The position numbers and the translations under genes were made by a program. Under the pieces are notes generated by a model that was given only the letters and a program-made list of their open reading frames with translations, did no database searches and was not told the origin of the DNA. Below, in pieces: positions 1 to 64,000 of a DNA stretch of 64,000 nucleotides. Origin of the DNA: Aurantiochytrium sp. KH105 (lineage: Eukaryota > Sar > Bigyra > Thraustochytrida > Thraustochytriidae). The stretch is from assembly GCA_003116975.1 (NCBI GenBank), contig BGKB01000042.1:1-64000 (forward strand), written 5' to 3'. Within the stretch, counting starts at the first letter, position 1, and each line of letters opens with the position of its first letter.

Positions 1-832
1 GTAAGAAGTGCACGCTAGTTCATTCACTAATTTTGCTGGACGAAAAGGTAAATTGGTGATGCGAAAAGTCGCAGTATCGTCTCGTTGCACTTCTATTTAG
101 AAAATTCCCATCGACCTGAATGGCCTGCCCTGCCTGCCCTGTCACTGTTAAAAAGGAGTATGTCGTCTTGCTGATCGATCATTAATTATGTCGTTTCTTC
201 TTTCACTTCTTGCTAGCTTAGCTACCATCCATACGGCGAAAAATCTCTTAGAGGTTGTTGCTCTCTCACTCTCTCTCTCCATCTCGGGTATCCTCTGCAT
301 CGAATCTGCTTTTCTTCTTCAGGAAGCTCATCTGCTTCGTTTCGAAGACACACAATCCATACATGAATGAGGGAGAAAGTAGTACATACATCATCATGTG
401 AGCCATGCATGGGGTTGTTTGCAAGCAAGACAAATGTCCAACAATTGTGTCTGTCAGTCTGTCTGTCTGTTCGTCTGGGCCAGCTACTCGAACACGTATG
501 CAACATTTCTCTTTTCACACCCTTTGAATGTATCGAGAAAGTCCGATCGGATGTGTCTTCGATTGCGGAGACAAAGCACATACAGACAGCTCGAAAATTA
601 TGGAGCAAAGATTTTCTGGCAAAGAGCAAAATATCGCTCGCTGACAGATGGCTTCTTCTCTTCCTTCTCGTTCCCATGCACAAGACAAGACCCCAAACTG
701 AAAGATCGCAGATACGAAAGAGAAGACAAATTAAGATTTTGCTAGCTAGCAATATCTGGGCCAACTAGCTTCTTCCTTCCTTCCTGCTTACACAACGATC
801 TACGCTACAAAACTCAATCATCACTCTTTCCC
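1..832. other. Intergenic, no gene recognised
   Basis: This stretch lies beyond the 3' end of the lipocalin-like gene and is more AT-rich than most of the window. It holds short CT and TCTG microsatellites near 265-285 and 450-475. A 180-codon open frame on the minus strand (222-764) has no recognisable domain and runs through the simple repeats, so it is not called as a gene. Confidence 0.5.
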
Positions 833-1985
833 TTAAGCAGTTCGATTGAGCAGACGATGAGCTGTAACCGCTGTCCCATCGCTCTTGTACAACGTATTCA
901 TGGAGTGGAATGTCTTGCCCTCATCATCGAGAAATCTAACAATGCGTTGATGGTGTCCTGCTCGCTCTGTGAATGGATGATACGATCGATATATTATCGT
1001 GCACTGTTAGTCTCTCATCTATCGTGACGCGAATGGATCGATTTCACAGTCTGGTCTAAGATCGTGATTACGCCATTCTTTTTTATTGACGCCGTCAAAA
1101 ATCCAGTCCATCTAGTTTTTCTTCCTTCGCATTGAACTGGAAAGCACGTTCATGGTGTAGTTTGCTCAATTTTCGTCTCACATTGGATTGTCTGTTTCCG
1201 ATTCTCTGGCGAGCCAAATGTTTGACGAATCACTTACCATATTCACCATAAGAGACGCAGCAGACAACGACCGCGTCTGGGTCAGGACCCAAATTGCAAG
1301 GTTCAAGTTCGCGAGCGAGAAAGCGCTCCCAGAGCGTGACAGTCACGACAGAGGATCCATCAAGCGGTTGCTTGCCAATGACCTCGCGTCCGTCCATAAA
1401 GAGTTCCACAACATTTGTGTACATTCCACCAAGCTGAGTGATTCGTTCTGTGATCAAGGCGTCGTTTTCTGCCTGCTCGACCGTCATGCGCGAAGGCGAC
1501 CATCGACCCATGCGCAACAGGTATCCCGGCACGCCGATGGCAGTCATAATGTCAATCATCTCGTCATGTTGAGATCTCTCTTGATCGATCATCCATTGTC
1601 CCGACATGTCTGGCGGTCGCAGATCCTGCAGCGTGCGCGAAAAACCTGGCGCTGGAACAGGGAGCTCTCGGGCCCACTTCGGCTTGGCGCCGCTTTTGTC
1701 TTCGCTGGGACGCGCTGGTGACGCTTCTGTGGACTGAAGCATCTCCGTGGGCGTCTCGGCCGTGACGGCTGTGACGGCAACTGCGGCGGCTGCAGCTGCA
1801 GCTGCAGGAGTGTCCGACGAAAGGTCTTCTCCATTTTCCTGAGGCCGTGCACCCGCGCTGCCGGGCCACAGGTCGCGACGGTTCGTGAGTTGCACAAGTT
1901 CATCCTTGTGCCATGCTGCCGTCCCCACCGCTGCCAGGACTGCGACTCCTCCTCCGAGTCGCCGCGCCAGGTGTCTCTGGGCCAT
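833..1985 (-). CDS. Lipocalin/fatty-acid-binding-like protein, two exons
   Basis: Spliced from exon 1 (1985 down to 1238) and exon 2 (966 down to 833), separated by a 271 bp GTAAGTG...CACAG intron. The join restores frame exactly (882 bp, 293 residues) and continues the protein as VSYGEYE-RAGHHQRIVRFL. The start is the first ATG after a run of polypurine repeats. It gives a basic, hydrophobic N-terminus (MAQRHLARRLGGG) that looks like a mitochondrial presequence or signal anchor, followed by a disordered Ala-rich linker. The C-terminal ~140 residues carry the pattern SGQW..D.ERS followed by alternating strands (ITERITQLGGMYTNVVELFMDG), like small beta-barrel lipocalin/FABP-type proteins of protists and fungi. 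A hydrophobic ligand is plausible, but the family assignment rests on pattern only. It diverges from VPS50 672 bp away. Confidence 0.7.
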
Positions 1986-2332
1986 CGCGGGCGGTCGAGC
2001 GACTCCCGCTCTGCAGGCAGCTGGCGAGTCAGTCGCTCCAGAGGTGATGGATGATGAGATCGACGCAGACGGCCAGGCCAGCTTCTTTTGCTTTTTGCCT
2101 TCCCTCCGTCGCTTCCCTCTTCCTTCGTGCCTCCAAAGGCGACGATGGATCGATTTGGAGAGAGACACACACGGAGAGATTAGATTCACTGTCGTGGTCC
2201 CAGCAAGCAAGCAGGCCAGCAAGCAAGCAAACAAGCAAGCACAGTAAGCAAGCAAGCACAGCAAGCAAGTGCAGCAAGCCGGCATCAGAACAGATCGGCC
2301 CAGGCGAGGCGCGCGCCGGAGGTTCTGGGACG

Positions 2333-2376
<44 letters not shown>

Positions 2377-2657
2377 CCTCGCGCGAGCCAGCCGTGTCGG
2401 GCCGCGTGGACCAGACGCGAGACCCAGCGGGAAGCAGACGTCTCCATTCACCATTCGACCGTGGTGGCGTCACGTCACGCACAGGCGCACCAAGCCAGGC
2501 TACCGCGGGAGAGGCTGCTCTTCTCCAAATTGATCAAAGAGCTGCAACAAGAACTACAGTAGGACCGAGCAAGACGTTGAGTGCGGCTCACACCCTTTAC
2601 GACAATCACAGCGACACGACCCTCTACCTTTTGGTATCTTTCGGCTAGATCTGCATC
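1986..2657. promoter_or_regulatory. Divergent intergenic region, lipocalin-like/VPS50, with AAGC and GCAG repeats
   Basis: Both flanking genes are transcribed away from this 672 bp stretch, so it should hold both promoters and 5' UTRs. It contains an interrupted AAGC repeat (about 2202-2280) and a near-perfect GCAG tetranucleotide run (2332-2378). No TATA box was identified. Confidence 0.5.
2332..2378. repeat. (GCAG)n microsatellite
   Basis: About eleven uninterrupted copies of the tetranucleotide GCAG. It translates into Cys/Leu/Ala/Pro-rich frames on the minus strand that are artefacts. Confidence 0.95.
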
Positions 2658-5600
2658 ATGGCGACCTTTTTCAAGGACATGTTCGAGCCCAGCGCTAGGA
2701 GGAAAAAAGACAACAAGACACGTTCCACCCAGGCGACAATGTCGTCGTCATCGTCATCGTCTTCTTCTTCTTCTTTAGCGCAACAACAACGCCAGCAAAA
2801 TCTGACCGCCGCCTCGAAGGGCACCGCGACTAGCGCGGGTGCGACGGGGCCTGCCGGCTCTGCCTCTTTCTTTCGCGACATTTTCGCCACCAACGATGAC
2901 AAAAAGACCTCAGCCGCTGATATTGATCGCCTGATTGGACTTCCTTTTCGAGACGAGCAGACTTCCTCCGGCCCACCTCGGGATGCTACCGAGGAGGCGG
3001 CGGCTACGGCTGCAGCGATTGCCACGTGCAAATCGCTCATGCGCTCCTTCCTCGCCAATCACCCAGCATCGCGGCGTAAACTTCAAAGCTTGCGCCAAAC
3101 CGCAGCCCTCGAGGGGCGATCCTCGAGCTTTGACGAGGCTCGCCTCCTCGATGAAGCCTCTGTCGACGATCACCAAGATTCAAATGCGACGATTGTCAGT
3201 AGCTTGGACCAAGGCTTTTTCCAGGATGACTTCGATCCTGTGGCCCGCGCACTTGAAGGGTACTCTATTAGTGATCCGAATGGGGAGGCTTTTCTCATGG
3301 AACGCATCAACACGCACAAACAACAGGATGATGCCGTACATAGCGAGCTACTCTCCATTGTTCAAGAAAACCATGCCTCGCTCGTGACTGGCATGCGTCA
3401 AGTTCAGCAGATTGACATGGAGCTCACACGTGCGAGCATCAACGCCAAAAACGCTCGCCGTCGTTTGCGACTCGCCCGCGACAACCTTGTCCGCGGTGAT
3501 TTGCAGGTGGTAGGCCTTTACCGACGTCGTTCGCGCGCCCGGAATATTCTGGCCCAGCTTGAAAACATGGCGGAGCTCATCTCGCGCCGTGCGAGCCTCT
3601 TCAAGGCCGCCGATCGGGACGAGGTTCCCGCCGCAGTCAATATCTGTGTCTCGACAATGCGCGATCTCGACGCAAAAGCGCAACCACTCCCCGCGGCGCT
3701 CCAGGAACTCCGAGCAAACATGACAGCTGCGCTTCCCACGCTTCGCGCCCGTGTCGACGAGAGCCTGCGCACTGTCTGCGCGCGGACCTTTGCTGACGAT
3801 GCGTACAAGCGCATTGTGCTTGCTTATGTCTCTCTGGACACAGCCATGGCAGAGTATCTCACTGAGGATCATCTGAGCCGTTTGCAGTCGACACGAGGTG
3901 CGCTCGTCAAGCAAGCGCTCGGTTCAAGGCTCGATGGCGTCTCCGGGCTTGCCCACCGCGTGCAACGGGTGTTTGTTGCCCTGGTGGAACAAACGCTCAA
4001 GGAGGAGATGATTGCTATTCTACGCGCCGCTCACCTTGTTCTCGCCAATCAGACGGACCAAGCGCGTCGCAGCGGAGACGAGGGCCAGGATGGACACGGC
4101 ACGAAAAATGTGGCAGACGCGCAAAGTACTGGTAATCCCGAAAAGTCGAGAAACGGAACAGAGACCCAGGCTCAGTCCAGCGATGGCGGGTCGAAACTCA
4201 GCGACAAAGCGGCGGGAGGAGTGCTCAGTGTTGCGCGCGCACAAGGGCTCCCACTCCGCGAAATCTGTGATCAGCTTCCCACGCGAACCAATGTGCGCCC
4301 AACCTTTGTTCGTCGTCTTGGCAGCGCCTTCAAAGGGGTCTCTGACCTGTTGCGCAACTATGAAGCCGTCGACCATTGGCACGCACACAACGCGGAGGAC
4401 GCAATCGCTCAAGTCGAAGCTATCCTCCCTTCATCAGAAACAGCACAGCGCGAACGCGTCGTCAGCGACCTGGCAGCTGCAGCCGAGTCTCTCGCGAAGA
4501 ATCGGCGTCTTGTCTGGGGCGGCGTGCTCTCCCATATTGCTACCGTAACCAAGAGCTCGTGCGCACGTTATCCGGCACTCAAGCTTGATGACTTTGAACG
4601 TCTCGTCAAACTTCTCGAGCTTCTTGCGTTGGAGAGCGAGGTTTTTGGCGGCGACAATTGTTTGCTCGAGGCGCGGGCCTTTATCCGGGAAACTGCAAAA
4701 ACGTATGCCAAAGACTTTCACGCCGATCGACTCGAGGCTCTGCGCAGCTTCTTGTTGCGAGAGCATTGGGATATGCTTGGCGTCTCTCTCGCTGCCCTTG
4801 GAGGCGCTCAGGGTCTCGTCAACCGTGGTGCAGATGCAAAGACTCTTCTGCGTTCGCAGTCTCTGGATAGCGAGGAAACTGCATTCGACATGCTTGCTGA
4901 CCCAGCCCTGCAGCCTGCAGGGCAGCAGCAGCAGACTTTGCTCGTTGATCGCCCAAACCCGTTCGAAGTTCTAGCCCTCGACCCCTCTGCCCCTGCCCAG
5001 AGTCCCGAAGTCGACGCTCGAAAAGACAACGAGGAGGTTCCTGCGAATGGCGTCGACGTGGCAGCAAGCTCTCGACCCGCAGAGGTGCCGCGGGGCTCGA
5101 ATGGTCATGGTGCAGAGGAAGACGATGGTGATGCGGATGCGGTGCTGACGAGCACTGTTGTGAATTGTCTCGCCAAGGATCTTGGCAGCTCACTCGTCAT
5201 GATGGAGCGTCTCGCCGGTGTGGCAGCAGACATTTTTTCCAAAATGTGCAGTCTCGTGTGGACGTATTTGTACGCTATTCTCACCAACTACGTGCCAACC
5301 TCTTTGCTCTTGAAAATTTTCGAAGATCCCAACTCGCGCCTTGGCAATGATTTCAGTGCCCTGCGCAAACGTTTCGAGCGCACACGATGCGATCTTGGCC
5401 TCGACACACGAAAGCTCCGTCTCGATGTTGCGGCTTCTGGGGAAAGCGGGGCTGCCCATGGGACGACTTCGACACCTACATCTCCTGCCACAAAACCGTT
5501 TTCTGTCAACAGCTCAGCTTTTGCTGGAGCTGCATCTTCCTTCAAGGTCACGTCCAAGCTACGCACTGATGCTGGCACAAGCTCCAGGGATGTTCGTCGC

Positions 5601-6548
5601 ACGTCTGCGCCCTCGGCTACATTCTCATCACGGCCAGAAGCCAGTCTCACCCAGACCAAGATCCCAGCACCATTCTCTTCACTCTACCATTGTGAGGACG
5701 TGCATGATGCGCTGAGTGCCTTGAGCACGCGCATTGTGGCTGCAGAGTCGAGCGCTTTCATTTTCCGCATTATGCGCGCCATGCGCTCGCGCATTGATGC
5801 AGCGTTGCCCGCAGTGGAGCGTATGCAAGTCGCGGGCGAGGCCTTTGCAGAGCTTGAGGCCGTCACAAGCCAGTTGCGCACACTTGTCCACCGCGGCGTT
5901 GCCCGCGTGCTTGTTAACAATTTCTCGCCAGACAGCGCCGGGCCTACGCATACTTCGCAAGCCGCTGCTACCTCGAGCCTGCCGAAGCAGAAAAGTACCC
6001 CTGTCGTGACCAACATGGTGCTCGAGACCGTAGACTGGGCAAAGATTCGCAAAATTCCAATGCACTCGAGCCCGTATGTTGACAAGCTTGTCATGCAAAT
6101 GCGCAAGATCTGGTCTCATTTGCAGCGCGAGTGTGCAGAGGGCGCCAAGTTCCCCCTCACAGCCATTCCGCTCGTGTGGTCGCGGGCCGTCGAGGAGGTT
6201 TTTGACCAGATCCTGGATGCTATCGCACGCATTGAAAAGTGCGGCACCGAGGGTCGTGCTCTACTGGATATGGATCTCAAGTCGCTTGCGAGCGAGCTTG
6301 CCTCGGTGGCACCCGTCCGCGCAGACATTGTAAATCCAGCGCGTCAACGGGTCGACGATTTCATCAAGGCCTTCTACTACGACCGCTTCAAGGACCTTTG
6401 CGAATGGATCAAGAACAATCGTAGACGGTACGACCGATGGCATTTGGAGAATCTGATTCGCTTTGGAATTGGAAGTACCCAGTCTTCTGGCCAGCTGAAA
6501 GCTCTTCTCGCCCAGGCCGAGGACGTGCTCTCGGGCTCAGAGAGTTAG
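2658..6548 (+). CDS. VPS50: VPS50/syndetin (CCDC132), EARP tethering complex subunit
   Basis: A 1296-residue single exon. Vps50 replaces Vps54 in the EARP complex (with Vps51-53) and tethers recycling endosome vesicles. After a Ser-rich N-terminus, residues ~190-330 carry the family's N-terminal coiled coil: DDFDPVARALEG, then ENHASLVTGMRQVQQIDMEL and NARRRL, matching the syndetin pattern of an HHEEMVKGM-type helix followed by GRRHL. The C-terminal ~280 residues (from about 1010) match the syndetin C-terminal domain. Examples are LSTRIVAAES, the VDWAKIRKIPMHSSPYVDKL block (family: VKWDVKEIMSQHNIYVDAL), CGTEGRALLDMDL (family: CSNEGRALMQLDF) and a closing FIKAFYY..LCEWIKNNRRRY. The middle (~470-520 and ~740-830) is low-complexity. 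Start is the first ATG, and the protein is longer than the ~960-residue animal form because of these linkers. It converges on SRP72. Confidence 0.92.
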   Translation: MATFFKDMFEPSARRKKDNKTRSTQATMSSSSSSSSSSSLAQQQRQQNLTAASKGTATSAGATGPAGSASFFRDIFATNDDKKTSAADIDRLIGLPFRDEQTSSGPPRDATEEAAATAAAIATCKSLMRSFLANHPASRRKLQSLRQTAALEGRSSSFDEARLLDEASVDDHQDSNATIVSSLDQGFFQDDFDPVARALEGYSISDPNGEAFLMERINTHKQQDDAVHSELLSIVQENHASLVTGMRQVQQIDMELTRASINAKNARRRLRLARDNLVRGDLQVVGLYRRRSRARNILAQLENMAELISRRASLFKAADRDEVPAAVNICVSTMRDLDAKAQPLPAALQELRANMTAALPTLRARVDESLRTVCARTFADDAYKRIVLAYVSLDTAMAEYLTEDHLSRLQSTRGALVKQALGSRLDGVSGLAHRVQRVFVALVEQTLKEEMIAILRAAHLVLANQTDQARRSGDEGQDGHGTKNVADAQSTGNPEKSRNGTETQAQSSDGGSKLSDKAAGGVLSVARAQGLPLREICDQLPTRTNVRPTFVRRLGSAFKGVSDLLRNYEAVDHWHAHNAEDAIAQVEAILPSSETAQRERVVSDLAAAAESLAKNRRLVWGGVLSHIATVTKSSCARYPALKLDDFERLVKLLELLALESEVFGGDNCLLEARAFIRETAKTYAKDFHADRLEALRSFLLREHWDMLGVSLAALGGAQGLVNRGADAKTLLRSQSLDSEETAFDMLADPALQPAGQQQQTLLVDRPNPFEVLALDPSAPAQSPEVDARKDNEEVPANGVDVAASSRPAEVPRGSNGHGAEEDDGDADAVLTSTVVNCLAKDLGSSLVMMERLAGVAADIFSKMCSLVWTYLYAILTNYVPTSLLLKIFEDPNSRLGNDFSALRKRFERTRCDLGLDTRKLRLDVAASGESGAAHGTTSTPTSPATKPFSVNSSAFAGAASSFKVTSKLRTDAGTSSRDVRRTSAPSATFSSRPEASLTQTKIPAPFSSLYHCEDVHDALSALSTRIVAAESSAFIFRIMRAMRSRIDAALPAVERMQVAGEAFAELEAVTSQLRTLVHRGVARVLVNNFSPDSAGPTHTSQAAATSSLPKQKSTPVVTNMVLETVDWAKIRKIPMHSSPYVDKLVMQMRKIWSHLQRECAEGAKFPLTAIPLVWSRAVEEVFDQILDAIARIEKCGTEGRALLDMDLKSLASELASVAPVRADIVNPARQRVDDFIKAFYYDRFKDLCEWIKNNRRRYDRWHLENLIRFGIGSTQSSGQLKALLAQAEDVLSGSES

Positions 6549-7032
6549 GCAACAACGCTTTGACTTTATGATTTTATAAAAATTAATCTCTCGTTCGTTT
6601 CGATATTTCTCTTTTCTTGCAAGAATTGGGGGAAGGAAAAAAAGTGGGCTTTGACTTTCTTTTCCTACACATCTCTTCTTTTTCGTATTTCGTTTTGCTT
6701 CTTTTGCTTTTCATTTTCCCTAAAATTTGAAAATGAAAGAAGAGACTTGAGGTGAAGGAAGTCAATCATGCAAGACAAATCCTCTTACATTAGCATTCGC
6801 GAATTTACCTTTTGCACCCTTTCCCGTCTCCCCCCCCCTTCCCCCCCCACCCGCTCGTTCCGGATCGATGGATGGACAGGTCTAGCTAGGGCCCGAGCCT
6901 ACGACTGGGCACCCTTTTGGCTTACATGACTGGAAAACTTGCAGGATTTTGTTTGTTTTCTCTCTTTTTGATTATTATATCGTTGAATCAAGGCGAGTCG
7001 GATCCCCGTCCCCTCAAATCCCCATTGTGAGT
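6549..7032. other. Convergent intergenic region, VPS50/SRP72 3' ends
   Basis: A 484 bp AT-richer spacer with T- and A-rich tracts (6620-6740) and a broken C run (6828-6850). It should hold both 3' ends. No gene is supported; the long minus-strand frame at 6583-6765 is simple Lys/Arg-rich sequence. Confidence 0.5.
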
Positions 7033-9129
7033 TTAGCGGCGACCTTTCTTGCCACGCTTCTTGTTCGATGTCTTGGACGAAGATGCGGGTGCCGTGGCGC
7101 TAGCTCGCGCGTCAAGACGAGCTGCTTCCTTGGCGCCAACTGCTCCTCCTCCTTGTGCGCCGGTGAGCTTGGCACCTCGCTTCTTGCGAGCCTTGAGAGC
7201 GGCTTGACGCATATTCTTAGGAATCCAGCGCTCAGGATCAACCTTTTCCTTGGCCGGATCAAAGTCCGGGCCATTGCGCTCCCGAAGCACGGCAAGATGG
7301 GCCTCGCGGCGCTTTGCACGCTTCTTGAGCTCCTTTTTGCGTTTGTTCTCCAAACTGCGCATCTTCTTGGCAGCATCCTCGGCAGCCGGGGAGCGTGGGC
7401 CTGCGTCGCTCGATGCCGCAATGCTGCGAACCCGGCGAGGGCGCGCCTTTGCTTTGAGCAGTCCCGCTTCGAGGGCTTCGACATCAACCTCGTCGATTCC
7501 GGCGGGCATGGGCAGTGCCTTGGCTTTGGCCTCGGCAGCTTCCGTGTCAAAGCGGGATGCCGCAAGCACATAGTTGGCCAAGGCCTCCATGCGCAAGTCG
7601 CCGTCAATGGGACCGAATTTGCCCGAGAGAATCGTGTCGTAGATTTCGACAGCCCCCGCCGGGTCTCCGCGGCGAGCGGTCACCTCGGCACGCAAGAGAG
7701 CGACCCTGACTTCGGCGCTGCGGTCGCCCCCGGACGGAGTGGATGCCAGGGAAGAATCGTCGGACAAAAGAGCGTCCGCCTCTTCGTCGCGGCCGGCATG
7801 CTGGCAGAGCGTGAGAGCAGCGTTAAGAATGCTAGGTTGTGACCTGAGTTCTGGACGGTCGCGCAACGTCCCCAGCGCCGCATCGATCTCACCCACAGAG
7901 ATCTGGGTCTGGGCGCGGGCGAGGGCCAGCTTTGCTGCGCGATCCAACTCGTTGGATGCCAGAGCTTTTTCGAGTTGACTATCCAAAAACGTATCGCGCT
8001 CGCCGGCCTTGCCGTCCTGTTCGAGCAAGACGGCCTGGATAAGGTCGAGACTTGCGAGGTCGGCAAAGGAAGCGGCGCGCAGGTCGGCGAGGAGCTTGCG
8101 GCACTCCCGGGTCTTGTTCATTTTCAACAAAAGGAGCGCGCGGTTTACGGCAATCGTCTGCTGTGAAGACTGGGGCAAGGTGTCGAGGTTTGTCGCGTCA
8201 GCGGCATGAAGACGCATTCGCTTGAAGGAGTCGAAGACCTCGTGGTCTCCGCGAAGCGCCAATAAATTATTGGCCGCAACAGCACTGACGGCCTTGTCTG
8301 ATGCGTTCGCAGCCAGGGCCTCATGCAAGAGGTCCATCGTCTCGGCGGCGAGATCTTCGTTCTCCGGGCTCGCTGCCGCTGCCGAGAGCTTGGTGAGGCC
8401 TTGCTGCAGCGCAAAGGCGCGCTGGACTTTGAGGATTGCGAGCTCGGCAGCGACATTGGCGTCGGTCAGGCGCTCGTCCGTTTGCAGAAAGGCCTGGCCC
8501 AGCGAGATCGCCGATGCCAAGGCGTCTGCGGCCCCGTGGGAGTCCCCGACAGCGATGAGCGCACAGGCCTTGTTGTACATGAGCTCAAAGGCCTCACCTG
8601 CGTCGCGACCGACGTTGGCAGCGCGGCCTAGAGCTTCCATCACGCCATCTGAGCTCCCTGCGAGGACGCTCGAGGCAATGTAGTTGGCCACGAGTTCGTT
8701 CATGGCGCCGTCTCCAGCACGGGTCACCAAGTCGTCGTACTCCGCGCGAGCCTCGTCGTAGTCGCCCATGCGATAGTTTAGCTGGGCGCGAAGATGAGCA
8801 GCAGCCGGCGACGCATTTTCCGCGGGGCCGAGCTGGTCGAGCAGGCTGAGAGCAGCTTGCGAGTCCTTTTGCTTGTAGAGCACGAAGGCCTCTTCGAGCT
8901 TGAATCCCTCTTTTTGCGCGATGGTGAGCGCGGCGTCGAGCTTTTGCTGTCGGATGAGGCAGACGCATTTCGTTTTCTGTACCTCTCGCAGCAGACTCGG
9001 GTCGGTCTCCGCCTTGAGGATCTTGTCGCAGACCGCGACCGCCTTGCCGTCGAGGCCCTTGGCGTCGTACTTGCGCAGCCGCTCATAGGAGCTCGCCAGC
9101 GTCTTGGCGACTTCGTCCGGGCCCGCCAT
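7033..9129 (-). CDS. SRP72: Signal recognition particle subunit SRP72
   Basis: A 698-residue single exon starting at the first ATG. SRP72 binds SRP68 and 7SL RNA in the S domain of the signal recognition particle, which targets ribosome-nascent chains to the ER. The N-terminal ~540 residues are a TPR-like helical solenoid: YDAKGLDGKAVAVCDKIL, ALTIAQKEGFKLEEAFVLYK and later A/Y-rich helix pairs. The C-terminal ~130 residues are very basic and carry the SRP72 RNA-binding signature GPDFDPAKEKVDPERWIPKN followed by ALKARKKRGAKLTGAQGG (family pattern: ...DPERWLP...GAQG). The tail ends KKRGKKGRR. Length is close to animal SRP72 (~670). It diverges from the ADCK1-like gene, with 533 bp between start codons. 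Confidence 0.95.
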   Translation of the reverse strand: MAGPDEVAKTLASSYERLRKYDAKGLDGKAVAVCDKILKAETDPSLLREVQKTKCVCLIRQQKLDAALTIAQKEGFKLEEAFVLYKQKDSQAALSLLDQLGPAENASPAAAHLRAQLNYRMGDYDEARAEYDDLVTRAGDGAMNELVANYIASSVLAGSSDGVMEALGRAANVGRDAGEAFELMYNKACALIAVGDSHGAADALASAISLGQAFLQTDERLTDANVAAELAILKVQRAFALQQGLTKLSAAAASPENEDLAAETMDLLHEALAANASDKAVSAVAANNLLALRGDHEVFDSFKRMRLHAADATNLDTLPQSSQQTIAVNRALLLLKMNKTRECRKLLADLRAASFADLASLDLIQAVLLEQDGKAGERDTFLDSQLEKALASNELDRAAKLALARAQTQISVGEIDAALGTLRDRPELRSQPSILNAALTLCQHAGRDEEADALLSDDSSLASTPSGGDRSAEVRVALLRAEVTARRGDPAGAVEIYDTILSGKFGPIDGDLRMEALANYVLAASRFDTEAAEAKAKALPMPAGIDEVDVEALEAGLLKAKARPRRVRSIAASSDAGPRSPAAEDAAKKMRSLENKRKKELKKRAKRREAHLAVLRERNGPDFDPAKEKVDPERWIPKNMRQAALKARKKRGAKLTGAQGGGAVGAKEAARLDARASATAPASSSKTSNKKRGKKGRR

Positions 9130-9662
9130 GGTCCCGCCGCGAGCGCGCGCGCCCCCCGCGAAGCGAAACGGGCCTTCTCCGCGCGCCTCCTCACGGTCCG
9201 CGCCCGCGCGCAGACGCGACCTTCCCCGCGCCGTCTCCTGCGTTCGCTGTCTGCCTGCCTGCCTGCCTGCCTCGCGCTGCTGCCCTCGCGCCTCCCTGTC
9301 TCGCCTCCCTTCCTCGCCCGCGCCGTGCCGCGCCTCCCTGCCAGACTGGTGACGAACAAAGCTTCTCTACTACGATGCATCCAGCCATGGCGCCACTGTG
9401 GCGGGCGCGGCGCGGCAACAGAGCCGAGGCGCGCTGCAAGTCAAGTAAAACCTAAGCTCGGCTTGGGAGCTCGCTATAGCTGGCCAGCCAGCTAGAGGCA
9501 GCCCGCTCCCTCGCGCAAGAGGCGGGCTGGCAAGGCGCCGGCCCTCCGCCAGGGTCGGGCTTGACGGCCGATCGACTGCGCTCGCGTCGCGAGCACGCGG
9601 AGGGCCCAGAGCCGCTCGCTCGCGGTCGCGCGGAGCTCGCACGCACGCGAGGAGGCGCCGCG
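9130..9662. promoter_or_regulatory. Divergent intergenic region, SRP72/ADCK1-like
   Basis: 533 bp between two start codons facing away from each other. It contains a GCCT tetranucleotide run (about 9248-9272) and the element GCAAGTCAAGT near 9437-9447. Open frames through it begin at TTG rather than ATG. Confidence 0.45.
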
Positions 9663-11732
9663 ATGTTGCTGGCGGCGGCGGCGGCGGCGCGGCGGCGGTC
9701 CGCGGCGAAGGCGGCTCCGCTGCTGCGGAAGCGAGCCCTCTGCGGCGGGCGGGAGCAGCGCCAGGTGCGGCGCCAGCATGGACCCGCAGCAGAGGGTCAC
9801 CAGCGGCTTCGGCAGCGGCAGCAGCTGCAGCAGCTGCAGCAGCTGCAGCAGCAGCAGCAGCAACGAGAGCGCTGGCGGCGGCGAGGCCTCGCGGGGGCCG
9901 CGAGTGCGGGACTCGCAATCTGTTGTCTGACAAGCCTCGCATGGCAACAGAATGCGACGGCGGCGTGTCGAAATGCGAACGCTGATGCTGTCATCTTCAA
10001 CGATGATGATGGCGGGCTCGCGACGGCGAAGACCAATAGCATTCTCAGCAACAGCGGCAGTAGTAGTAGCAGTAGTAGTAGCAGCATGAGCAACACTAAT
10101 CAGAACGAAAAGTACAAGGAGAGGAGAAACAGCAGAGCGCAAGTGGCCCTCCTCGAGGACACGACCCAAATCTCCGGCAAACAACGCGCCGAGGCCCTCG
10201 TGGTGGATGGCGTACGCATTGCGCGCACGGTGAGCACCTTTTGTAGAATTGCGCTCTTGTACAAGTGGAGCAAAGTCCAGGCGCGACTTGCCGTCATGTT
10301 GGAGAGCGATAAAGGAGAAAAGGACAACGACAAGGAGACGGTGAGTCATCGCGAAAAGGCACATGCACGAGGCGCGCAGCTCGCGCTCGAACTGTGCCGC
10401 AAGAATGGCGGCGTCTTTGTCAAGTTCGGACAGCACGCCGCAAGTCTCAAGGGCGCCTTGCCGCGGCAATACATTGAAGCGTTGGGAACCTTACAAGACC
10501 GCGCACAAGCTCGCCCGCTCGCCGAGGTGATGGCCACCTTGGAAGAGGAGATTGGTGCAGAGGCCTTGCGCGACCTCGTAGCCCACGTGGACGAGGAAGC
10601 AGTCGGGTGCGCCTCCTTGGCGCAGGTGCATCGCGCCGAACTGCGAGATGGGCGCATCGTGGCGCTCAAGGTGCAGCATCGCGATCTTTTGCGCGTGCTG
10701 CGCAGCGATTTGCATCTTGTCAAATACCTGGACGCGGCAGCAGCCTGGCTGTTTGCCAACGAAGGATTTTCTCTGGCGTGGGCTGTTCGCGAATTCGAGG
10801 AGAACCTGACGAGGGAGCTCGACTTTCTCGAAGAAGCACAAAACTGCGAGCGGTCCGCAGGGTACTTTGCGCGTGACCCGCGACTCCGCGGCAAGGTGCG
10901 CGTGCCGGGCGTCCACTGGGAACTGACGACGCCGCGGCTGGTGTGCATGGACTACATCAAGGGAATCCCCATTGCCAAAGTGGATGAGCTTAAACGCGCA
11001 GGCGTGGAACCTTCGCGCGTGGCATCAATAGTGCTGGATGCCTTTGCAGCGATGATCTTCGAGTACGGTTTCGTGCACTGCGATCCTCATCCGGGTAACC
11101 TGTTGGTGTGTCCAGAGAGCGACTCGTCCAAGGAACTTTCGATTGCGCTTCTGGACCATGGCCTGTATCGCGACTTGGGGAGCAGGTTTCGCCGCGGGAA
11201 CTGTCAGTTGTGGGAGGCGATGATCTTGCAGGACCAGGCCGCGCTTCGCACAGCGTGTGAAGACATGGGCATGCCCTCGTTATGGGATTTGATGCCCTTT
11301 ATCTTTGTAAATCGTACGGTGGACACGCGAGCCACGCTGGGTGACCGCGCACGACTCACAAGTGCGGAGCTGCAAGAGATCAAGGATCGGCTGGGGATCG
11401 CGGACCTCGGTCTTGCCAGCGTCGGGAGCCTCGCAGACAAGCTTCCCGACGATATGGTGCTTGTGCTCAAGACCATGCATTTGGTCAAGGACCTAAATGA
11501 TATGCTTGGCGGGAGCAACCGGAATCGTTTTCTTGTGTATGCCAAGGCGGCCGTTCGCGGGGATGATGCAGGGATGGCGCCGTACACGTTGCGTTGGAGT
11601 CTCTTTCAGGCTCGCTTTTACCTGAACGAGGCTCGTACTCGCGCGTGGCTTGACGCCTCGGGCCCTTCTTCGCAGGCTGAGCCCGTGCAGCAAAGCCTAT
11701 CGGCCGTCATGTCCGAGTCTTTTGACCCATAG
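9663..11732 (+). CDS. ABC1/UbiB-family atypical kinase, ADCK1-type
   Basis: 689 residues; the ATG at 9663 is the first in frame, since the frame upstream opens with TTG. The N-terminus (MLLAAAAAARRRS...) is Ala/Arg-rich without acidic residues and looks like a mitochondrial presequence. A CAG-encoded Gln/Leu tract and a hydrophobic stretch (~85-100) follow. Kinase-like hallmarks are in order: KFGQ (family KxGQ, ~residue 251), GCASLAQVHRAEL (Ala-rich loop, ~315), VALKVQ (~332), ELDFLEEAQN, VCMDYIKGIPI, FVHCDPHPGN (~470) and LLDHGLY (~497). The DHGLY form and the following CQLWEAMI resemble ADCK1 rather than the ubiquinone-linked ADCK3/Coq8 group. Family members are mitochondrial. ADCK1 has been tied to inner-membrane and cristae homeostasis; this gene's exact role is not shown. 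Confidence 0.88.
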   Translation: MLLAAAAAARRRSAAKAAPLLRKRALCGGREQRQVRRQHGPAAEGHQRLRQRQQLQQLQQLQQQQQQRERWRRRGLAGAASAGLAICCLTSLAWQQNATAACRNANADAVIFNDDDGGLATAKTNSILSNSGSSSSSSSSSMSNTNQNEKYKERRNSRAQVALLEDTTQISGKQRAEALVVDGVRIARTVSTFCRIALLYKWSKVQARLAVMLESDKGEKDNDKETVSHREKAHARGAQLALELCRKNGGVFVKFGQHAASLKGALPRQYIEALGTLQDRAQARPLAEVMATLEEEIGAEALRDLVAHVDEEAVGCASLAQVHRAELRDGRIVALKVQHRDLLRVLRSDLHLVKYLDAAAAWLFANEGFSLAWAVREFEENLTRELDFLEEAQNCERSAGYFARDPRLRGKVRVPGVHWELTTPRLVCMDYIKGIPIAKVDELKRAGVEPSRVASIVLDAFAAMIFEYGFVHCDPHPGNLLVCPESDSSKELSIALLDHGLYRDLGSRFRRGNCQLWEAMILQDQAALRTACEDMGMPSLWDLMPFIFVNRTVDTRATLGDRARLTSAELQEIKDRLGIADLGLASVGSLADKLPDDMVLVLKTMHLVKDLNDMLGGSNRNRFLVYAKAAVRGDDAGMAPYTLRWSLFQARFYLNEARTRAWLDASGPSSQAEPVQQSLSAVMSESFDP
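9822..9864 (+). repeat. CAG/CTG trinucleotide tract inside the ADCK1-like gene
   Basis: CAGCTGCAG units followed by pure CAG copies encode a Gln/Leu stretch near residues 54-67, between the putative presequence and the kinase-like domain. It lies in a linker, so length variation is likely tolerated. Confidence 0.9.
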
Positions 11733-14700
11733 TTGCGAGCTGTCATCGAATTTTCCTCGCCACTGACATGGCCAGTTACTAATCGTTATTAGCAACGCAA
11801 AGTGGACAACTTTTCCCCTTTTCAGTCGCCTGTGTTGATTGCACTCATCGATAGGCTAGCGTTTTTTGGAAAAAAAAAAAGAGGCCACACAAGGTATAGA
11901 AGGCTTACTCCCCTCTTCATTCACTTTGATGAGTGAAAGAAGAACAAAAGTAAGATGAACAGATACTCTGGTCCAAAGCGGCAGCAAATGGTGGCATGAT
12001 GCACACCTTTTCATTCGGTCTGGCTACCATTCTCATGTATTTTCTCGCAGTTGCCGCACAACAAAATTTTCGTTCATCCAGTGCATCGCTCAAGCTGCGT
12101 ATATATCCATCCCGGTCAGCATGCGATGTGCATCTTTCGTACTTTCTAGAAAAGCAGAACAGAAAGAAGAAAAAATAGGAACTTTGTTTGGGCCTGGTTC
12201 ATCCGTCAATCAAGGAAAGCGAGCTCTATCCGGACGCGACAACTTGAGAGACCTTGAACTTTTTCCTCTCAGTCAGGAAGACCATTTCGATCGACGCACA
12301 ACGAAACGCTTTTACTAACCATGGTAACTGTAAATTCAAGTCTTTCTTCCTTTATTCCAAGTCCCGTTCGCCATCAACAAGTGCAACGCAAATCAAGTAC
12401 GTTATCAAGTCGATTCGACTCACTGTCAAGTCACGTAGTCGATCGAGTGTTTGTAGCGCGTATGCCATCCCAAGAATGAATCCCAACCACTTTTTCCTCT
12501 GGACGCTTTTGACGAGCCACGGCCGTGGAGGCTGCGCCCATCCTTTTTATTCTATACCTCCTTGGGCCGATCGGATTTGCAGAAGGTTCTTTCTTGATGA
12601 GCCGGGCAGCCTGACTCCTCGTTTCAGTAGCCAGTAGCAGTACCATACCTCTGTTTCTTGTCCGTGTTCGTTGTGCAACACGCGTCCCGGGCGCCGCTCG
12701 CATGGCATGCGCATGGCATGCGCATCGCATCTTCCTGCACGAGAGTGGTTGCTCTCCGTCCTTTCAGCACGTGCCGCAGCGGTATGGGCATCGGCAGCGG
12801 CGCGGCTGGGGCGGGCAGGCTCGTTTGCGTGTGCTCCAAGCTCCGTCAAGTGCAGAGGTCGCGCCCGCGGAAGGTAGCGCACACACACACACTCTCACAC
12901 ACACCCATGCGGAGCTTCAAGTTCAAGTTTTTTGCTGGCAGGGCAAAAATACACACTTGGCCGCGCGCTGCGCACACCAACACTGGCCGCGGCAGCGGCA
13001 GCGGCCGCGCTGTTGCGCAGCTCAAGTCCACTGTCAATCCTTCCCTTTCTCACTTCTTTCGCCTTCCTTCCCTTCCCGTTCCGCTCGCGACCGAAGAGTG
13101 CGCCAAGCTAGCTAGCTCCGCGCAGCTTTGTGTCCCGCTGCTGCGGGGGGCTGAAGCGGAAGAGAGAGAGAGTCGGGAGGGCCTGGGCCGGAGCCGCGCG
13201 CCCCCACATCCAACCCGCAGCCGCGGATTGACTGCCTGCCTCCTTGGTCTTTCTGCTCGCCTTCGGTCTTGGCGCCCTGCCTCGGTTTGGCGGCGCGGCT
13301 TCCGTCGTGCGTACGTCCCCGGGGCTGGCGGTGAGGCTCGGCAGGCGAACGCTTGCCAGCAGGCTAGCCATGGCCGGGATGCAGCATGCGGAAAAAGAAG
13401 GTCCGCCTGCGTCGGCAGCTGGCCGCTGCGGGCCCGGGCGAGGCTGGGCTGATTCCTCTTCCCTTATAGAAAGGCAGCAGCGAGAAAACAAAAGCATCAG
13501 TGGCAGCAACTACCAAAGAAGCTCGGCATCGTTGGCCGATTTTCGCGCCGCCGGGACACAAAGCCATGCAAAATCCGCCAGGGGGAACTCGAGTGGCAGG
13601 GTGTTGAGCTGTTTCGCTGCACTGCGCTGCGTTGCCTTGCGTTGCGTTGCCTCGCGTTGCGTTGCCTCGCTTCGCCTCGCTTCGCCTCGCGTCGACCCGG
13701 CTTCGCCACGGCCGCCGGCGTTTGTAGACGCCGATGTCGAATGAACGAATGAACGAATGAATGAATGAATGAATGAATGAATGAATGAACGAATGAACGA
13801 ATGAACGAATGAACGAATGAATGCCAGCCTGCCGCGCAGCTGCTCGCTCGCCTCCGCCCGCCGAGCTCCTTCGCCGCCGCCTCATCGGCCAGCCATGCCA
13901 TCATCATTTTACGCACAGACAGCAGAGCAAAGCAGAGCAGAGCAGAGCAGAGCGCCCCCGGGGCACTAACAAGCAGGGAATGAATGACTTGACTGCGATG
14001 CGGGAAGGCGTGGGACGCGCGAGGCTCAAGGGACTCGGCACGGAGAGAGGGAGGAGGGAGGGCAGGGCAGGGCAGGGCGCGGCCGTGCTGGACGAGGAGG
14101 GAGGAGGCCGCGAGGTCCATCCGCACCGTGCACGCAGGGCTGCAGAGGCTGCCTTGGCCTTTCGCGTCTCTCGCTGCTCCGTGCCGCACCGCTGGCGCAC
14201 CCTCGATTCAGGTCCCGCCTGCCGCGCCGCCACCGCTCGTGTCGCGAGCACGCGCCGGCGCAGGAAGCAGAGACACGCGTGGTCTTCACTCCTTTCTGCT
14301 GGCAGTGGCTGCGTTGAGCTGCCCCAAGTTGGTCCGCGGCTGTGGCCGCACCGACCACGACCACGATAGCAAGTTGTATCTTTCTTCGCGCTCCTTCCGG
14401 GGCTGCCGCAGCCGACCGCACTCTAGCTAAGCTGCAGCTGCGTCCATTCCATTCCTTTCTGCTTCGACGGCACGCCATCAAAGGCATCGGCGCCGCGGAG
14501 CTTTACGGATTCAGGACACCGCGGCAGCAATCATCGTGACGGTTGCCGCCAGTGCGTAGGTAGTCGAAGGCCGCTCACGCACTTGCTCACTGCCAGCTGC
14601 AGCTTGGCTTGGCTAGTTCCTGCTTGCCCCAGCAGTGGCAGCACGGATTGGATGGCTCAAGAGGCCAGGCCGCTGAGCCACCCACCTTGGCCAGCCAGTT

Positions 14701-15060
14701 GCACTGGCAGTGGCAAGCAGGCAGGCTGGTGCGAGAACTGCTGAATGACAAAAAGGATCAACCAAGCCGCAGCCGTCCAAAAACTTGAATCCCTTGCAAC
14801 GCAGACCCTCCTTGCTTGCTTTTTCATTCTTTCTTTACGTCACCGCCGCACCGGCAACTTGACGCGGCGAAGGACCCCCCCCTGCTCGCCCCAATAGGCG
14901 CCCGGCTACCGCACGACCTAGGGCCGAGCCCCGCGCGAGCCGCGCGTGCGTCCCCAGTCGGTCCGGCGAGGGGCGGAGAGGGGACGCAGCCGCGCACGTC
15001 CCCTCTGGCGCCTCCGCTGAGGGACGTGCCGGGAGACCCTGCGAGGGACAGCCGCCCTCA
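11733..15060. other. Gene-poor region downstream of the ADCK1-like gene
   Basis: An A-run near 11870-11880 probably marks the ADCK1-like 3' end. From about 12.6 kb the sequence becomes very GC-rich with short repeats: CA near 12880-12905, GAATGAAC/GAAT at 13738-13823, AGAGC near 13923-13952. No open frame with codon-like structure or a recognisable domain was found on either strand, and most long frames are translations of simple repeats. It may hold UTRs or non-coding transcripts, but nothing specific can be supported. Confidence 0.45.
13738..13823. repeat. (GAAT)n/(GAATGAAC)n microsatellite
   Basis: A central run of GAAT copies is flanked by GAAC-interrupted copies on both sides. It translates to FIHSFIHS-type frames on the minus strand that are not genes. 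Confidence 0.95.
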
Positions 15061-15086
15061 CATGTGAGAGGCCGCGACCGCGCGTA

Positions 15087-15232
15087 TAGCCGACTTGCCG
15101 CGGCCGCGAGCAAGTGGCGCCGCGCGGATAGCATACTTGTCGCAACGGCAGTGAGCGCCGAGTTCGGTTAGCTGACTTGCGCACGCGCGGCGGGGGCTTT
15201 TTCGACTTGCACGCGCTCTCAGCCCTACTTGC
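15087..15232 (+). promoter_or_regulatory. Phased array of TAGCNNACTTGY elements
   Basis: Three copies of TAGC-NN-ACTTG(C/T) begin at 15087, 15129 and 15169, so they are spaced 42 and 40 bp, about four helical turns. Three further core sites lie in the same 146 bp: GCAAGT at 15110 and ACTTGC at 15205 and 15227. Such regular spacing on one strand suggests protein binding sites. The assignment to WNK, almost 2.9 kb downstream, is only by position. Confidence 0.35.
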
Positions 15233-17343
15233 GGCGCAAACCGTGCCAGTCGAGTATAATTTCGTTGACACACTGGAAGCGAGCGGCCAAGCGACGCGAC
15301 AACGACACCAACGAAACAGAAAAAAAAAGGGGAAACAAGTAAGAAAGAAAGAAGTTGGAAAGGTTCTCTTGCGCATTCCCGTACTTGCACTTTGTTTATA
15401 AATTATTTGCACACTGACAGCTGCACCTGCAGCCTGACTGTCGGATCGATCGCCGTTGATGCCGGTCGCATGCATGCATGGCCGACCGATCAACGCTCGC
15501 TCGCACGAACGCGAACGACTCGGAGAAGCAGCAGCTAGCTGCAGCTAGCTGCAGCTGCAGCCCGAAAGAACCGAGATGTACATACGTACGTACGTACGGT
15601 CGGTCGTGCATTCGACCGATCGATGATCCTCGTGCGACTGAGACAGGCTGTCTGAAGGAAAAGGAGGCCGGGTTTTCGAGCCGTCCTGCGCGCTTCGCTT
15701 GCTGTTGCCTGCATCTTCAGTTGCCATGGTTGGTTGAGAGAGGAACCACGTAAAAAGTCACGCAGTAACGAACCTACCAACCATGTGGTAGCGAGTGCTT
15801 GCTTGTGTGCTTGCTTGCGTGCTTGCGTGCTTGCGTCAACCTCTCCATTGGGCATACAACGGTGCCTGGCCGACTGGCCGCCGTAGCCAGCCTCCCCGCG
15901 AGGCGTGCCTCTCTCCCCTCGCCTGGCCTGGCCTGCTGTCGTGGTCTGCTCCCTCCCTCGCTGCAGTCACATCGTGGAACCCATCCACCGGCGAGGGTTA
16001 TCGCGGGCACGGTCAGCTGGCTCAGCACTGCCCGCCCCGTATGTGAACATCCGTCCTTGCGAGTGCGTACGTGTGCCATGGCAGGCGCATAAGACAGACA
16101 GTTATTGGTGGCGGGCGCGGTATGGAGGCTGTATGCATGCGTCCAGTGCCAGTAAAAAGTAAACTAATCAAGTTATGACTTGCTCGGTTGGTTCTTCTGG
16201 CTGCTGCTGCTGCTGCCTGTTTTCAGCCTCCGCGACGCCTCGCGCTTGTCTCCCCCGCCGCCGGCGAGTCATCCTGCCGCCGCGCCTTCTTCACAAGTAG
16301 GAGCACGAAACAAGCGAAACAAACGAACGATGCGGTGCGCCTGAGCCGAGCGGCGGCAGGCGGCTGCTTCGGGATGGAGAGGGGCAGGCGAAGGAGGCGG
16401 CGGGGGCGTCCGGGAGAGACAGCGCGCGCCGGGCCCCTCTGGCGCTCCCACTCGCGCGCCGCGTCTGTCTGCGGGGCCACGTCCCCTCTCTCTCACACTC
16501 CCACTCCCTCCGCCCCCCTTTCCCCCTTCCCTCCCTCCCTGCTACGCTCTTCTTCTCCTTCCCTCCTTTTTTCTTTCCTTTCCCCGCTCCCCTGCTTTCC
16601 CCCCCCCTGCCTCGCCCCGCCGCCGCGCGCAGTGGGACGGGGCGCACGCGTCCCGTGGAGCCGAGCCGAGTCGCGGCGGGGCGAGTCGAGCCGAGCCGAG
16701 CCGCGTCGAGTAGAGAGAGAGAGACGCCCAGCTGGCTGGCCGGCCAGCTGGCTGGCTGTGCGAGTGCGAGAGGTCGACTTGCGGCCGGCGCGCGGCAAGT
16801 GGAGCTCTGCGCGTGCCAAGTGGGCGTTGAGCTTGCAAGAGAAAGAATCGAAAGAATCGGGGTTGAGCGGGGCGAAGAAGGCGGGCGAGGCGGGCAGACC
16901 CGCTCCGCCTGCGCCCGACCGAGCGTCGCATCGGCATGCGCGAAGGCTAGCAGGCTCGCAGGCGGGCAGGCACGCAGGCAGACGGGCAGACGCGCGAGCC
17001 GCGGAGACGGTCTCGGCTCTCGCTCGGCGGGCCGGACAGCGCGCAGGCACGGAGAGAACGCGCGAGCGAGAGAACTCGCGAGCTCAGGCCACCGCTCTCG
17101 CCAAGCGCGCCTAGAAAAACAAAGAGCACAACGCCAAGAAAGCAACCCTCCGCAAGTGCCATTTGCAAGTGGCCGAAGTCAAAGCTTGCGAGTACGTAAG
17201 TCACACAAGAGCAAAAGAGCAACCAGCGACAGCGCGCTCTCTCTCCCTCTCTCTCTTGGCACGCTCTCGCCCCGAGAGCGTGGCGAGTCCGGCTCATCGA
17301 TCGAACAGATCAACAACGCCCGCAAGCAGCGCAGAGCTCGAGC

Positions 17344-17386
17344 GGAAAGGAAAGGAAAGGAAAGGAAAGGAAAGGAAAGGAAAGGA
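17344..17386. repeat. (GGAAA)n microsatellite
   Basis: About eight and a half copies of the pentanucleotide GGAAA in the WNK 5' flank. Confidence 0.95.
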
Positions 17387-18096
17387 CGCGAGGCAGGCAC
17401 AAGCAGCAGGTGCAGAAAAGGCAACGCACTGCCGGGAGAGCGAAGCCCAAGCGACACTTCGATCAGGAAATCGCTCGATCGCATCTCAGTCGATCAATCA
17501 GTCAATCAATCAATCCTCCTGGCTGGCCGATCGATCGACTGATTGATCGATTGATTGATCGATCGCCCCCTCCCTCCTCCCTCCTCCCTCCTCCCTCCCC
17601 TCTCCCCTCTCCCTCTGCGCGTCTGTCTCAAGTTCCTGCTCTTTCTTTCTTCTTCCTCCCGCGAGCGTGCGTGCGAGCGTGCCTGGGAGAGAGAGGCAGA
17701 GAGAGAGGAGAGAAAGAAGGGGGGGAAAGAAGGAGAGAAGGAAAGAAAAGAAGGAAAGAAGGAAGAGGAGGCGCCGGAGCCGACGCCTGCTCGAGGCAGA
17801 GCCGCGCGTGGCCCGGCCCGGCCTCGCCTCGGCGCGAGCAGAACCGCCTCGCCTCGCGCCCCGGAGCAAGACGCCGCCCGCCAGCGCGAGCGAGACGCCG
17901 AGCGCGAGAGGCAGGGCGCGCGACGCGGGAGGGTGTCTCCACCAACCCCCGTGCTGACCGCTCGCGGCCTCGCTGCGCTGCCGCGCGCTGCCTCGCAGCA
18001 GCAGCAGCAGCAGCAGCCGCAGCAGCTCGAGGAGCGGGCATCGGCGCCGTCTCCGCCTTGGCCTGCGCCCCTTCGTCTCCGCCTCCTCGCCGCGCC

Positions 18097-21000
18097 ATGA
18101 CGAACGTCGCGCCCTGCGTGGAGAACCCGGTGGAGCCGCCCCTCGCGACACCCGCCGTGCCCACCATGGACGCCGAGACCGCCGCCGCCGCCGAGGAGGC
18201 GCGCTGCCGCAGACCCGCCGCGTCCCCGCCCGCATCACCAACGCAATCGCCCCTGCACGCACCCGCTTCCTCCTGCTCCTCTTCCTCCTCGACCTCGACC
18301 GCCGCCAACGCCGTCGCGCCCAGCGCCCTCCTGACGCGAGCGGCGGCGCACGCGCACGCGCACGCGCATCGCCTCCCGCGCAGCTTCGACGAGAGCGATA
18401 ACGCAGGTTGGAGCCCGGCGCAGACTCACGCCCAGACAGCAGGCGCCGCACCAGGGCATACCCGCACGCGCTCCAACTCCTCGCCCGTGAAATACGAAGG
18501 CCTCGGCGCGCAGCGGCAGCATGTCGAATACGAAAGCTACGAAGACGCCGAAGACGAAGGAAACATGCACTACGACGAGGACGAGGACGAGGACGACGAC
18601 GACGAAGACCTCTCCAGTGGCGGCAAGCGAAACAAAAAGGTCGTCGAGTCCTCGCCCAAGGGCCGCTACGTCCGCTTTAACGATCTCCTTGGCGAGGGAT
18701 CCTTCAAGCGCGTGTACCGCGCCTGGGACTCCAACAAAGGCCGCGAGGTCGCCTGGAACACTGTCAGCTTCGACTCGTCCGCCTCCAGCTCCGGCGGCGC
18801 GCGCCGCGTCATCCAGGAAATGCAAATCCTCCAGACTCTCAAGCACGACAAAATCATCAAGTTCTGGGGGTCCTGGCTCAATCACAAGAAAATGACAGTC
18901 GTATTCATCACCGAACTCATCTCCAGCGGCACTCTACAGGATTTTATCCAGGACCGACCTGTCTGCCTCAACGTCCTTAAGCGCTGGTGCCGCGACATCC
19001 TCGATGCGCTCGTTTACCTGCACGGCCATCAGCCCCCCATCATCCATCGCGACATCAAATGCGAAAATGTCTTCATCAACGGCTGCACCGGCGACCTTCG
19101 CATCGGCGATCTCGGCCTTGCCTCCTGGCGACGCGACAATCTGCGCAAGCAGAGCATCCTTGGCACGCCAGAGTACATGGCGCCAGAGCTTTACGACGAG
19201 CACTATGATGAAAAGGTTGACATTTACGCCTTTGGTATGTGCGTCATGGAAATGGTTGTCAAGGAGTCGCCATACAGCGAGTGCGACAGCGCCGGCCAGA
19301 TCTTTCGCAAGGTCACGCGCGGAGAACTCCCAGCAGCCTTTTCGCGTATCACCTACGAACCCCTCATCCGCTTCATCGGCAAGTGCATCCGCCAGCCCGA
19401 CGAGGGCGCAAGCCGCCCTTCTGCCTCAGAGCTTTTGCAAGACGAGTTCTTGCAAGAGCAGGACTCCGACGAGGGTCTCGACTGCGCCACATTTGTATTT
19501 GCTTCACCCGACGACGAGGCTGAACATACGCCAAGCGTGCCTCCCACCCCGCCCCTCGTTGCTCACAAAGAAACAGAAGAACTGGCGCCTTCACGCCCTC
19601 CCGGAACGTTGGAGCGCTTCAACTCGGAAGCCACCGAAAGTCTACCCATGAGTGACTCCGCCAGTGCCGCCAGCGTGAGACTCGATGGCGACGCAGTCGT
19701 CGTTTTGGAAATGGAGGAAGAGGCCGTACCTGACGATCATCAGCACCATGTGGAGCAACAACACGTTCCTCAGGACGCCACCGAACCATCATCCTCCCCA
19801 GTGCAGCAGCAGCCGCAGCAGCCGCAACAACCTCAACATCATCAGCAACCCCAGCAACAGCTGCAGCAATCTCAACATTATCAGCAACCCCAGCAGCAGC
19901 AACCTGCACAGGTCGCGCGCCAAGACGCGGATCCTCTCGTTCGCCTTGCCAGCACGCCTCCGATCCCCATCGAAGGTGCCACCCTGCATCATCACAACAA
20001 CCAGCACAATCAGGCCCTCGCCTCTGGACATCCACAAAGACCATACGTGGCAGCCCATCATGATTTCCCTCCCTCTTGCGCGCTTGCCACGCACGGGGAC
20101 GGCACTGCCTCGCCATTGTCGTACTCGTCTGGCAGCACCTTTCTCAGCATGGAGCACAGCGCAGGGTCTGATCCACTGGCCATTTCGTTTGACGGCCAGA
20201 CAGTGCTGGCGCCGCCAGCCGTGTCTACCGGGACAGGCGCCCCCGTCGCCGGCCACAGGCTCTCGAGCCTTAGCTCGCCGCCACGCACCGGCGCACACAT
20301 CCCCTTGCATCCCACCTCGTCGGATCCTCTCGCACATGCTGGACACCAACATGGAACCAGCGTTTCTGGCACGACAATGCCCGGACCGTACAACTCCGAT
20401 CACAGCGCGATCCTCGCTGACCAAGCCGTACGCTCTTCGTCTACGGGAGAACTACCGCTTCCCAGCGAGTCAGGTTACCCGGTCGAGATGCGCTCGCGCC
20501 GCGACTCGGACTGGCTTTGTTCGGCGCACCCGAGCGAGACCATTCCCAACAGCATCCAGGTGGTGCTGACCATTCGTGTCGAGGGCAAGCGCCAACGCAT
20601 TGAGTTCGCCTTCGATCTCACCGAGTCCCCCTCCGAGACCGTTTGCGAAATGGTTCGAGAGGGCGCACTCCCGTCCAACATGCCCGAAAGCGAGCTCAAG
20701 GTTCTCACCTCGCAGCTCGAGCACTTTCGCACCAAGTTCTCCCAGGCGGGGTCTACTGCTCGGCACAGCACCTTTCGCGATCGCTCTTCAAGCTCCACTT
20801 CTCTGGCCTCGGGCTCGTCCGGATCCTCTGCAGATCAGGACGAGGCCCTTCGCGAAGACCTTCGACGCAAGGCGCGCGAGCGCATCGCCGCTGAAAAGGA
20901 GCAGGAGCGCAAACGCTGCCAAGCCGAGATTGAAGACTTGGAGCGCAAGCTCAAGGAGCCCTTTTTTATGGAGTCTGCGGGCCTCCTCAATTCGAATGCA

Positions 21001-21105
21001 TCCCATTCTGTCATTTCCGGCGCCAGCAGCGTCACCTCCTGCAACACGATCAACAGCTCTGGCAGAGAGACTGGCTGGCCGGCGCCGCCGCGGAGCATTC
21101 GATGA
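18097..21105 (+). CDS. WNK-type serine/threonine kinase
   Basis: 1002 residues from the first in-frame ATG. WNK kinases sense chloride and crowding and, in animals, phosphorylate SPAK/OSR1. The N-terminus (1-190) is Ala/Ser-rich with an acidic DEDEDEDDDDED run. The kinase domain spans about 190-455. The glycine loop GEGSFK supplies Lys204 where WNK1 has its unusual catalytic Lys233, and VAWN has Asn221 where other kinases have the usual beta-3 Lys and WNK1 has Cys250. Also present are HRDIKCEN, the DLGLAS loop whose two leucines correspond to the WNK1 chloride-binding pair, SILGTPEYMAPE with the activation-loop Ser, and YAFGMCVMEM..SPYSEC, all WNK-specific. After Gln/His-rich linkers, residues ~820-870 (VVLTIRVEGKRQRIEFAFDL) resemble the OSR1-C-like autoinhibitory domain, followed by a basic coiled coil (~920-965). 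It converges on the alkyltransferase-like gene. Confidence 0.95.
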   Translation: MTNVAPCVENPVEPPLATPAVPTMDAETAAAAEEARCRRPAASPPASPTQSPLHAPASSCSSSSSTSTAANAVAPSALLTRAAAHAHAHAHRLPRSFDESDNAGWSPAQTHAQTAGAAPGHTRTRSNSSPVKYEGLGAQRQHVEYESYEDAEDEGNMHYDEDEDEDDDDEDLSSGGKRNKKVVESSPKGRYVRFNDLLGEGSFKRVYRAWDSNKGREVAWNTVSFDSSASSSGGARRVIQEMQILQTLKHDKIIKFWGSWLNHKKMTVVFITELISSGTLQDFIQDRPVCLNVLKRWCRDILDALVYLHGHQPPIIHRDIKCENVFINGCTGDLRIGDLGLASWRRDNLRKQSILGTPEYMAPELYDEHYDEKVDIYAFGMCVMEMVVKESPYSECDSAGQIFRKVTRGELPAAFSRITYEPLIRFIGKCIRQPDEGASRPSASELLQDEFLQEQDSDEGLDCATFVFASPDDEAEHTPSVPPTPPLVAHKETEELAPSRPPGTLERFNSEATESLPMSDSASAASVRLDGDAVVVLEMEEEAVPDDHQHHVEQQHVPQDATEPSSSPVQQQPQQPQQPQHHQQPQQQLQQSQHYQQPQQQQPAQVARQDADPLVRLASTPPIPIEGATLHHHNNQHNQALASGHPQRPYVAAHHDFPPSCALATHGDGTASPLSYSSGSTFLSMEHSAGSDPLAISFDGQTVLAPPAVSTGTGAPVAGHRLSSLSSPPRTGAHIPLHPTSSDPLAHAGHQHGTSVSGTTMPGPYNSDHSAILADQAVRSSSTGELPLPSESGYPVEMRSRRDSDWLCSAHPSETIPNSIQVVLTIRVEGKRQRIEFAFDLTESPSETVCEMVREGALPSNMPESELKVLTSQLEHFRTKFSQAGSTARHSTFRDRSSSSTSLASGSSGSSADQDEALREDLRRKARERIAAEKEQERKRCQAEIEDLERKLKEPFFMESAGLLNSNASHSVISGASSVTSCNTINSSGRETGWPAPPRSIR

Positions 21106-21874
21106 ACATACTGTATTCATAATCCGTTTTCAACCCTTCGTCCCCCTTGCTCATGCTGTCTCTCGTGCGCGCGCAACAGTCCAAGCCGCATTGCAGCGAA
21201 CCTGTCCAAAGCAAGCGAATGAGGTCTTGGCGTTTGTTCGCGAGTGAAAAGCACGATGCCACTTGACGCAAGAGCTTAGGCTATACTCTTCATTTGAACA
21301 AGAAGTACTGTGTTTCTGTGTTATTTTATCCACGTTTTGTTCAAGTTTGAATGACTTACATTGCAAAAGCCGCAATAACAAGAGGGGTATGACGTCCAAT
21401 TTATTTTATCTGCGCAAAAGTGGACCTCTTCCATTGCAATAGTAAAGAAATGACGAGCACGAAGGCAAGGCAGTCGCATTGCAAACAAAGCGAGTCATGA
21501 GGTCTTGGCGCTTGCTTGCAAGTGAAAAAATACCAGGCCATACCGACGTATGAGCGGCGGACAAGAGCTGGACTTCCTTCCTTGAGGCGTTCTTTGGCTT
21601 GCTCTCCAAGGTAAGGCAAGGCAAGGCAAGGCAAGCGCTTTGCGCAAGCAAAATACGGATCAACTTCAAACAACTGTTTTTCCCCTTTTGATTTCAAATC
21701 AATCTTTTGTGAGACTGCGCGCACAGATTGTCTTGCTCAAGAAGAGAAGGCGGCTTCCAATTCCCTTCTTTTCCCTCACAATTTTTCTCTCCATCTCTCC
21801 TATGGTTCACTTGTTTGGAAAATGTTTCGTGCTCACGAAAGGTTTGGACGCGCCCTTTAGGTTTTTAGCGTACA
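21106..21874. other. Convergent intergenic region, WNK/alkyltransferase-like 3' ends
   Basis: 769 bp, AT-richer than its flanks. It contains a degenerate direct repeat (21187-21250 and 21474-21530, both with GAGGTCTTGGCG and ending near AGTGAAAA) and a GGCAA pentanucleotide run (21613-21640). No gene is supported. Confidence 0.5.
21613..21640. repeat. (GGCAA)n microsatellite
   Basis: About five copies of the pentanucleotide, slightly broken at the left end. Confidence 0.9.
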
Positions 21875-22810
21875 TCACGCGTCGATGCATCGTGCGCATA
21901 CTCTGCCATTGGCATCAAATTCGACGCCTTCGCGGCGAAGTTGCACGCTTTGCCGACTCAGTGGCGAGGACTCTGCGAGTTTGCCCGAGGCGTCCACCAC
22001 ACGATGGACACCAGGGACCGTCTTGCATGGATCCTCGCGCCCGATGCGGGTCAGACGTCGCACTTCGGAGGCTACCGTGCGAGGATTCGAACCGATTTCG
22101 CGCGCCACAGCTCCAAAGGTCCACACACGTCCTCGAGGAATGAGCCCCAAGATTGACCGCAGTTTGCACGCGTACGCGGCAGTCTTGGGCAGCAGAAACG
22201 CACAACCCCCCTCATACGCATCGTTGTCTGCGCACCCATCTGCTTTGGATTTTCGTTTGTTATGAAGCGTGCTCTTCTGCTTCTTGCCGGTGGCCAATAA
22301 GCTCTTGGTCGCGCCTGGGCGTCCGCGCTTTGCCCCTCGGCGCGGTAGCTTTGTAGCTGCAGATTCAGGATTTACCATGGAACACTCATTCAAGGCCGTC
22401 ATGGCCGTCGTCGACGTGGTCGTGGTCGTGCAGGGCGTGCGCCCGTTGTCCTCCTCGCGCTCTGGCGATTTGCGCTCTGGCGAGGGGGCAAAGTATTTCG
22501 ATGCTGCGGTTGTTTTCAGTTGCGTCAGGGACGACTCCGACTGCCGCGTCGCCGGCAAGTCTGCGCCAGCGCCAGCGCCAAAGCTGCCAATGCTGTCTTC
22601 GTCGCTGTCCTCGATCCTACTCGACGGGAGACCGTTCGCGACGGCGTCTTTCTCGCTGGCAGACAAGCGGTCTCCTCCTGCGTCCGGTCCCAGGCCCTCC
22701 TCGTCGGCCTCGCCAGGCGTGGTCGACCGCGCGTCTCCCAGCTCTGCCATGACCGTGTCTTTGCTCTGCACGCGTGCAAGGACGGGCGTGCGTGCGTCTC
22801 GCAAACCCAT
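21875..22810 (-). CDS. Alkyltransferase-like protein (MGMT fold, no catalytic Cys)
   Basis: 311 residues from an ATG. The first ~200 are disordered, acidic then basic, with KKQKSTLHNKRKSK as a likely nuclear signal. The C-terminal ~105 residues are the MGMT/ATL DNA-binding domain: YACKLRSILGLIPRGRVWTFGAVAREIG is the usual recognition-helix region, quoted here by its key parts only (IPRGRV, FGAVAREIG), and SNPRTVASEVRRL holds the base-flipping Arg position. The active-site motif of MGMT is PCHR. Here it reads VPGVHRVVDASGKL, with no cysteine. Alkyltransferase-like proteins similarly carry PWHR; they bind O6-alkylguanine without removing the alkyl group and recruit nucleotide excision repair. 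A DNA-damage sensor role is inferred. The extra residue between Pro and His is unusual. Confidence 0.82.
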   Translation of the reverse strand: MGLRDARTPVLARVQSKDTVMAELGDARSTTPGEADEEGLGPDAGGDRLSASEKDAVANGLPSSRIEDSDEDSIGSFGAGAGADLPATRQSESSLTQLKTTAASKYFAPSPERKSPEREEDNGRTPCTTTTTSTTAMTALNECSMVNPESAATKLPRRGAKRGRPGATKSLLATGKKQKSTLHNKRKSKADGCADNDAYEGGCAFLLPKTAAYACKLRSILGLIPRGRVWTFGAVAREIGSNPRTVASEVRRLTRIGREDPCKTVPGVHRVVDASGKLAESSPLSRQSVQLRREGVEFDANGRVCARCIDA

Positions 22811-23170
22811 TTTGCGCGACGGTTTGTCAGGCGGGCCAGCCGCTCGCCGCCAGCGCAGACGGGGTTTGAAATGCAGGCCAAGAGTCCCAGCGTGCGCCCC
22901 GCAGAGAACGGCGGTCCGAGCCGCGACAAGGGAGGGAGAGAACAGGGGGTCAATTCAGATCTTTACTTGCACGCACGGCGCCGCACTGCATGCAGGCAGG
23001 CAGTAGTTTTTAGAAATCGCTACCAGGTCCGCGCTGGGCGGCAGTCTCTTTTGGGGCTTGTACGTGGATCCACGCTTGCGCGCATCGCGCGGACGAGCGC
23101 GCCCGACAGCGCGCCCGCGGCCGGCCAAGACAGTGGGAGCAGAAAGGCCAATTCTCCTGGCCGGTCTCGC
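22811..23170. promoter_or_regulatory. Spacer upstream of the alkyltransferase-like gene
   Basis: 360 bp between two minus-strand genes, holding the 3' end of the 871-residue gene and the promoter of the alkyltransferase-like gene. One ACTTGC element lies at about 22964-22969. A TGCAGGCAGGCAG stretch is near 22990. No gene is seen. Confidence 0.4.
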
Positions 23171-25786
23171 TCAGGTGGACGAGGAAGAGGCGCCTGCGGA
23201 TTGCGCCAGCAAGGAACTGGTCGGACCTCGCGTCATGAAGGCCTTGAGCGCCGCGTCCTTGGACGTCGGGGACACGAGCGCGCCTTGCGAGAGCGAGGAA
23301 TAGTCCTTGGTGTCCTCGAGGAAGGAGTCGACCTGCGCAAAGATGCGAGGACTCCGAAAGCCCGGGCTCGGCAAGTTCATGAGGTCCGAGTCCATCTTGG
23401 ACTCGTGGTGGGCCCCGAGCTTGCCGCTAATCGAAAATGAGTTCTTGGGCGAGAGCAGGAACGAACCCTTTGGAGTCATCACAAAGGAGCTCTTGGGCGT
23501 GAGCGTTGCAAGTGGTTTGAGGTCGCGCGGGATCGAGCACGAAGACGAAGACGAGGCGGACCCGGCAAAGCTCGAGGCGTGCGGAGCCCCGCCATTATCG
23601 AAAGCGCGCGAGTTGAGGCCGGCGAAGCGGAAGTTGCTGCCGGTCAGGCCCGCGCCCCCCATTCCCGCCCACTGGTGCGGCGCAGAGAGACCACGAGGCG
23701 TCTGCAGAGAGGCTTGGAGCAGGTCAAAGTCTTCCTGATTAAGGTTGTTCCCACGAGGGGTGACAGAAATATCCACAAAGGAGGACGACTGGTGTGACGG
23801 ATGGTCTGCCGCAGGCGAGGCCCAGGTCGCCGTCGAGCGGTCCGACTCGTCCTTGACGTGAGCGTCATGGGAGCCAAGGAGACCTCTGCTCCCGGCGCGC
23901 CCGAGGCGCTTGTACTCGCGGTCGACGAGAAAGTCCTGGTAAAAGTCTGTGAACAGCTTGAGGGCAAAGACACTGACATTGTAAGGGTCAGCAGTTTTGA
24001 AGCCATCTGGGTGGCGCTGGGCAAAGTTGGTGAGCTCTGTGCGAAACGAGCCTTGTTGCAAGAGAAAGAGCGCAAAGTGCTCGTAGGCGTTGAGCACGGC
24101 GTCGGCATCCTCGTCCGAGGGATCGTCGGAGCGCACCATGTACTCGTGCACGGCGTACGGGTAGTGCGGGGGCCAGATGAACTGCAGCTCTTGCCAGTGC
24201 ACGAGAAAGGTGCACATGCTCTGAGAAAAGTGGGCCATGCGGCTTCCGTTGAGCGAGAACTTGTGCGGGACCAGCGGCTGCGGCAGACCAACCTGCTTGA
24301 TGAGCTCGACGAGACGCTTGAAGCGCAGGTCGGCATAGAGGCCCGAAGGCGACGAAAGGTTGGGCAGCGGTGCACCACCACGCTGTAGCGAAGCGAACTG
24401 GGCTTCGTAGTCTGCGGAGCCCTGGTGGTCGAGCGAAATGGAGCCAAGGTCGAGACCATCGGCGCGTGGGTCCCCCAAGAGGTTGTCCTTGAGCGAGCTG
24501 GCACGACGGCGGTCTCCCGCTCCCAAGAGCGGTGGGGCTGGAATGGAGATGGCCTTGGGCCGGCGCTTGAGCGAGGAAGAGGACTCTGCCCCACTTTGGC
24601 CGCCGCGGCTGCGCTTTATTGGCTCGGTGCGCCGGAGAAGGTCCTTTGAATCATGGTTGTGGGCATGCGCGCTGCTCGCACGGGCGCGGCCACGGGAGCC
24701 CGAGGCCGCCCGGCGCGCGAGGGCCTTTGCGGCGGCGGCTTTGCTGGCCTCCTCGTCGATCTGGCGCTGGATCTGGAGCTCGGCCTCGGCGGCTTCAGAG
24801 GCCGAGGAGCCAACGACGCGGCGGCTCTTCTTTTGCACGATGTGGTTGTACTTGCGCCTGCGGCAGTACATTTGCCAGGGCGGGGACTGGCACATGGCGA
24901 GGACTTTATACTTGGGCAACTCCGCGGGTCCGACGCCGTCCTGGGCTCGCTCGAGCACGTAGGCGCGGAAGACATGGTACATATTGCGCGTTTTTTTGGA
25001 CCCAAGAAAGCCGTAGTGCCAGCCCTTGAGGTTGCGGTTGAACTCAAAGAGGGACTGCGCGCGGCCAGGGCGCGGCTTGAGACCGCTCTCGTGCTGCTGT
25101 TGCTGCTGCTTGTTGAGGACAATGTGGTGGCCCTTCATGTAGCAGAACTGCTTTTTGGCCTCGTCCTCCGCGCCGTGCTTGTTGATTTGGTCGAGAGTAA
25201 TGAGGCTGCCGATAGCATGGGGCCTGCTGCCGTCGACGGCGAACTCGCTGCAGGCGATGAGAGCGCTGGCGTTGATCGCGGAGGGCGCATAGTCGAAGAC
25301 GACGGCGATGGACTGGCCGCAAAAGCCGTCCTGATGGCCGAAGCCGAGGCAGCAGTTGGGAAAGCAGCGCAGGTTCTTTTGGTCCTTGGACTTGTTATTG
25401 CGCTGGTACGCGAGTTTCCAGGTGGTGCCGGGCTTGAACTCGAGCGAGGCCTCGTCGCCGGTCTTGAGGAGCTGCTGCGCGCTGCCGATGTTCGCGCCTG
25501 CGCCGCCGTGCATATCGGCGTGGTCCTGCAGTGCGCCGAGGCCGCCGTCTTGTGACAGCATCGACGAAGTCCCGAGCCCAACGGGGGTCCCGGACAGGTC
25601 GTCAAGGTCTGCGAGGCCATGCTGGGGGTCCACCATGTGCGGTCCGTGCACGTGCGGCTCGACGCTGTCTGCGTCGCAGCCCACCTCGTCCTGATACGAG
25701 GCCGACATGCTTGAGCCCAGCGAGGACCGCCGGCTGTATGAGGAGACGTTGCTGTTGCTGCTGCCGTTGCCTTGCGTTAGCTCCAT
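23171..25786 (-). CDS. Unrecognised 871-residue protein, possible transcriptional regulator
   Basis: I do not recognise this family. The start at 25786 (MELTQGNGSS) is preferred because the in-frame extension to an ATG at 26395 is translated microsatellite (TDRQTDRQTNKQTKK) and looks like 5' UTR. Residues ~120-340 form a block with globular composition: GTTWKLAYQRNNKSK, CFPNCCLGFGHQDGFCGQS, then LKGWHYGFLGSKKTRNMYHV and a basic end MYCRRRKYNHIVQKKSRR. A polyGln run sits at about residue 220. A second well-packed segment (~490-640) contains FLVHWQELQFIWPPHYPY and two aromatic helices. The rest is Ser/Gly-rich, with three SPKNSF/TPKSSF/TPKGSF-type motifs near the C-terminus that could be proline-directed phosphosites. 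A nuclear or DNA-binding role is a guess from the basic patch. Confidence 0.75.
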   Translation of the reverse strand: MELTQGNGSSNSNVSSYSRRSSLGSSMSASYQDEVGCDADSVEPHVHGPHMVDPQHGLADLDDLSGTPVGLGTSSMLSQDGGLGALQDHADMHGGAGANIGSAQQLLKTGDEASLEFKPGTTWKLAYQRNNKSKDQKNLRCFPNCCLGFGHQDGFCGQSIAVVFDYAPSAINASALIACSEFAVDGSRPHAIGSLITLDQINKHGAEDEAKKQFCYMKGHHIVLNKQQQQQHESGLKPRPGRAQSLFEFNRNLKGWHYGFLGSKKTRNMYHVFRAYVLERAQDGVGPAELPKYKVLAMCQSPPWQMYCRRRKYNHIVQKKSRRVVGSSASEAAEAELQIQRQIDEEASKAAAAKALARRAASGSRGRARASSAHAHNHDSKDLLRRTEPIKRSRGGQSGAESSSSLKRRPKAISIPAPPLLGAGDRRRASSLKDNLLGDPRADGLDLGSISLDHQGSADYEAQFASLQRGGAPLPNLSSPSGLYADLRFKRLVELIKQVGLPQPLVPHKFSLNGSRMAHFSQSMCTFLVHWQELQFIWPPHYPYAVHEYMVRSDDPSDEDADAVLNAYEHFALFLLQQGSFRTELTNFAQRHPDGFKTADPYNVSVFALKLFTDFYQDFLVDREYKRLGRAGSRGLLGSHDAHVKDESDRSTATWASPAADHPSHQSSSFVDISVTPRGNNLNQEDFDLLQASLQTPRGLSAPHQWAGMGGAGLTGSNFRFAGLNSRAFDNGGAPHASSFAGSASSSSSCSIPRDLKPLATLTPKSSFVMTPKGSFLLSPKNSFSISGKLGAHHESKMDSDLMNLPSPGFRSPRIFAQVDSFLEDTKDYSSLSQGALVSPTSKDAALKAFMTRGPTSSLLAQSAGASSSST

Positions 25787-25800
25787 CGTGCTTTCTTTCT

Positions 25801-25809
25801 TTGTTTGTT

Positions 25810-25843
<34 letters not shown>
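25801..25843. repeat. (TTTG)n(TCTG)n microsatellite
   Basis: Compound tetranucleotide repeat immediately 5' of the ATG chosen for the 871-residue gene, so it probably lies in its 5' UTR. Confidence 0.95.
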
Positions 25844-27192
25844 CTGGGTTCTTCTTTTTCCGCTGCCTCCCTCCCAACTGCCCTCTCGGGCTGTGCTGGC
25901 CGCGCGGGGCGCAGGGCGCGGTTGGCGGGGGCGCACGGGGGCGCGCTCCTGCGCGGCGCCGCTCCGCTGCCTCGGCCGTCTCGCTCGTCTGGCAGTTTGC
26001 GTTTGCTTTCGCTTTCTCGCTTTCTCGCTTTCTCGCTTGCTTGCTTGCCTCAAGCGACCGTTCGTTCGTTCGTTGGTGCGTCCCTTCTCTCTCTGCCTCT
26101 CTCTCCCTCTGTCTCTGCCTGTCTCTGTGTCGAGGGGCTCCCACCAGCAGGTATGCGATGCAGCACGCAGGTGAGCGAGCGCGGCCGCCTTGAGCTTGTC
26201 TGTTTGTCTCGAGTGGTCGCTCGAGGGATCGATGGTCGATCGATCGAACGATCGATCGATCGATTGATTGCCGGATTGGCTTGGCTGACTGTGATTGATT
26301 GGCGATTGATTGACCGAGACCGATTGATTGACGCCGCTCTGGCTGGCCGGCCGCGGTCTTTCACTCTTCCTTCCCGTCCTCCCTTCCTTCCGCATTTCGC
26401 GCTTTCCTCTCCTTCCCCTCCCCTTCCTTCCTTCCCTGCTGCTGCTGGATTCCTACTCCTTTGCGGACAGCGCGGGCTGCAGCTCGTCGGACGCGCGCCG
26501 TCTGCGCTGCTGCTGCGTGCAAGCGTGCGTGCTTGCGTGCGTGCGTGCGGGCCGCGGCGCCGAGAGCGACAAGTTGCCTTGTCTCCGCGTCCCTGCTATC
26601 TTGCCCCGTTCCTGCAGTGCTTGGGCTCGTCCTGCGCCCTTCGTCCCTTCTCCGCTCTGCTTTTATCGCCTCGTTTGTTTCTCGGCCACGCGGGATCCGA
26701 GACACAAGCGCGCAAGCGCGAGAGGCCGCGGCGCGACGACAAACCAACGCGGCACGCAAGCACGCCAGCAAGCCAGCAAGCCAGAGAAGCGAGAAAGCGG
26801 GAAAGCGAGCGTGGTCTGCGCTTTCCGCGGCCCGCCGGGGTCCTCGTCCTCGGCGCCGGTGCCGCACAGCCAGCGTCACGTCTCTCTCTCTCTGCAGCTA
26901 GCCCCTGCCCCGCCCCGCCCCGCAGCCCCGGCGGCTTCCTCTTCTCTCCTCGCCTCTCCTCGCCTCTCCTCTCCTCTTTGCCCTTAGGCCGCGCGGGTCT
27001 TTCATCCTCCCCCGCATCGCTGTCGAGCGCGGTGCGACACGAGGCGCGCGCGGGATCCGGCAACAAGCGGCAGCGGGGTGAGTGAAAGACCTGCCGCGCC
27101 GGGAGCAGCCGCCGGCCGCTGCGCAGCGGCCGCTGCGGGCGCCGCCACGCGACGCGCGGATGGACGGCTTGCGGCGGCCAGGGCAGCAGCAG

Positions 27193-27193
<1 letters not shown>

Positions 27194-27241
<48 letters not shown>
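27194..27241. repeat. (CAG)n trinucleotide repeat
   Basis: About sixteen consecutive CAG copies outside any supportable gene. Confidence 0.95.
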
Positions 27242-27242
<1 letters not shown>

Positions 27243-27675
27243 CGCCGGCAAGTGGGAAGCTCGAGGCGAAGTCGAGTCGAGTCGAGTCGGGCGTGGTTCG
27301 GTCTCGGAGGTTCGGCCAAGGCAAGCGGGAGCGGGTGCGAGGGCCAGCGATCGCAGGCACTCGCAGTCTCGCGCGATGATCCAGAGGTAGCAGCAGCGCA
27401 GGACACGGACTGTGAGCTAGGAAGCACGCGGCATGTGTCTGCATCTGCTGCTGCAAGCGCGAGGGCGCCTGCCTGTCGCCGCGATGGTAAGGGCAGCCGA
27501 TGCGGCAGCGGTGGCGGCTGCTTTCTTTTTGCCCACGTGCTTGCGACGGCAAAGCACCCCGCAGCGTCCACTGGGGCCCCACGCCCCCCTTTCCGCAGCC
27601 GCTAACTCCCCAGCTTTGCCGAGCCAGCCCTCACTCGCCGGAGGTCCGTGGCCGGTCGATCATTCTTCACAAATG

Positions 27676-27792
27676 TCAACTTCAAGCTCGAGTTCAGGTT
27701 CAAGGTCGAGTCGAAACTCAAGCTCATGCCCAAGCATAAGTTCAAGCTCAAGCCCAAGCTCAAGTTCGAGTTCAAGTTCAAGTTCAAGTTCG
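27676..27792. repeat. Degenerate (TTCAAG)n hexanucleotide array
   Basis: About twenty copies of a TTCAAG-type hexamer with substitutions; the last five or so are nearly identical (TTCAAG/TTCGAG). The gradient from diverged to uniform suggests recent expansion at the right end. Confidence 0.85.
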
Positions 27793-30700
27793 TCTCTCTC
27801 GCCTAGCCGCGTGGCTCGTGCCGTCTCGCGCCTGAGGCAGTCTGCTGCTTTGCTGCGTGCCTGACTGGCTGGTTGGCTTCCAGCCAGGTCTCCCGCCGCG
27901 CGTGCTGCGCTGCGGCCGGTCCGCGTCGCGGCGCGGGTTGATCGACCGTTTGCTCGACCGGTCGATCGCTCGATCATGATCCATCGTGTTTGTTTATTTT
28001 TTCACTCGTTGCAAAACCGGCCGGGGCTGCCTGCTGACAATCAGGTCGAGCACCAGCCCGGACTTGGCTTGGCTGGCCGACCGGGCCGGCAGCCGCCGGA
28101 ATTTCGCTCTCCCAGGTAGCAAGTTCAACCAGCCCGCCGGACGGCCAGCTTGGCTTGCCATTGCTTGCTTATTTGCTTGCATTGCGGCTGTCGTTTGCTG
28201 TCAGCCGCCAGGACAGACACGAGCTTGAGCTCACGCTCCGATTCTCGTGCGTCCGGGGCGCCTTCGGAGGCAGAGAGGCAGAGAGGCAGAGAGGAGGACT
28301 CCGCAGCTCGCGCTGTGCTCTGCGCGGGATAGAGGAACTCGCTGCCGAGGCAAGAAAGAGCTCGAAGGCGCGGCGATCGATCGATCCCTCGCTGTCTCGC
28401 TCGCTGTCTCTGTTCACACAGGCGCGGCGGGTGAGCGAGGTCTTTCGGGTCTTTCAGCGGGCAGGTCTTTCGGGTCTTTCGCACCGCGTTCCGCCTGCTC
28501 CGCGTTGCGCCGGGGCCACAACTTTCACTTTCGATTTTACAGCGACGAGCCCGCGCCAAGCTAGCGAGGCCTCACAATCACGCCCAGCCGGCCGACCAGC
28601 CCCGGCCAACTAACTGCAAGCAGCCATCATCTCTGCCACAGCCAGTGCAGCGCAGTGCTCCTTACGGCCAATTCGAGGCGCAAGCAGGGAATCTTTTCTT
28701 TCTTTCGAAAAAATGCAGACAAACGAACTTGAAGGCTTGGTTGGGACTTGGGCGAGAGAGAAACTCACATCAAGCCTCGGAAAGAAGGGAGGAGAGAAAG
28801 GAAAAGAAGAAAGAAAAATACTCGCCGCGTGCATGATTGGCGCTTCTTCGCGTCGCGTCGCGTCGCGTCGCGTCCGCGTTTTGCCGACCGCTCCATCGAT
28901 CGAAGGCGACCGCGAGCGAGCCAGCACCCGCCGCCCGCTAGCCGGACAGACACGGCACGTCGCGCCCGACTCATCGCGTCTCATCGCGTCGCGTCGCGTC
29001 GCGTCGCGTCTGCTGCGGACCCTGGCAACCGCTGCGGCGGACTCGGAGGAGGGAGCCAAAGTGGCGCGAGGACGCGGCGACGGACCTCGGTCTGGCAGCT
29101 GGCCGCGGGCGAGTATCGCTCGCTTGGAGTTTCTGGCTCGAGCAAGCAGCGCTCGACACGGAGAAGATCAAGGCCGTCATAGACAGCAGCGACTGGTCCC
29201 CGCGTCCTCTCCTCGCGTTTGGGCTTTTTGACGTGAAGCAGCAGCGCCGCCGGCGGCCAGCACCACCGCAGCGCCGTCACCTGCTGGCTGCAGAAGCGAA
29301 AGTTCAAGGCGGGCGGGCCTCTCGCGACGAACTTGAAGGCGCCCGTTGCCTGCTTGCTTGGCTGCATGCGGCCACGGCCACTGGTTGGTCGCTCCGCTCC
29401 GCACACTTTGCCTCCCTGCTCCGGCAGAGAGGCGACGAGCGTCGGAACGCAGCTCCGCGCGTCGGAGCGTCCGGGGGGAATCACGAGTCACGACTTTGGC
29501 TCAAAATGTTACCGCGAGGCCCGTCGACCGACCGACGCTCGCTGATCGATCGATGGCGCTGTCCGCGGTTCGGGAGACGTCCGTCCTTCCGTCCGCGCGA
29601 GGCCGGCCCACGCCTGGTGTAATCTGGCCTGGCCTGGCCTGCCAGGCCAGGCCGTGCGTTCGTTCGTATGTCCGTAAGTTTGTTACTTTGGATGTCCAAG
29701 GCGTGATTTGAGCGGCGTGGTGTGGCTTGAGGAAAAGTACGGCCGGCCGATCGGCCAGCCGGCTTTTTCGAACTCGCCAAATGCAGCAAACTGCTTCTTC
29801 GATCCGTGACGACGTGGGTGGTGGTGACCGCGGCCGTCGTTCTTGTGACCAATGATTATGGCAACGTCAAGATGGGGCGAATGAAGAGGCCCACTCGATT
29901 TGGCACACCGCGACGCTCGTTGCTGTTATTGCCATGCTTGGCTGGCATCGTCGAGTCAATACAACCCCCGTGGTCTCCCTCTCACGCGCAGATCTTCTCC
30001 CCATCGCGACGCGGGCTAATAAAAGCGCGAGGGCTGATGTTGCAAAGGGCCATCGACCACGCGCAAACGATGCCAGCTGCAGATTACTCTTACTTAATGT
30101 TAGTCTCGAACCGCTTGATCGAGCGAACACGACGGACCCTGAGGAGTCCGCCGCTGCTCTGCAAAGCTGGCCGCAATGCTCTGCTTTGCTCTGTTCTGCT
30201 CTGCTCTGCTCACTGGCACGCGGCTGCGGCCGTTCTGCCAAGAACGGTCGACGAGCTGGTCGGACCGCAAGCGGCAGGGGTTGAAAGACACATCGCTGAC
30301 ATCTCTTACGTATGGACGGTTGGGACAGGTCAACCGCCGCTGCCGCGCACCGCAGCCGCGGAGGAGGAGAGAAAGAAAGACGCGAAAGACCCGACGGGGC
30401 TCCTTCCACCATGGCCGCTGCCACAAGCGTCACTTCCTTCCCATCTCCTCCCCCACCCCCTCTGTTTCGGCTTCCTTGCCTGGGGTGGCCTGTTATCGGC
30501 ACGGCGAGCTTCGCTGGCTTGAGATGGCTGCCTGCCGAAGGCTGCTGCGCACCCGTGCCATCATGCAACCAGAGTGGGGGCTGGAGACCACAGAAGCTCG
30601 TGTATACGGCCTGCTCGGCGACACTGTGATCGGTGAGGAGTCAGATGCAGCGGGCAGAAGGTATGCAACGCAAACGTGCGTGGAGTAGTAGCCAGTGTGC

Positions 30701-31026
30701 ACGGACCAGGGTTGGATTTCTCTAGCGTAGCCGATCACGAGAATACGATCAGGAGAACTTGGGCTCGTCTAGTCACAGTCAGTCAATAGGGTTTACGGAC
30801 TTTCAGCAAATGGATGGCGAGCAAAGTAGAAAACAAGGACTGCTCGAGCCAGGCAGAGTTGGTAATTAGGTTAATAATGATAGTCTAAGCCGAACGAAGC
30901 TTGTTGAACGCCAACGTCGACCCCGTCTTCCCCATATCCCCCCTTTTCTATTTCCTTGTTGTCCCTGTTTGAGAGTAGCCGCCACGGAAACATGTCACCT
31001 ATTGCAGCTTCTCGCCGGCCTCAAGA

Positions 31027-33054
31027 TTACTGCGGAGCAGAGGCTGGTGGAACGTGAAGTTCCAGACATACTCGCAAAAGTCGAGCCATGTCAGGAGACA
31101 GGCCCGGGATGTGAAGCAAGTCGCGCACAAATCGCTTGGCAATAATGTCCCCGCTTGTGGATCCCGCAATCTGATCGTCCGAGACCATCAATGACGCTCC
31201 TGGTAAAGCCACTGGCGCGCCTGCTGCCATCGGCGCGCCAGCGACATTTGCGAGTTGGTTCGCTTGTACAAAGGGCTGTGCATGGTTCTGTGCTTGCGGT
31301 GGATTTGCGACGCCCATTTGCGTGGGGGGTGCGGGCGGCGGTGCCGTGGTCGTCGACGTTCCTACTGCAGACGCCGTCGCCTCCGCCGGTTGCGAAATCT
31401 TGAATGGCGATGACCAGACGCGCAAGAACTCTTCGTCTTCGTCCGCACTTACAAGCATGGGTGCAAATTGCGGAACTTTGCCGCTCGCCTGCGGCTTGGA
31501 GCCCGTGTATCGGCCCAGCGAGAATTGGTGCGCAGCGATGACGCTGCAAGGCATTACCATGAGGGCGTTCGGATTTCGCTTCCAGGCCAACGGGTTCAAA
31601 TCTGGAAGGAACCATCGCTCAATCTTGCCCGGATCTCCCTCCTCGCCATACCGCGTAGCAGCAAAGAGATAAGATCCGCACGCAACGAGATGCGTGGCAA
31701 AGATACTTGTCTCGAGCACTCGAACGCATTCCCAGGCGCGATTGTAGACGCGAATGTTAAAGTCAGCCGACGCTGCGACCACCAGATCGTTTGCGGACTC
31801 CGTCTGGGATCTGGCTTGCGCCTTATCGCGCGATGACTTTTCCTCTGTCTCATGTTGAGAGGATGCTTGGGGCATGTCAGCATCCCCGTCAGTTGCGTCC
31901 GCCGCGCCCTCGTCGGCCTTGACACGGCACAAGGCGCCCACGAACTCTGTGTTATCCTGGATGACATGCTCTGCTTTTTTCAGCACTGGAGCACCCGAGG
32001 CGGCAGACGCAGCCTCCGACGTCCCTTCTGGGGCGGCAGCGACAGCGACAGCAGGGGCCTTCCCGGCGCTCGTCTCCGCGGCGGCCTTGCCTCCCTTCGA
32101 GGACGAAGATGAAGAGGATGAAGACGCCGGGGCCGTGGTTGCAGTTTTCTGTTGCACAGACTTTGCTTCACGCAGGCACTTGGCAATATCCCATACCCGA
32201 ATGGAGCAGTCATCCGAGCTGCTGACAAGGCGAGCCGACTCTGCATCTCCAGCGAGCGACGGCAGCGTGAGCAAGCACAGCACACTATCCTCGTGACCAT
32301 TGAGCATGAAGAGGCACGACCATGTCGAGGCGTCCCAGCAGGCAATGGTCGCATCAAGAGAACCAGAAAAGAGCAAATTGCGACCCATCGCGGATTCATT
32401 CTCTAGACTTGCCAGAACTTGCACCTCGTGCGTGTGTGCCTCTTCGATTGTGTATACGACGCTGAGGTCGAACAAGCTCACGAGTACAATGTCGCAACCA
32501 GCGCCCGCCACCAGGAGCGAGACCATGCCGTTTGATTCTTTGGCCTTTGCCGTGAGAGCAGCGCTTGATGACTTGGTCGAGCGCTTGCCTTTTCCTGCCT
32601 GTGCAGGAAAGTTAATGCCGCCGCGCATCTCGATGAGTCCATATACACTGGCGCCTTGTTTGAGCTCGAGACTTGTCACCCTTGCAAAAGAATTCAGGCA
32701 GTCCCAGAGGTCAAGATTGCCGGCTTGCGTACCTGTGCAGAGGAGTGCGCAGCTCCCTCGTGCGCATCGAAAGCAGCGTCGCACGGCTGCGTCAAAATCA
32801 TCTTCACGCTTTTCGAGCACGAGACACGAGAGCACGTGCCCGTTCATGGGCACCTCCGCGCGTGCTGGCGTGAGGCTCATTTTCTGTCGCTTGCGGCGGA
32901 CCTCCGCCTCCTCGCGCTTCTTAATACGCTCCTTCTCCTCGTCCAGCTTGCGCTTCTCGCGCACCTGCTCGAGCTCCTTGCGTTTGCGCTCAATGTCGTC
33001 CAGCTTTTTCTGCTGCTCCATGATGCGTTCCTGGCACTTGGCGAGCTCGTCCAT
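31027..33054 (-). CDS. WD40-repeat protein with N-terminal coiled coil
   Basis: 675 residues from the only in-frame ATG (33054); the frame above it opens with TTG. Residues 1-60 are a highly charged Lys/Glu/Arg coiled coil (KKLDDIERKRKELEQVREKR), ending in a basic RRKRQK. A beta-propeller follows with clear WD units: GTQAGNLDLWDCL, FSGSLDATIACWD followed by FMLNGHEDSVLCLL, and VSSSDDCSIRVWDI. It is interrupted by a disordered Ser/Ala/Glu segment (~330-450), then ASADFNIRVYN and LVSADEDEEFLRVWS. The last 30 residues (KRFVRDLLHIPGLSPDMARLL) form a separate helical tail. The whole could be a scaffold; the coiled coil plus propeller order is shared by several unrelated families and I cannot name one. 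Confidence 0.8.
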   Translation of the reverse strand: MDELAKCQERIMEQQKKLDDIERKRKELEQVREKRKLDEEKERIKKREEAEVRRKRQKMSLTPARAEVPMNGHVLSCLVLEKREDDFDAAVRRCFRCARGSCALLCTGTQAGNLDLWDCLNSFARVTSLELKQGASVYGLIEMRGGINFPAQAGKGKRSTKSSSAALTAKAKESNGMVSLLVAGAGCDIVLVSLFDLSVVYTIEEAHTHEVQVLASLENESAMGRNLLFSGSLDATIACWDASTWSCLFMLNGHEDSVLCLLTLPSLAGDAESARLVSSSDDCSIRVWDIAKCLREAKSVQQKTATTAPASSSSSSSSSKGGKAAAETSAGKAPAVAVAAAPEGTSEAASAASGAPVLKKAEHVIQDNTEFVGALCRVKADEGAADATDGDADMPQASSQHETEEKSSRDKAQARSQTESANDLVVAASADFNIRVYNRAWECVRVLETSIFATHLVACGSYLFAATRYGEEGDPGKIERWFLPDLNPLAWKRNPNALMVMPCSVIAAHQFSLGRYTGSKPQASGKVPQFAPMLVSADEDEEFLRVWSSPFKISQPAEATASAVGTSTTTAPPPAPPTQMGVANPPQAQNHAQPFVQANQLANVAGAPMAAGAPVALPGASLMVSDDQIAGSTSGDIIAKRFVRDLLHIPGLSPDMARLLRVCLELHVPPASAPQ

Positions 33055-33702
33055 GGTTCCTGCGCGCCACGCCGGCGCGGACCGCCTGCGCGCCTCTTTC
33101 CCGCGCCCACGCTTCTTGCTTGCCAGTGCCTTTCGCCCGTCTCTCGCGCACAAGCGGCCAGGCCCGCGCGACCTTAGTTTTCCGTACTGTACTTTCGACG
33201 AATTCGGACGAAACCCAAAATAAGCGCAAACCCAAGGGTAGTAGGCCTAGTTCTTTCCTACCGTAAACCATGGATCACGCCAGTGAGGGCACAACACTTA
33301 TCTCGCCTGTGGTAGCCTACTACACGTTGTGGCCGACCTCTGAGACAATGTCGACAAAAACCCAAGCGCTTTTCTTCTTGACCTCTAGGTTTTTTTTCAA
33401 ACGAAATCAGCGCGTGCCACTAGGGGAGCAACCATTCTCAAATATGATGAGCCAGCTTCAACGTGAGCATTGGCAGGCTAAAGTAGCCAGACTAGCTCCT
33501 TTACCGCGTTCTCGATTGATCTTGCTCCAAAAGCCAAGACTACCAAGATTGGATGCAAAGCTGACAAATTTCTTCTCGGACAGCCAAAAATGCATCATAG
33601 CCAAGTCGACACACGAAAAAATTATAATAAGCTTGACTGTACTTTTGGTCAGTGATTTTTCGAGACAAGAAGTTGGAAAATTGCTTGCTAGCGTCGCTCA
33701 TT
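33055..33702. other. Intergenic, WD40 gene 5' flank and ArfGAP 3' flank
   Basis: 648 bp between two minus-strand genes, GC-rich near the WD40 start and AT-rich beyond about 33.3 kb. A 148-codon ATG-started plus-strand frame (33270-33716) overlaps the ArfGAP end and shows no domain, so it is not called. Confidence 0.45.
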
Positions 33703-34572
33703 CTAATGGCTGCTAGTGCCACAAAGGCCAAACGCTCCAAAGAATGCGTCGCTTTCCCGATATGCATCGAGAATCTCGCGACAGCGTTGCTCGTGAGAGA
33801 TTGCCTCGGACACACGAGGGTTGACTTCAGCTTTGCAATCTTGCACAATTTTGTCTTCCCTTTGGTCGCCATCCTCTCTATGTTCGGTATGGCTAGAAAA
33901 GCCACCGAGATGGTGTTCAGGACCAGCAGGATTCTCAACCGCGGATGGCGCCTCCATTTCACCTTCTTCTCCAATCTGCGAAGATTCGCTTTTCACGGCA
34001 CCGAGGCCACGACGCCGCATCGGCGTCCGTCGACGAACGGCCCGAGGCACTGGAGTTGTTGAACTACCTCTCGTGCTCGTCGATTTCTTCTCGATCTTTT
34101 GCACCAAGCGTGCGCATTCTTCCGGACAAGGTACCCATCGTTGCTTTACATATTTGTCACGGATAAATTGCTCAATGTCTTTGCGATCATGCGTGGTGGC
34201 GCGGGGCCGGGGCCCAGGTCCAAATTGCGCCAGGTAGATGCTGTTTGCGCGGACGTTGCCCATTGTCCGCATGCACTCGACCTCGTCTGCATACCATAAA
34301 TACGTTTTAGTGGTGAATGACTTGACTTGACTAATATCGCGGCCCAAAGAGCGGTGAACCTGGGCACAATCAATGCAGATGAAGATACCGTGCGGAAGTG
34401 CAGCCCATCCTGGTGCCCGGGCCTCGCAGTCCGCGCACACTCCGTTTCCACCCTTGGAGCGTAAGCCCTTGAGCGTTGCATGGCTCGTATGGTCTGCTCG
34501 CTTTGCATCCTCCTTCTCTTCGGCGGTCCGGTGGCAAAGCCCCTTGACTTTCGGCAGCACGTGCAGGAGCAT
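33703..34572 (-). CDS. Arf GTPase-activating protein (SMAP/AGD-like)
   Basis: 289 residues from an ATG. The ArfGAP zinc finger begins near residue 45 with the exact spacing C-x2-C-x16-C-x2-C ([12 protein letters not shown]...FICIDC), followed by [16 protein letters not shown], where the Arg of HRSLG is the catalytic arginine finger. The fold continues with [17 protein letters not shown] and [15 protein letters not shown]. ArfGAPs stimulate GTP hydrolysis on Arf and so control coat assembly on Golgi and endosomes. No BAR, PH or ankyrin domain follows. The C-terminal ~120 residues are charged and disordered, with a basic [12 protein letters not shown] patch, as in small SMAP-type members. It diverges from the codanin-1 gene 549 bp away. 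Confidence 0.93.
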
Positions 34573-35121
34573 GCTTGCTTGCTTGCTTGCTAGCTACGCT
34601 TGCTAGCTACGCTTGCTGGCTGCAGCTGGTGCGGCGTTGGCTTTTGAGGTTTTGGCTTCGATCAGGCTGCTCACTTTGCAGGTTTGCTCGCGGTCGCGCT
34701 GTCGGCCCCGCGCGCACGCCACCGCGCCCTGGCGGCCACGTGGTCTCCGCTCGAGTCAGCTGCCGGTTCCACTCACGGTCAGCATGACGTGGTCCGCGCG
34801 GCCAGCCGCGTGGGGTGGGGGGCTGCGGCCGGAACCGAGCGAGCGAGCCTCCGCGACTCTGCGCAGGAGAGAGAGCTGCGCCCGCCGCGAGCCCGCGGTC
34901 CTCGTCGGCGCCGCGGGCGCCTGCCCGTCGTCGCGCGCAGCGGCCGCAGCCGCAGCGAGAGCGATGGAAATGGAGCGCGTGGCCGGAGCCGAGTCTGCGC
35001 TGCGCAGAGTCAAGCCTGACCTGGCCTCGCAATCTGCGCAACGCAAAGCCGGGGCCGAGGCGCGCAGAGCGGCAGCAACGAGGGCGCGCAGAGCGGCAAC
35101 AACGACGGCGGCGGCGGCGCG
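34573..35121. promoter_or_regulatory. Divergent intergenic region, ArfGAP/CDAN1
   Basis: 549 bp, strongly GC-rich toward CDAN1. A TTGC tetranucleotide run and two copies of TGCTAGCTACGCT lie just upstream of the ArfGAP start (about 34575-34620). GGCGGC and GCAGAGCGGCAACAA repeats precede the CDAN1 ATG. Confidence 0.45.
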
Positions 35122-38091
35122 ATGGGCGCGGCGCTGGCGGAGCAGCTGCGCGCCGTGCTCGAGGGCGGCGCGCGCGCGGAGGAGGTCGCGGCGCGGGCCG
35201 CGGAGCAGCGGCGGCGCGGGGAGGGCGACCTGGGCCGCGCGCTCGCGCGGGAGCTGCGCGCGGCGGCGGAGGCGGCGCTCGCGCGGGGGCGCTGCGCGCA
35301 GGGCGCGGGCGCGGAGCAGGGCGCGGGGCCCGGCGCGCGCAGGGGCGGCAGGGCGCGCAAGGAGCGCCGCGGGCGCAGCCGCGAGCGCAGGGGCGGCGGC
35401 CACAACGCACCGGACGCGCCCGCCGCGGCGAACCGGGGCCGAGGGCGGCGACGTGGCGGCGGGGGAGCAGCACCAGCACCAGCACCAGCACCAGCACCAG
35501 CACCAGGAGGCGGAGGAAGCGGAAGAGGTAAAGGGGAATGGGAGGCCGACGATGTCGCTGGGTCCCAGCCCAAGCGGCTGCGCAAGCCCAACGAAGCCTT
35601 TGGACGCCGAAACCTGCGCTCGCCCATGGCCAACCCCGTGTCCTCCTCGCAGGCCTCGCAGGCAATGAACGAAGCAGCGGCACATGATGTTAGCGGCTTT
35701 CCGCAGCCCACCTTTGCCTTTCTTGCACTCGCGCCGCGAGATCGCCGACAAATTGGCCAGCTGGCGCAGCTGTACGCGATGCTCATCGGCAGGGGGTGCA
35801 TGGACTCGACTGAGGCCGAGATTGGCTTCGTCTTCTCGCTTCTTGTGTCCCTCGAGCGACACGTCGAAAGCGCGGCATCATCGTCTTCCGACGCTCAGGC
35901 GACGTCGATGCACGCCTCTGCACCTCCTCGGCCCCCGCCCTCTCACCAGCAGGCCAGACCAGCATCGTCTGCCGCATCATTGCTACCGAGCTCCAAGGAT
36001 GGCTGGGTGCACTTTGCATGTGTGGCCGTGCAGCACTTGGAAAGCGTTTTGCTTGCCTTTGGCTCCTCGCTTCTTGCGCAACTCGTGCAACTTCGAACCT
36101 TGCAAATTTATGCAGCGCCTGTAGTGCAACGCGTCATACTTCGCCTCCAGACTGCAACGCCTCTGGCTGCACCCGGCGGTATGTCTACGCAACCTTGGAG
36201 CGTCCAGGTTGCCCAACCGTTCCGCGCGCAGACAGACTCGCGTCTGCACTTCAAAAATCCCGAACTTTCGCGCCTCTTTTCGAATCGCGAATCCTCGCGT
36301 GACCAGCTGCTCCGTGCCTATCGCGAGTTCGAGCAAGCCATGAGCGACAAAGGCGCTGATAGTGTGGATGCCAAATCGTCTCTCGCCCAGGGGATAGCTT
36401 CGCGCGCTGCATCAGCCTGTTCGACAAGCCTCGATGCTGCAAACACGTATTGGTTTGCACAACTCTTTGTCTCCACCATGATTCAAGTAAGCGCTGCCGA
36501 TGCACAAATGTGCGACACCGCAACGCCTCGGGCCTCAAGCTTGTTTTTTATCGACTTTGCCAGCGCCTGCAAGCACCATACCATCATGGTTGCCATTGAG
36601 ACCGTGGCGCACAGCGAGCTCATGCGACTCGCAGACCTCGACGCCTTTGGCAAAGACACTACGTTCCCGGCGCAGTGCGCTGTGCATGTTCGATCGGTAC
36701 GTGCACTCGGCCGACTTCTCGGCGCGCTTGGGCGCGCTGTGTTTGCGTGGCTCCACGAGCCTGTTTTCAAGGAACGATCCGAGGCACTTTCCGTCCTCGT
36801 TTCCGAGGCTTCAGACATTGCGGCGCGAGCAAAGTCGGGCTCTCAGATCCCCATTGCTCGCTATCTTCGTGATGCGCGGTCAGCGAATCGCCTTGCGCAA
36901 ACGGTCCCTTGGGTCGTAGAGATGCTTGCAGTTCGAAGCCAGGATCCCATCATTTGGTCGAACAAGGGCTTTCAGTGCGCACTTTTCGAGTTATCGCAGA
37001 TCCTTGCTTGTGCAAGTGATCGATCGCGCCCCGAACAGCTCTTTGTCTCCACAGAAATCGAGGCCCTGTTCTCACACCTGGGCTTTGGTAACGTGGCTGC
37101 AGTCACCGCCAACGAATTTGCGCACGAGGTCGAAGAAGGTGGAAAAGGAAAGGGAGAAAGAGATGGAGAGGATGTTGACATCATTACGGCAGACTTGGAG
37201 CCGGCGTGCTGGTCGGGGGCGATCGAGCACGTTATCCAAGATCTTGCCTTTGCCGACGAGTGGCCTGCTCTGAGACGTTTGCGCCAGTTCGTTACGCCCG
37301 GCAACCACATGCAAGGGCAAGCATCAACTCAACACGACCCGTACCAAGCCAAAAGCGAAAATCAAGCGAGCCCAGGCATTGTACAAGCGGGCGTCCCACT
37401 TGATCAAGATACGAATATGCAGCGGGCGCTCGCGACAACATTTTTGCAACGAAATCCCGTGTTACAGGGTATTGTGGACTTTGGGACGCGCATTATAGCG
37501 GATGGTTTCATTGAGGACGCATTTTCCGTTCCGGGTAATATTTTCGTGGGAAAGGCTGTGTCGGAGGCCCTGCAAAAGCATCCAGGCGCAGCGAATCAGG
37601 CGAAAGCAGCCCATGCTGCCCTTCACAAGGCCTCCGACGCGCTCTTAGCCGAGGCCCAGGACAAGTTGCGCGCTCCGTCGCTTGATCTCATGCGCGCCAG
37701 CTGTCACGCGCATGCAGTACGCGGTACCAAGCACAAGAAAGCTGTACAAGAGACGGCTGCGTCAATTCTTCTCTCGCAAGCCTGCGACCGCATTGCCTTT
37801 GCATTGCAGACGCGTTTGCCGCGCATCATTGAGGACCTCGTTGCCAAGTCGATCAAGGAGAAGTCCGTGCTCGCCAGGCCGCATCGTCCCCAATCGCATT
37901 TTAAACCCTGCTCTGTTACAGTGCGCGAGACGGTCGAGGCGCTTGGTAATACTCCTTCTCGCCCTGCGCAGCTCAATTTGTTACGCAAGCTTGTGACGGA
38001 CCCGAATGAAGCAGCCCTTTTTGAGCGCCAAGACCTCGTTCGCCAGCTTAATGATGCTGTCTGCCCCGACATTCTCGTGCTTGATTTGTGA
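35122..38091 (+). CDS. CDAN1: Codanin-1 homologue
   Basis: 989 residues from the first in-frame ATG. Animal codanin-1 binds the histone chaperone ASF1 in the cytosol and the nuclease CDIN1; mutations cause dyserythropoietic anaemia. Blocks match codanin-1 in order. FRAQTDSRLHF (~366) matches SFQPETDNRANF, followed by a helix LLRAYREFEQAM matching VLREWEDHH. IASRAASACSTSLDAANTYW matches the [21 protein letters not shown] region, then FAQLFVSTMIQ matches VRLFQKQLLQM. QTVPWVVEML (~592) matches LTVPWLVEFL. RALATTFLQRNPVLQGIVDF matches LAQAFFHNQPPSLRRTVEF, and a final helical domain follows. The N-terminal ~165 residues are Ala/Arg/Gly-rich with an (AP)n stretch, as animal codanin-1 also is. It is about 240 residues shorter than human codanin-1. 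Homology is judged by remembered family sequence, not by a search. Confidence 0.78.
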   Translation: MGAALAEQLRAVLEGGARAEEVAARAAEQRRRGEGDLGRALARELRAAAEAALARGRCAQGAGAEQGAGPGARRGGRARKERRGRSRERRGGGHNAPDAPAAANRGRGRRRGGGGAAPAPAPAPAPAPGGGGSGRGKGEWEADDVAGSQPKRLRKPNEAFGRRNLRSPMANPVSSSQASQAMNEAAAHDVSGFPQPTFAFLALAPRDRRQIGQLAQLYAMLIGRGCMDSTEAEIGFVFSLLVSLERHVESAASSSSDAQATSMHASAPPRPPPSHQQARPASSAASLLPSSKDGWVHFACVAVQHLESVLLAFGSSLLAQLVQLRTLQIYAAPVVQRVILRLQTATPLAAPGGMSTQPWSVQVAQPFRAQTDSRLHFKNPELSRLFSNRESSRDQLLRAYREFEQAMSDKGADSVDAKSSLAQGIASRAASACSTSLDAANTYWFAQLFVSTMIQVSAADAQMCDTATPRASSLFFIDFASACKHHTIMVAIETVAHSELMRLADLDAFGKDTTFPAQCAVHVRSVRALGRLLGALGRAVFAWLHEPVFKERSEALSVLVSEASDIAARAKSGSQIPIARYLRDARSANRLAQTVPWVVEMLAVRSQDPIIWSNKGFQCALFELSQILACASDRSRPEQLFVSTEIEALFSHLGFGNVAAVTANEFAHEVEEGGKGKGERDGEDVDIITADLEPACWSGAIEHVIQDLAFADEWPALRRLRQFVTPGNHMQGQASTQHDPYQAKSENQASPGIVQAGVPLDQDTNMQRALATTFLQRNPVLQGIVDFGTRIIADGFIEDAFSVPGNIFVGKAVSEALQKHPGAANQAKAAHAALHKASDALLAEAQDKLRAPSLDLMRASCHAHAVRGTKHKKAVQETAASILLSQACDRIAFALQTRLPRIIEDLVAKSIKEKSVLARPHRPQSHFKPCSVTVRETVEALGNTPSRPAQLNLLRKLVTDPNEAALFERQDLVRQLNDAVCPDILVLDL

Positions 38092-38414
38092 TTATGAACA
38101 AAGTAAAAATGTACCATTTTTGTCGTGGGTCTAAACCTAGGCCTAGGCCTGGCGCATGTTCACTCGTACGTCCGAGAAGCCAGCGAATGTGGAAATTATT
38201 ATAAAATTTTAAATGCGCTGTGTTTTTTTCCCAGGCCTGGCAACTAACGAACGACCTGCCTCACAGTCAGAAGCAGACTGGAGTCGCGCAGACGAGAAGA
38301 GGCAAGCACGAGCGGACGTGGAGGCGTCGAGGGCAACGTGCTGTGCTACGCTACGCGTAGGCGACGCGTTCGCGTCTGCAGGCAACGAACGACCAAACAC
38401 AGTCGGTCTCCCTC
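38092..38414. promoter_or_regulatory. Spacer between CDAN1 and the SPICE1-like gene
   Basis: 323 bp between tandem plus-strand genes. The CDAN1 end has AT-rich ATTATTATAAAATTTTAAAT (38196-38215) and two CCTAGG-type palindromes near 38135-38150. The remainder is the promoter and 5' UTR of the next gene. Confidence 0.4.
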
Positions 38415-40079
38415 ATGGCCGACTGGGACGACGAAGATGCTGCTACTGCTGCTGCTGCAGCGCGTCTGCGTGGTCCTTTATACAGCGCGCAACTAGAAGA
38501 GGCGCGCATTGCGTTGCAGGGGACAACACCTGCGCGACTCGTCGCGAGCGGCTTGAAGGTATCTGTCGTGAGCACCATGGAGACATCGTCAACGCCGCTT
38601 GCACACGTGGACGGCGAGCGACCAGCGTCGCGCGGTCCACAAAGGCGTCTCCGCTTTGACCTAAGCCCCTCGTATGAGCCGTCTTCACCGAGCCCAGGGA
38701 GCATCCATTCGCCAACAACAATGATGTCTCAGTATCTTGGTCGATCATCGCCAGCTGACGAAGGCACGAGCAACGCCAAGACGGAGCAGCCAAGAGACGA
38801 GAATGCAACCGCATCATCATCCCTTCATCTTTCCCAGGAAGCCGGTAGCCATCTTCTCCGTTCACTTTCTGCAACTAAAGGTAGTACAAAAGGCCTCGGT
38901 TCGCCACGTCGCCTTCCTTTGGGATCACAGTCAGCCGACCGGCAGAGAGCGGCCTCAAACAGTAAAGCAACAAATCGTGGTGCCACGTATGGCGCAAGTT
39001 GGTCCGCGGATAAGTCGGGTCCCCGGCGACGAGGGCCAGGATCCGCGCGCAGAGCGCATAGTGCAACACCACGAAGACGCAAGGCCAGCGTAGGGGCCAA
39101 ATCCACGCCTCGAGACCGAGAGCGCCGCAAACAAAGCGCGGACTCTACACAAGCTAAAGCCAAAGCAAAGCCGCGCCCTGCCTGGGATAGTACCATTCAC
39201 GACCTGTCCAAGTACAAGCTCGATAAGGAAGCCCAAAAGCTCCACCGTCTTACGCACACTTCCCGCTTCGACCGTAGCGCACGAAAACGTCTAGAAAAGG
39301 AAGGTATCTCCGTTGAAGAGCAAGAGTCGACGCTTAGTGCAGTCTTATCACCCCCATGGCTCATTCGGCACACGCCAAAACAAGAAAAAGTCGACCAAGA
39401 TGGGGAGGAGGAAGAGGAGGAGGATGACGGCGAGAGATCCCCCGCAACCAAATTGTCAGTGCAAGCTCATCGCCCGGCACGCTCGTCAGCAAAGAGCTCG
39501 AAAAATGACAGCCCTGAGACAGGCGACGCGTCCTCCTGCACTGAAAGGAGCGACAGTACAGACACTAACGAGGCTGCTGTGAAGCGTGGCCAATTGGACG
39601 CCGCGTTTGAGGAGCTCAAAGCCCAGGTCAGTCGCTACGAGACCGCAACCGGGCGCAGTGGGTCAGCATATCTTGGAGATCAACTCGATGAAAGCGAGAC
39701 AGACCCGATGGCGAACCGCGAGATGGACCTCATGAAGCTTTGCACGCGGCTAATAGGCCATTTAGCACACTGCGAGCGAGACTTGGCGGAGCGCACCGAG
39801 CGTCTCAAGATTGTCGACGATGAAAAACGAAGTCTCGAAGCAGAGAATGAAGCCTCGCGACAGCACTGCGAGGACCTCAATGACCAAGTAAACACCTTGC
39901 AGCGTGAACTCACGGCCTTGCGCGCGTCTGGTTCCCACTCGCAAGCTCGCACGGAGGTAGCCTTGCCAACGTTTGCATATGAGTCGCCGAGCCCTCGCCG
40001 TGCCCATCGCGAGGCGGATCTTGCTCGCATTTCTCGCAGACATGAGCTGTTGGCCCGCTGGCAAGCAGCATCGCAATAA
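38415..40079 (+). CDS. SPICE1-like centriole/spindle protein
   Basis: 554 residues from the first ATG. Two separate blocks resemble SPICE1, a centriole and spindle protein needed for centriole duplication in animals. Around residue 257, WDSTIHDLSKYKL and the charged helix after it match the SPICE1 N-terminal signature WD(N/S)TVTDL. Around 400-470, ELKAQVSRYETATGRSG matches EHEMEEYERWTGREV, then LMKLCTRLIGHLAHCERDL matches SSLCRLVRYLKESEIQL, and both proteins run on as a coiled coil (to ~515). The first 250 residues are disordered and basic (Ser, Arg, Pro), so the signature sits further in than in animals. The C-terminal SPRRAHREADLARISRRHEL is charged. The acidic run EEEEEDDGE is near 335. 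The match is by recall of the family, so it needs a profile search. Confidence 0.62.
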   Translation: MADWDDEDAATAAAAARLRGPLYSAQLEEARIALQGTTPARLVASGLKVSVVSTMETSSTPLAHVDGERPASRGPQRRLRFDLSPSYEPSSPSPGSIHSPTTMMSQYLGRSSPADEGTSNAKTEQPRDENATASSSLHLSQEAGSHLLRSLSATKGSTKGLGSPRRLPLGSQSADRQRAASNSKATNRGATYGASWSADKSGPRRRGPGSARRAHSATPRRRKASVGAKSTPRDRERRKQSADSTQAKAKAKPRPAWDSTIHDLSKYKLDKEAQKLHRLTHTSRFDRSARKRLEKEGISVEEQESTLSAVLSPPWLIRHTPKQEKVDQDGEEEEEEDDGERSPATKLSVQAHRPARSSAKSSKNDSPETGDASSCTERSDSTDTNEAAVKRGQLDAAFEELKAQVSRYETATGRSGSAYLGDQLDESETDPMANREMDLMKLCTRLIGHLAHCERDLAERTERLKIVDDEKRSLEAENEASRQHCEDLNDQVNTLQRELTALRASGSHSQARTEVALPTFAYESPSPRRAHREADLARISRRHELLARWQAASQ

Positions 40080-40228
40080 CAATAGCATATGCGGGATATC
40101 ATGGGTAGGGTGGAAGAGGGGCAGGAGATAGCTCGCAAAGCTCGCCAGTGCGCACATGATTATAGGTATGTCATTTCTAAAAAATGAAAAGAAGAGGATA
40201 GAAGAGAGGAGTGTAACAAAGGTCGCTC

Positions 40229-43200
40229 TCATCGGAAGTTTCGCTTGCGTCCCGTGTCATAGATTGTTGTGAGCGTCTCCTGCAGCGTTCCCGCTGCCTT
40301 TTCTTTGTTGTAAACCTTGAAGAGGCGAAGAGCCATGAGCGCGTCCTCGATCGAGTCATGAGTTTTTCCCTGAATCTCCTGCTGCAAGACGACCGAGGAC
40401 AGAAACGAGAGGGAGAGCATGCGGTTGTCCGGAATGCGAAACAAGTGGACCGTGTCACGGACCTGCTCAGGCGGCACAAAGATGTTGATGATATGGAAAT
40501 CCTGTCGCAAACCGTGGCCAACAAAGATGCATCCGCGGTCGACGAGGCGTCGCAGTTTGAGATACGCAATGCGAAGCGGGACAAGATGGTGTTTCGACAA
40601 CGCCGGATCCAGGTCCCCAGGTACGAGTCCTGAGAAACGCGTAAGATAATCGACGACCTCGTCTGGGGTGCGAATATAGTCGTCAATGAAGACTTTCTCG
40701 TCTTCGCACGTGCACGACACACGTGCCAAGCTGAGTTGCGGCTCTTGCGTGACGACCTTGCGACCCTCGCTGTTTGTGTAAAACTCTTCCGTGGACAGCG
40801 CGACCATTTCGCAGTCAATTGCCACGAGGTCGCCCTCACGAGGAAGCTTGTCGAGCTCGAGCTGCACGAACGAACGCGAAGCGGGTGCCGTGCTCACGGA
40901 CGGCGCGTGAAAGACCTCCTTGTCCGTGAGCGATGGCTCGATGCGATTCGCAGGGGTACTCTTACTTGTGCCCGAGCCACGGCGGCGATACACAAAGAGG
41001 CACGGATTGCGCGACGGATGTGTAAAGTCGACGACGCTCGAGACATCGGTGACGCGCTCCACGCAAAAGTCGTTGAAGAGCATCCACTGATCAGCATCTT
41101 TCGGAGACCCAGCCCTTTTTGCGTACGAGGCAGGCATCTTGATGTGTGCAATGACATGGTCGACAGGGGCAATATGCGAGACCACGGCAACCAACTCGTA
41201 AATGAAACCCCCACCCTTGGTCGCGGCTCCGGCAAGAGCAGCGGCGTCAATGGTCTCCACGACCGTGGTTTCGCCACTATTTCCCTGCGAGCCAGCTGGC
41301 TTGACACGGAAAGCCGTCTTGACGTAGCCGCCTTTTCCCTTTCCCTTTGTGCCTTTTTGCCGAAAAAGGGGCAAGTAGACGGCCCGGTTCTCGTGCGAAG
41401 CCGCATTCAGAATGAGAATATCTGAAAAAGCGGTGGCGGTCCGCGACTGGACAACAGGAATTTGGTCGCCCTTTTGCTTAGACCACAAGCGCGTCTTGTT
41501 GCTTTGGTTGAACGTTTTGCGCAAGAGGCTGAGAAACGACATTTCAGGCAATTCGCGGCCCATTGCCGCGGCCTTGCTGAGCTCGCTTGGGTAGGCAATG
41601 TCGAGCGCAAGGGAGTGGCTGTTTAGCTGCGAGTCTTCAATACCCTGCACGAGCCACTTTTCCCGCGTCACGACGCGGACGCCAAAAGTTTGTCGCACTG
41701 CATCCTTGAGGGCTTGGTGGCTGCGACTAAACTGTTCAAGCAGGAAGCGCGCGCACGCTGCCGCGCGCTGGTCGACTGCAAGTGGACTTGGCTCGAGTAG
41801 ACCAAAGGCCTGGACATCGGGCGCAAGCCGAAAGGCGCGTAAAAAGTTGCGTGCCTCGCAGACGCGGTCGCGAGCGGGCACTTGTTGCGCTTGGTCAAGC
41901 ATGTGGAAAAGAAAGCCTGCCTCGGTGGCCAAGCATTTTGGATCCGCACTTACGTACGGCAGCACGAGGCTGCGCAGCTCGGGGGTAAAGTAAAAGACCT
42001 GAATGATGGGGTTGGCGTACGTGTTGGGCAATTTTCCTTCAAGACCTGCGAATGGGGTCAAGTTGAAGGCGGCATAGTCCACCTGCGTTGGACCGACACG
42101 ACTGAGAATGATGCGCGGCTTGACGAAATTTTCGGGGACTTCCGCAGCGGGGTCGCTTTCGAGGAGCTCCTCGCCACCAGCGCCGGCGCCGCCTCTTCTG
42201 CGACGACCAGTGTCTGGTGTACCCTTGTTCGTACGAGCGCTGCTATCCTTACCAATGGAAAACAGTCCCCGCCGTGCGCTGTTGGCTTGGCCACCCCCTC
42301 GCCCACGACCGCCGCGACTTGGTGAAGTTGGCGGCGTGCCGCCTTCCATGTCTGGCCCGGCGTGCTCTTCGTGTAATTGCAAGTACGCACGCTTCGAGGT
42401 AGTCTTGCCGAAAACGAGTGATTGGGGTACGGGGAACTCGTCCGAGGTAGTCTCAATGAATTGGCCCGGAAAACCTTCGCGGGTCTGCGCGCGATCCAAA
42501 ATGTCTGGGTGAATTTCGCGAGGGTTCTTCTCAATGGGGCACTTTTCCGTGAAAAACGGCGAAAGGTCGCTACAGAGCTCGTGGCCCGCCGCCACCAGGT
42601 CGCTCACGTCGCAGCTGGAAAGCATGGACTGCGCCACCAGATCAAAGTTTGCCTCTTCCCAGAACTGGAGATTGTCCATGCGTTTGTCGGAGGCAGCAAA
42701 GGATGGTGGAGGTGTGTCTTCGAGAGGCTCTTGGAAGACGTTAATGTTGGGGCGGGCCTCGTGGGCCCACACTTCGTCGTCGGTCCACAAGTGCACCCCG
42801 CCAGCGGCGTCGCAAATGGCAGCTGCTCGTCCCACGGGACTCACGCACATTCCTGTTGCAATGCCTTGGAGAGAGTGGAGCTGGTCGCTCTGTTCCATGT
42901 GCGCCGAGGCGACTGCCTCGTGGAGGTCCGCATAGGCGCACAGATTGCCCATTTCCCCGAGAAAGAGCGCTCGACCCGGGACCGGGACCTCTTCGCTCGG
43001 CGGGAGAAAGCGCACAAAGCGCGAGCTGACTTGCAGAGCGCCAGCCGGCCGCGCCAGCATGCGAATGTCGAACATTTTCACGAAGCGATCAGTCATTCCG
43101 TTCGGCCCCAAGCCACATGTGAGAAGTTTTGTCTCGTATATATCCATGTCGGTGATGCCTCCACTGTGCGCAGAGAGTAGGTTCCCGGTCTTTGTCCCTG

Positions 43201-43771
43201 CACGTAGGTCAACAAGACCCACCTTGCCACGCGTCTCGTCACCCGAGCTGTCGCCCGTGCCGCCGCCACAAACGATTGCACCGTGCGGCGTAGGGCGCAT
43301 GATGTCGACACCATGGTCGTATACGGCGCTTCGGAACTTGTGCAGGTACTGCGACTCGATGCGCGAGAGATCGAGCTCGTAGAGGCTGCTTCCATTGTTG
43401 GCTGCGTTGCAGCCGACAACGAAACGCGAGCTATCCAGAGCCAGAACGCTGGTGAGCTCTCGGCCTTCGCGAGTAGAGTGCAAGAGTTGCGCACTGACAT
43501 AGGGTGCTCCAGCAAGGCTGTGCATGCAGACATGCGTGGCGCTCACCGAGAGGGTCCCTGCGAGACCAAGGCTTGTTAGCTGACGCACGGGCGACGGATG
43601 CGCCTTGAAGCTGCTCCATGCGGACCCCAGCGCCGAAGCGTCGTAGACGCTGACCATGCCGCTCGACCACCCCACCATGATTGCCTCGTGCACCGCGCCA
43701 AAGGTGATGGAGCTCGGCACGTCGCCCGCCATGCGCACGTCGAGGTCGCAGCCCACCTCATACCAGTACAT
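40229..43771 (-). CDS. PAN2: PAN2, catalytic subunit of the PAN2-PAN3 deadenylase
   Basis: 1180 residues from ATG 43771 (MYWYEVGCDLDV); an upstream extension is Arg/Ala-rich and unlikely to be coding. PAN2-PAN3 shortens poly(A) tails at the start of cytoplasmic mRNA decay. In order: an N-terminal WD40 propeller (~1-370), a PAN3-binding linker (~370-480, ending PQSLVFGKTTSKRAYLQL), a ubiquitin-hydrolase-like domain lacking a clear catalytic Cys (AFNLTPFAGLEGKLPNTYAN where active enzymes have a Cys-box) and a DEDDh exonuclease. The exonuclease residues are visible: VAIDCEMVAL (D-x-E, ~983), VGHGLRQDF (third acid) and HDSIEDALMAL (His and last Asp). A Gly/Arg-rich insert (~490-540) sits before the hydrolase fold. 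It converges on the SPICE1-like gene 149 bp away and diverges from MCTS1. Confidence 0.95.
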   Translation of the reverse strand: MYWYEVGCDLDVRMAGDVPSSITFGAVHEAIMVGWSSGMVSVYDASALGSAWSSFKAHPSPVRQLTSLGLAGTLSVSATHVCMHSLAGAPYVSAQLLHSTREGRELTSVLALDSSRFVVGCNAANNGSSLYELDLSRIESQYLHKFRSAVYDHGVDIMRPTPHGAIVCGGGTGDSSGDETRGKVGLVDLRAGTKTGNLLSAHSGGITDMDIYETKLLTCGLGPNGMTDRFVKMFDIRMLARPAGALQVSSRFVRFLPPSEEVPVPGRALFLGEMGNLCAYADLHEAVASAHMEQSDQLHSLQGIATGMCVSPVGRAAAICDAAGGVHLWTDDEVWAHEARPNINVFQEPLEDTPPPSFAASDKRMDNLQFWEEANFDLVAQSMLSSCDVSDLVAAGHELCSDLSPFFTEKCPIEKNPREIHPDILDRAQTREGFPGQFIETTSDEFPVPQSLVFGKTTSKRAYLQLHEEHAGPDMEGGTPPTSPSRGGRGRGGGQANSARRGLFSIGKDSSARTNKGTPDTGRRRRGGAGAGGEELLESDPAAEVPENFVKPRIILSRVGPTQVDYAAFNLTPFAGLEGKLPNTYANPIIQVFYFTPELRSLVLPYVSADPKCLATEAGFLFHMLDQAQQVPARDRVCEARNFLRAFRLAPDVQAFGLLEPSPLAVDQRAAACARFLLEQFSRSHQALKDAVRQTFGVRVVTREKWLVQGIEDSQLNSHSLALDIAYPSELSKAAAMGRELPEMSFLSLLRKTFNQSNKTRLWSKQKGDQIPVVQSRTATAFSDILILNAASHENRAVYLPLFRQKGTKGKGKGGYVKTAFRVKPAGSQGNSGETTVVETIDAAALAGAATKGGGFIYELVAVVSHIAPVDHVIAHIKMPASYAKRAGSPKDADQWMLFNDFCVERVTDVSSVVDFTHPSRNPCLFVYRRRGSGTSKSTPANRIEPSLTDKEVFHAPSVSTAPASRSFVQLELDKLPREGDLVAIDCEMVALSTEEFYTNSEGRKVVTQEPQLSLARVSCTCEDEKVFIDDYIRTPDEVVDYLTRFSGLVPGDLDPALSKHHLVPLRIAYLKLRRLVDRGCIFVGHGLRQDFHIINIFVPPEQVRDTVHLFRIPDNRMLSLSFLSSVVLQQEIQGKTHDSIEDALMALRLFKVYNKEKAAGTLQETLTTIYDTGRKRNFR

Positions 43772-44314
43772 GCTCGAGTCTGTGCAGCCCTCGCGGGCCA
43801 GACTACGCCGCGCCGCAGAGCTCCGGATCCCGCGCAGGCGCGCGCAGGCGCGCGCGCGGTTTCTCTTCCGCGCGCTCTGGGGCGTGCCCCTGCGTCGCGC
43901 CACGCCGCGCCGCGCCGCTGGTCGCAGCGGCGCCCTCGATCCGCTTTTGCTCGCCTTGCGCGCTCGCCTTGCCTTGCGGGCCCGAGTTCACTGCGGCGGG
44001 AAAAAGACGTAGGCGGCACATTCGTTGCGGCTCATTCGTGCCTCTGCGCCAGGCTCCACATATGTGGCAGGCACCACATCTGTTGGGCTCGCTCGGGCGC
44101 CTCGTCGCGTCGCAGAGCGGAGCAGAGCAGAGCAGAGCAGAGCAGAGCAGAGCAGAGCAGAGCAGAGCAGAGATCGCGAGGGCGGCGCGGCGAGGCGCGG
44201 GGAGGGAGAGGCGAGGCGCGCGCGCGACCCGCGTCGTGAGAGGGAGCGCCCAGGCGGAGGCCCGTTCGCCGCGCGAGTCTCGCTGCTCCGGCGCGAGGGC
44301 GCCTGGACAGGAAG
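43772..44314. promoter_or_regulatory. Divergent intergenic region, PAN2/MCTS1
   Basis: 543 bp between two outward-facing start codons, GC-rich, with an AGAGC pentanucleotide array (44112-44172) nearer MCTS1. No TATA box seen. The 132 bp next to PAN2 stays open in the PAN2 frame and is probably its 5' UTR. Confidence 0.5.
44112..44172. repeat. (AGAGC)n microsatellite
   Basis: About eleven pentanucleotide copies between PAN2 and MCTS1. The same unit also occurs near 13923-13952 and, reversed, near 30175-30212. Confidence 0.95.
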
Positions 44315-45045
44315 ATGTTCCGCAAGTTCGTGGCAGGCGAGCAGATCTCGACGCAGACGCCAGTCAAGTCGTCGGTGCAGCGCGGGCTCACGAAGAACAT
44401 CGGAGACCAGTACCCGGACTTGTCCGCTGACGTGCTCGATGAGGTCCTCCCGAAGAAGTCGCAGATTCTCATTGCAAAGTGGTACGTGAAGAGAGCAGAG
44501 GAAATAGGAAACAAATACCAGGGCGGGTTTGAAGCAGAGCGAGAAAGAAATGATTCTCTGTCTTTTCTTCTTTTTGGGGGGGGGGGGGGCGGAGGGGGCG
44601 AAGGAGGGTGGTGAGATGTAGCTGAGGACAAAAGCTGACATATTTTCTGAACAACAAAATCAGCCAGGACCATGTGAACCTCGTGGTTTCGGGAGATTCG
44701 AAAGAAGTTCTTTTCTTCAACCAGCGTGAGGGACCGCAGTACCCTACGCTGAGGTTATTGTACAAGGCCGGTGACTTTATGACCAAGGTTTGGGTAGACG
44801 CTGGCGCGATCAAGCCGCTTATTGGTGGTGCTGACCTTATGTGCCCCGGTATCCGGCAGGACAAGCTCGAGGACTTTCCCGCCGACACACCCGTGCAGAT
44901 CATGGCCGAGGGCAAGGAGCTTCCCTTTGCTGTCGGTATCACCAAGCTTTCGGCTGCCGAGATTAGGGCGACCAACTCTGGCATTGGCGTGGAAATTCTG
45001 CACAGTTTGGGCGATGGACTGTGGAACTGCCCTACTGTTGATTAG
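44315..45045 (+). CDS. MCTS1: MCTS1 (MCT-1), translation reinitiation/recycling factor, two exons
   Basis: Exon 1 is 44315-44481 and exon 2 is 44664-45045; the 182 bp intron has donor GTACGT and acceptor CAG. Splicing gives 182 residues (human MCTS1 has 181) and rebuilds the conserved Cys codon across the junction: QILIAKC-QDHVNLVVSG, matching human VKIVRCHEHIEILTVNG. The N-terminal domain starts MFRKFVAGEQIST. The C-terminal PUA domain has FFNQREGPQYPTLRLL, VDAGAIKPLIGGADLMCPG, IMAEGKELPFAVGITKLS and the closing GIGVEILHSLGDGLWN. MCTS1 with DENR removes deacylated tRNA from 40S subunits and supports reinitiation after short uORFs. DENR is not in this window. The intron contains a run of 14 G. 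Confidence 0.96.
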
Positions 45046-45404
45046 CTGTAGGCAGCATGATGAATTCATCTTGTTTCTTCTTTTCTTTCGACTTTCCTCG
45101 TCCTCCTTCGTTTCCTTTGTTTCTTTTCTATTTTTCGTGGTCCTCTTGTGCGCGTGTATGAGTCTCCAAAAGCTCAGAGTTTCAAGATCCACTGCCAATG
45201 CATCACTTCGTCACAACTATTGGCTTTGCTACATTTATTCACATTTGTGTTTAGAATTTTTATAAAAAGGGAGAATCTGATCCATCCCGAGTCTCTACTG
45301 GCAAAGATCATGTGCAGGCAGCGATCTTACTCAGAATAAGACCTGCGACACGTCCTCGAGATTTCTGTCACAATTGTTCAGTGGTGGAATGGGGGACTCG
45401 GGGA
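45046..45404. other. Convergent intergenic region, MCTS1/FAD oxidoreductase 3' ends
   Basis: 359 bp, T-rich then AT-rich (TTTTTATAAAAAGG near 45258). It should hold both polyadenylation sites. No gene is seen. Confidence 0.5.
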
Positions 45405-46862
45405 TCATGGACGACGGTAAAAGTGCACAGCGGCAACCGTGGCAGCTGCGAGCACGGTGAGCGCTGCGCTCGTGCGCAGGGCTGGAAGCAAGGATTCGCT
45501 ATCTCGTGCGTCTCGGTCAAGCTTGACATCTTCCTCTGGCATGATCCAGTTGGCCTCAGAAACTGGCCTTTTGCCGAGGATTGAGCGCGCCACATCGAGC
45601 GCGCTTTGAACGCCGCTCTCCTGCAACGGGATTCGCCAAGCGTTCCATGCGCCGCAGAACCATACGCCACCCTTGCCTTGGTGCTTGGCGAGTTCCTGCA
45701 GTGCCTTTCGCGTATGTGTGCGCATAATAGGACGTTCGAACGATATAGGATCGGTAACGAGAGACTCTGGTGCGATATCGACCACGGGATTCCACGTTTG
45801 AAAGAGATCACCCTTGATTTCCGGGAAACTATCGTTCATCCAAATGGTGAACATCGAGGCAGCGCCGGCGGAAAGGCCAACGCTCATTGGGGCCCAGTGC
45901 GCGCGCTTCTGCGGCATGACACGCGTGTCGCGGTGAATGACAACCTGGCTCTCCTCGTGTTCAAAGGACTTGAGCACATCGGCGAGATCCTTGTTGCCAT
46001 CTTGGACCAGATAGACGCCGTGATTAGCTTGAGTAGCCATGATAACGTGGTCAAAGGTCTCCTCGATGCTTGCCTCCTGGTGGTTATGGGTGTAGTCTAC
46101 AACGGGACGCCCGTCGGGGCCCGGCGCAACGCGATTCACCGCTACGCCCGTAAGCACTCTGGAAACTTCCGATGTGAGCTGACGAACAGCGTCCTGCGTT
46201 CCATAGCGGGTGCGGAATTGGCCATGCGTCGCGGTGCGCGCATAAAATTGCATCACAAGCTCTGCCGGATAATCGAGACATGCCTCGTATGAGCAAGTGC
46301 ACACCATGGACAGCGTGGGCAATAGGGCCTTGTTCAGATAGGCGTCAGACAGGCCCAAAAAGTCAGTGGCAAACTCGCGGAGCGTCATGCCCGCCAGCTC
46401 GGGGTCGCCGAGATGCCTTTGGCACGCCGTGGAGAAGCGAATGCCGTCTCTCCAAAGTTTGATTGTCTCCCAGGGACGGCGAAAATCAATGTAAGTCGGC
46501 ACGGCCCAATTGAAGAGAAAGTTGCTACGCCCCACGCGCATGATCGGGTTTGCCGCTCCCGACCGGAAAACTACCCATGCCCAGCTCCATGGCTCGATTT
46601 CTACACCGCTGAGTCTGTACAGCTCGATGAGGTTAGGGTAGTAGGTGCGGCTGAAAGATCTCGGTGGGGTGTTGAGATCAAAGTCCGAGCCGTCCTTCTT
46701 CTCGACGGTGACGCAGTGGGCGTCCATGCCTACAGCGTCGAGCTTTTCAAAGAGGGTCACCTCCGCGCCCTCCTTGGCGAGGAGCCACCCGGCGCTGAGG
46801 CCCGCGATGCCAGTACCGATGACGGCCACGCGCATCTTTTTCTCCAAGTCCTCGCGCGCCAT
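45405..46862 (-). CDS. Tail-anchored FAD-dependent amine-oxidase-like protein
   Basis: 485 residues from ATG 46862; the long frame upstream is GC-rich repeat. An FAD-binding Rossmann motif opens the protein: MRVAVIGTGIAGLSAGWLL with GxGxxG, then an acidic strand end EVTLFEKLDAVG. TPPRSFSRTYYPNLIELYRL is the conserved second block of the NAD/FAD-binding COG2907-type flavoproteins, which in bacteria often neighbour cyclopropane fatty-acid synthase genes. HVIMATQANHGVYL and the C-terminal FCGAWNAWRIPLQESGVQSA (FAD ribityl-binding block) complete the fold. The last ~25 residues are one hydrophobic helix followed by HFYRRP, which suggests a tail anchor with the enzyme facing the cytosol. The substrate is unknown; a lipid or amine is possible. 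It diverges from Pelota. Confidence 0.85.
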   Translation of the reverse strand: MAREDLEKKMRVAVIGTGIAGLSAGWLLAKEGAEVTLFEKLDAVGMDAHCVTVEKKDGSDFDLNTPPRSFSRTYYPNLIELYRLSGVEIEPWSWAWVVFRSGAANPIMRVGRSNFLFNWAVPTYIDFRRPWETIKLWRDGIRFSTACQRHLGDPELAGMTLREFATDFLGLSDAYLNKALLPTLSMVCTCSYEACLDYPAELVMQFYARTATHGQFRTRYGTQDAVRQLTSEVSRVLTGVAVNRVAPGPDGRPVVDYTHNHQEASIEETFDHVIMATQANHGVYLVQDGNKDLADVLKSFEHEESQVVIHRDTRVMPQKRAHWAPMSVGLSAGAASMFTIWMNDSFPEIKGDLFQTWNPVVDIAPESLVTDPISFERPIMRTHTRKALQELAKHQGKGGVWFCGAWNAWRIPLQESGVQSALDVARSILGKRPVSEANWIMPEEDVKLDRDARDSESLLPALRTSAALTVLAAATVAAVHFYRRP

Positions 46863-47534
46863 CTCTCCTCTCCTCGGCCGCGCTCGCGCGGGACCCGCGG
46901 CCCTGCCTCTGCCGCCGCCTCGGCGCCCCTCCCTCGCCCGCTCGCTCGCCCGCTCGCTGCGCCGGGCCCGGGCTCGCGCGCGGTGGTTGGGACTTTGTCG
47001 CCGCCCGCTCGCCGCTTTCGCGCAGAGCTTCTCCCGGAGGGACTCGGCCGGGCCGTCGCTGCAGCCAGGTAGATCGATCGTCAGCCAGACGCCGAGCCCT
47101 CGCGCTCTCGACCAGCCTCCAGACGGGCGGGGTCCCGGCGGCTGGGCTCCGCGCAGCGCGGGCGGCCGCGCAGGCGGGCTCCGCGCCGTGCTTGCCGGAG
47201 GGCCTTGCTCGGCCTGCCCGCGCTGGCTGGACGGGAGGATCGATGCGGAGGGAGGGGATGGGATGTGATGCAGAGGCGCCGCGCCTTTCCTGACCCCCTC
47301 CCTCCTCGCGCTCCCCGCGACGCCTCCGCACGCGGGCCTGCAGCGCAGGGGCGGGCGAGGGCTCGCAGTCCTGTCGCGCCGGGATCGATCGAGAGCGAGC
47401 CGGCGGCCACGCGCATCGCATGACATGCTGCAGGCGGCAGCACTTTGCAGATCGCCGTCAATCAACTGGAACGACGGCAAGCAATGGCGAGTTGAAGCAG
47501 CGACCAGAGCGATGCGAGCAAGCTGGGAGCTGGG

Positions 47535-47536
47535 TG

Positions 47537-47567
<31 letters not shown>
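47535..47567. repeat. (GCCT)n microsatellite
   Basis: About eight tetranucleotide copies, the same unit as near 9248 and, on the other strand, at 2332. Confidence 0.95.
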
Positions 47568-48276
47568 TTTCGTCTTTATTGTTCGCAGGCTAAACTGGAA
47601 AGTCGTGACGAGGTCCACGCCAACGCGAGCTAGAACTGGCGCGAGTCGCGTCGCCGGGCGGGCGATCATGCATTTATGCATTTATGATGCATGCTCGCAT
47701 GCCATTCGGCGGAGGCGGGAGATTTGCGGCCAACCAGCCAGCGACAGCGAGCTGTTTGTGCGTGATCCGACGGCATTCAGAGGATGGGCGTGCATGCCGT
47801 GACATGCCATGCCATGCCATGCACTGCACTGGACCGCAGGCAAATCTGAACCTCATTGCTCTCCGTTCGGAGTTCGGGTATGGTAGTATACAACGTAGGT
47901 GTTCTGGAGTGGTTTCGGAATAAGTCAAGTTTTGGATCAACTGCAAGTCGGTGGACGGAGTCCAGAGGCGAGCTGTGCCGAGGAGTCGGCCGCCCTCGAC
48001 CCGCCTCGACCCGCGCCGCATCGCCCCACATAAACACTTGTGTTTCTTGAGGCCATCCCTGGTTTGTAAATTTGCTTGTTTCTTTTTCTTATCCAAGGGT
48101 GAGAGGAGCGGCTGCGGCCGTTTGCGGTTCCTCGATCATCCGCTTTCCGAAGGTTTCTTTTTGGCATCTCGTCTGGCAGCTTGCCACGACTCACGCGAAT
48201 CTTTTTGACGATGCCGCTTTTGCCGCCGTCGTCGTCGCACTGGCAGTGCTTCTCTTTCATTTGTTTGTCTGTTTGA

Positions 48277-48379
48277 TGGATTGATTGATTGATTGATTGA
48301 CTATTTTACATTGACCGCCTGTGTTTGTTTGTTTGTTTGTTTGTTTGTTTGTTTGTTTGTTTGTTTGTTTGTTTGTTTG
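48277..48379. repeat. (GATT)n and (TTTG)n microsatellites
   Basis: A short GATT run is followed by about fifteen TTTG copies (48321-48379), 219 bp upstream of the Pelota start codon. Confidence 0.95.
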
Positions 48380-48597
48380 ACTTCTCGTGGCGGATCCTCT
48401 CCGGGCGAGGCTAAGGCCACCCCTTCATACTCTCCGCGACAAACTCTGGTGGGCGTGTGCTTGGGCATGCGCGCGAGGCGAGCGGTGTCGTGAAGCGAGC
48501 TTGCGGTGGCTTTGGGCGCAGAGGCCGAGAAGAGGTTGATCCCTGTAATCAGCAGCAGCCGCACCAGCAGCGAGAGCGGAGCCGAGACGAAGCAAGC

Positions 48598-50089
48598 ATG
48601 AGGCTCATCAAGAAGAACGTGTCCGCCAAGGACGGCGAAGGCTCCGTCGTCCTATGCGCGGACGATGGAGAAGACATGTGGCATGTATATAACCTGATCT
48701 CGAACGGGGATCTGGTCAAGGCGACGACCTTCCGCAAGGTCGTCAAGGAGGGCACCACGGCGGTGTCTTCTCAGCGCGTACGGCTCACGCTGAGTATCCG
48801 CGTCGAGGGCGTCGACTTCGATCCTGAAGAGTGCTCCATCCGCCTCAGCGGAAGGAACCAGACCGAGACCCCGCACGTCAAGCTCAATGCCTACCACACC
48901 ATTGCACTCGAGCCGCACCGCAACTTCACCATTTACAAGACGCGATGGGACACCATCTTTCTCGAGAGGCTTGACACCGCTTGCAATCCTGTCAAGCAGG
49001 CACAGCTCGCTGCGATTGTGATGCAACCGGGCCTTGCTCACGTCTGCCTCATTACAGGTCACATGACTATTCTTCGCGCCAAGATCGAGCGCAATATTCC
49101 TAAAAAGCGAGCCGATGGCAAAATTCACCGCGAAAACGTGAACAAGTTTTTCGAAATGGTCTTGCAAGCCCTTTTGCGCGAGGTAGACTTTAGTATCGTC
49201 AAAAGCGTGGTGATTGCGAGCCCAGGCTATGTCAAGGATGACTTTTTCAAATATATGCAGGCAGAAGCGGTACGTTATTCGCGGGCCGATGGGGATCAGC
49301 AGCTTCTTGCTCGGCTCAGCCCAGCACCTTGTGGTGACTCGTACGCGTGGAGGTCCTCTTGTGACGATTATGACAACTAACACGTTCTTTGGGTACATGA
49401 CTTGGCGCTGTTTTACTATTCTCACACAGTCAAAGCGCCCAGATCTCAAACCCCTCTTACAGAACAAGGAGCGCTTTGTGCTTGCGCATGCCTCATCAGG
49501 TTACAAGCACGCGCTCGATCAGGTTCTGGCTGACCCAAAACTGCAATCCCAGCTCCTTGATTCGCAGGCGGCCAAAGAGGTCAAGGTTCTCAACAAGTTC
49601 TTCAAGATGCTCAATGACAATTCGGAAATGGCCTTTTACTCCTTTCCACACGTACGCGCCGCACTCGAAAAAGGAGCAATCGACTCGCTGCTCATCACAG
49701 ACTCACTCTTTCGATCTTCAAATATCAAACAACGTCGACAATACGTCGATCTTGTTGAAGCTGCGCGAGATGCTGGCGCCAAAGTGTACATGTTCTCTGC
49801 ACTCCATACTTCAGGAGAGCAGCTCACGCAGCTCTCGGGAGTTGCTGCGATACTCCGCTTTCCTCTGCCAGAACTTGATGACGTTGAGCTTGGTCTCGAC
49901 CCGGACGCTGCCGAAGAGTCGGAAGAAGATGACCCGTATGCAGGCATCGATGATGACGACGAGGACGATGAGGATGGTGGGCAAGAAATTTCGCTCAGCA
50001 ACGACGTTGCGGATCGGGCTGTTCAACCGGGAGCCACTCTTACCCACGAGGACGAAGACGCTCGCGAAGCGCTCAAAGACATGTTCTAG
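48598..50089 (+). CDS. PELO: Pelota/Dom34 ribosome rescue factor, two exons
   Basis: Exon 1 is 48598-49269 and exon 2 is 49430-50089, with a 160 bp GTACGT...ACACAG intron. The join is in phase (MQAEA-SKRPDLKPLL) and gives 443 residues. Pelota with HBS1 binds the empty A site of stalled ribosomes and triggers their splitting in no-go and non-stop decay. The N-terminal Sm-like domain (MRLIKKN, EDMWHVYNLISNGDLV), the central eRF1-like domain (AAIVMQPGLAHVCLIT, then IPKKRADGKIHRENVNKFFE) and the C-terminal domain (ASSGYKHAL, AIDSLLITDSLFRS, HTSGEQLTQLSGVAAILRFP) follow family order. The eRF1 GGQ motif is absent, as expected for Pelota. The C-terminal ~75 residues extend into an acidic tail (EESEEDD, DDDDEDDED) longer than the usual one. 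The start is the ATG giving the canonical MRLI end. Confidence 0.96.
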
Positions 50090-50251
50090 TAAGCTTTCAG
50101 TCCTCTCTTTTTCGCTTCACACAAAACCATCTGCAAGAGATAGACGCCACCGTCACCACCACTACGAAGCAAAGTTTGAAGGTTTGCAAGACTTGAGCGT
50201 AAGATGAAAATGAACGGGTGAGGGAAGATACACTTAGGCCTTTTACAGTAA

Positions 50252-50282
50252 TAATGATGATGATGATGATGATGATGATGAT
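50252..50282. repeat. (GAT)n microsatellite at convergent 3' ends
   Basis: About ten trinucleotide copies between Pelota and the IQ-motif gene, touching the stop codon of the latter. Confidence 0.9.
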
Positions 50283-50941
50283 CACCAACGTTGCTGGTAC
50301 CAGAGATGCCTTACGAGTCGTCTTGCGCGAAGTTGCCTCCACCAGCATTGTATGCGCGTGATGAAGCTTAGAAACTTTGGAGTGCGCATACGAAAGAGTA
50401 GCCTTGGGTCCGTACCGCTTCGATCCAAAAAAAAACGCAAACGCTCCTTGTACGGGAGTCCCCGCGAGATCGCAGGATTCTGCACAAGACCACGTGGAAC
50501 CATGCGCGGATGATAGAGTTCTGCATCGCGAGTGCGCTCGGCCTCCCAGTAAGCAGCATCGCGTTCTCCGCTCAAAATGAACTCGTTGAGAATTGAAATG
50601 GGTCGGTCGTAGACAATATTTTTTTCACGTCTCTCGAGTTGATGATGTGAAGAAGCGAGTCGTCCACGCGCGCGCACTTCATGCTGGTGAACTTGATTTT
50701 TCTGTCCATCTACGTCTTTGATCCAGCCGCGTCGGAACGAGGGTACGTGTGAGATGCCGCGATTTCGCTTTCTTGCGAGCGGAAGATCCTTCTTTTGCCA
50801 TGAAGAACGGCGCACGGTCTGAGAGAGCTCTTCACGTTCATTACCGAGTATGTTTGCTGCCGCCAAAGCATTAGGCCTCACAATCTCGGGTTGCACGGGC
50901 CGCACGGCCGCGTACGACCTCCACGGCGTTGCACAATCCAT
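50282..50941 (-). CDS. Small basic IQ-motif protein, hypothetical
   Basis: 219 residues from ATG 50941 (MDCATPWRSYAAV). The open frame extends 66 codons upstream but only to a GTG, so either the start is here or another exon precedes it; a possible donor GTATCT lies near 51035. The sequence is basic and charged without hydrophobic segments. The last ~25 residues, FITRIQCWWRQLRARRLVRH, form an IQ motif (IQ-x3-RQLRARR), the usual calmodulin-binding helix. A second conserved-looking part is IVYDRPISILNEFILSGERD. Calcium/calmodulin or centrin binding is inferred only from the IQ motif. It is convergent with Pelota, 192 bp apart. Confidence 0.55.
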   Translation of the reverse strand: MDCATPWRSYAAVRPVQPEIVRPNALAAANILGNEREELSQTVRRSSWQKKDLPLARKRNRGISHVPSFRRGWIKDVDGQKNQVHQHEVRARGRLASSHHQLERREKNIVYDRPISILNEFILSGERDAAYWEAERTRDAELYHPRMVPRGLVQNPAISRGLPYKERLRFFLDRSGTDPRLLFRMRTPKFLSFITRIQCWWRQLRARRLVRHLWYQQRW

Positions 50942-51514
50942 GCCAGTGCCTTGTGGATTTGAAATGCATGCACCCAAGGATAATAAGATTGCTTTGACGA
51001 CGCTCAGAAGGAATTGAAGTGAAGATACAGATACCTGATTTCTTGCCCTATCGTAAGATCCAGACGCGTGAGCAACTAAACAACGCCGGCACCACCGTCG
51101 CCGTCGATGATATGGCCGACCACGCGATAGCGAACTCACAATCAGTGGCTCAGTGAGTCGCAGTGAGCCAGTTACAAAGCTTCGTCAGGCGCACACCTAA
51201 AGTGCATTCCTTGATGGTGTGAGACTTTGCCTTGGAGTTGGGGACCAAAGTTTTTGACTTTCTCTCACAGTCACTGTCAATACAAGCCTCGCAAAACAAA
51301 ACAAAAAATTGAATTTGACAAACTTGGAAAAGTAGAAAAACTTGAACTCAAAACGTTGTGCTTCTAATTATTTTAATTAATAAAAATAGACTTTGGCCTC
51401 AGCGCCGCGACGCAGACGCGGACTCGGAACATCGGAACATATGAAAAAAATTTAGAGTCGTAACGGATCAATTTCTTTGGTTTTACAGTTAGCTGGAGGG
51501 GCCAAGGCCGCGCT
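50942..51514. other. Intergenic, IQ-protein 5' flank and first GPCR 3' flank
   Basis: 573 bp, AT-rich toward the receptor gene (AATTATTTTAATTAATAAAA near 51366-51387), which probably marks its 3' UTR. An upstream exon of the IQ-motif gene could lie at about 51030-51140 but cannot be proved. Confidence 0.4.
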
Positions 51515-54500
51515 TTATTCGAAGACAGTGGATTCCTTCGTCGTGGCGACCTTTGTAGAGCCCACAACACCTGAACCTGTAGGACCATTGCCACGTGAAG
51601 CTTTCGAAGCCTTGGTAAGGACGGTGCCCCCCGCCCCTGAAGTCTCTGGTGCCCCAAAGACTGCAAAGTACATCTTGGGACAGAAGATGAGTGCAGTTGT
51701 GGAGAAATCGTTGAGAAAGATTGCAATGGCACGGATGAACATTGACGTCTCAGCGTCATCCGCAGTCAGAACAATGACAGGAAGTGCAAGCAAAAGAACT
51801 TGAAGGTTTCCGAGCATGGCAAGACTCAAATATTTCGTCTCTGCGAATACACCATTCATCTTGCGACACTTGTAGCTCAGGTACGCTCCATAGAAGAGAA
51901 GGGACAAATGGTAGACAGCGACGAGAGTGATAAACATCCGCGAGCTAGGGCTCTCGCAGGCGCCGTTCAAGGGATTCAACGTTGGGCGGACAAACTTGAG
52001 GGGATCTGTCACTGACCAAATGATAAGAATGAGCAGCTCCACGCAGAGGAGACCCGCCAGGGAAACGAGGGTTCTCCGCAAGGACACGCCTCGTGACTTG
52101 CGCATCTTTGCCGCATTCTTGAAGACCTTTGCCACACGCTGAAGCTTGACAATCATGCTGCAGTATGTGATGGCGAAGCCCAGCCCGTAAAACCAAGGTT
52201 GAGCCATGCAAGCCCAGTTCGCTGCATCGTTGTACCCATCCCCTGCAGCCGGGCCTTCGCTATCATCAATAGCCATGACGAAGATCGTGGTGGAAGACAC
52301 GATTGTGCCGACACCCACCAGAACAAGCAAGGCAGGCTGCGAGGCCTTGACGATGATGTGCTTGCGCATGAGACCCGTCCACACGATGCAAAAAAATGCA
52401 AAAACACAGTTCATGCTTGCAAGCACACGAGCAATTGATTTGACACTGCCGATGCCCTCCTTTTCTTCGTCCACTGCACAGCTCATGACCATGTCGTGCG
52501 TGAAGGTTGAATCGCATGTCTCGTTGCTCATGTAAGAATACATGGGCGTGAAGTAAAATCCACACTCGCATCTTGCAGGAACTCCATCAATGCTGTTTGC
52601 CTCTGTGCAATACGCATTTGCTGGACAGCCATCTGCACAGAGCGCAGGCGCTGGTGCGTCGACGTACATGATGAGCACGTAATACGTTTCTGCATTTCCA
52701 TCATCGACAGAAACCTGTCGCGCAGCCTGAACGACGACAATTTTCTCCATGCTGGTACCAAAGGCATCATTCCATGAAACCTTGAAGGCACCACCTCCCA
52801 CCTTAAAGGCGTTGAGACGTAGGTCAGCCTCAAAACTATTTCCCAGCGAAGAAACTGCTTCCACCTGCTGCACGAACTCCGTGTACAAGTGAGGGTCCGA
52901 TACGTTCCACGCTTCGTGCACAGCAGCATCGCCATGGGCCACAAGATTAAAGTCAGAGTCGAGGACAATAGGGAAAAAGTCGGGCGCTACCAAAACGCTA
53001 CCAGCGTTGATCTCTCCAAGAATGGAAGTCATCTCAGCATCCGAGCTTGCCAGCTGAATGCTTGTGACGATCTCGCCAATGAGCGCCCGCGCGTTGGTCT
53101 CGGAACACGGCGCCGAATACGCAGCGGAGCAGGCTTCCACCACTGGCGCGCGTTCACGGCGATAGCCGCCCACCAGGTAGTACTCCTTGTTGTCCTTGCT
53201 GATCTTGTTGACAAAGGCGACAAAGTTGCTGAAGCCCTCTTCACCAGGAAGTTCGACCCAGCCACCGCCTGCGTTGGCCTTTGCTTTCAGGTTTTCGTGT
53301 GAAGCGTCCACCTCACCAATGCGGCGTGCCGCAAAGGCGGCAGCCACACCTCCACCAACACGACTTGCGTCGACAGTGTCTGCCATGACGGTCTTGCTGG
53401 CGTAGTCGACAATGAGGACGCCGAAGCCGCCGGGCATGACAAACTCCTCCGATGTAGCATTGTTGATATCAACAAAGAGGTTATTGGCTTCGATCCGAGT
53501 GAGAACGTCGACTTCAGCATGCGCGGAAAGCGTGAGGACATTTCCAATGGCGCACGGCTCGCTATACTCGACAGAGCAGGTGCTGCACAAAGAGCTCGCT
53601 GCGGCTGGATCGCGAATGTGATTGAACCCTGCGCCAAAGTAGTAGTCATTCCCAAAGAGCTTAACTCCCGTCACGTAGCTGACTTTAACCTGGGCAGCTG
53701 CCGTTGAGGACACCGTCCAGTCGTACTTGGCCCATCCTCCGCCCCCAAGAGCTGCATCACGGAACTGCTCGTGCAGAACGGTGCCGTTCTGCTTGGTGAG
53801 GTCTGGAACAAAGAGAAGAGATATCTCATAGAGCGTCTGGCGGATCCAATCGGAACGAGTGTGAGCAAAGGCTCCACTTGTGAAGTCGTCTCCGAAACCG
53901 AACGCAAAAATGTACCAGCTTCCGTCACGATAGGTGTTGTCTCTCGGGAAAGTGATCTCATTCCAGACCTCCCGCAGCTCAGCGGGCGTCTCGGCGGCCA
54001 TGGCGCTGTACAGTACAGCGCCCACAAGCGACCGTACATTTTGAATGTTGCAGCGCCTGTTGACCGAGGTCGGACAGGCGTCGATGTCCATGCGGGGGAG
54101 AAGGCGATGAGCTAGACCCGCAAGAACGACGTACGAGTGTCCAAAGGCATCAACACCCTTCGCGTAGCCAAGAAAAGAAATTGGTTCGTCCGGATAGTCT
54201 TCAGAGACAAAGTTGAACTTGAACCAGCCGTCACTTTCTGCCGCTGACGCAGCGAGGATTTCGTCGGAAAGCCCATCCTGAACGGTGGAGACGCCGAGTG
54301 CCGCAGCCATTTCTTCGAGCGTCAGATTGCTGAACCCCGTTGCGTCGCGGCCATTGGCGACACAGCGCATCGTGTCCGCGTCGAAAATGAAAGGCGCGAA
54401 ACCGAAGCCATCGTCGACGTTGAAAGACTTGGTGTTGACAAGAGACGCGAACGCGCTAATGTTGGTTGCTGCATTTGCAAGAGCCTCGCTCGTGTCTTCG

Positions 54501-54706
54501 ACCATGCGATACACGTTATTGAAGGCGCAGGGAGTCGAATAACTAGCAGAGCATGCTGGAAAAGCAGGTGCGAGACGCTCATCGTAAAAGCGAACAGGTC
54601 GCTGCGCATCCGCGCTGCCTGTGGAATACGCGAGCAAGACGAGGAGTGCTGCAACGACTTGGCCTGTCGCACCGCGCCGATGAAGCCTCATGCGGGACGA
54701 GCTCAT
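51515..54706 (-). CDS. Class C GPCR with four Cache-like domains and an EGF-like module (copy 1)
   Basis: 1063 residues from ATG 54706; an ATG at 54691 is an alternative. A signal peptide (~1-35, hydrophobic VVAALLVLLAYS, ending SADAQ) leads to four tandem ~150-residue ectodomain units beginning at Cys ~52, 211, 377 and 526. Each opens with C-x7-C (CSASYSTPC, CPTSVNRRC, CSVEYSEPC, CSAAYSAPC). Units 1-3 have the Cache-like ending GGGW..YDW/GWFKF followed by strands (VKVSYVTGV..FGNDYYFGAGF). A Cys-rich EGF-like module (~685-725, CADGCPANAYC, CECGFYF) precedes seven membrane helices (~757-1013) of the class C type, with ACMAQPWFYGLGFAITYCSM and KLQRVAKVF as in GABA-B/metabotropic receptors. The cytoplasmic tail is short (~45 residues, Ser/Thr-rich). 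It should sense an extracellular small molecule; ligand and G-protein coupling are unknown. Confidence 0.9.
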   Translation of the reverse strand: MSSSRMRLHRRGATGQVVAALLVLLAYSTGSADAQRPVRFYDERLAPAFPACSASYSTPCAFNNVYRMVEDTSEALANAATNISAFASLVNTKSFNVDDGFGFAPFIFDADTMRCVANGRDATGFSNLTLEEMAAALGVSTVQDGLSDEILAASAAESDGWFKFNFVSEDYPDEPISFLGYAKGVDAFGHSYVVLAGLAHRLLPRMDIDACPTSVNRRCNIQNVRSLVGAVLYSAMAAETPAELREVWNEITFPRDNTYRDGSWYIFAFGFGDDFTSGAFAHTRSDWIRQTLYEISLLFVPDLTKQNGTVLHEQFRDAALGGGGWAKYDWTVSSTAAAQVKVSYVTGVKLFGNDYYFGAGFNHIRDPAAASSLCSTCSVEYSEPCAIGNVLTLSAHAEVDVLTRIEANNLFVDINNATSEEFVMPGGFGVLIVDYASKTVMADTVDASRVGGGVAAAFAARRIGEVDASHENLKAKANAGGGWVELPGEEGFSNFVAFVNKISKDNKEYYLVGGYRRERAPVVEACSAAYSAPCSETNARALIGEIVTSIQLASSDAEMTSILGEINAGSVLVAPDFFPIVLDSDFNLVAHGDAAVHEAWNVSDPHLYTEFVQQVEAVSSLGNSFEADLRLNAFKVGGGAFKVSWNDAFGTSMEKIVVVQAARQVSVDDGNAETYYVLIMYVDAPAPALCADGCPANAYCTEANSIDGVPARCECGFYFTPMYSYMSNETCDSTFTHDMVMSCAVDEEKEGIGSVKSIARVLASMNCVFAFFCIVWTGLMRKHIIVKASQPALLVLVGVGTIVSSTTIFVMAIDDSEGPAAGDGYNDAANWACMAQPWFYGLGFAITYCSMIVKLQRVAKVFKNAAKMRKSRGVSLRRTLVSLAGLLCVELLILIIWSVTDPLKFVRPTLNPLNGACESPSSRMFITLVAVYHLSLLFYGAYLSYKCRKMNGVFAETKYLSLAMLGNLQVLLLALPVIVLTADDAETSMFIRAIAIFLNDFSTTALIFCPKMYFAVFGAPETSGAGGTVLTKASKASRGNGPTGSGVVGSTKVATTKESTVFE

Positions 54707-56026
54707 TTGTTGCGTGAACGAACGGTGATTCAATTTTTGCCTTGCCTCGACGCGGAACAACGCCGTCGAAGCAACAAGCTTTGCCGCTTTGATTCCCAAA
54801 CTAAGTCTGACTTGCAATAAACCTGTCTCGGCCTCACAATTTATCGATTCTTTCACGAACGAAATGTTCGTGAAACGGATTTCGGTCCGAAAAAGTTTTC
54901 CTTTTCCCTCTTCACTGGCCAGCTGGACGAACTCACAGTTTTTGGCACTCTCTCGGCGCTACGTTGTTGTACCGTATGATGTGTAGGTGCGTGCCTCCGT
55001 CTCTCGGTGTCTCTCTGATTTCTCTTGATCTGCGTCCAACGACCCTCTTTTGGCTCAGGTATGGCAGGGGACACCGCTCGCGGGCGAGGCTTGCACCGTG
55101 TTTTCGCGGTTCACTGCGGGCACAGCATCTTGTTAGCAATGAGATCATCACTTCCTGGCCAAAGTTTCCGTTCGACCGTGAGCGCCACAGCCATTTTCCT
55201 GGAACGAGGCGTATCTACGCCCTCCTGCTAGCCACTCAGCTGGACTGAAGAACACGGAAAATCGGCCCGGGCCCGGAGCGCCAATTTGCCCCCGATTCCA
55301 AGAAAGGATCGCCTCCACGGAGCCACGGCCCAAGCGACCCACTCGGTGCATCCTTGGTTCCGTTGAACAGCCTGTCAGCGGCCTGAGCCTTACAGCCAGA
55401 CTCACTGTCAGACTGCCAGCCAGCATTCTCCCGTGTGCAGGCTGCAAGAAGATTTTTTGGAGGGTGGGTTGGGGGGGGGGGGGCGAGGAGAGCCTGCCAG
55501 TGCCGGTCTGCCTGACTCTGAATTTTCGCCATCTCCATGGCCACTGCGCGCGCCAGAATTGCACCATTGATGTGGCTGACTGTGAGACGAGAAACGGAGC
55601 GTCGGCCGATTGCCGGGTGCATTTGCATATAAAATGCAAAAAATGGAAGAATTCAATCGGAAACGGAACCTTTCCTTCTACCCAAAACGAAACGGTTGCA
55701 AGTCCAAGGCCTCCAAGCCTAAAGTATACACCACCCGCCCAAGCAGTGAGACAGGACTCGGAGGCCGCCACTGGCCGGTAAAATCATCGTGGAGTTCGCT
55801 GCAGCTGGCTGCCTTTGAGAAAGACTGACAGGTGGTCGGGATCGATCGAGACAACGGATTCAAAAACCAGGCAAAACCAGGCAATAGCAAATCAGAGAGG
55901 AGAGCGAGCTTGCAGTCAACATTGATTAATTTGAGTAAGGAGTAAGCTCGAGCTGCACTCGAGGGACGCAGAGCCTACTTCGCGTTAGGCATCGCTGCCG
56001 AGGAATTATAAAAAGGTGAAGAAGTT
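54707..56026. other. Intergenic between the two tandem GPCR genes
   Basis: 1.3 kb between same-strand paralogues, holding the promoter of copy 1 and the 3' end of copy 2. It contains a 12-G run (about 55471-55484), AT-rich stretches and a CAGGCAAAACCAGGCAA near-repeat (55867-55884). No gene or remnant of a third receptor is seen. Confidence 0.5.
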
Positions 56027-59000
56027 TTAACTTGGCGCAACAGCCGTAGTAACTGAGCCGTTCACAGAGGGAGTCGTTTGATTGATCGACTTGACCGTGG
56101 CGACGTTCGACTTGTTGTTCGACTTGCTGTGAAGCGCTGAAGTTCCTGTACCGGAGGAGTCGGGCGGGCCAAACATGGAAAAGTACATTTTCGGGCCGAA
56201 GATAAGCAGTGTCGTTGACAAATCATTCAGAAAAACGGCGATACTGCGAATGAAAATTGAGGTACCCGCATCGTCTGCCGTTAAGATGATGACTGGAAGC
56301 GCCAGCAACAGAACCTGAAGGTTACCAATCATGGCCAAGCTCAAGTACTTTGTCTCTGCAAAGACGCCGTTCACCTTGCGGCACTGGTAGCTCAAGTTTG
56401 CGCCATAAAAGAGGAGACTGAGATGGTAGGCCGCCAAGAGTCCGACGAAAGTTGACGCCAAAGGGCTCTTACACGAACCATTGAGAGGGTCCTCGTCAGG
56501 TCGCTCAAACTTGAGGGGGTCAATCACAGTCCAAAGCATGAGCAAGAGAACCTCCACCGAAAGGAGGCCGACCAAGAACATCAAGGTCACGCGGAGCGAG
56601 ACGCCCTTGACCTTTTTCAGCGATGCCGCGCTCTTGAACACCTTGGCGACTCGGCGAAGCTTTACAATCATACTGCAGTACGTGAGTGCGAATCCGAGGC
56701 CATAAAACCATGGCTGCGCCATGCAGGCAATGTTTGCCCGTGCGTTGGCCCCGCTGCCGGCAGGGCGACCGACGCTATCATCGATGGTCATCATGAAAAT
56801 TGTGCTCGACGACACCATGGTACCAGCGCCCACAAGGACAAGTAGCATTGGTTGCGAGACTCGAACGATGGTTGTCTTGCGCATGGCGATCGTCCACGTG
56901 ATGCAGATCAAGGCAACGCCAAGGTTCAGCGAGCCGAGGGCCTGGGCAATACTCTTCACGCTAAGGATCGACATTTTCTCCTCATCTTCAATGCATGTCA
57001 TTACGAGGGTGTTGGTGAAAGTGTTCGCGCACGCGCTTTCCTCCGTGCTGTTTTCATACTGCACAGTATAGTAAAAGCCGCACTCGCAGCGAAGAGGGAG
57101 TCCCGTGCCATGATCGACGCAATATGCGTTTTCCGGGCATCCCGCGGAGCATAAGGTCGGGGCTGGTTCGTTAGAGAACATGGTGAGCACGTAGTACGTC
57201 GATTCGGATCCGCTGGTGGTAGGGCGTTTGGCAGCCTGTACAAAGATCACCTTGCTGGTGATTGAGCCATACGCATCGTTCCACGCCACCTCAAAGGCCT
57301 CGCCTCCGACCTCGAAAGCCTTTGCACGAAGTGTCGCCTCGAAGTCGTTGCCGAGCGACGACACGGCTTCATGTTGCTGAATGTATGTGACAAAGGTCTC
57401 TCCTTTCACAGCGGTTTCCCAGTCGTCACGCCCTGCTGCGTCTTCGAGCGCAAGAATGGCAAAGTTTTCGTCCAGAACGATGGCATTAAAGTCTGGACCT
57501 ACATTATAGGTCTGGTCGAGAGGACTGTTGATAGCGGTCAAAAGTGTCTCGAGATCCTGGGCAGAAGATGCGAGCTGGATTTCAGAGACGAGGTGGCCGA
57601 TGAGAGCCTTTGCATTTACCTCTGAGCACTCGTGCGCGTAGTCCGCTGAGCAGTCTTCAACGATTGGTGCGCGATCCCGTCTGTAGCCGCTGAGCAAGTA
57701 GTATGCGCGTTCGTACTTGTTCACTTTGGTGACATAGCCTGCAAAGTCAGCAGCCATCCCATCACCCGGCAGAGCTATCCAGCCGCCACCTTGATTGGCG
57801 AGTGCCACGAGCGCGGCGTGCGATGTATCTGCGCTCGCGATCTCTCGGGCCGCAAAGGCTGCGGTGACGTCCTCTCCCCACGTTGTGTCGTCGAGGCTAT
57901 CTGCCATGACGGTTCGATTTTCCACATCGACGACCAAGACTCCAAAGTCGAGGTCCATGCGATAAGGGTCAGAGGCAAGCTCATCAAAACCTGTTTCTGT
58001 AACGGTGAGCAGCTCGACTTCGGCATGCGCGCTGAGCGATAAGGCGTTTCCAATAGCGCACGGCTCACTGTAGTTTGCGGAACATGTAGCACATAGCGCA
58101 GATGGTGTTGCTGGGTCCCGGGTATGCATAAATCCAGCGCCAAGATAGTACTGCTGGCCAAAGAGCTCAACACCGACAACAAAGCTCACCTTGACCTGGG
58201 TAGGGACCGACAAAAACCAATCATAACGGGCCCATCCTCCACCTCGTTGAGCAGCGTCGGAAAAGGCAACCTCGAGAATTGTTCCATTAAAGAAATCATA
58301 CTCCTCGAAAAGCTCATATGTTGTTAAACCAATCCAATCGGGGTTTGAATGCGCCACGAATATGTTTGTCCCGGATGGACCGCCCATTGAGCTCGAGAAT
58401 ACGTACCAACTTCCATCTACAAAAGTAGTGTCTTCTGGATAAGTCATCTCGGTCCAAAGAGCACGCAAATCAGCAGGCGTTCTAACTGAGAGCGCGTGCG
58501 AAAGTGCGCTGCCAACAAGGGACCGCACATTAGTAATACTGCAGCGCCGATTGACGTTGACAGGGCAAGCATCGACGTCCATACGCGGCAAGCTTCTCTG
58601 GGCCAAGCTCGCCATCACAACAAATGTCTCGCCAGCATCGTTCGTGGCCTCGCGGACGTACATGAGATGCCGGATGGGATCAGGAAAAACATCGTCCTCC
58701 GAGACAAAAGTGAACTTGAGCCAACCTGACCCTTGAGAACTCGTCACGGCCTGACGAATCTCGTCGGAAATCTCTTCTTGTTGAACGAGCGTAGAGGAGG
58801 CCATTGCAATCTTATCCAGCGTAAGCCCGTTGAAATTTGTATCTCGGCCGTTTGCGAGGCAGGCCATAGATGTTTCGTTGAAGATATAGGGAGTAAATCC
58901 AAAGTTCACGTTGTGTTCGCCTGCATCTACGTTCGCCAGAATCGACGCTGTGTTGGACGTCACTTCGATTCGCGCGACAAGGCTCTCTACGAGACGGTAC

Positions 59001-59158
59001 ACGTTGTTGAATGCGCATGGCGTGGCGTAGCTCGCAGAACATGCTGGAAAGATGGGCACGATTTGGTTGTCAAGCAGGTGAATCTCATCTTGTGCGCTCA
59101 CGCATGATGCTAGACAGGCTGCAAGTGCCGCCAGCACCAAGGCTGCTCTTTGCGCCAT
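56027..59158 (-). CDS. Class C GPCR with four Cache-like domains and an EGF-like module (copy 2)
   Basis: 1043 residues from the first ATG, with a clean signal peptide (MAQRAALVLAALAACLASCV, then SAQ). It has the same architecture as copy 1: four ectodomain units each opening C-x7-C (CSASYATPC at ~40, CPVNVNRRC, CSANYSEPC, CSADYAHEC), an EGF-like module (CSAGCPENAYC, CECGFYYT) and a class C seven-helix region (IACMAQPWFYGLGFALTYCS, KLRRVAKVFKSAASLKK). Long stretches are near-identical to copy 1, especially in the helices and in units 1 and 3 (CAIGN..LSAHAEV). The tail (~50 residues) is rich in Ser, Thr and Asn and shares no obvious motif with copy 1. Copy 1 lies downstream on the same strand, so the pair arose by tandem duplication. 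Confidence 0.9.
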   Translation of the reverse strand: MAQRAALVLAALAACLASCVSAQDEIHLLDNQIVPIFPACSASYATPCAFNNVYRLVESLVARIEVTSNTASILANVDAGEHNVNFGFTPYIFNETSMACLANGRDTNFNGLTLDKIAMASSTLVQQEEISDEIRQAVTSSQGSGWLKFTFVSEDDVFPDPIRHLMYVREATNDAGETFVVMASLAQRSLPRMDVDACPVNVNRRCSITNVRSLVGSALSHALSVRTPADLRALWTEMTYPEDTTFVDGSWYVFSSSMGGPSGTNIFVAHSNPDWIGLTTYELFEEYDFFNGTILEVAFSDAAQRGGGWARYDWFLSVPTQVKVSFVVGVELFGQQYYLGAGFMHTRDPATPSALCATCSANYSEPCAIGNALSLSAHAEVELLTVTETGFDELASDPYRMDLDFGVLVVDVENRTVMADSLDDTTWGEDVTAAFAAREIASADTSHAALVALANQGGGWIALPGDGMAADFAGYVTKVNKYERAYYLLSGYRRDRAPIVEDCSADYAHECSEVNAKALIGHLVSEIQLASSAQDLETLLTAINSPLDQTYNVGPDFNAIVLDENFAILALEDAAGRDDWETAVKGETFVTYIQQHEAVSSLGNDFEATLRAKAFEVGGEAFEVAWNDAYGSITSKVIFVQAAKRPTTSGSESTYYVLTMFSNEPAPTLCSAGCPENAYCVDHGTGLPLRCECGFYYTVQYENSTEESACANTFTNTLVMTCIEDEEKMSILSVKSIAQALGSLNLGVALICITWTIAMRKTTIVRVSQPMLLVLVGAGTMVSSSTIFMMTIDDSVGRPAGSGANARANIACMAQPWFYGLGFALTYCSMIVKLRRVAKVFKSAASLKKVKGVSLRVTLMFLVGLLSVEVLLLMLWTVIDPLKFERPDEDPLNGSCKSPLASTFVGLLAAYHLSLLFYGANLSYQCRKVNGVFAETKYLSLAMIGNLQVLLLALPVIILTADDAGTSIFIRSIAVFLNDLSTTLLIFGPKMYFSMFGPPDSSGTGTSALHSKSNNKSNVATVKSINQTTPSVNGSVTTAVAPS

Positions 59159-61389
59159 GATTCGCGCAGCTTGTTTCGTTTCGGTGACTATGAAGTACGC
59201 AAAGGAACGTATCTCGCAATTTCGGAATTGCTTTGGAGAATGTTTGGTGCTTACGAAGTCAGAGGCTGTGCTGCGCTAGTGGCTGTGGAGCTAGTTGTGT
59301 GATACGTTGATACGGTTGAGTGATCGCTGTCAAGGACAGAACCAAAACTCGCCTTTACCAACATCAGGACGGGGGGGGGGGGTGAGCTTCTCGAGTAGAC
59401 ATTGTATTCGTTACAAGCCGTATCTTTACCACTCAAGCAAGGACATACTACACAGGGCAAGCAACAGTAGTCTCGAAGCTGAGAGGCTTTCGAAAGTGTG
59501 CCGGCCGTAGGATTGAACGACATTTTGGGTGTTCTCTGGATTTTTGGCAGTTTCGTTTTATGGGCAACAATGCTCGGTACACGCCCTAGCCTTGCCAAAC
59601 AAACTCCATATCATTCCTTCAAGCTGTCAGGAGTGGCCAGTCTTAAAGGTGGACATTTTGTTTCGTCTTGGGTTCAACCTGCTCTTCAAGTTGCTTGCGG
59701 TAGCTTCGAGGGCATTTCAGCCACACGGATCTTCATTTCCTGCGGCAGTTACCACAATAAGGTCAGGGGACCTTTAATCTTGGTTACCACTTGGTCACGC
59801 CACCGCCACTTGGGTGACTTTTGGCACCGCTCATATTTATAAAGGGGCCAGTGAAACGACCACAGAACACCACGGCAGCTTGCTCTCTGGAATGAGCCGT
59901 TGAAATATCTGGTAAGCCTCTTTCCGCCTCGGTCGCATTCGCCGCCGCGCTGTGTTGTCTATAGTGCGCTCGAGGCTTTGTCTGGTGCGCGCTTGGGACT
60001 TTGCCTGAACGTTGTCGTGCCATGCCGTGCCATGACGGGCCGCACCGCGCCGCGCCGCGCCACGCCCGGGCCCGGGCCGCGCCGCACGTGACCAGCCAGG
60101 AATCCAGCACGAGCGCGAAGGGCCCAACTGGAATCGCGCAGATGACACCAACCATGCTGGAGAGATCCTCTCGGAAAATGTGTATGTGTGTGTCCCAACG
60201 CATTTTCGTGATGAGCTGCTCGATTGCAATTCGAATGCTGACTTTTGGCACGGCTGGCCTCAGCGCCCTTGAAGGATAAGGGCAAACAGACACGAACTTT
60301 GCACGCGGGCAGCCGTAACGAATCGCGTCTCGGGGGTAGCGGACGTGAGTGTGTGCGATGCTGGCTCGATGTCGCTCTTCGCGCCGCTGTTAATGTAAGA
60401 AGCACCTCTTTCAAAAGTTTCTCGACGCAATTATATTTGAACGAGAAGGTTGCACGAGCGACAGCGCTGAGATCGTACAAAGGTCCGTAACGTCGTACTA
60501 TAAACAACATCGAGATCAAGTTGAAATCCATACCATGTTTGTCAAGACTTGGTCAACGCTGCTACTGTCAATAATTGTAAGCCTCGGATAGACCCGTTGC
60601 ACACCAATCATCACGGCCTTTGTTAAAAGGTGGAATAGCAGCTAGGTAGGTAGCAAGCGGCGTGAACGAGGGGTGCGCAGGACTTTGGCAATCGAGTTTC
60701 CGCCTAAAAGTAGTTTCTCAAAACCCATATCGATGGTTGCCTTTCCAGACAAGATCGACCCCTCTATTAAAAGATGGACCGAAGACTCCCTGCTCTTCCT
60801 CTGAGATCCAAAACCCCATCTCTGCCATCTTTACACCTGGTTTTACAAAGGATTGCTTTGCCCTGACAAGGCATTGAAGGCCTCGTGCGTTGCAGTCCTT
60901 GACGTTGTTCTCCTTCTCCTACATATTAACACGGAGTCCACGAGAGAAATACATGATTTTGCGAAGGCCAATCGGCACCTAGACCCCTCCGGCTTTGATT
61001 TTTTTTTCGAATCGGTTGGTCGACCGTTCGCCCACCGGCGAGAAACGTCGATTGCCGCAGTCTTGGTCTGCAAAGTCAACTCGTTGCAAAGTTAGACCGC
61101 GGGCGCCCCGGGGCGCCCTATATAATATATGGGCAGGCGGGCGCGTGAAGGGCGGAGCAGAAGGGGGAGGGCGGCGCGCCTAACGGCGGGAGCAGACGGG
61201 GATCGCAGGGGTGCGGCGGGCTCGCGGTGCCGCCGCGGGTGTACGGGCCTTGCTGCCCAGGAAAACCTGTGAGAGGGCGCGCGGTCAAGGGTAGCCTGTG
61301 CGCGTGGTTCACGCACGGGCTTGCGCAGGAACAGGGCCATATGGAGGCAGCTGAAGAGGCGCCGCCGCCGGTTCTGCCGTGTGGATGAT
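59159..61389. promoter_or_regulatory. Divergent intergenic region, GPCR copy 2 and triple-repeat protein
   Basis: 2.2 kb. The left part is the GPCR copy 2 promoter and 5' UTR; a 90-codon ATG-started minus-strand frame (59251-59523) with CCLPCVVCPC lies there but has no clear family. A run of about 12 G is near 59370-59382. The right end has a perfect 18 bp GC palindrome and TATA-like sequence (61101-61132). Nothing else is supported. Confidence 0.45.
61101..61132 (+). promoter_or_regulatory. GC palindrome and TATA-like promoter element
   Basis: A perfect 18 bp palindrome (GGGCGCCCCGGGGCGCCC, 61101-61118) abuts TATATAATATAT (61120-61131). It lies about 260 bp upstream of the ATG of the triple-repeat gene on the same strand, so it is a plausible core promoter. 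No comparable TATA element was seen upstream of the other genes. Confidence 0.45.
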
Positions 61390-62253
61390 ATGATGCGCAG
61401 CGACCAACCTGAGTACGAAGACGCGAGGGGTTTTGTCACCCCCATTGCAGACCGCAACCAGCCAGGCTGGGCGCACCGTCCCTCACACGGGAAGCTCTAC
61501 GGCGAGAAGATCGACATGGAGCCGTGGCGAGCAACTATCCGCGAGATCTTCGAGCGAGGTATCCGAGACCAAGGCGCCAAACAGTCCGCTTCACTTATTC
61601 TCGAGAGCTTGGAGAAGCACTATCCCTTCAGGATGGACATACCGGGGGAAGCCGACATCAACACGGAGATCCAACGTCTTTTCAGACTTCAGAAGGAGGG
61701 TCGTCCTCTCGACACTCCAGCGGGCCGAGGCATGGACAAGCGCTACGTCGCCACCCTTCGAGAAGCTATCGACCAGAATCTGACAAAGGACGAGACCCTC
61801 GACTACTTTCGGAGCAAATGGGGCGCCACTGAGGCCGCGTTGACCGCGCTCGGAGGGCCAAAGCCAAGCAAGTTCCTCCAGGACAAGACCATCATCAACA
61901 AGTGGGCACAGATGCGAAGAGCTCGGCAATCCGCTGGCCATGGGCAAGCAACGCAAAACACGCAAAGCAGCACGCAGAGCAGCACGCAAGGCAGCACGCA
62001 AGCAGAGCGTGCTCCCAAGCGGAAGCGCCACCGGCTGGACCCGCGCTACATCGCAACGCTCCAAGAAGCACTCGAGCAATCCTTGACCACGATGGATGCC
62101 CTCCACTTCTTCCGCGAAAAGTGGGGCCAGACCGAGGCAGACTGGAATGCGATGCCAGGTGACAAGCCGGCGTTGTTTCCGGAAGACAAGCAGCTCAAGA
62201 CCAAGCTCGCCAACATGAAGCATGCCCTCAAGAAGCAGAGGTCGGAGGTTTGA
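61390..62253 (+). CDS. Small basic protein with three copies of an unrecognised ~65-residue unit
   Basis: 287 residues from ATG 61390; the frame upstream opens only at TTG. I do not recognise the family. Two units align clearly. One starts RYVATLREAIDQNLTKDETL and goes on DYFRSKWG, PKPSKFLQDK and NKWAQMRRAR. The other starts RYIATLQEALEQSLTTMDAL and goes on HFFREKWG, DKPALFPEDK and TKLANMKHAL. A more diverged first unit (PWRATIREIFERG ... INTEIQRLFRLQ) precedes them. Between units 2 and 3 is a Ser/Thr/Gln linker (TQSSTQ repeats) followed by PKRKRHR, a likely nuclear signal. The unit looks all-helical, with conserved W and F, and could bind nucleic acid, but this is inference. It converges on the Cys-rich gene. 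Confidence 0.7.
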   Translation: MMRSDQPEYEDARGFVTPIADRNQPGWAHRPSHGKLYGEKIDMEPWRATIREIFERGIRDQGAKQSASLILESLEKHYPFRMDIPGEADINTEIQRLFRLQKEGRPLDTPAGRGMDKRYVATLREAIDQNLTKDETLDYFRSKWGATEAALTALGGPKPSKFLQDKTIINKWAQMRRARQSAGHGQATQNTQSSTQSSTQGSTQAERAPKRKRHRLDPRYIATLQEALEQSLTTMDALHFFREKWGQTEADWNAMPGDKPALFPEDKQLKTKLANMKHALKKQRSEV

Positions 62254-62865
62254 CGACTTGCTGACCCCAGACGTAACGATAAACAAAGATAATTCCGATG
62301 CATTTGCGCCAATCTCACTTCTACTCCGCTCATGCGGCTCGCCCACCGGCCTTGTCGCGCCTTCTACGCCCCCGCAAGGCCCGCACGGACGCTCAGGGGC
62401 TCGCAGGTCCCGGTTCTGCCTGCTTGTTCCCTAAGATGCTTCCTGATGATTAGCTGCTGATTAGGTCTTTGCCGGGCCGAAGCAATTTTGCAGGGACACC
62501 CCGCACGCCCGCGCGCTCCCGGCCGGCGTCCTCCCCCGGGGTCGCGCGCACGCTGCCGCGGCCGCGCGCCGATCGAGGCAAAGCCGGATGGGTCTGATGC
62601 CCAGGAGGCCTTCGATTATGAGGAGACGATCACGTACTTTACTCGCGAACTCCGTGTTAAATAGCCTGGCTACAATTTGATGACAGTTGAACGAATCCAT
62701 TGTCGAGAGTAAAGAGGTCGAAGTGACTTTAAAGGACCCGCAAATCTATTTTGCCAAGAAAAACCGACATTGGAAGAGCACGAATTGAAGCGTGGCGGGC
62801 CAAGAAAACAAGAAAAAGAGGGAATTGATATTTGAGGATGATAAGTCGGGTACGCCTCGGTAAGA
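62254..62865. other. Convergent intergenic region, triple-repeat gene/Cys-rich gene
   Basis: 612 bp holding both 3' ends. GC-rich around 62480-62570 and AT-richer elsewhere. No gene or repeat of note was seen. Confidence 0.5.
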
Positions 62866-64000
62866 TTAGTCGCGAGCGCACGTACCATCCGCTTGCTCGG
62901 TGAAACCACTGTAGCAGGTGTTGACAGTGAAATCGACTCGTTCAGCCATTCGGCCGACGAAGCGGTCATTGATGGGAGAAAGACCAACAACTCCGTTCTT
63001 GTAGCCAACGACTGCCCATTGGTGCTTGATCTGGATCACGCCGTTCTCATGGATGCGAATGTCGAACTGCACTCTATTGCTATCTTCCTGGTCGTAGTCG
63101 ATAAGCTGGGAGTAGTAAACGTGAAAGTAAGAAACGTCTTCCGCAGTCTTTCCTTTGAAGGCTCGGACGCAGCCATGGGGCTTTTCGCTGACGCTGACCG
63201 AGCAGTCGGTGGGCTCCCATTTTGCAAAGTAGCCGCTAATGCGCGGTTGCATGAAGTGCAACCTTGTCAGGTCTGTGCTGTCCCCATCAAGAATGTCACT
63301 TTCGCAATCAGCGGCTTTGCGCACAAACGAGATGAAGCCTTGCGGGCTCACACAAATGACATGATAGTCTGCAGTGCCATACGTGCGCCCATAAAAGGGA
63401 AAGTTGAAACCGATGTCATCAGCTGTGAGAGCCATTGGCGCTCCGTCAATATTGGCAAAGTGATCCTCCTCGGGGGCGGTGAGGGCTTGATCGTAAGTCT
63501 TCGTAACGATGTATTCTTCAGCGGCTCCAGGCTCTCCCATGGGCGTGAAGGTGAGCGTGGCTTTCTGCTTGCCAAGCAGCATCCGATTTGTGGCATCCTC
63601 GGCCCCGCTGTCGAACTCCTCGGCGAGGAAGTGGCCGATGATTGCGCACTGGGGCAGCGGAGTCGAACCTTTAAAGACTTCAAAGCCGCACACGCTGCAC
63701 GAGCCGTCAATCTGGGGCGTGTACAGCGGATCGCAGCGCAGCTCGTTGTCACCCGTGCACCAGGGTTGCTTCTTGCCTCCGCACGGGGAGCATTTTGTGC
63801 CGTCAGAGAGATTAGGGGCGAGACCGCCGTTGCATGGCGCGCCAGTTGTGCAGAGGGGCTGGCCCTTGCCGCCGCAGGATGAGCAGTACCCTTTATTGTA
63901 TTCGACGGTACGTCCTCGGCAGTCGAGCGTATTGGGTTCCGGGCAGATGGGCTTGCCGCTTGAGCCGCACGGGGTACACTCGCCGTCGATCACGGTGAGG
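62866..64000 (-). CDS. Cys-rich secreted or surface protein, C-terminal part (runs off the window)
   Basis: The frame is open to the window edge, so only the last ~378 residues are visible and the start is missing; the codon at 63993 is GTG, not a true start. The visible N-terminal ~115 residues are Cys-rich units of ~25-35 residues with the pattern C-x2-CG-x4-P-x-C (CTPCGSSGKPIC, CSSCGGKGQPLC, CSPCGGKKQPWC). The rest is a beta-rich domain, with IGFNFPFYGRTYGTADYHV, VSPQGFISF, a Cys pair around WEPTDC and FDIRIHENGVIQIKHQW. This resembles the nidogen/plexin-type module in which an 'F.FPFYG' strand and an 'NG.I.' strand pair. No membrane helix is present in this part. An extracellular role is inferred from the many Cys. 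Confidence 0.7.
   Translation of the reverse strand, partial: LTVIDGECTPCGSSGKPICPEPNTLDCRGRTVEYNKGYCSSCGGKGQPLCTTGAPCNGGLAPNLSDGTKCSPCGGKKQPWCTGDNELRCDPLYTPQIDGSCSVCGFEVFKGSTPLPQCAIIGHFLAEEFDSGAEDATNRMLLGKQKATLTFTPMGEPGAAEEYIVTKTYDQALTAPEEDHFANIDGAPMALTADDIGFNFPFYGRTYGTADYHVICVSPQGFISFVRKAADCESDILDGDSTDLTRLHFMQPRISGYFAKWEPTDCSVSVSEKPHGCVRAFKGKTAEDVSYFHVYYSQLIDYDQEDSNRVQFDIRIHENGVIQIKHQWAVVGYKNGVVGLSPINDRFVGRMAERVDFTVNTCYSGFTEQADGTCARD

Follow-up and report, generated by a model that had tools for sequence, protein, structure and literature searches.

Architecture of two receptor genes on the minus strand

The window, a stretch of 64,000 nucleotides of contig BGKB01000042.1 of Aurantiochytrium sp. 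KH105, carries two receptor genes whose open reading frames (ORFs) are open, intronless and intact. Inspection of both genes confirmed the overall architecture proposed in the initial annotation, namely a signal peptide, four ectodomain units, an EGF-like stalk and a class C seven-transmembrane (7TM) region. The features are as follows.

51515..54706, minus strand: receptor gene 1 (P0001, from Met51), ATG at 54706 or 54691; ORF as listed extends to 54856
54605..54691, minus strand: gene 1 signal peptide-like N-terminus, a hydrophobic segment ending ..SADA/Q, read from the sequence
54086..54562, minus strand: gene 1 unit 1, putatively Cache-type by homology to the other units (unit profile)
53588..54085, minus strand: gene 1 unit 2, sCache_2/dCache_2-like (unit profile, Pfam, HMM-HMM)
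53141..53587, minus strand: gene 1 unit 3, putatively Cache-type by homology (unit profile)
52643..53140, minus strand: gene 1 unit 4, putatively Cache-type (unit profile; sCache_2 score for the corresponding unit of paralogue 4)
52472..52642, minus strand: gene 1 six-cysteine EGF-like stalk (cysteine spacing; without Pfam match)
51674..52426, minus strand: gene 1 class C 7TM region, 7tm_3 (Pfam profile)
51518..51673, minus strand: gene 1 short C-terminal tail (translation)
56027..59158, minus strand: receptor gene 2 (P0002)
59093..59158, minus strand: gene 2 signal peptide-like N-terminus, ending ..SVSA/Q (read from the sequence, hydropathy window)
58577..59050, minus strand: gene 2 unit 1 (unit profile, unit homology)
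58094..58576, minus strand: gene 2 unit 2, putatively Cache-type (unit profile, HMM-HMM)
57662..58093, minus strand: gene 2 unit 3 (unit profile, unit homology)
57155..57661, minus strand: gene 2 unit 4 (unit profile, unit homology)
56987..57154, minus strand: gene 2 six-cysteine EGF-like stalk (cysteine spacing; sub-threshold Pfam EGF_MSP1_1, E 0.22)
56189..56938, minus strand: gene 2 class C 7TM region, 7tm_3 (Pfam profile)

For gene 1 the ORF lister gave a GTG start at 54856. In the allele on the other haplotype the reading frame opens precisely at the position corresponding to Met51, two TAA codons lying upstream, and the start is therefore placed at the ATG at 54706 or 54691. The signal peptides of both genes were assigned by visual inspection together with a hydropathy window; the hydrophobic segment of gene 1 spans residues 12-30 counted from Met51.

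The assignment of the 7TM regions to class C was upheld by matches to nearly the whole of the 7tm_3 model (PF00003), with E values of 2.2e-38 for gene 1 (132.8 bits) and 1.8e-34 for gene 2 (120.0 bits) against a cut-off of 33.5 bits. All four paralogues described below possess K-L-[QR]-R in TM3, E-[TA]-K in TM6, PK-x-Y in TM7 and the loop-2 cysteine, and a TM3-side cysteine was read by eye. A basic pair in TM3, an acidic residue in TM6, PK in TM7 and loop cysteines have been described as class C activation residues (PMC3727952).

The stalk has the pattern C-x3/5-C-x5-C-x10/12-C-x-C-x15-18-C plus a seventh cysteine in all four paralogues. EGF modules follow a spacing rule for their six cysteines, with which this pattern agrees in each of the four. 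Pfam profiles yielded sub-threshold EB or EGF_MSP1_1 matches to the stalks (E 0.05 to 1.4) and none to that of gene 1; the EGF-like module of the initial annotation is therefore kept on the strength of its cysteine spacing.

A family of four genes

The two genes had been described as a tandem pair. They are in tandem, but a third gene follows at 65.7-68.8 kb of the contig, just beyond the window, and a fourth lies on another contig. The tandem triple is present on both haplotypes. In a genome search the four-unit ectodomain was covered by eight of 41 protein matches, and no gene outside this family was found to carry it. Both alleles of each of the four genes are intact, and the genes are under purifying selection, allele dN/dS being 0.10-0.30 in the ectodomain and 0.04-0.10 in the 7TM region. 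An assembly or pseudogene artefact is ruled out by these intact alleles and by dN/dS values well below 1.

Four homologous ectodomain units

Each protein contains four homologous units of 144-175 residues. A motif search found four C-x7-C motifs per protein, one at the beginning of each unit, and a profile made from the eight units of the window returned four domains in each of eight full-length ORFs. All six pairings of unit types scored above all 60 decoys used for each, and five of the six continued to do so when the first 30 columns, containing the Cys motif, were cut away; for the unit 3-unit 4 pairing so trimmed, two of 60 decoys scored equally high. The unit types are divergent, sharing roughly 17-24% identical residues with unit 2 of gene 1. 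In a unit tree every one of the four types forms one group across the four genes. An arrangement as two dCache pairs (units 1 and 2, units 3 and 4) had no support in this tree, where units 1 and 4 against units 2 and 3 were weakly favoured (64/72).

Similarity of the units to Cache domains

Paralogue 3 passed the sCache_2 cut-off of 25 bits with each of its alleles (26.1 and 26.7 bits), through unit 2, which when scanned alone matched dCache_2 at 5.3e-5 and sCache_2 at 8.4e-5. The sCache_2 scores of paralogue 4 fell in unit 4, at 22.3 and 23.5 bits against the same cut-off, with a dCache_2 match in unit 2. Gene 1 did not reach the Cache cut-offs (E 0.06 and 0.1; about 12-13 bits on sCache_2 for the gene and its allele), and the Pfam scan gave no Cache match for gene 2 or its allele. 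Only three of 16 units scanned singly each matched dCache_2 or sCache_2. Six-frame searches of the genome at E<=10 placed both sCache_2 matches and all six dCache_2 matches in this receptor family. PF02743 (Cache_1; dCache_1 type) found nothing in the genome at E<=1, and on this search the dCache_1 type was rejected for the units.

Comparison of HMMs extended the similarity. Unit 2 matched a profile of 34 bacterial sCache_2 sequences at E 1.7e-9 (probability 96%), none of 100 decoys doing as well, in an alignment of 97 columns that included the N-terminal half; against a narrow Cache profile 0 of 150 decoys were as good. A profile of 16 units also matched bacterial sCache_2 (84%, 0 of 100 decoys as good). 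Unit 4 outscored all 150 decoys on the narrow Cache profile and did not stand out on a broader one (54 of 100 decoys as good), while units 1 and 3 never beat the decoys against Cache (28 and 5 of 150, 4 and 2 of 100). Unit 2 searched against 7.3 Gb of plasmids gave weak matches (E 0.5-5) to annotated cache-domain proteins, such annotation being present in 21 of the best 25 of 143 records, the other four of which were without annotation. Where the initial annotation proposed four Cache-like units, these results directly support a Cache type for unit 2 as well as for unit 4 of one paralogue; units 1 and 3 look Cache-type by homology to the other units. Every unit would be expected to have a Cache fold, with a long helix and a PAS-like sheet of five strands. 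Bacterial sCache_2 and dCache_2 domains of histidine kinases and chemoreceptors share profile similarity with unit 2 and with unit 4 of paralogue 4, as well as an extracytoplasmic position. Unlike these, the units here stand four in tandem, are each opened by a C-x7-C loop and have a 7TM GPCR as output.

As an explanation of the whole, a class C receptor bearing four Cache-type sensor units in place of a Venus-flytrap domain is considered probable. It is unlikely that the four-unit rod is mostly a non-sensor, whether a structural, adhesive or dimer-partner ectodomain or one in which a single unit binds. Class C receptors are known to form heterodimers in which one partner is non-binding, three tandem genes could yield heterodimers, and the divergence of the unit types would fit such a role. 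A precedent exists in the calcium-channel alpha2delta subunit, likewise extracellular and with four tandem Cache domains (PMC10761187, PMC6527056), for which a leucine site is described at Cache1 and others are used for contacts (PMC10761187). Alpha2delta is however a membrane-anchored channel subunit without a 7TM region, and has a VWA domain and domains intertwined in sequence (PMC10761187, PMC6527056). Against a non-sensor rod, all four unit types have been retained in four genes under purifying selection. In addition, the direct profile matches fall mostly within the final 50-70 positions of the models for Cache, the part forming the later strands of the sensor core.

That same confinement might instead mean that the units have another fold, with Cache likeness limited to a short motif around GGGW..Y.W. 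Units 1 and 3 were unmatched on their own, and when the PDB was searched with the unit profiles the matches were to unrelated proteins (best E 0.088 and 0.005) and none to a Cache structure. This is nevertheless very unlikely given the 97-column match of unit 2, the matching of the same Cache family by two different units of two paralogues and the finding that no other gene in the genome matches sCache_2 or dCache_2 at E<=10.

Relationship to other class C receptors

There were 69 matches to 7tm_3 in the genome, from which 40 loci were retrieved. The Pfam scan covered 26 of these, and the 7TM tree likewise holds 26 of the 40, the other 14 having been omitted as presumed second copies of kept rows. 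At least two of those omitted, L036 and L032, are probably distinct paralogues and not alleles, while L038 and L039, both kept, look like alleles; the ectodomain labels of four of the 26 rows (L023, L039, L042 and L046) were borrowed from near-identical paralogues. The genome also contains a PfaA-like PUFA synthase frame that scores 930 bits across positions 6-1035 of the model, short of the cut-off of 1010 bits, and the PfaA model weakly matches 10 of 14 control genomes. This frame, the GC content, the lack of introns and the large number of class C GPCRs and G-alphas are consistent with a thraustochytrid, a group in which such enrichment is reported (PMC6050695).

The Cache receptors form a single clade in the 7TM tree (100/99), nested inside the class C radiation of the same genome. 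Pairwise scores against solved structures ranked GABA-B receptors first: for gene 1, GABA-B reached 62 bits, mGluR7 48 bits and GPR179 36 bits among the best 60 of 75 matches, and for gene 2, GABA-B reached 71 bits and none of the 57 matches at E<=0.001 was to GPR158/179. Plain orthology to GPR158/179 is not supported by these scores. The ectodomain differs from that of GABA-B receptors in having an EGF-like stalk and no ANF/Venus-flytrap match in Pfam.

In mGlyR (GPR158) and GPR179 the order of parts is the same, a Cache-type domain standing atop an EGF-like module before a class C 7TM region (PMC12716839). These animal receptors have a single Cache domain, whereas the receptors here have four Cache-type units, a 7TM region nearest GABA-B, a tail of about 50 residues and an EGF-like part recognised by cysteine spacing only. 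The initial annotation left a choice between an early relative of GPR158/179 and an independent build. The second is favoured, because the 7TM regions are nearest GABA-B, the clade is nested in the genome's own radiation and the unit profiles retrieved no GPR158/179 chain from the PDB; the mGlyR-like layout was thus most likely assembled convergently. Shared descent from an early-eukaryote receptor with Cache, EGF-like and class C 7TM parts, its Cache domain multiplied to four here, is highly improbable on the same evidence, despite the common order of parts, the strict stalk pattern occurring in exactly the eight of 40 receptor loci that make up the Cache clade, and the score of gene 1 on GPR179 exceeding those of two ANF-type receptors of the genome on GPR179 or GPR158 (23-29 bits).

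A class C 7TM region with a Cache-type ectodomain is also found outside animals in TP_7830 of the diatom Thalassiosira pseudonana, in print by 2012 (PMC3251606), and the legend of a diatom GPCR figure shows a 'Cache 1' box (PMC3727952). TP_7830 is reported with Cache_1 (PF02743), unlike the four sCache_2/dCache_2-like units here, and the 2013 paper describes its diatom set as having no cysteine-rich domain upstream of the TMD (PMC3727952).

Proposed function and significance

The proteins are most likely small-molecule chemoreceptors signalling through G proteins, a putative role read from sequence. The Venus-flytrap domain usual in class C would have been replaced by four tandem sCache_2-like units on a cysteine-locked EGF-like stalk. 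A small extracellular molecule would bind at least one Cache unit, and the stiff stalk would carry the movement to the 7TM bundle. The bundle, probably dimeric as in other receptors of class C, may in turn activate one of the cell's many G-alpha proteins. G-protein coupling is suggested circumstantially by the G-alpha repertoire, with 27 matches over the cut-off in the genome. The four-unit ectodomain probably took shape before the receptor gene was duplicated to four, and would have joined a GABA-B-like 7TM region independently of animal mGlyR/GPR179.

Whether each Cache unit is a different working orthosteric site, so that up to four small-molecule signals are integrated on one 7TM region, is doubtful. 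Such a multi-site reading fits the age of the four unit types, which predate the gene duplications and persist in all four genes. It is made less likely by alpha2delta, where ligand binding is described at Cache1 (PMC10761187).

The papers cited above already describe a diatom class C GPCR with a Cache domain and the four Cache domains of alpha2delta; the receptors here combine the two in a new variation. A 2025 survey, with a methods list that does not name stramenopiles, reports no Cache in any non-metazoan receptor screened and calls the mGlyR/GPR179 Cache/EGF layout a stem-metazoan innovation (PMC12716839). Together with the earlier diatom report, the present family indicates that Cache-bearing class C receptors exist outside animals. 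The same genome joins class C 7TM regions to ANF, PBP_like_2 and OpuAC domains and is therefore a good one in which to study sensor exchange in class C receptors. The four genes provide a compact, intronless receptor set for asking whether one GPCR carries several small-molecule sites. Their layout suggests that Cache and an EGF-like stalk have been put together more than once; if so, a stalk stiffened by disulphides would seem a useful way of coupling a Cache sensor to a class C 7TM region.

Gene family and genomic setting

Across 1012 aligned positions, the proteins encoded by the two receptor genes in the window are 55% identical. They share a common layout: a hydrophobic, signal-like N-terminus, in keeping with the signal peptide proposed in the initial annotation, then four homologous units, a stalk with six cysteines, a 7tm_3 region and a tail of approximately 50 residues.

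51515-54706, minus strand: receptor gene 1, 1063 residues from Met51
56027-59158, minus strand: receptor gene 2, 1043 residues
G000:C42, approximately 65.7-68.8 kb, just outside the window: paralogue 3 (L010), tetra-Cache receptor, third in tandem

The window belongs to contig C42 of a genome assembly (G000) that totals 76 Mb in 367 contigs; many of its receptor genes come in pairs, read here as two haplotypes. The tandem pair initially annotated is present, with both genes adjacent, as part of a larger family: a third tandem gene lies beyond the window and a fourth, paralogue 4, was located on C92 and C101. Contig C66 carries gene 1, gene 2 and paralogue 3 in identical order. A whole-protein search of the genome, in which 41 of 47 first-look candidates were scored, covered the ectodomain in eight hits (four genes in two haplotypes) and the 7TM alone in the other 33. 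As far as this search sees, the ectodomain is private to the tetra-Cache receptor family.

A gene with eRF1 domains 1-3, which we take to be Pelota-like, adjoins the receptor genes (48457-50089, plus strand). It is split across two overlapping frames, and its domain 2 is partial in the first frame, with just model positions 2-100 of 133 matched, which together suggest an intron near 49300. Elsewhere in the assembly, pieces of a PfaA-like polyunsaturated fatty acid synthase were observed at G000:C72:311448-314582 and on C155, C290 and C61, hinting at a thraustochytrid-type stramenopile as the source.

Architecture of the four units

Each unit starts with C-x7-C and a helix-like N..V..L stretch, and has the core blocks F..vD, A, GGGW, YV and YY..G, some of which are absent from individual units. 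A profile built from the eight window units and searched against the 40 receptor loci returned exactly four units in each of eight full-length ORFs, bearing out the four tandem units first described. The two remaining matches were partial: they fell in ORFs cut short by the borders of L011 and L012, where they overlap the adjoining tetra-Cache family gene. In HMM-HMM comparisons of the unit types, all six pairs scored above all 60 cysteine-preserving shuffles, as did five of the six after removal of the first 30 columns. Every unit type formed one group across the four genes in a tree of the 16 units (unit 1 with 89/99 support, the remaining three types with starred support), indicating that the four-unit array predates the gene duplications.

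Relationship to Cache domains

Both alleles of paralogue 3, scanned as whole proteins, exceeded the curated cut-off of 25 bits for sCache_2 (26.1 and 26.7 bits), and unit 2 of this paralogue, scanned alone, matched dCache_2 (5.3e-5) and sCache_2 (8.4e-5). For paralogue 4, it was unit 4 that matched sCache_2, at 22.3 and 23.5 bits, and unit 2 that matched dCache_2. Six-frame genome searches at E<=10 yielded two sCache_2 and six dCache_2 matches, all within the tetra-Cache family and distributed over paralogue 3, paralogue 4 and gene 1; gene 2 gave no match to either model in these searches, and no dCache_1 match was found in the genome at E<=1. One account derives dCache_2 from sCache_2 by duplication and regards the Cache domains of eukaryotes as apparently acquired by horizontal transfer; it gives 2QHK, 3UB6 and 4K08 as structures of sCache_2 (PMC4822843).

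When 7.3 Gb of plasmids were searched by tblastn with paralogue 3 unit 2, 143 records matched weakly (E 0.5-5). Among the best 25 of these 143, 21 were annotated cache-domain proteins and the other four were records without annotation; the protein behind one cache-annotated match contained sCache_2 at 2.1e-34. When the unit 2 profile was aligned with a profile of 34 sCache_2 sequences from bacteria, the match reached E 1.7e-9 (96%, 97 columns), equalled by none of 100 decoys (99 column-shuffled, one reversed); a profile of all 16 units gave 84%, with 0 of 100 decoys as good. Units 1 and 3 were not above decoys against Cache profiles, and unit 4 was so in one of two comparisons. Scanned singly, just three of the 16 units each matched a Cache model; the whole proteins of genes 1 and 2 matched at 0.06-0.1 or not at all, and PDB profile searches with the units found no Cache chain. 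The initial description of the units as Cache-like is supported directly for two unit types and by internal homology for the other two, and on this reading all four are probably Cache-type.

The stalk

The stalk contains six cysteines, spaced compatibly with the EGF rule, plus a seventh, conserved in all four paralogues. The strict pattern was found in eight of the 40 receptor loci, and these eight are precisely the Cache loci. Once loosened, the EGF pattern also takes in L026 and L027, alleles of one receptor whose cysteine-rich stalk is of another kind. Pfam matches were sub-threshold (EGF_MSP1_1 at 0.22 and 1.4, EB at 0.05). The stalk may fairly be called EGF-like, as first annotated, rather than EGF.

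The 7TM region and its relatives

The class C assignment stands: the 7tm_3 region was matched at E 2.2e-38 (gene 1) and 1.8e-34 (gene 2), and class C activation residues (feature list in PMC3727952) were found. Among solved structures, the best match to both genes was GABA-B (62.0 and 71.4 bits for genes 1 and 2), followed by mGluRs (48 and 39 bits). Gene 1 matched GPR179 at 36 bits, and gene 2 had no GPR158/179 match among these structures at E<=0.001. GABA-B was likewise preferred by two ANF-type receptors from this genome (85 and 70 bits), whose GPR158/179 matches scored 23-29 bits, which places gene 1, and not gene 2, somewhat closer to GPR179 than the ANF-type receptors are.

In a tree of 26 of the genome's own 7TM regions, the Cache receptors formed one clade (100/99) inside a larger group with ANF, PBP_like_2 and unassigned receptors (97/97), a pattern that lineage-specific ectodomain exchange would give. 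Such nesting, in a tree of the genome's own receptors, makes kinship with animal mGlyR (GPR158) unlikely. Of the two origins considered initially, an early relative of GPR158/179 or an independent build, the latter is favoured: these receptors resemble mGlyR in layout, which was most likely reached independently, by convergence.

Comparison with known systems

The survey addressing the origin of the mGlyR layout describes sampling of opisthokont groups, amoebozoans, viridiplantae and ciliates (PMC12716839). A Thalassiosira pseudonana glutamate-family receptor with Cache_1 has been reported (PMC3251606), and a diatom GPCR figure names a Cache 1 domain (PMC3727952); the fusion of Cache to a class C 7TM, shared with these receptors, is already in print. 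The subunit alpha2delta is described as having four Cache domains (PMC10761187, PMC6527056), so that a four-Cache ectodomain is in itself known. A limited literature search turned up no description of a GPCR with four Cache units, and both the four-unit array on a GPCR and the occurrence of the EGF-like stalk outside animals are new as far as could be seen.

Other class C receptors were noted in the genome. L017 (C51), L028 (C31) and L030 (C140) have ectodomains matching PBP_like_2 (E 4e-16 to 3e-24), presumably a phosphate-binding-type family, and are possible nutrient-sensing GPCRs. The ectodomain of L041 (C34), with near-copies L042 and L046, matches OpuAC (glycine betaine-type, E 1.8e-16), a domain reported earlier in glutamate-family receptors (PMC3251606). 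The long ectodomain of L043 (C90, 1432 aa) is mostly without a Pfam match above cut-off, and those of L026 and L040 are wholly so.

Divergence and proposed signalling

Between paralogues, the units are 41-70% and the 7TMs 64-75% identical. All units were less conserved than the 7TM in five of six paralogue pairs; between gene 1 and paralogue 3 both were about equally conserved. Comparison of alleles gave dN/dS values of 0.10-0.30 in the ectodomains, against 0.04-0.10 in the 7TMs.

Thraustochytrids are described as enriched in GPCR and G-protein domains (PMC6050695). The genome contains 27 G-alpha matches over cut-off, perhaps some 14 genes after halving for haplotypes, so the transduction machinery is present. 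One G-alpha copy has a single in-frame TGA on both contigs (G000:C314:13060-14091, C245:49750-50781) and may represent a pseudogene, an intron or recoding.

Formic acid and glycerol 3-phosphate are among the ligands in the titles of bacterial chemoreceptor papers that mention sCache (PMC8698456, PMC12395807). In the mechanism proposed for the tetra-Cache receptors, binding of a small molecule to at least one Cache unit would cause a change that the disulphide-locked stalk passes onward, and a class C dimer would activate G proteins. These receptors are a real, well-preserved and unusual family, whose identity pattern and dN/dS fit receptors diverging in specificity under constraint.
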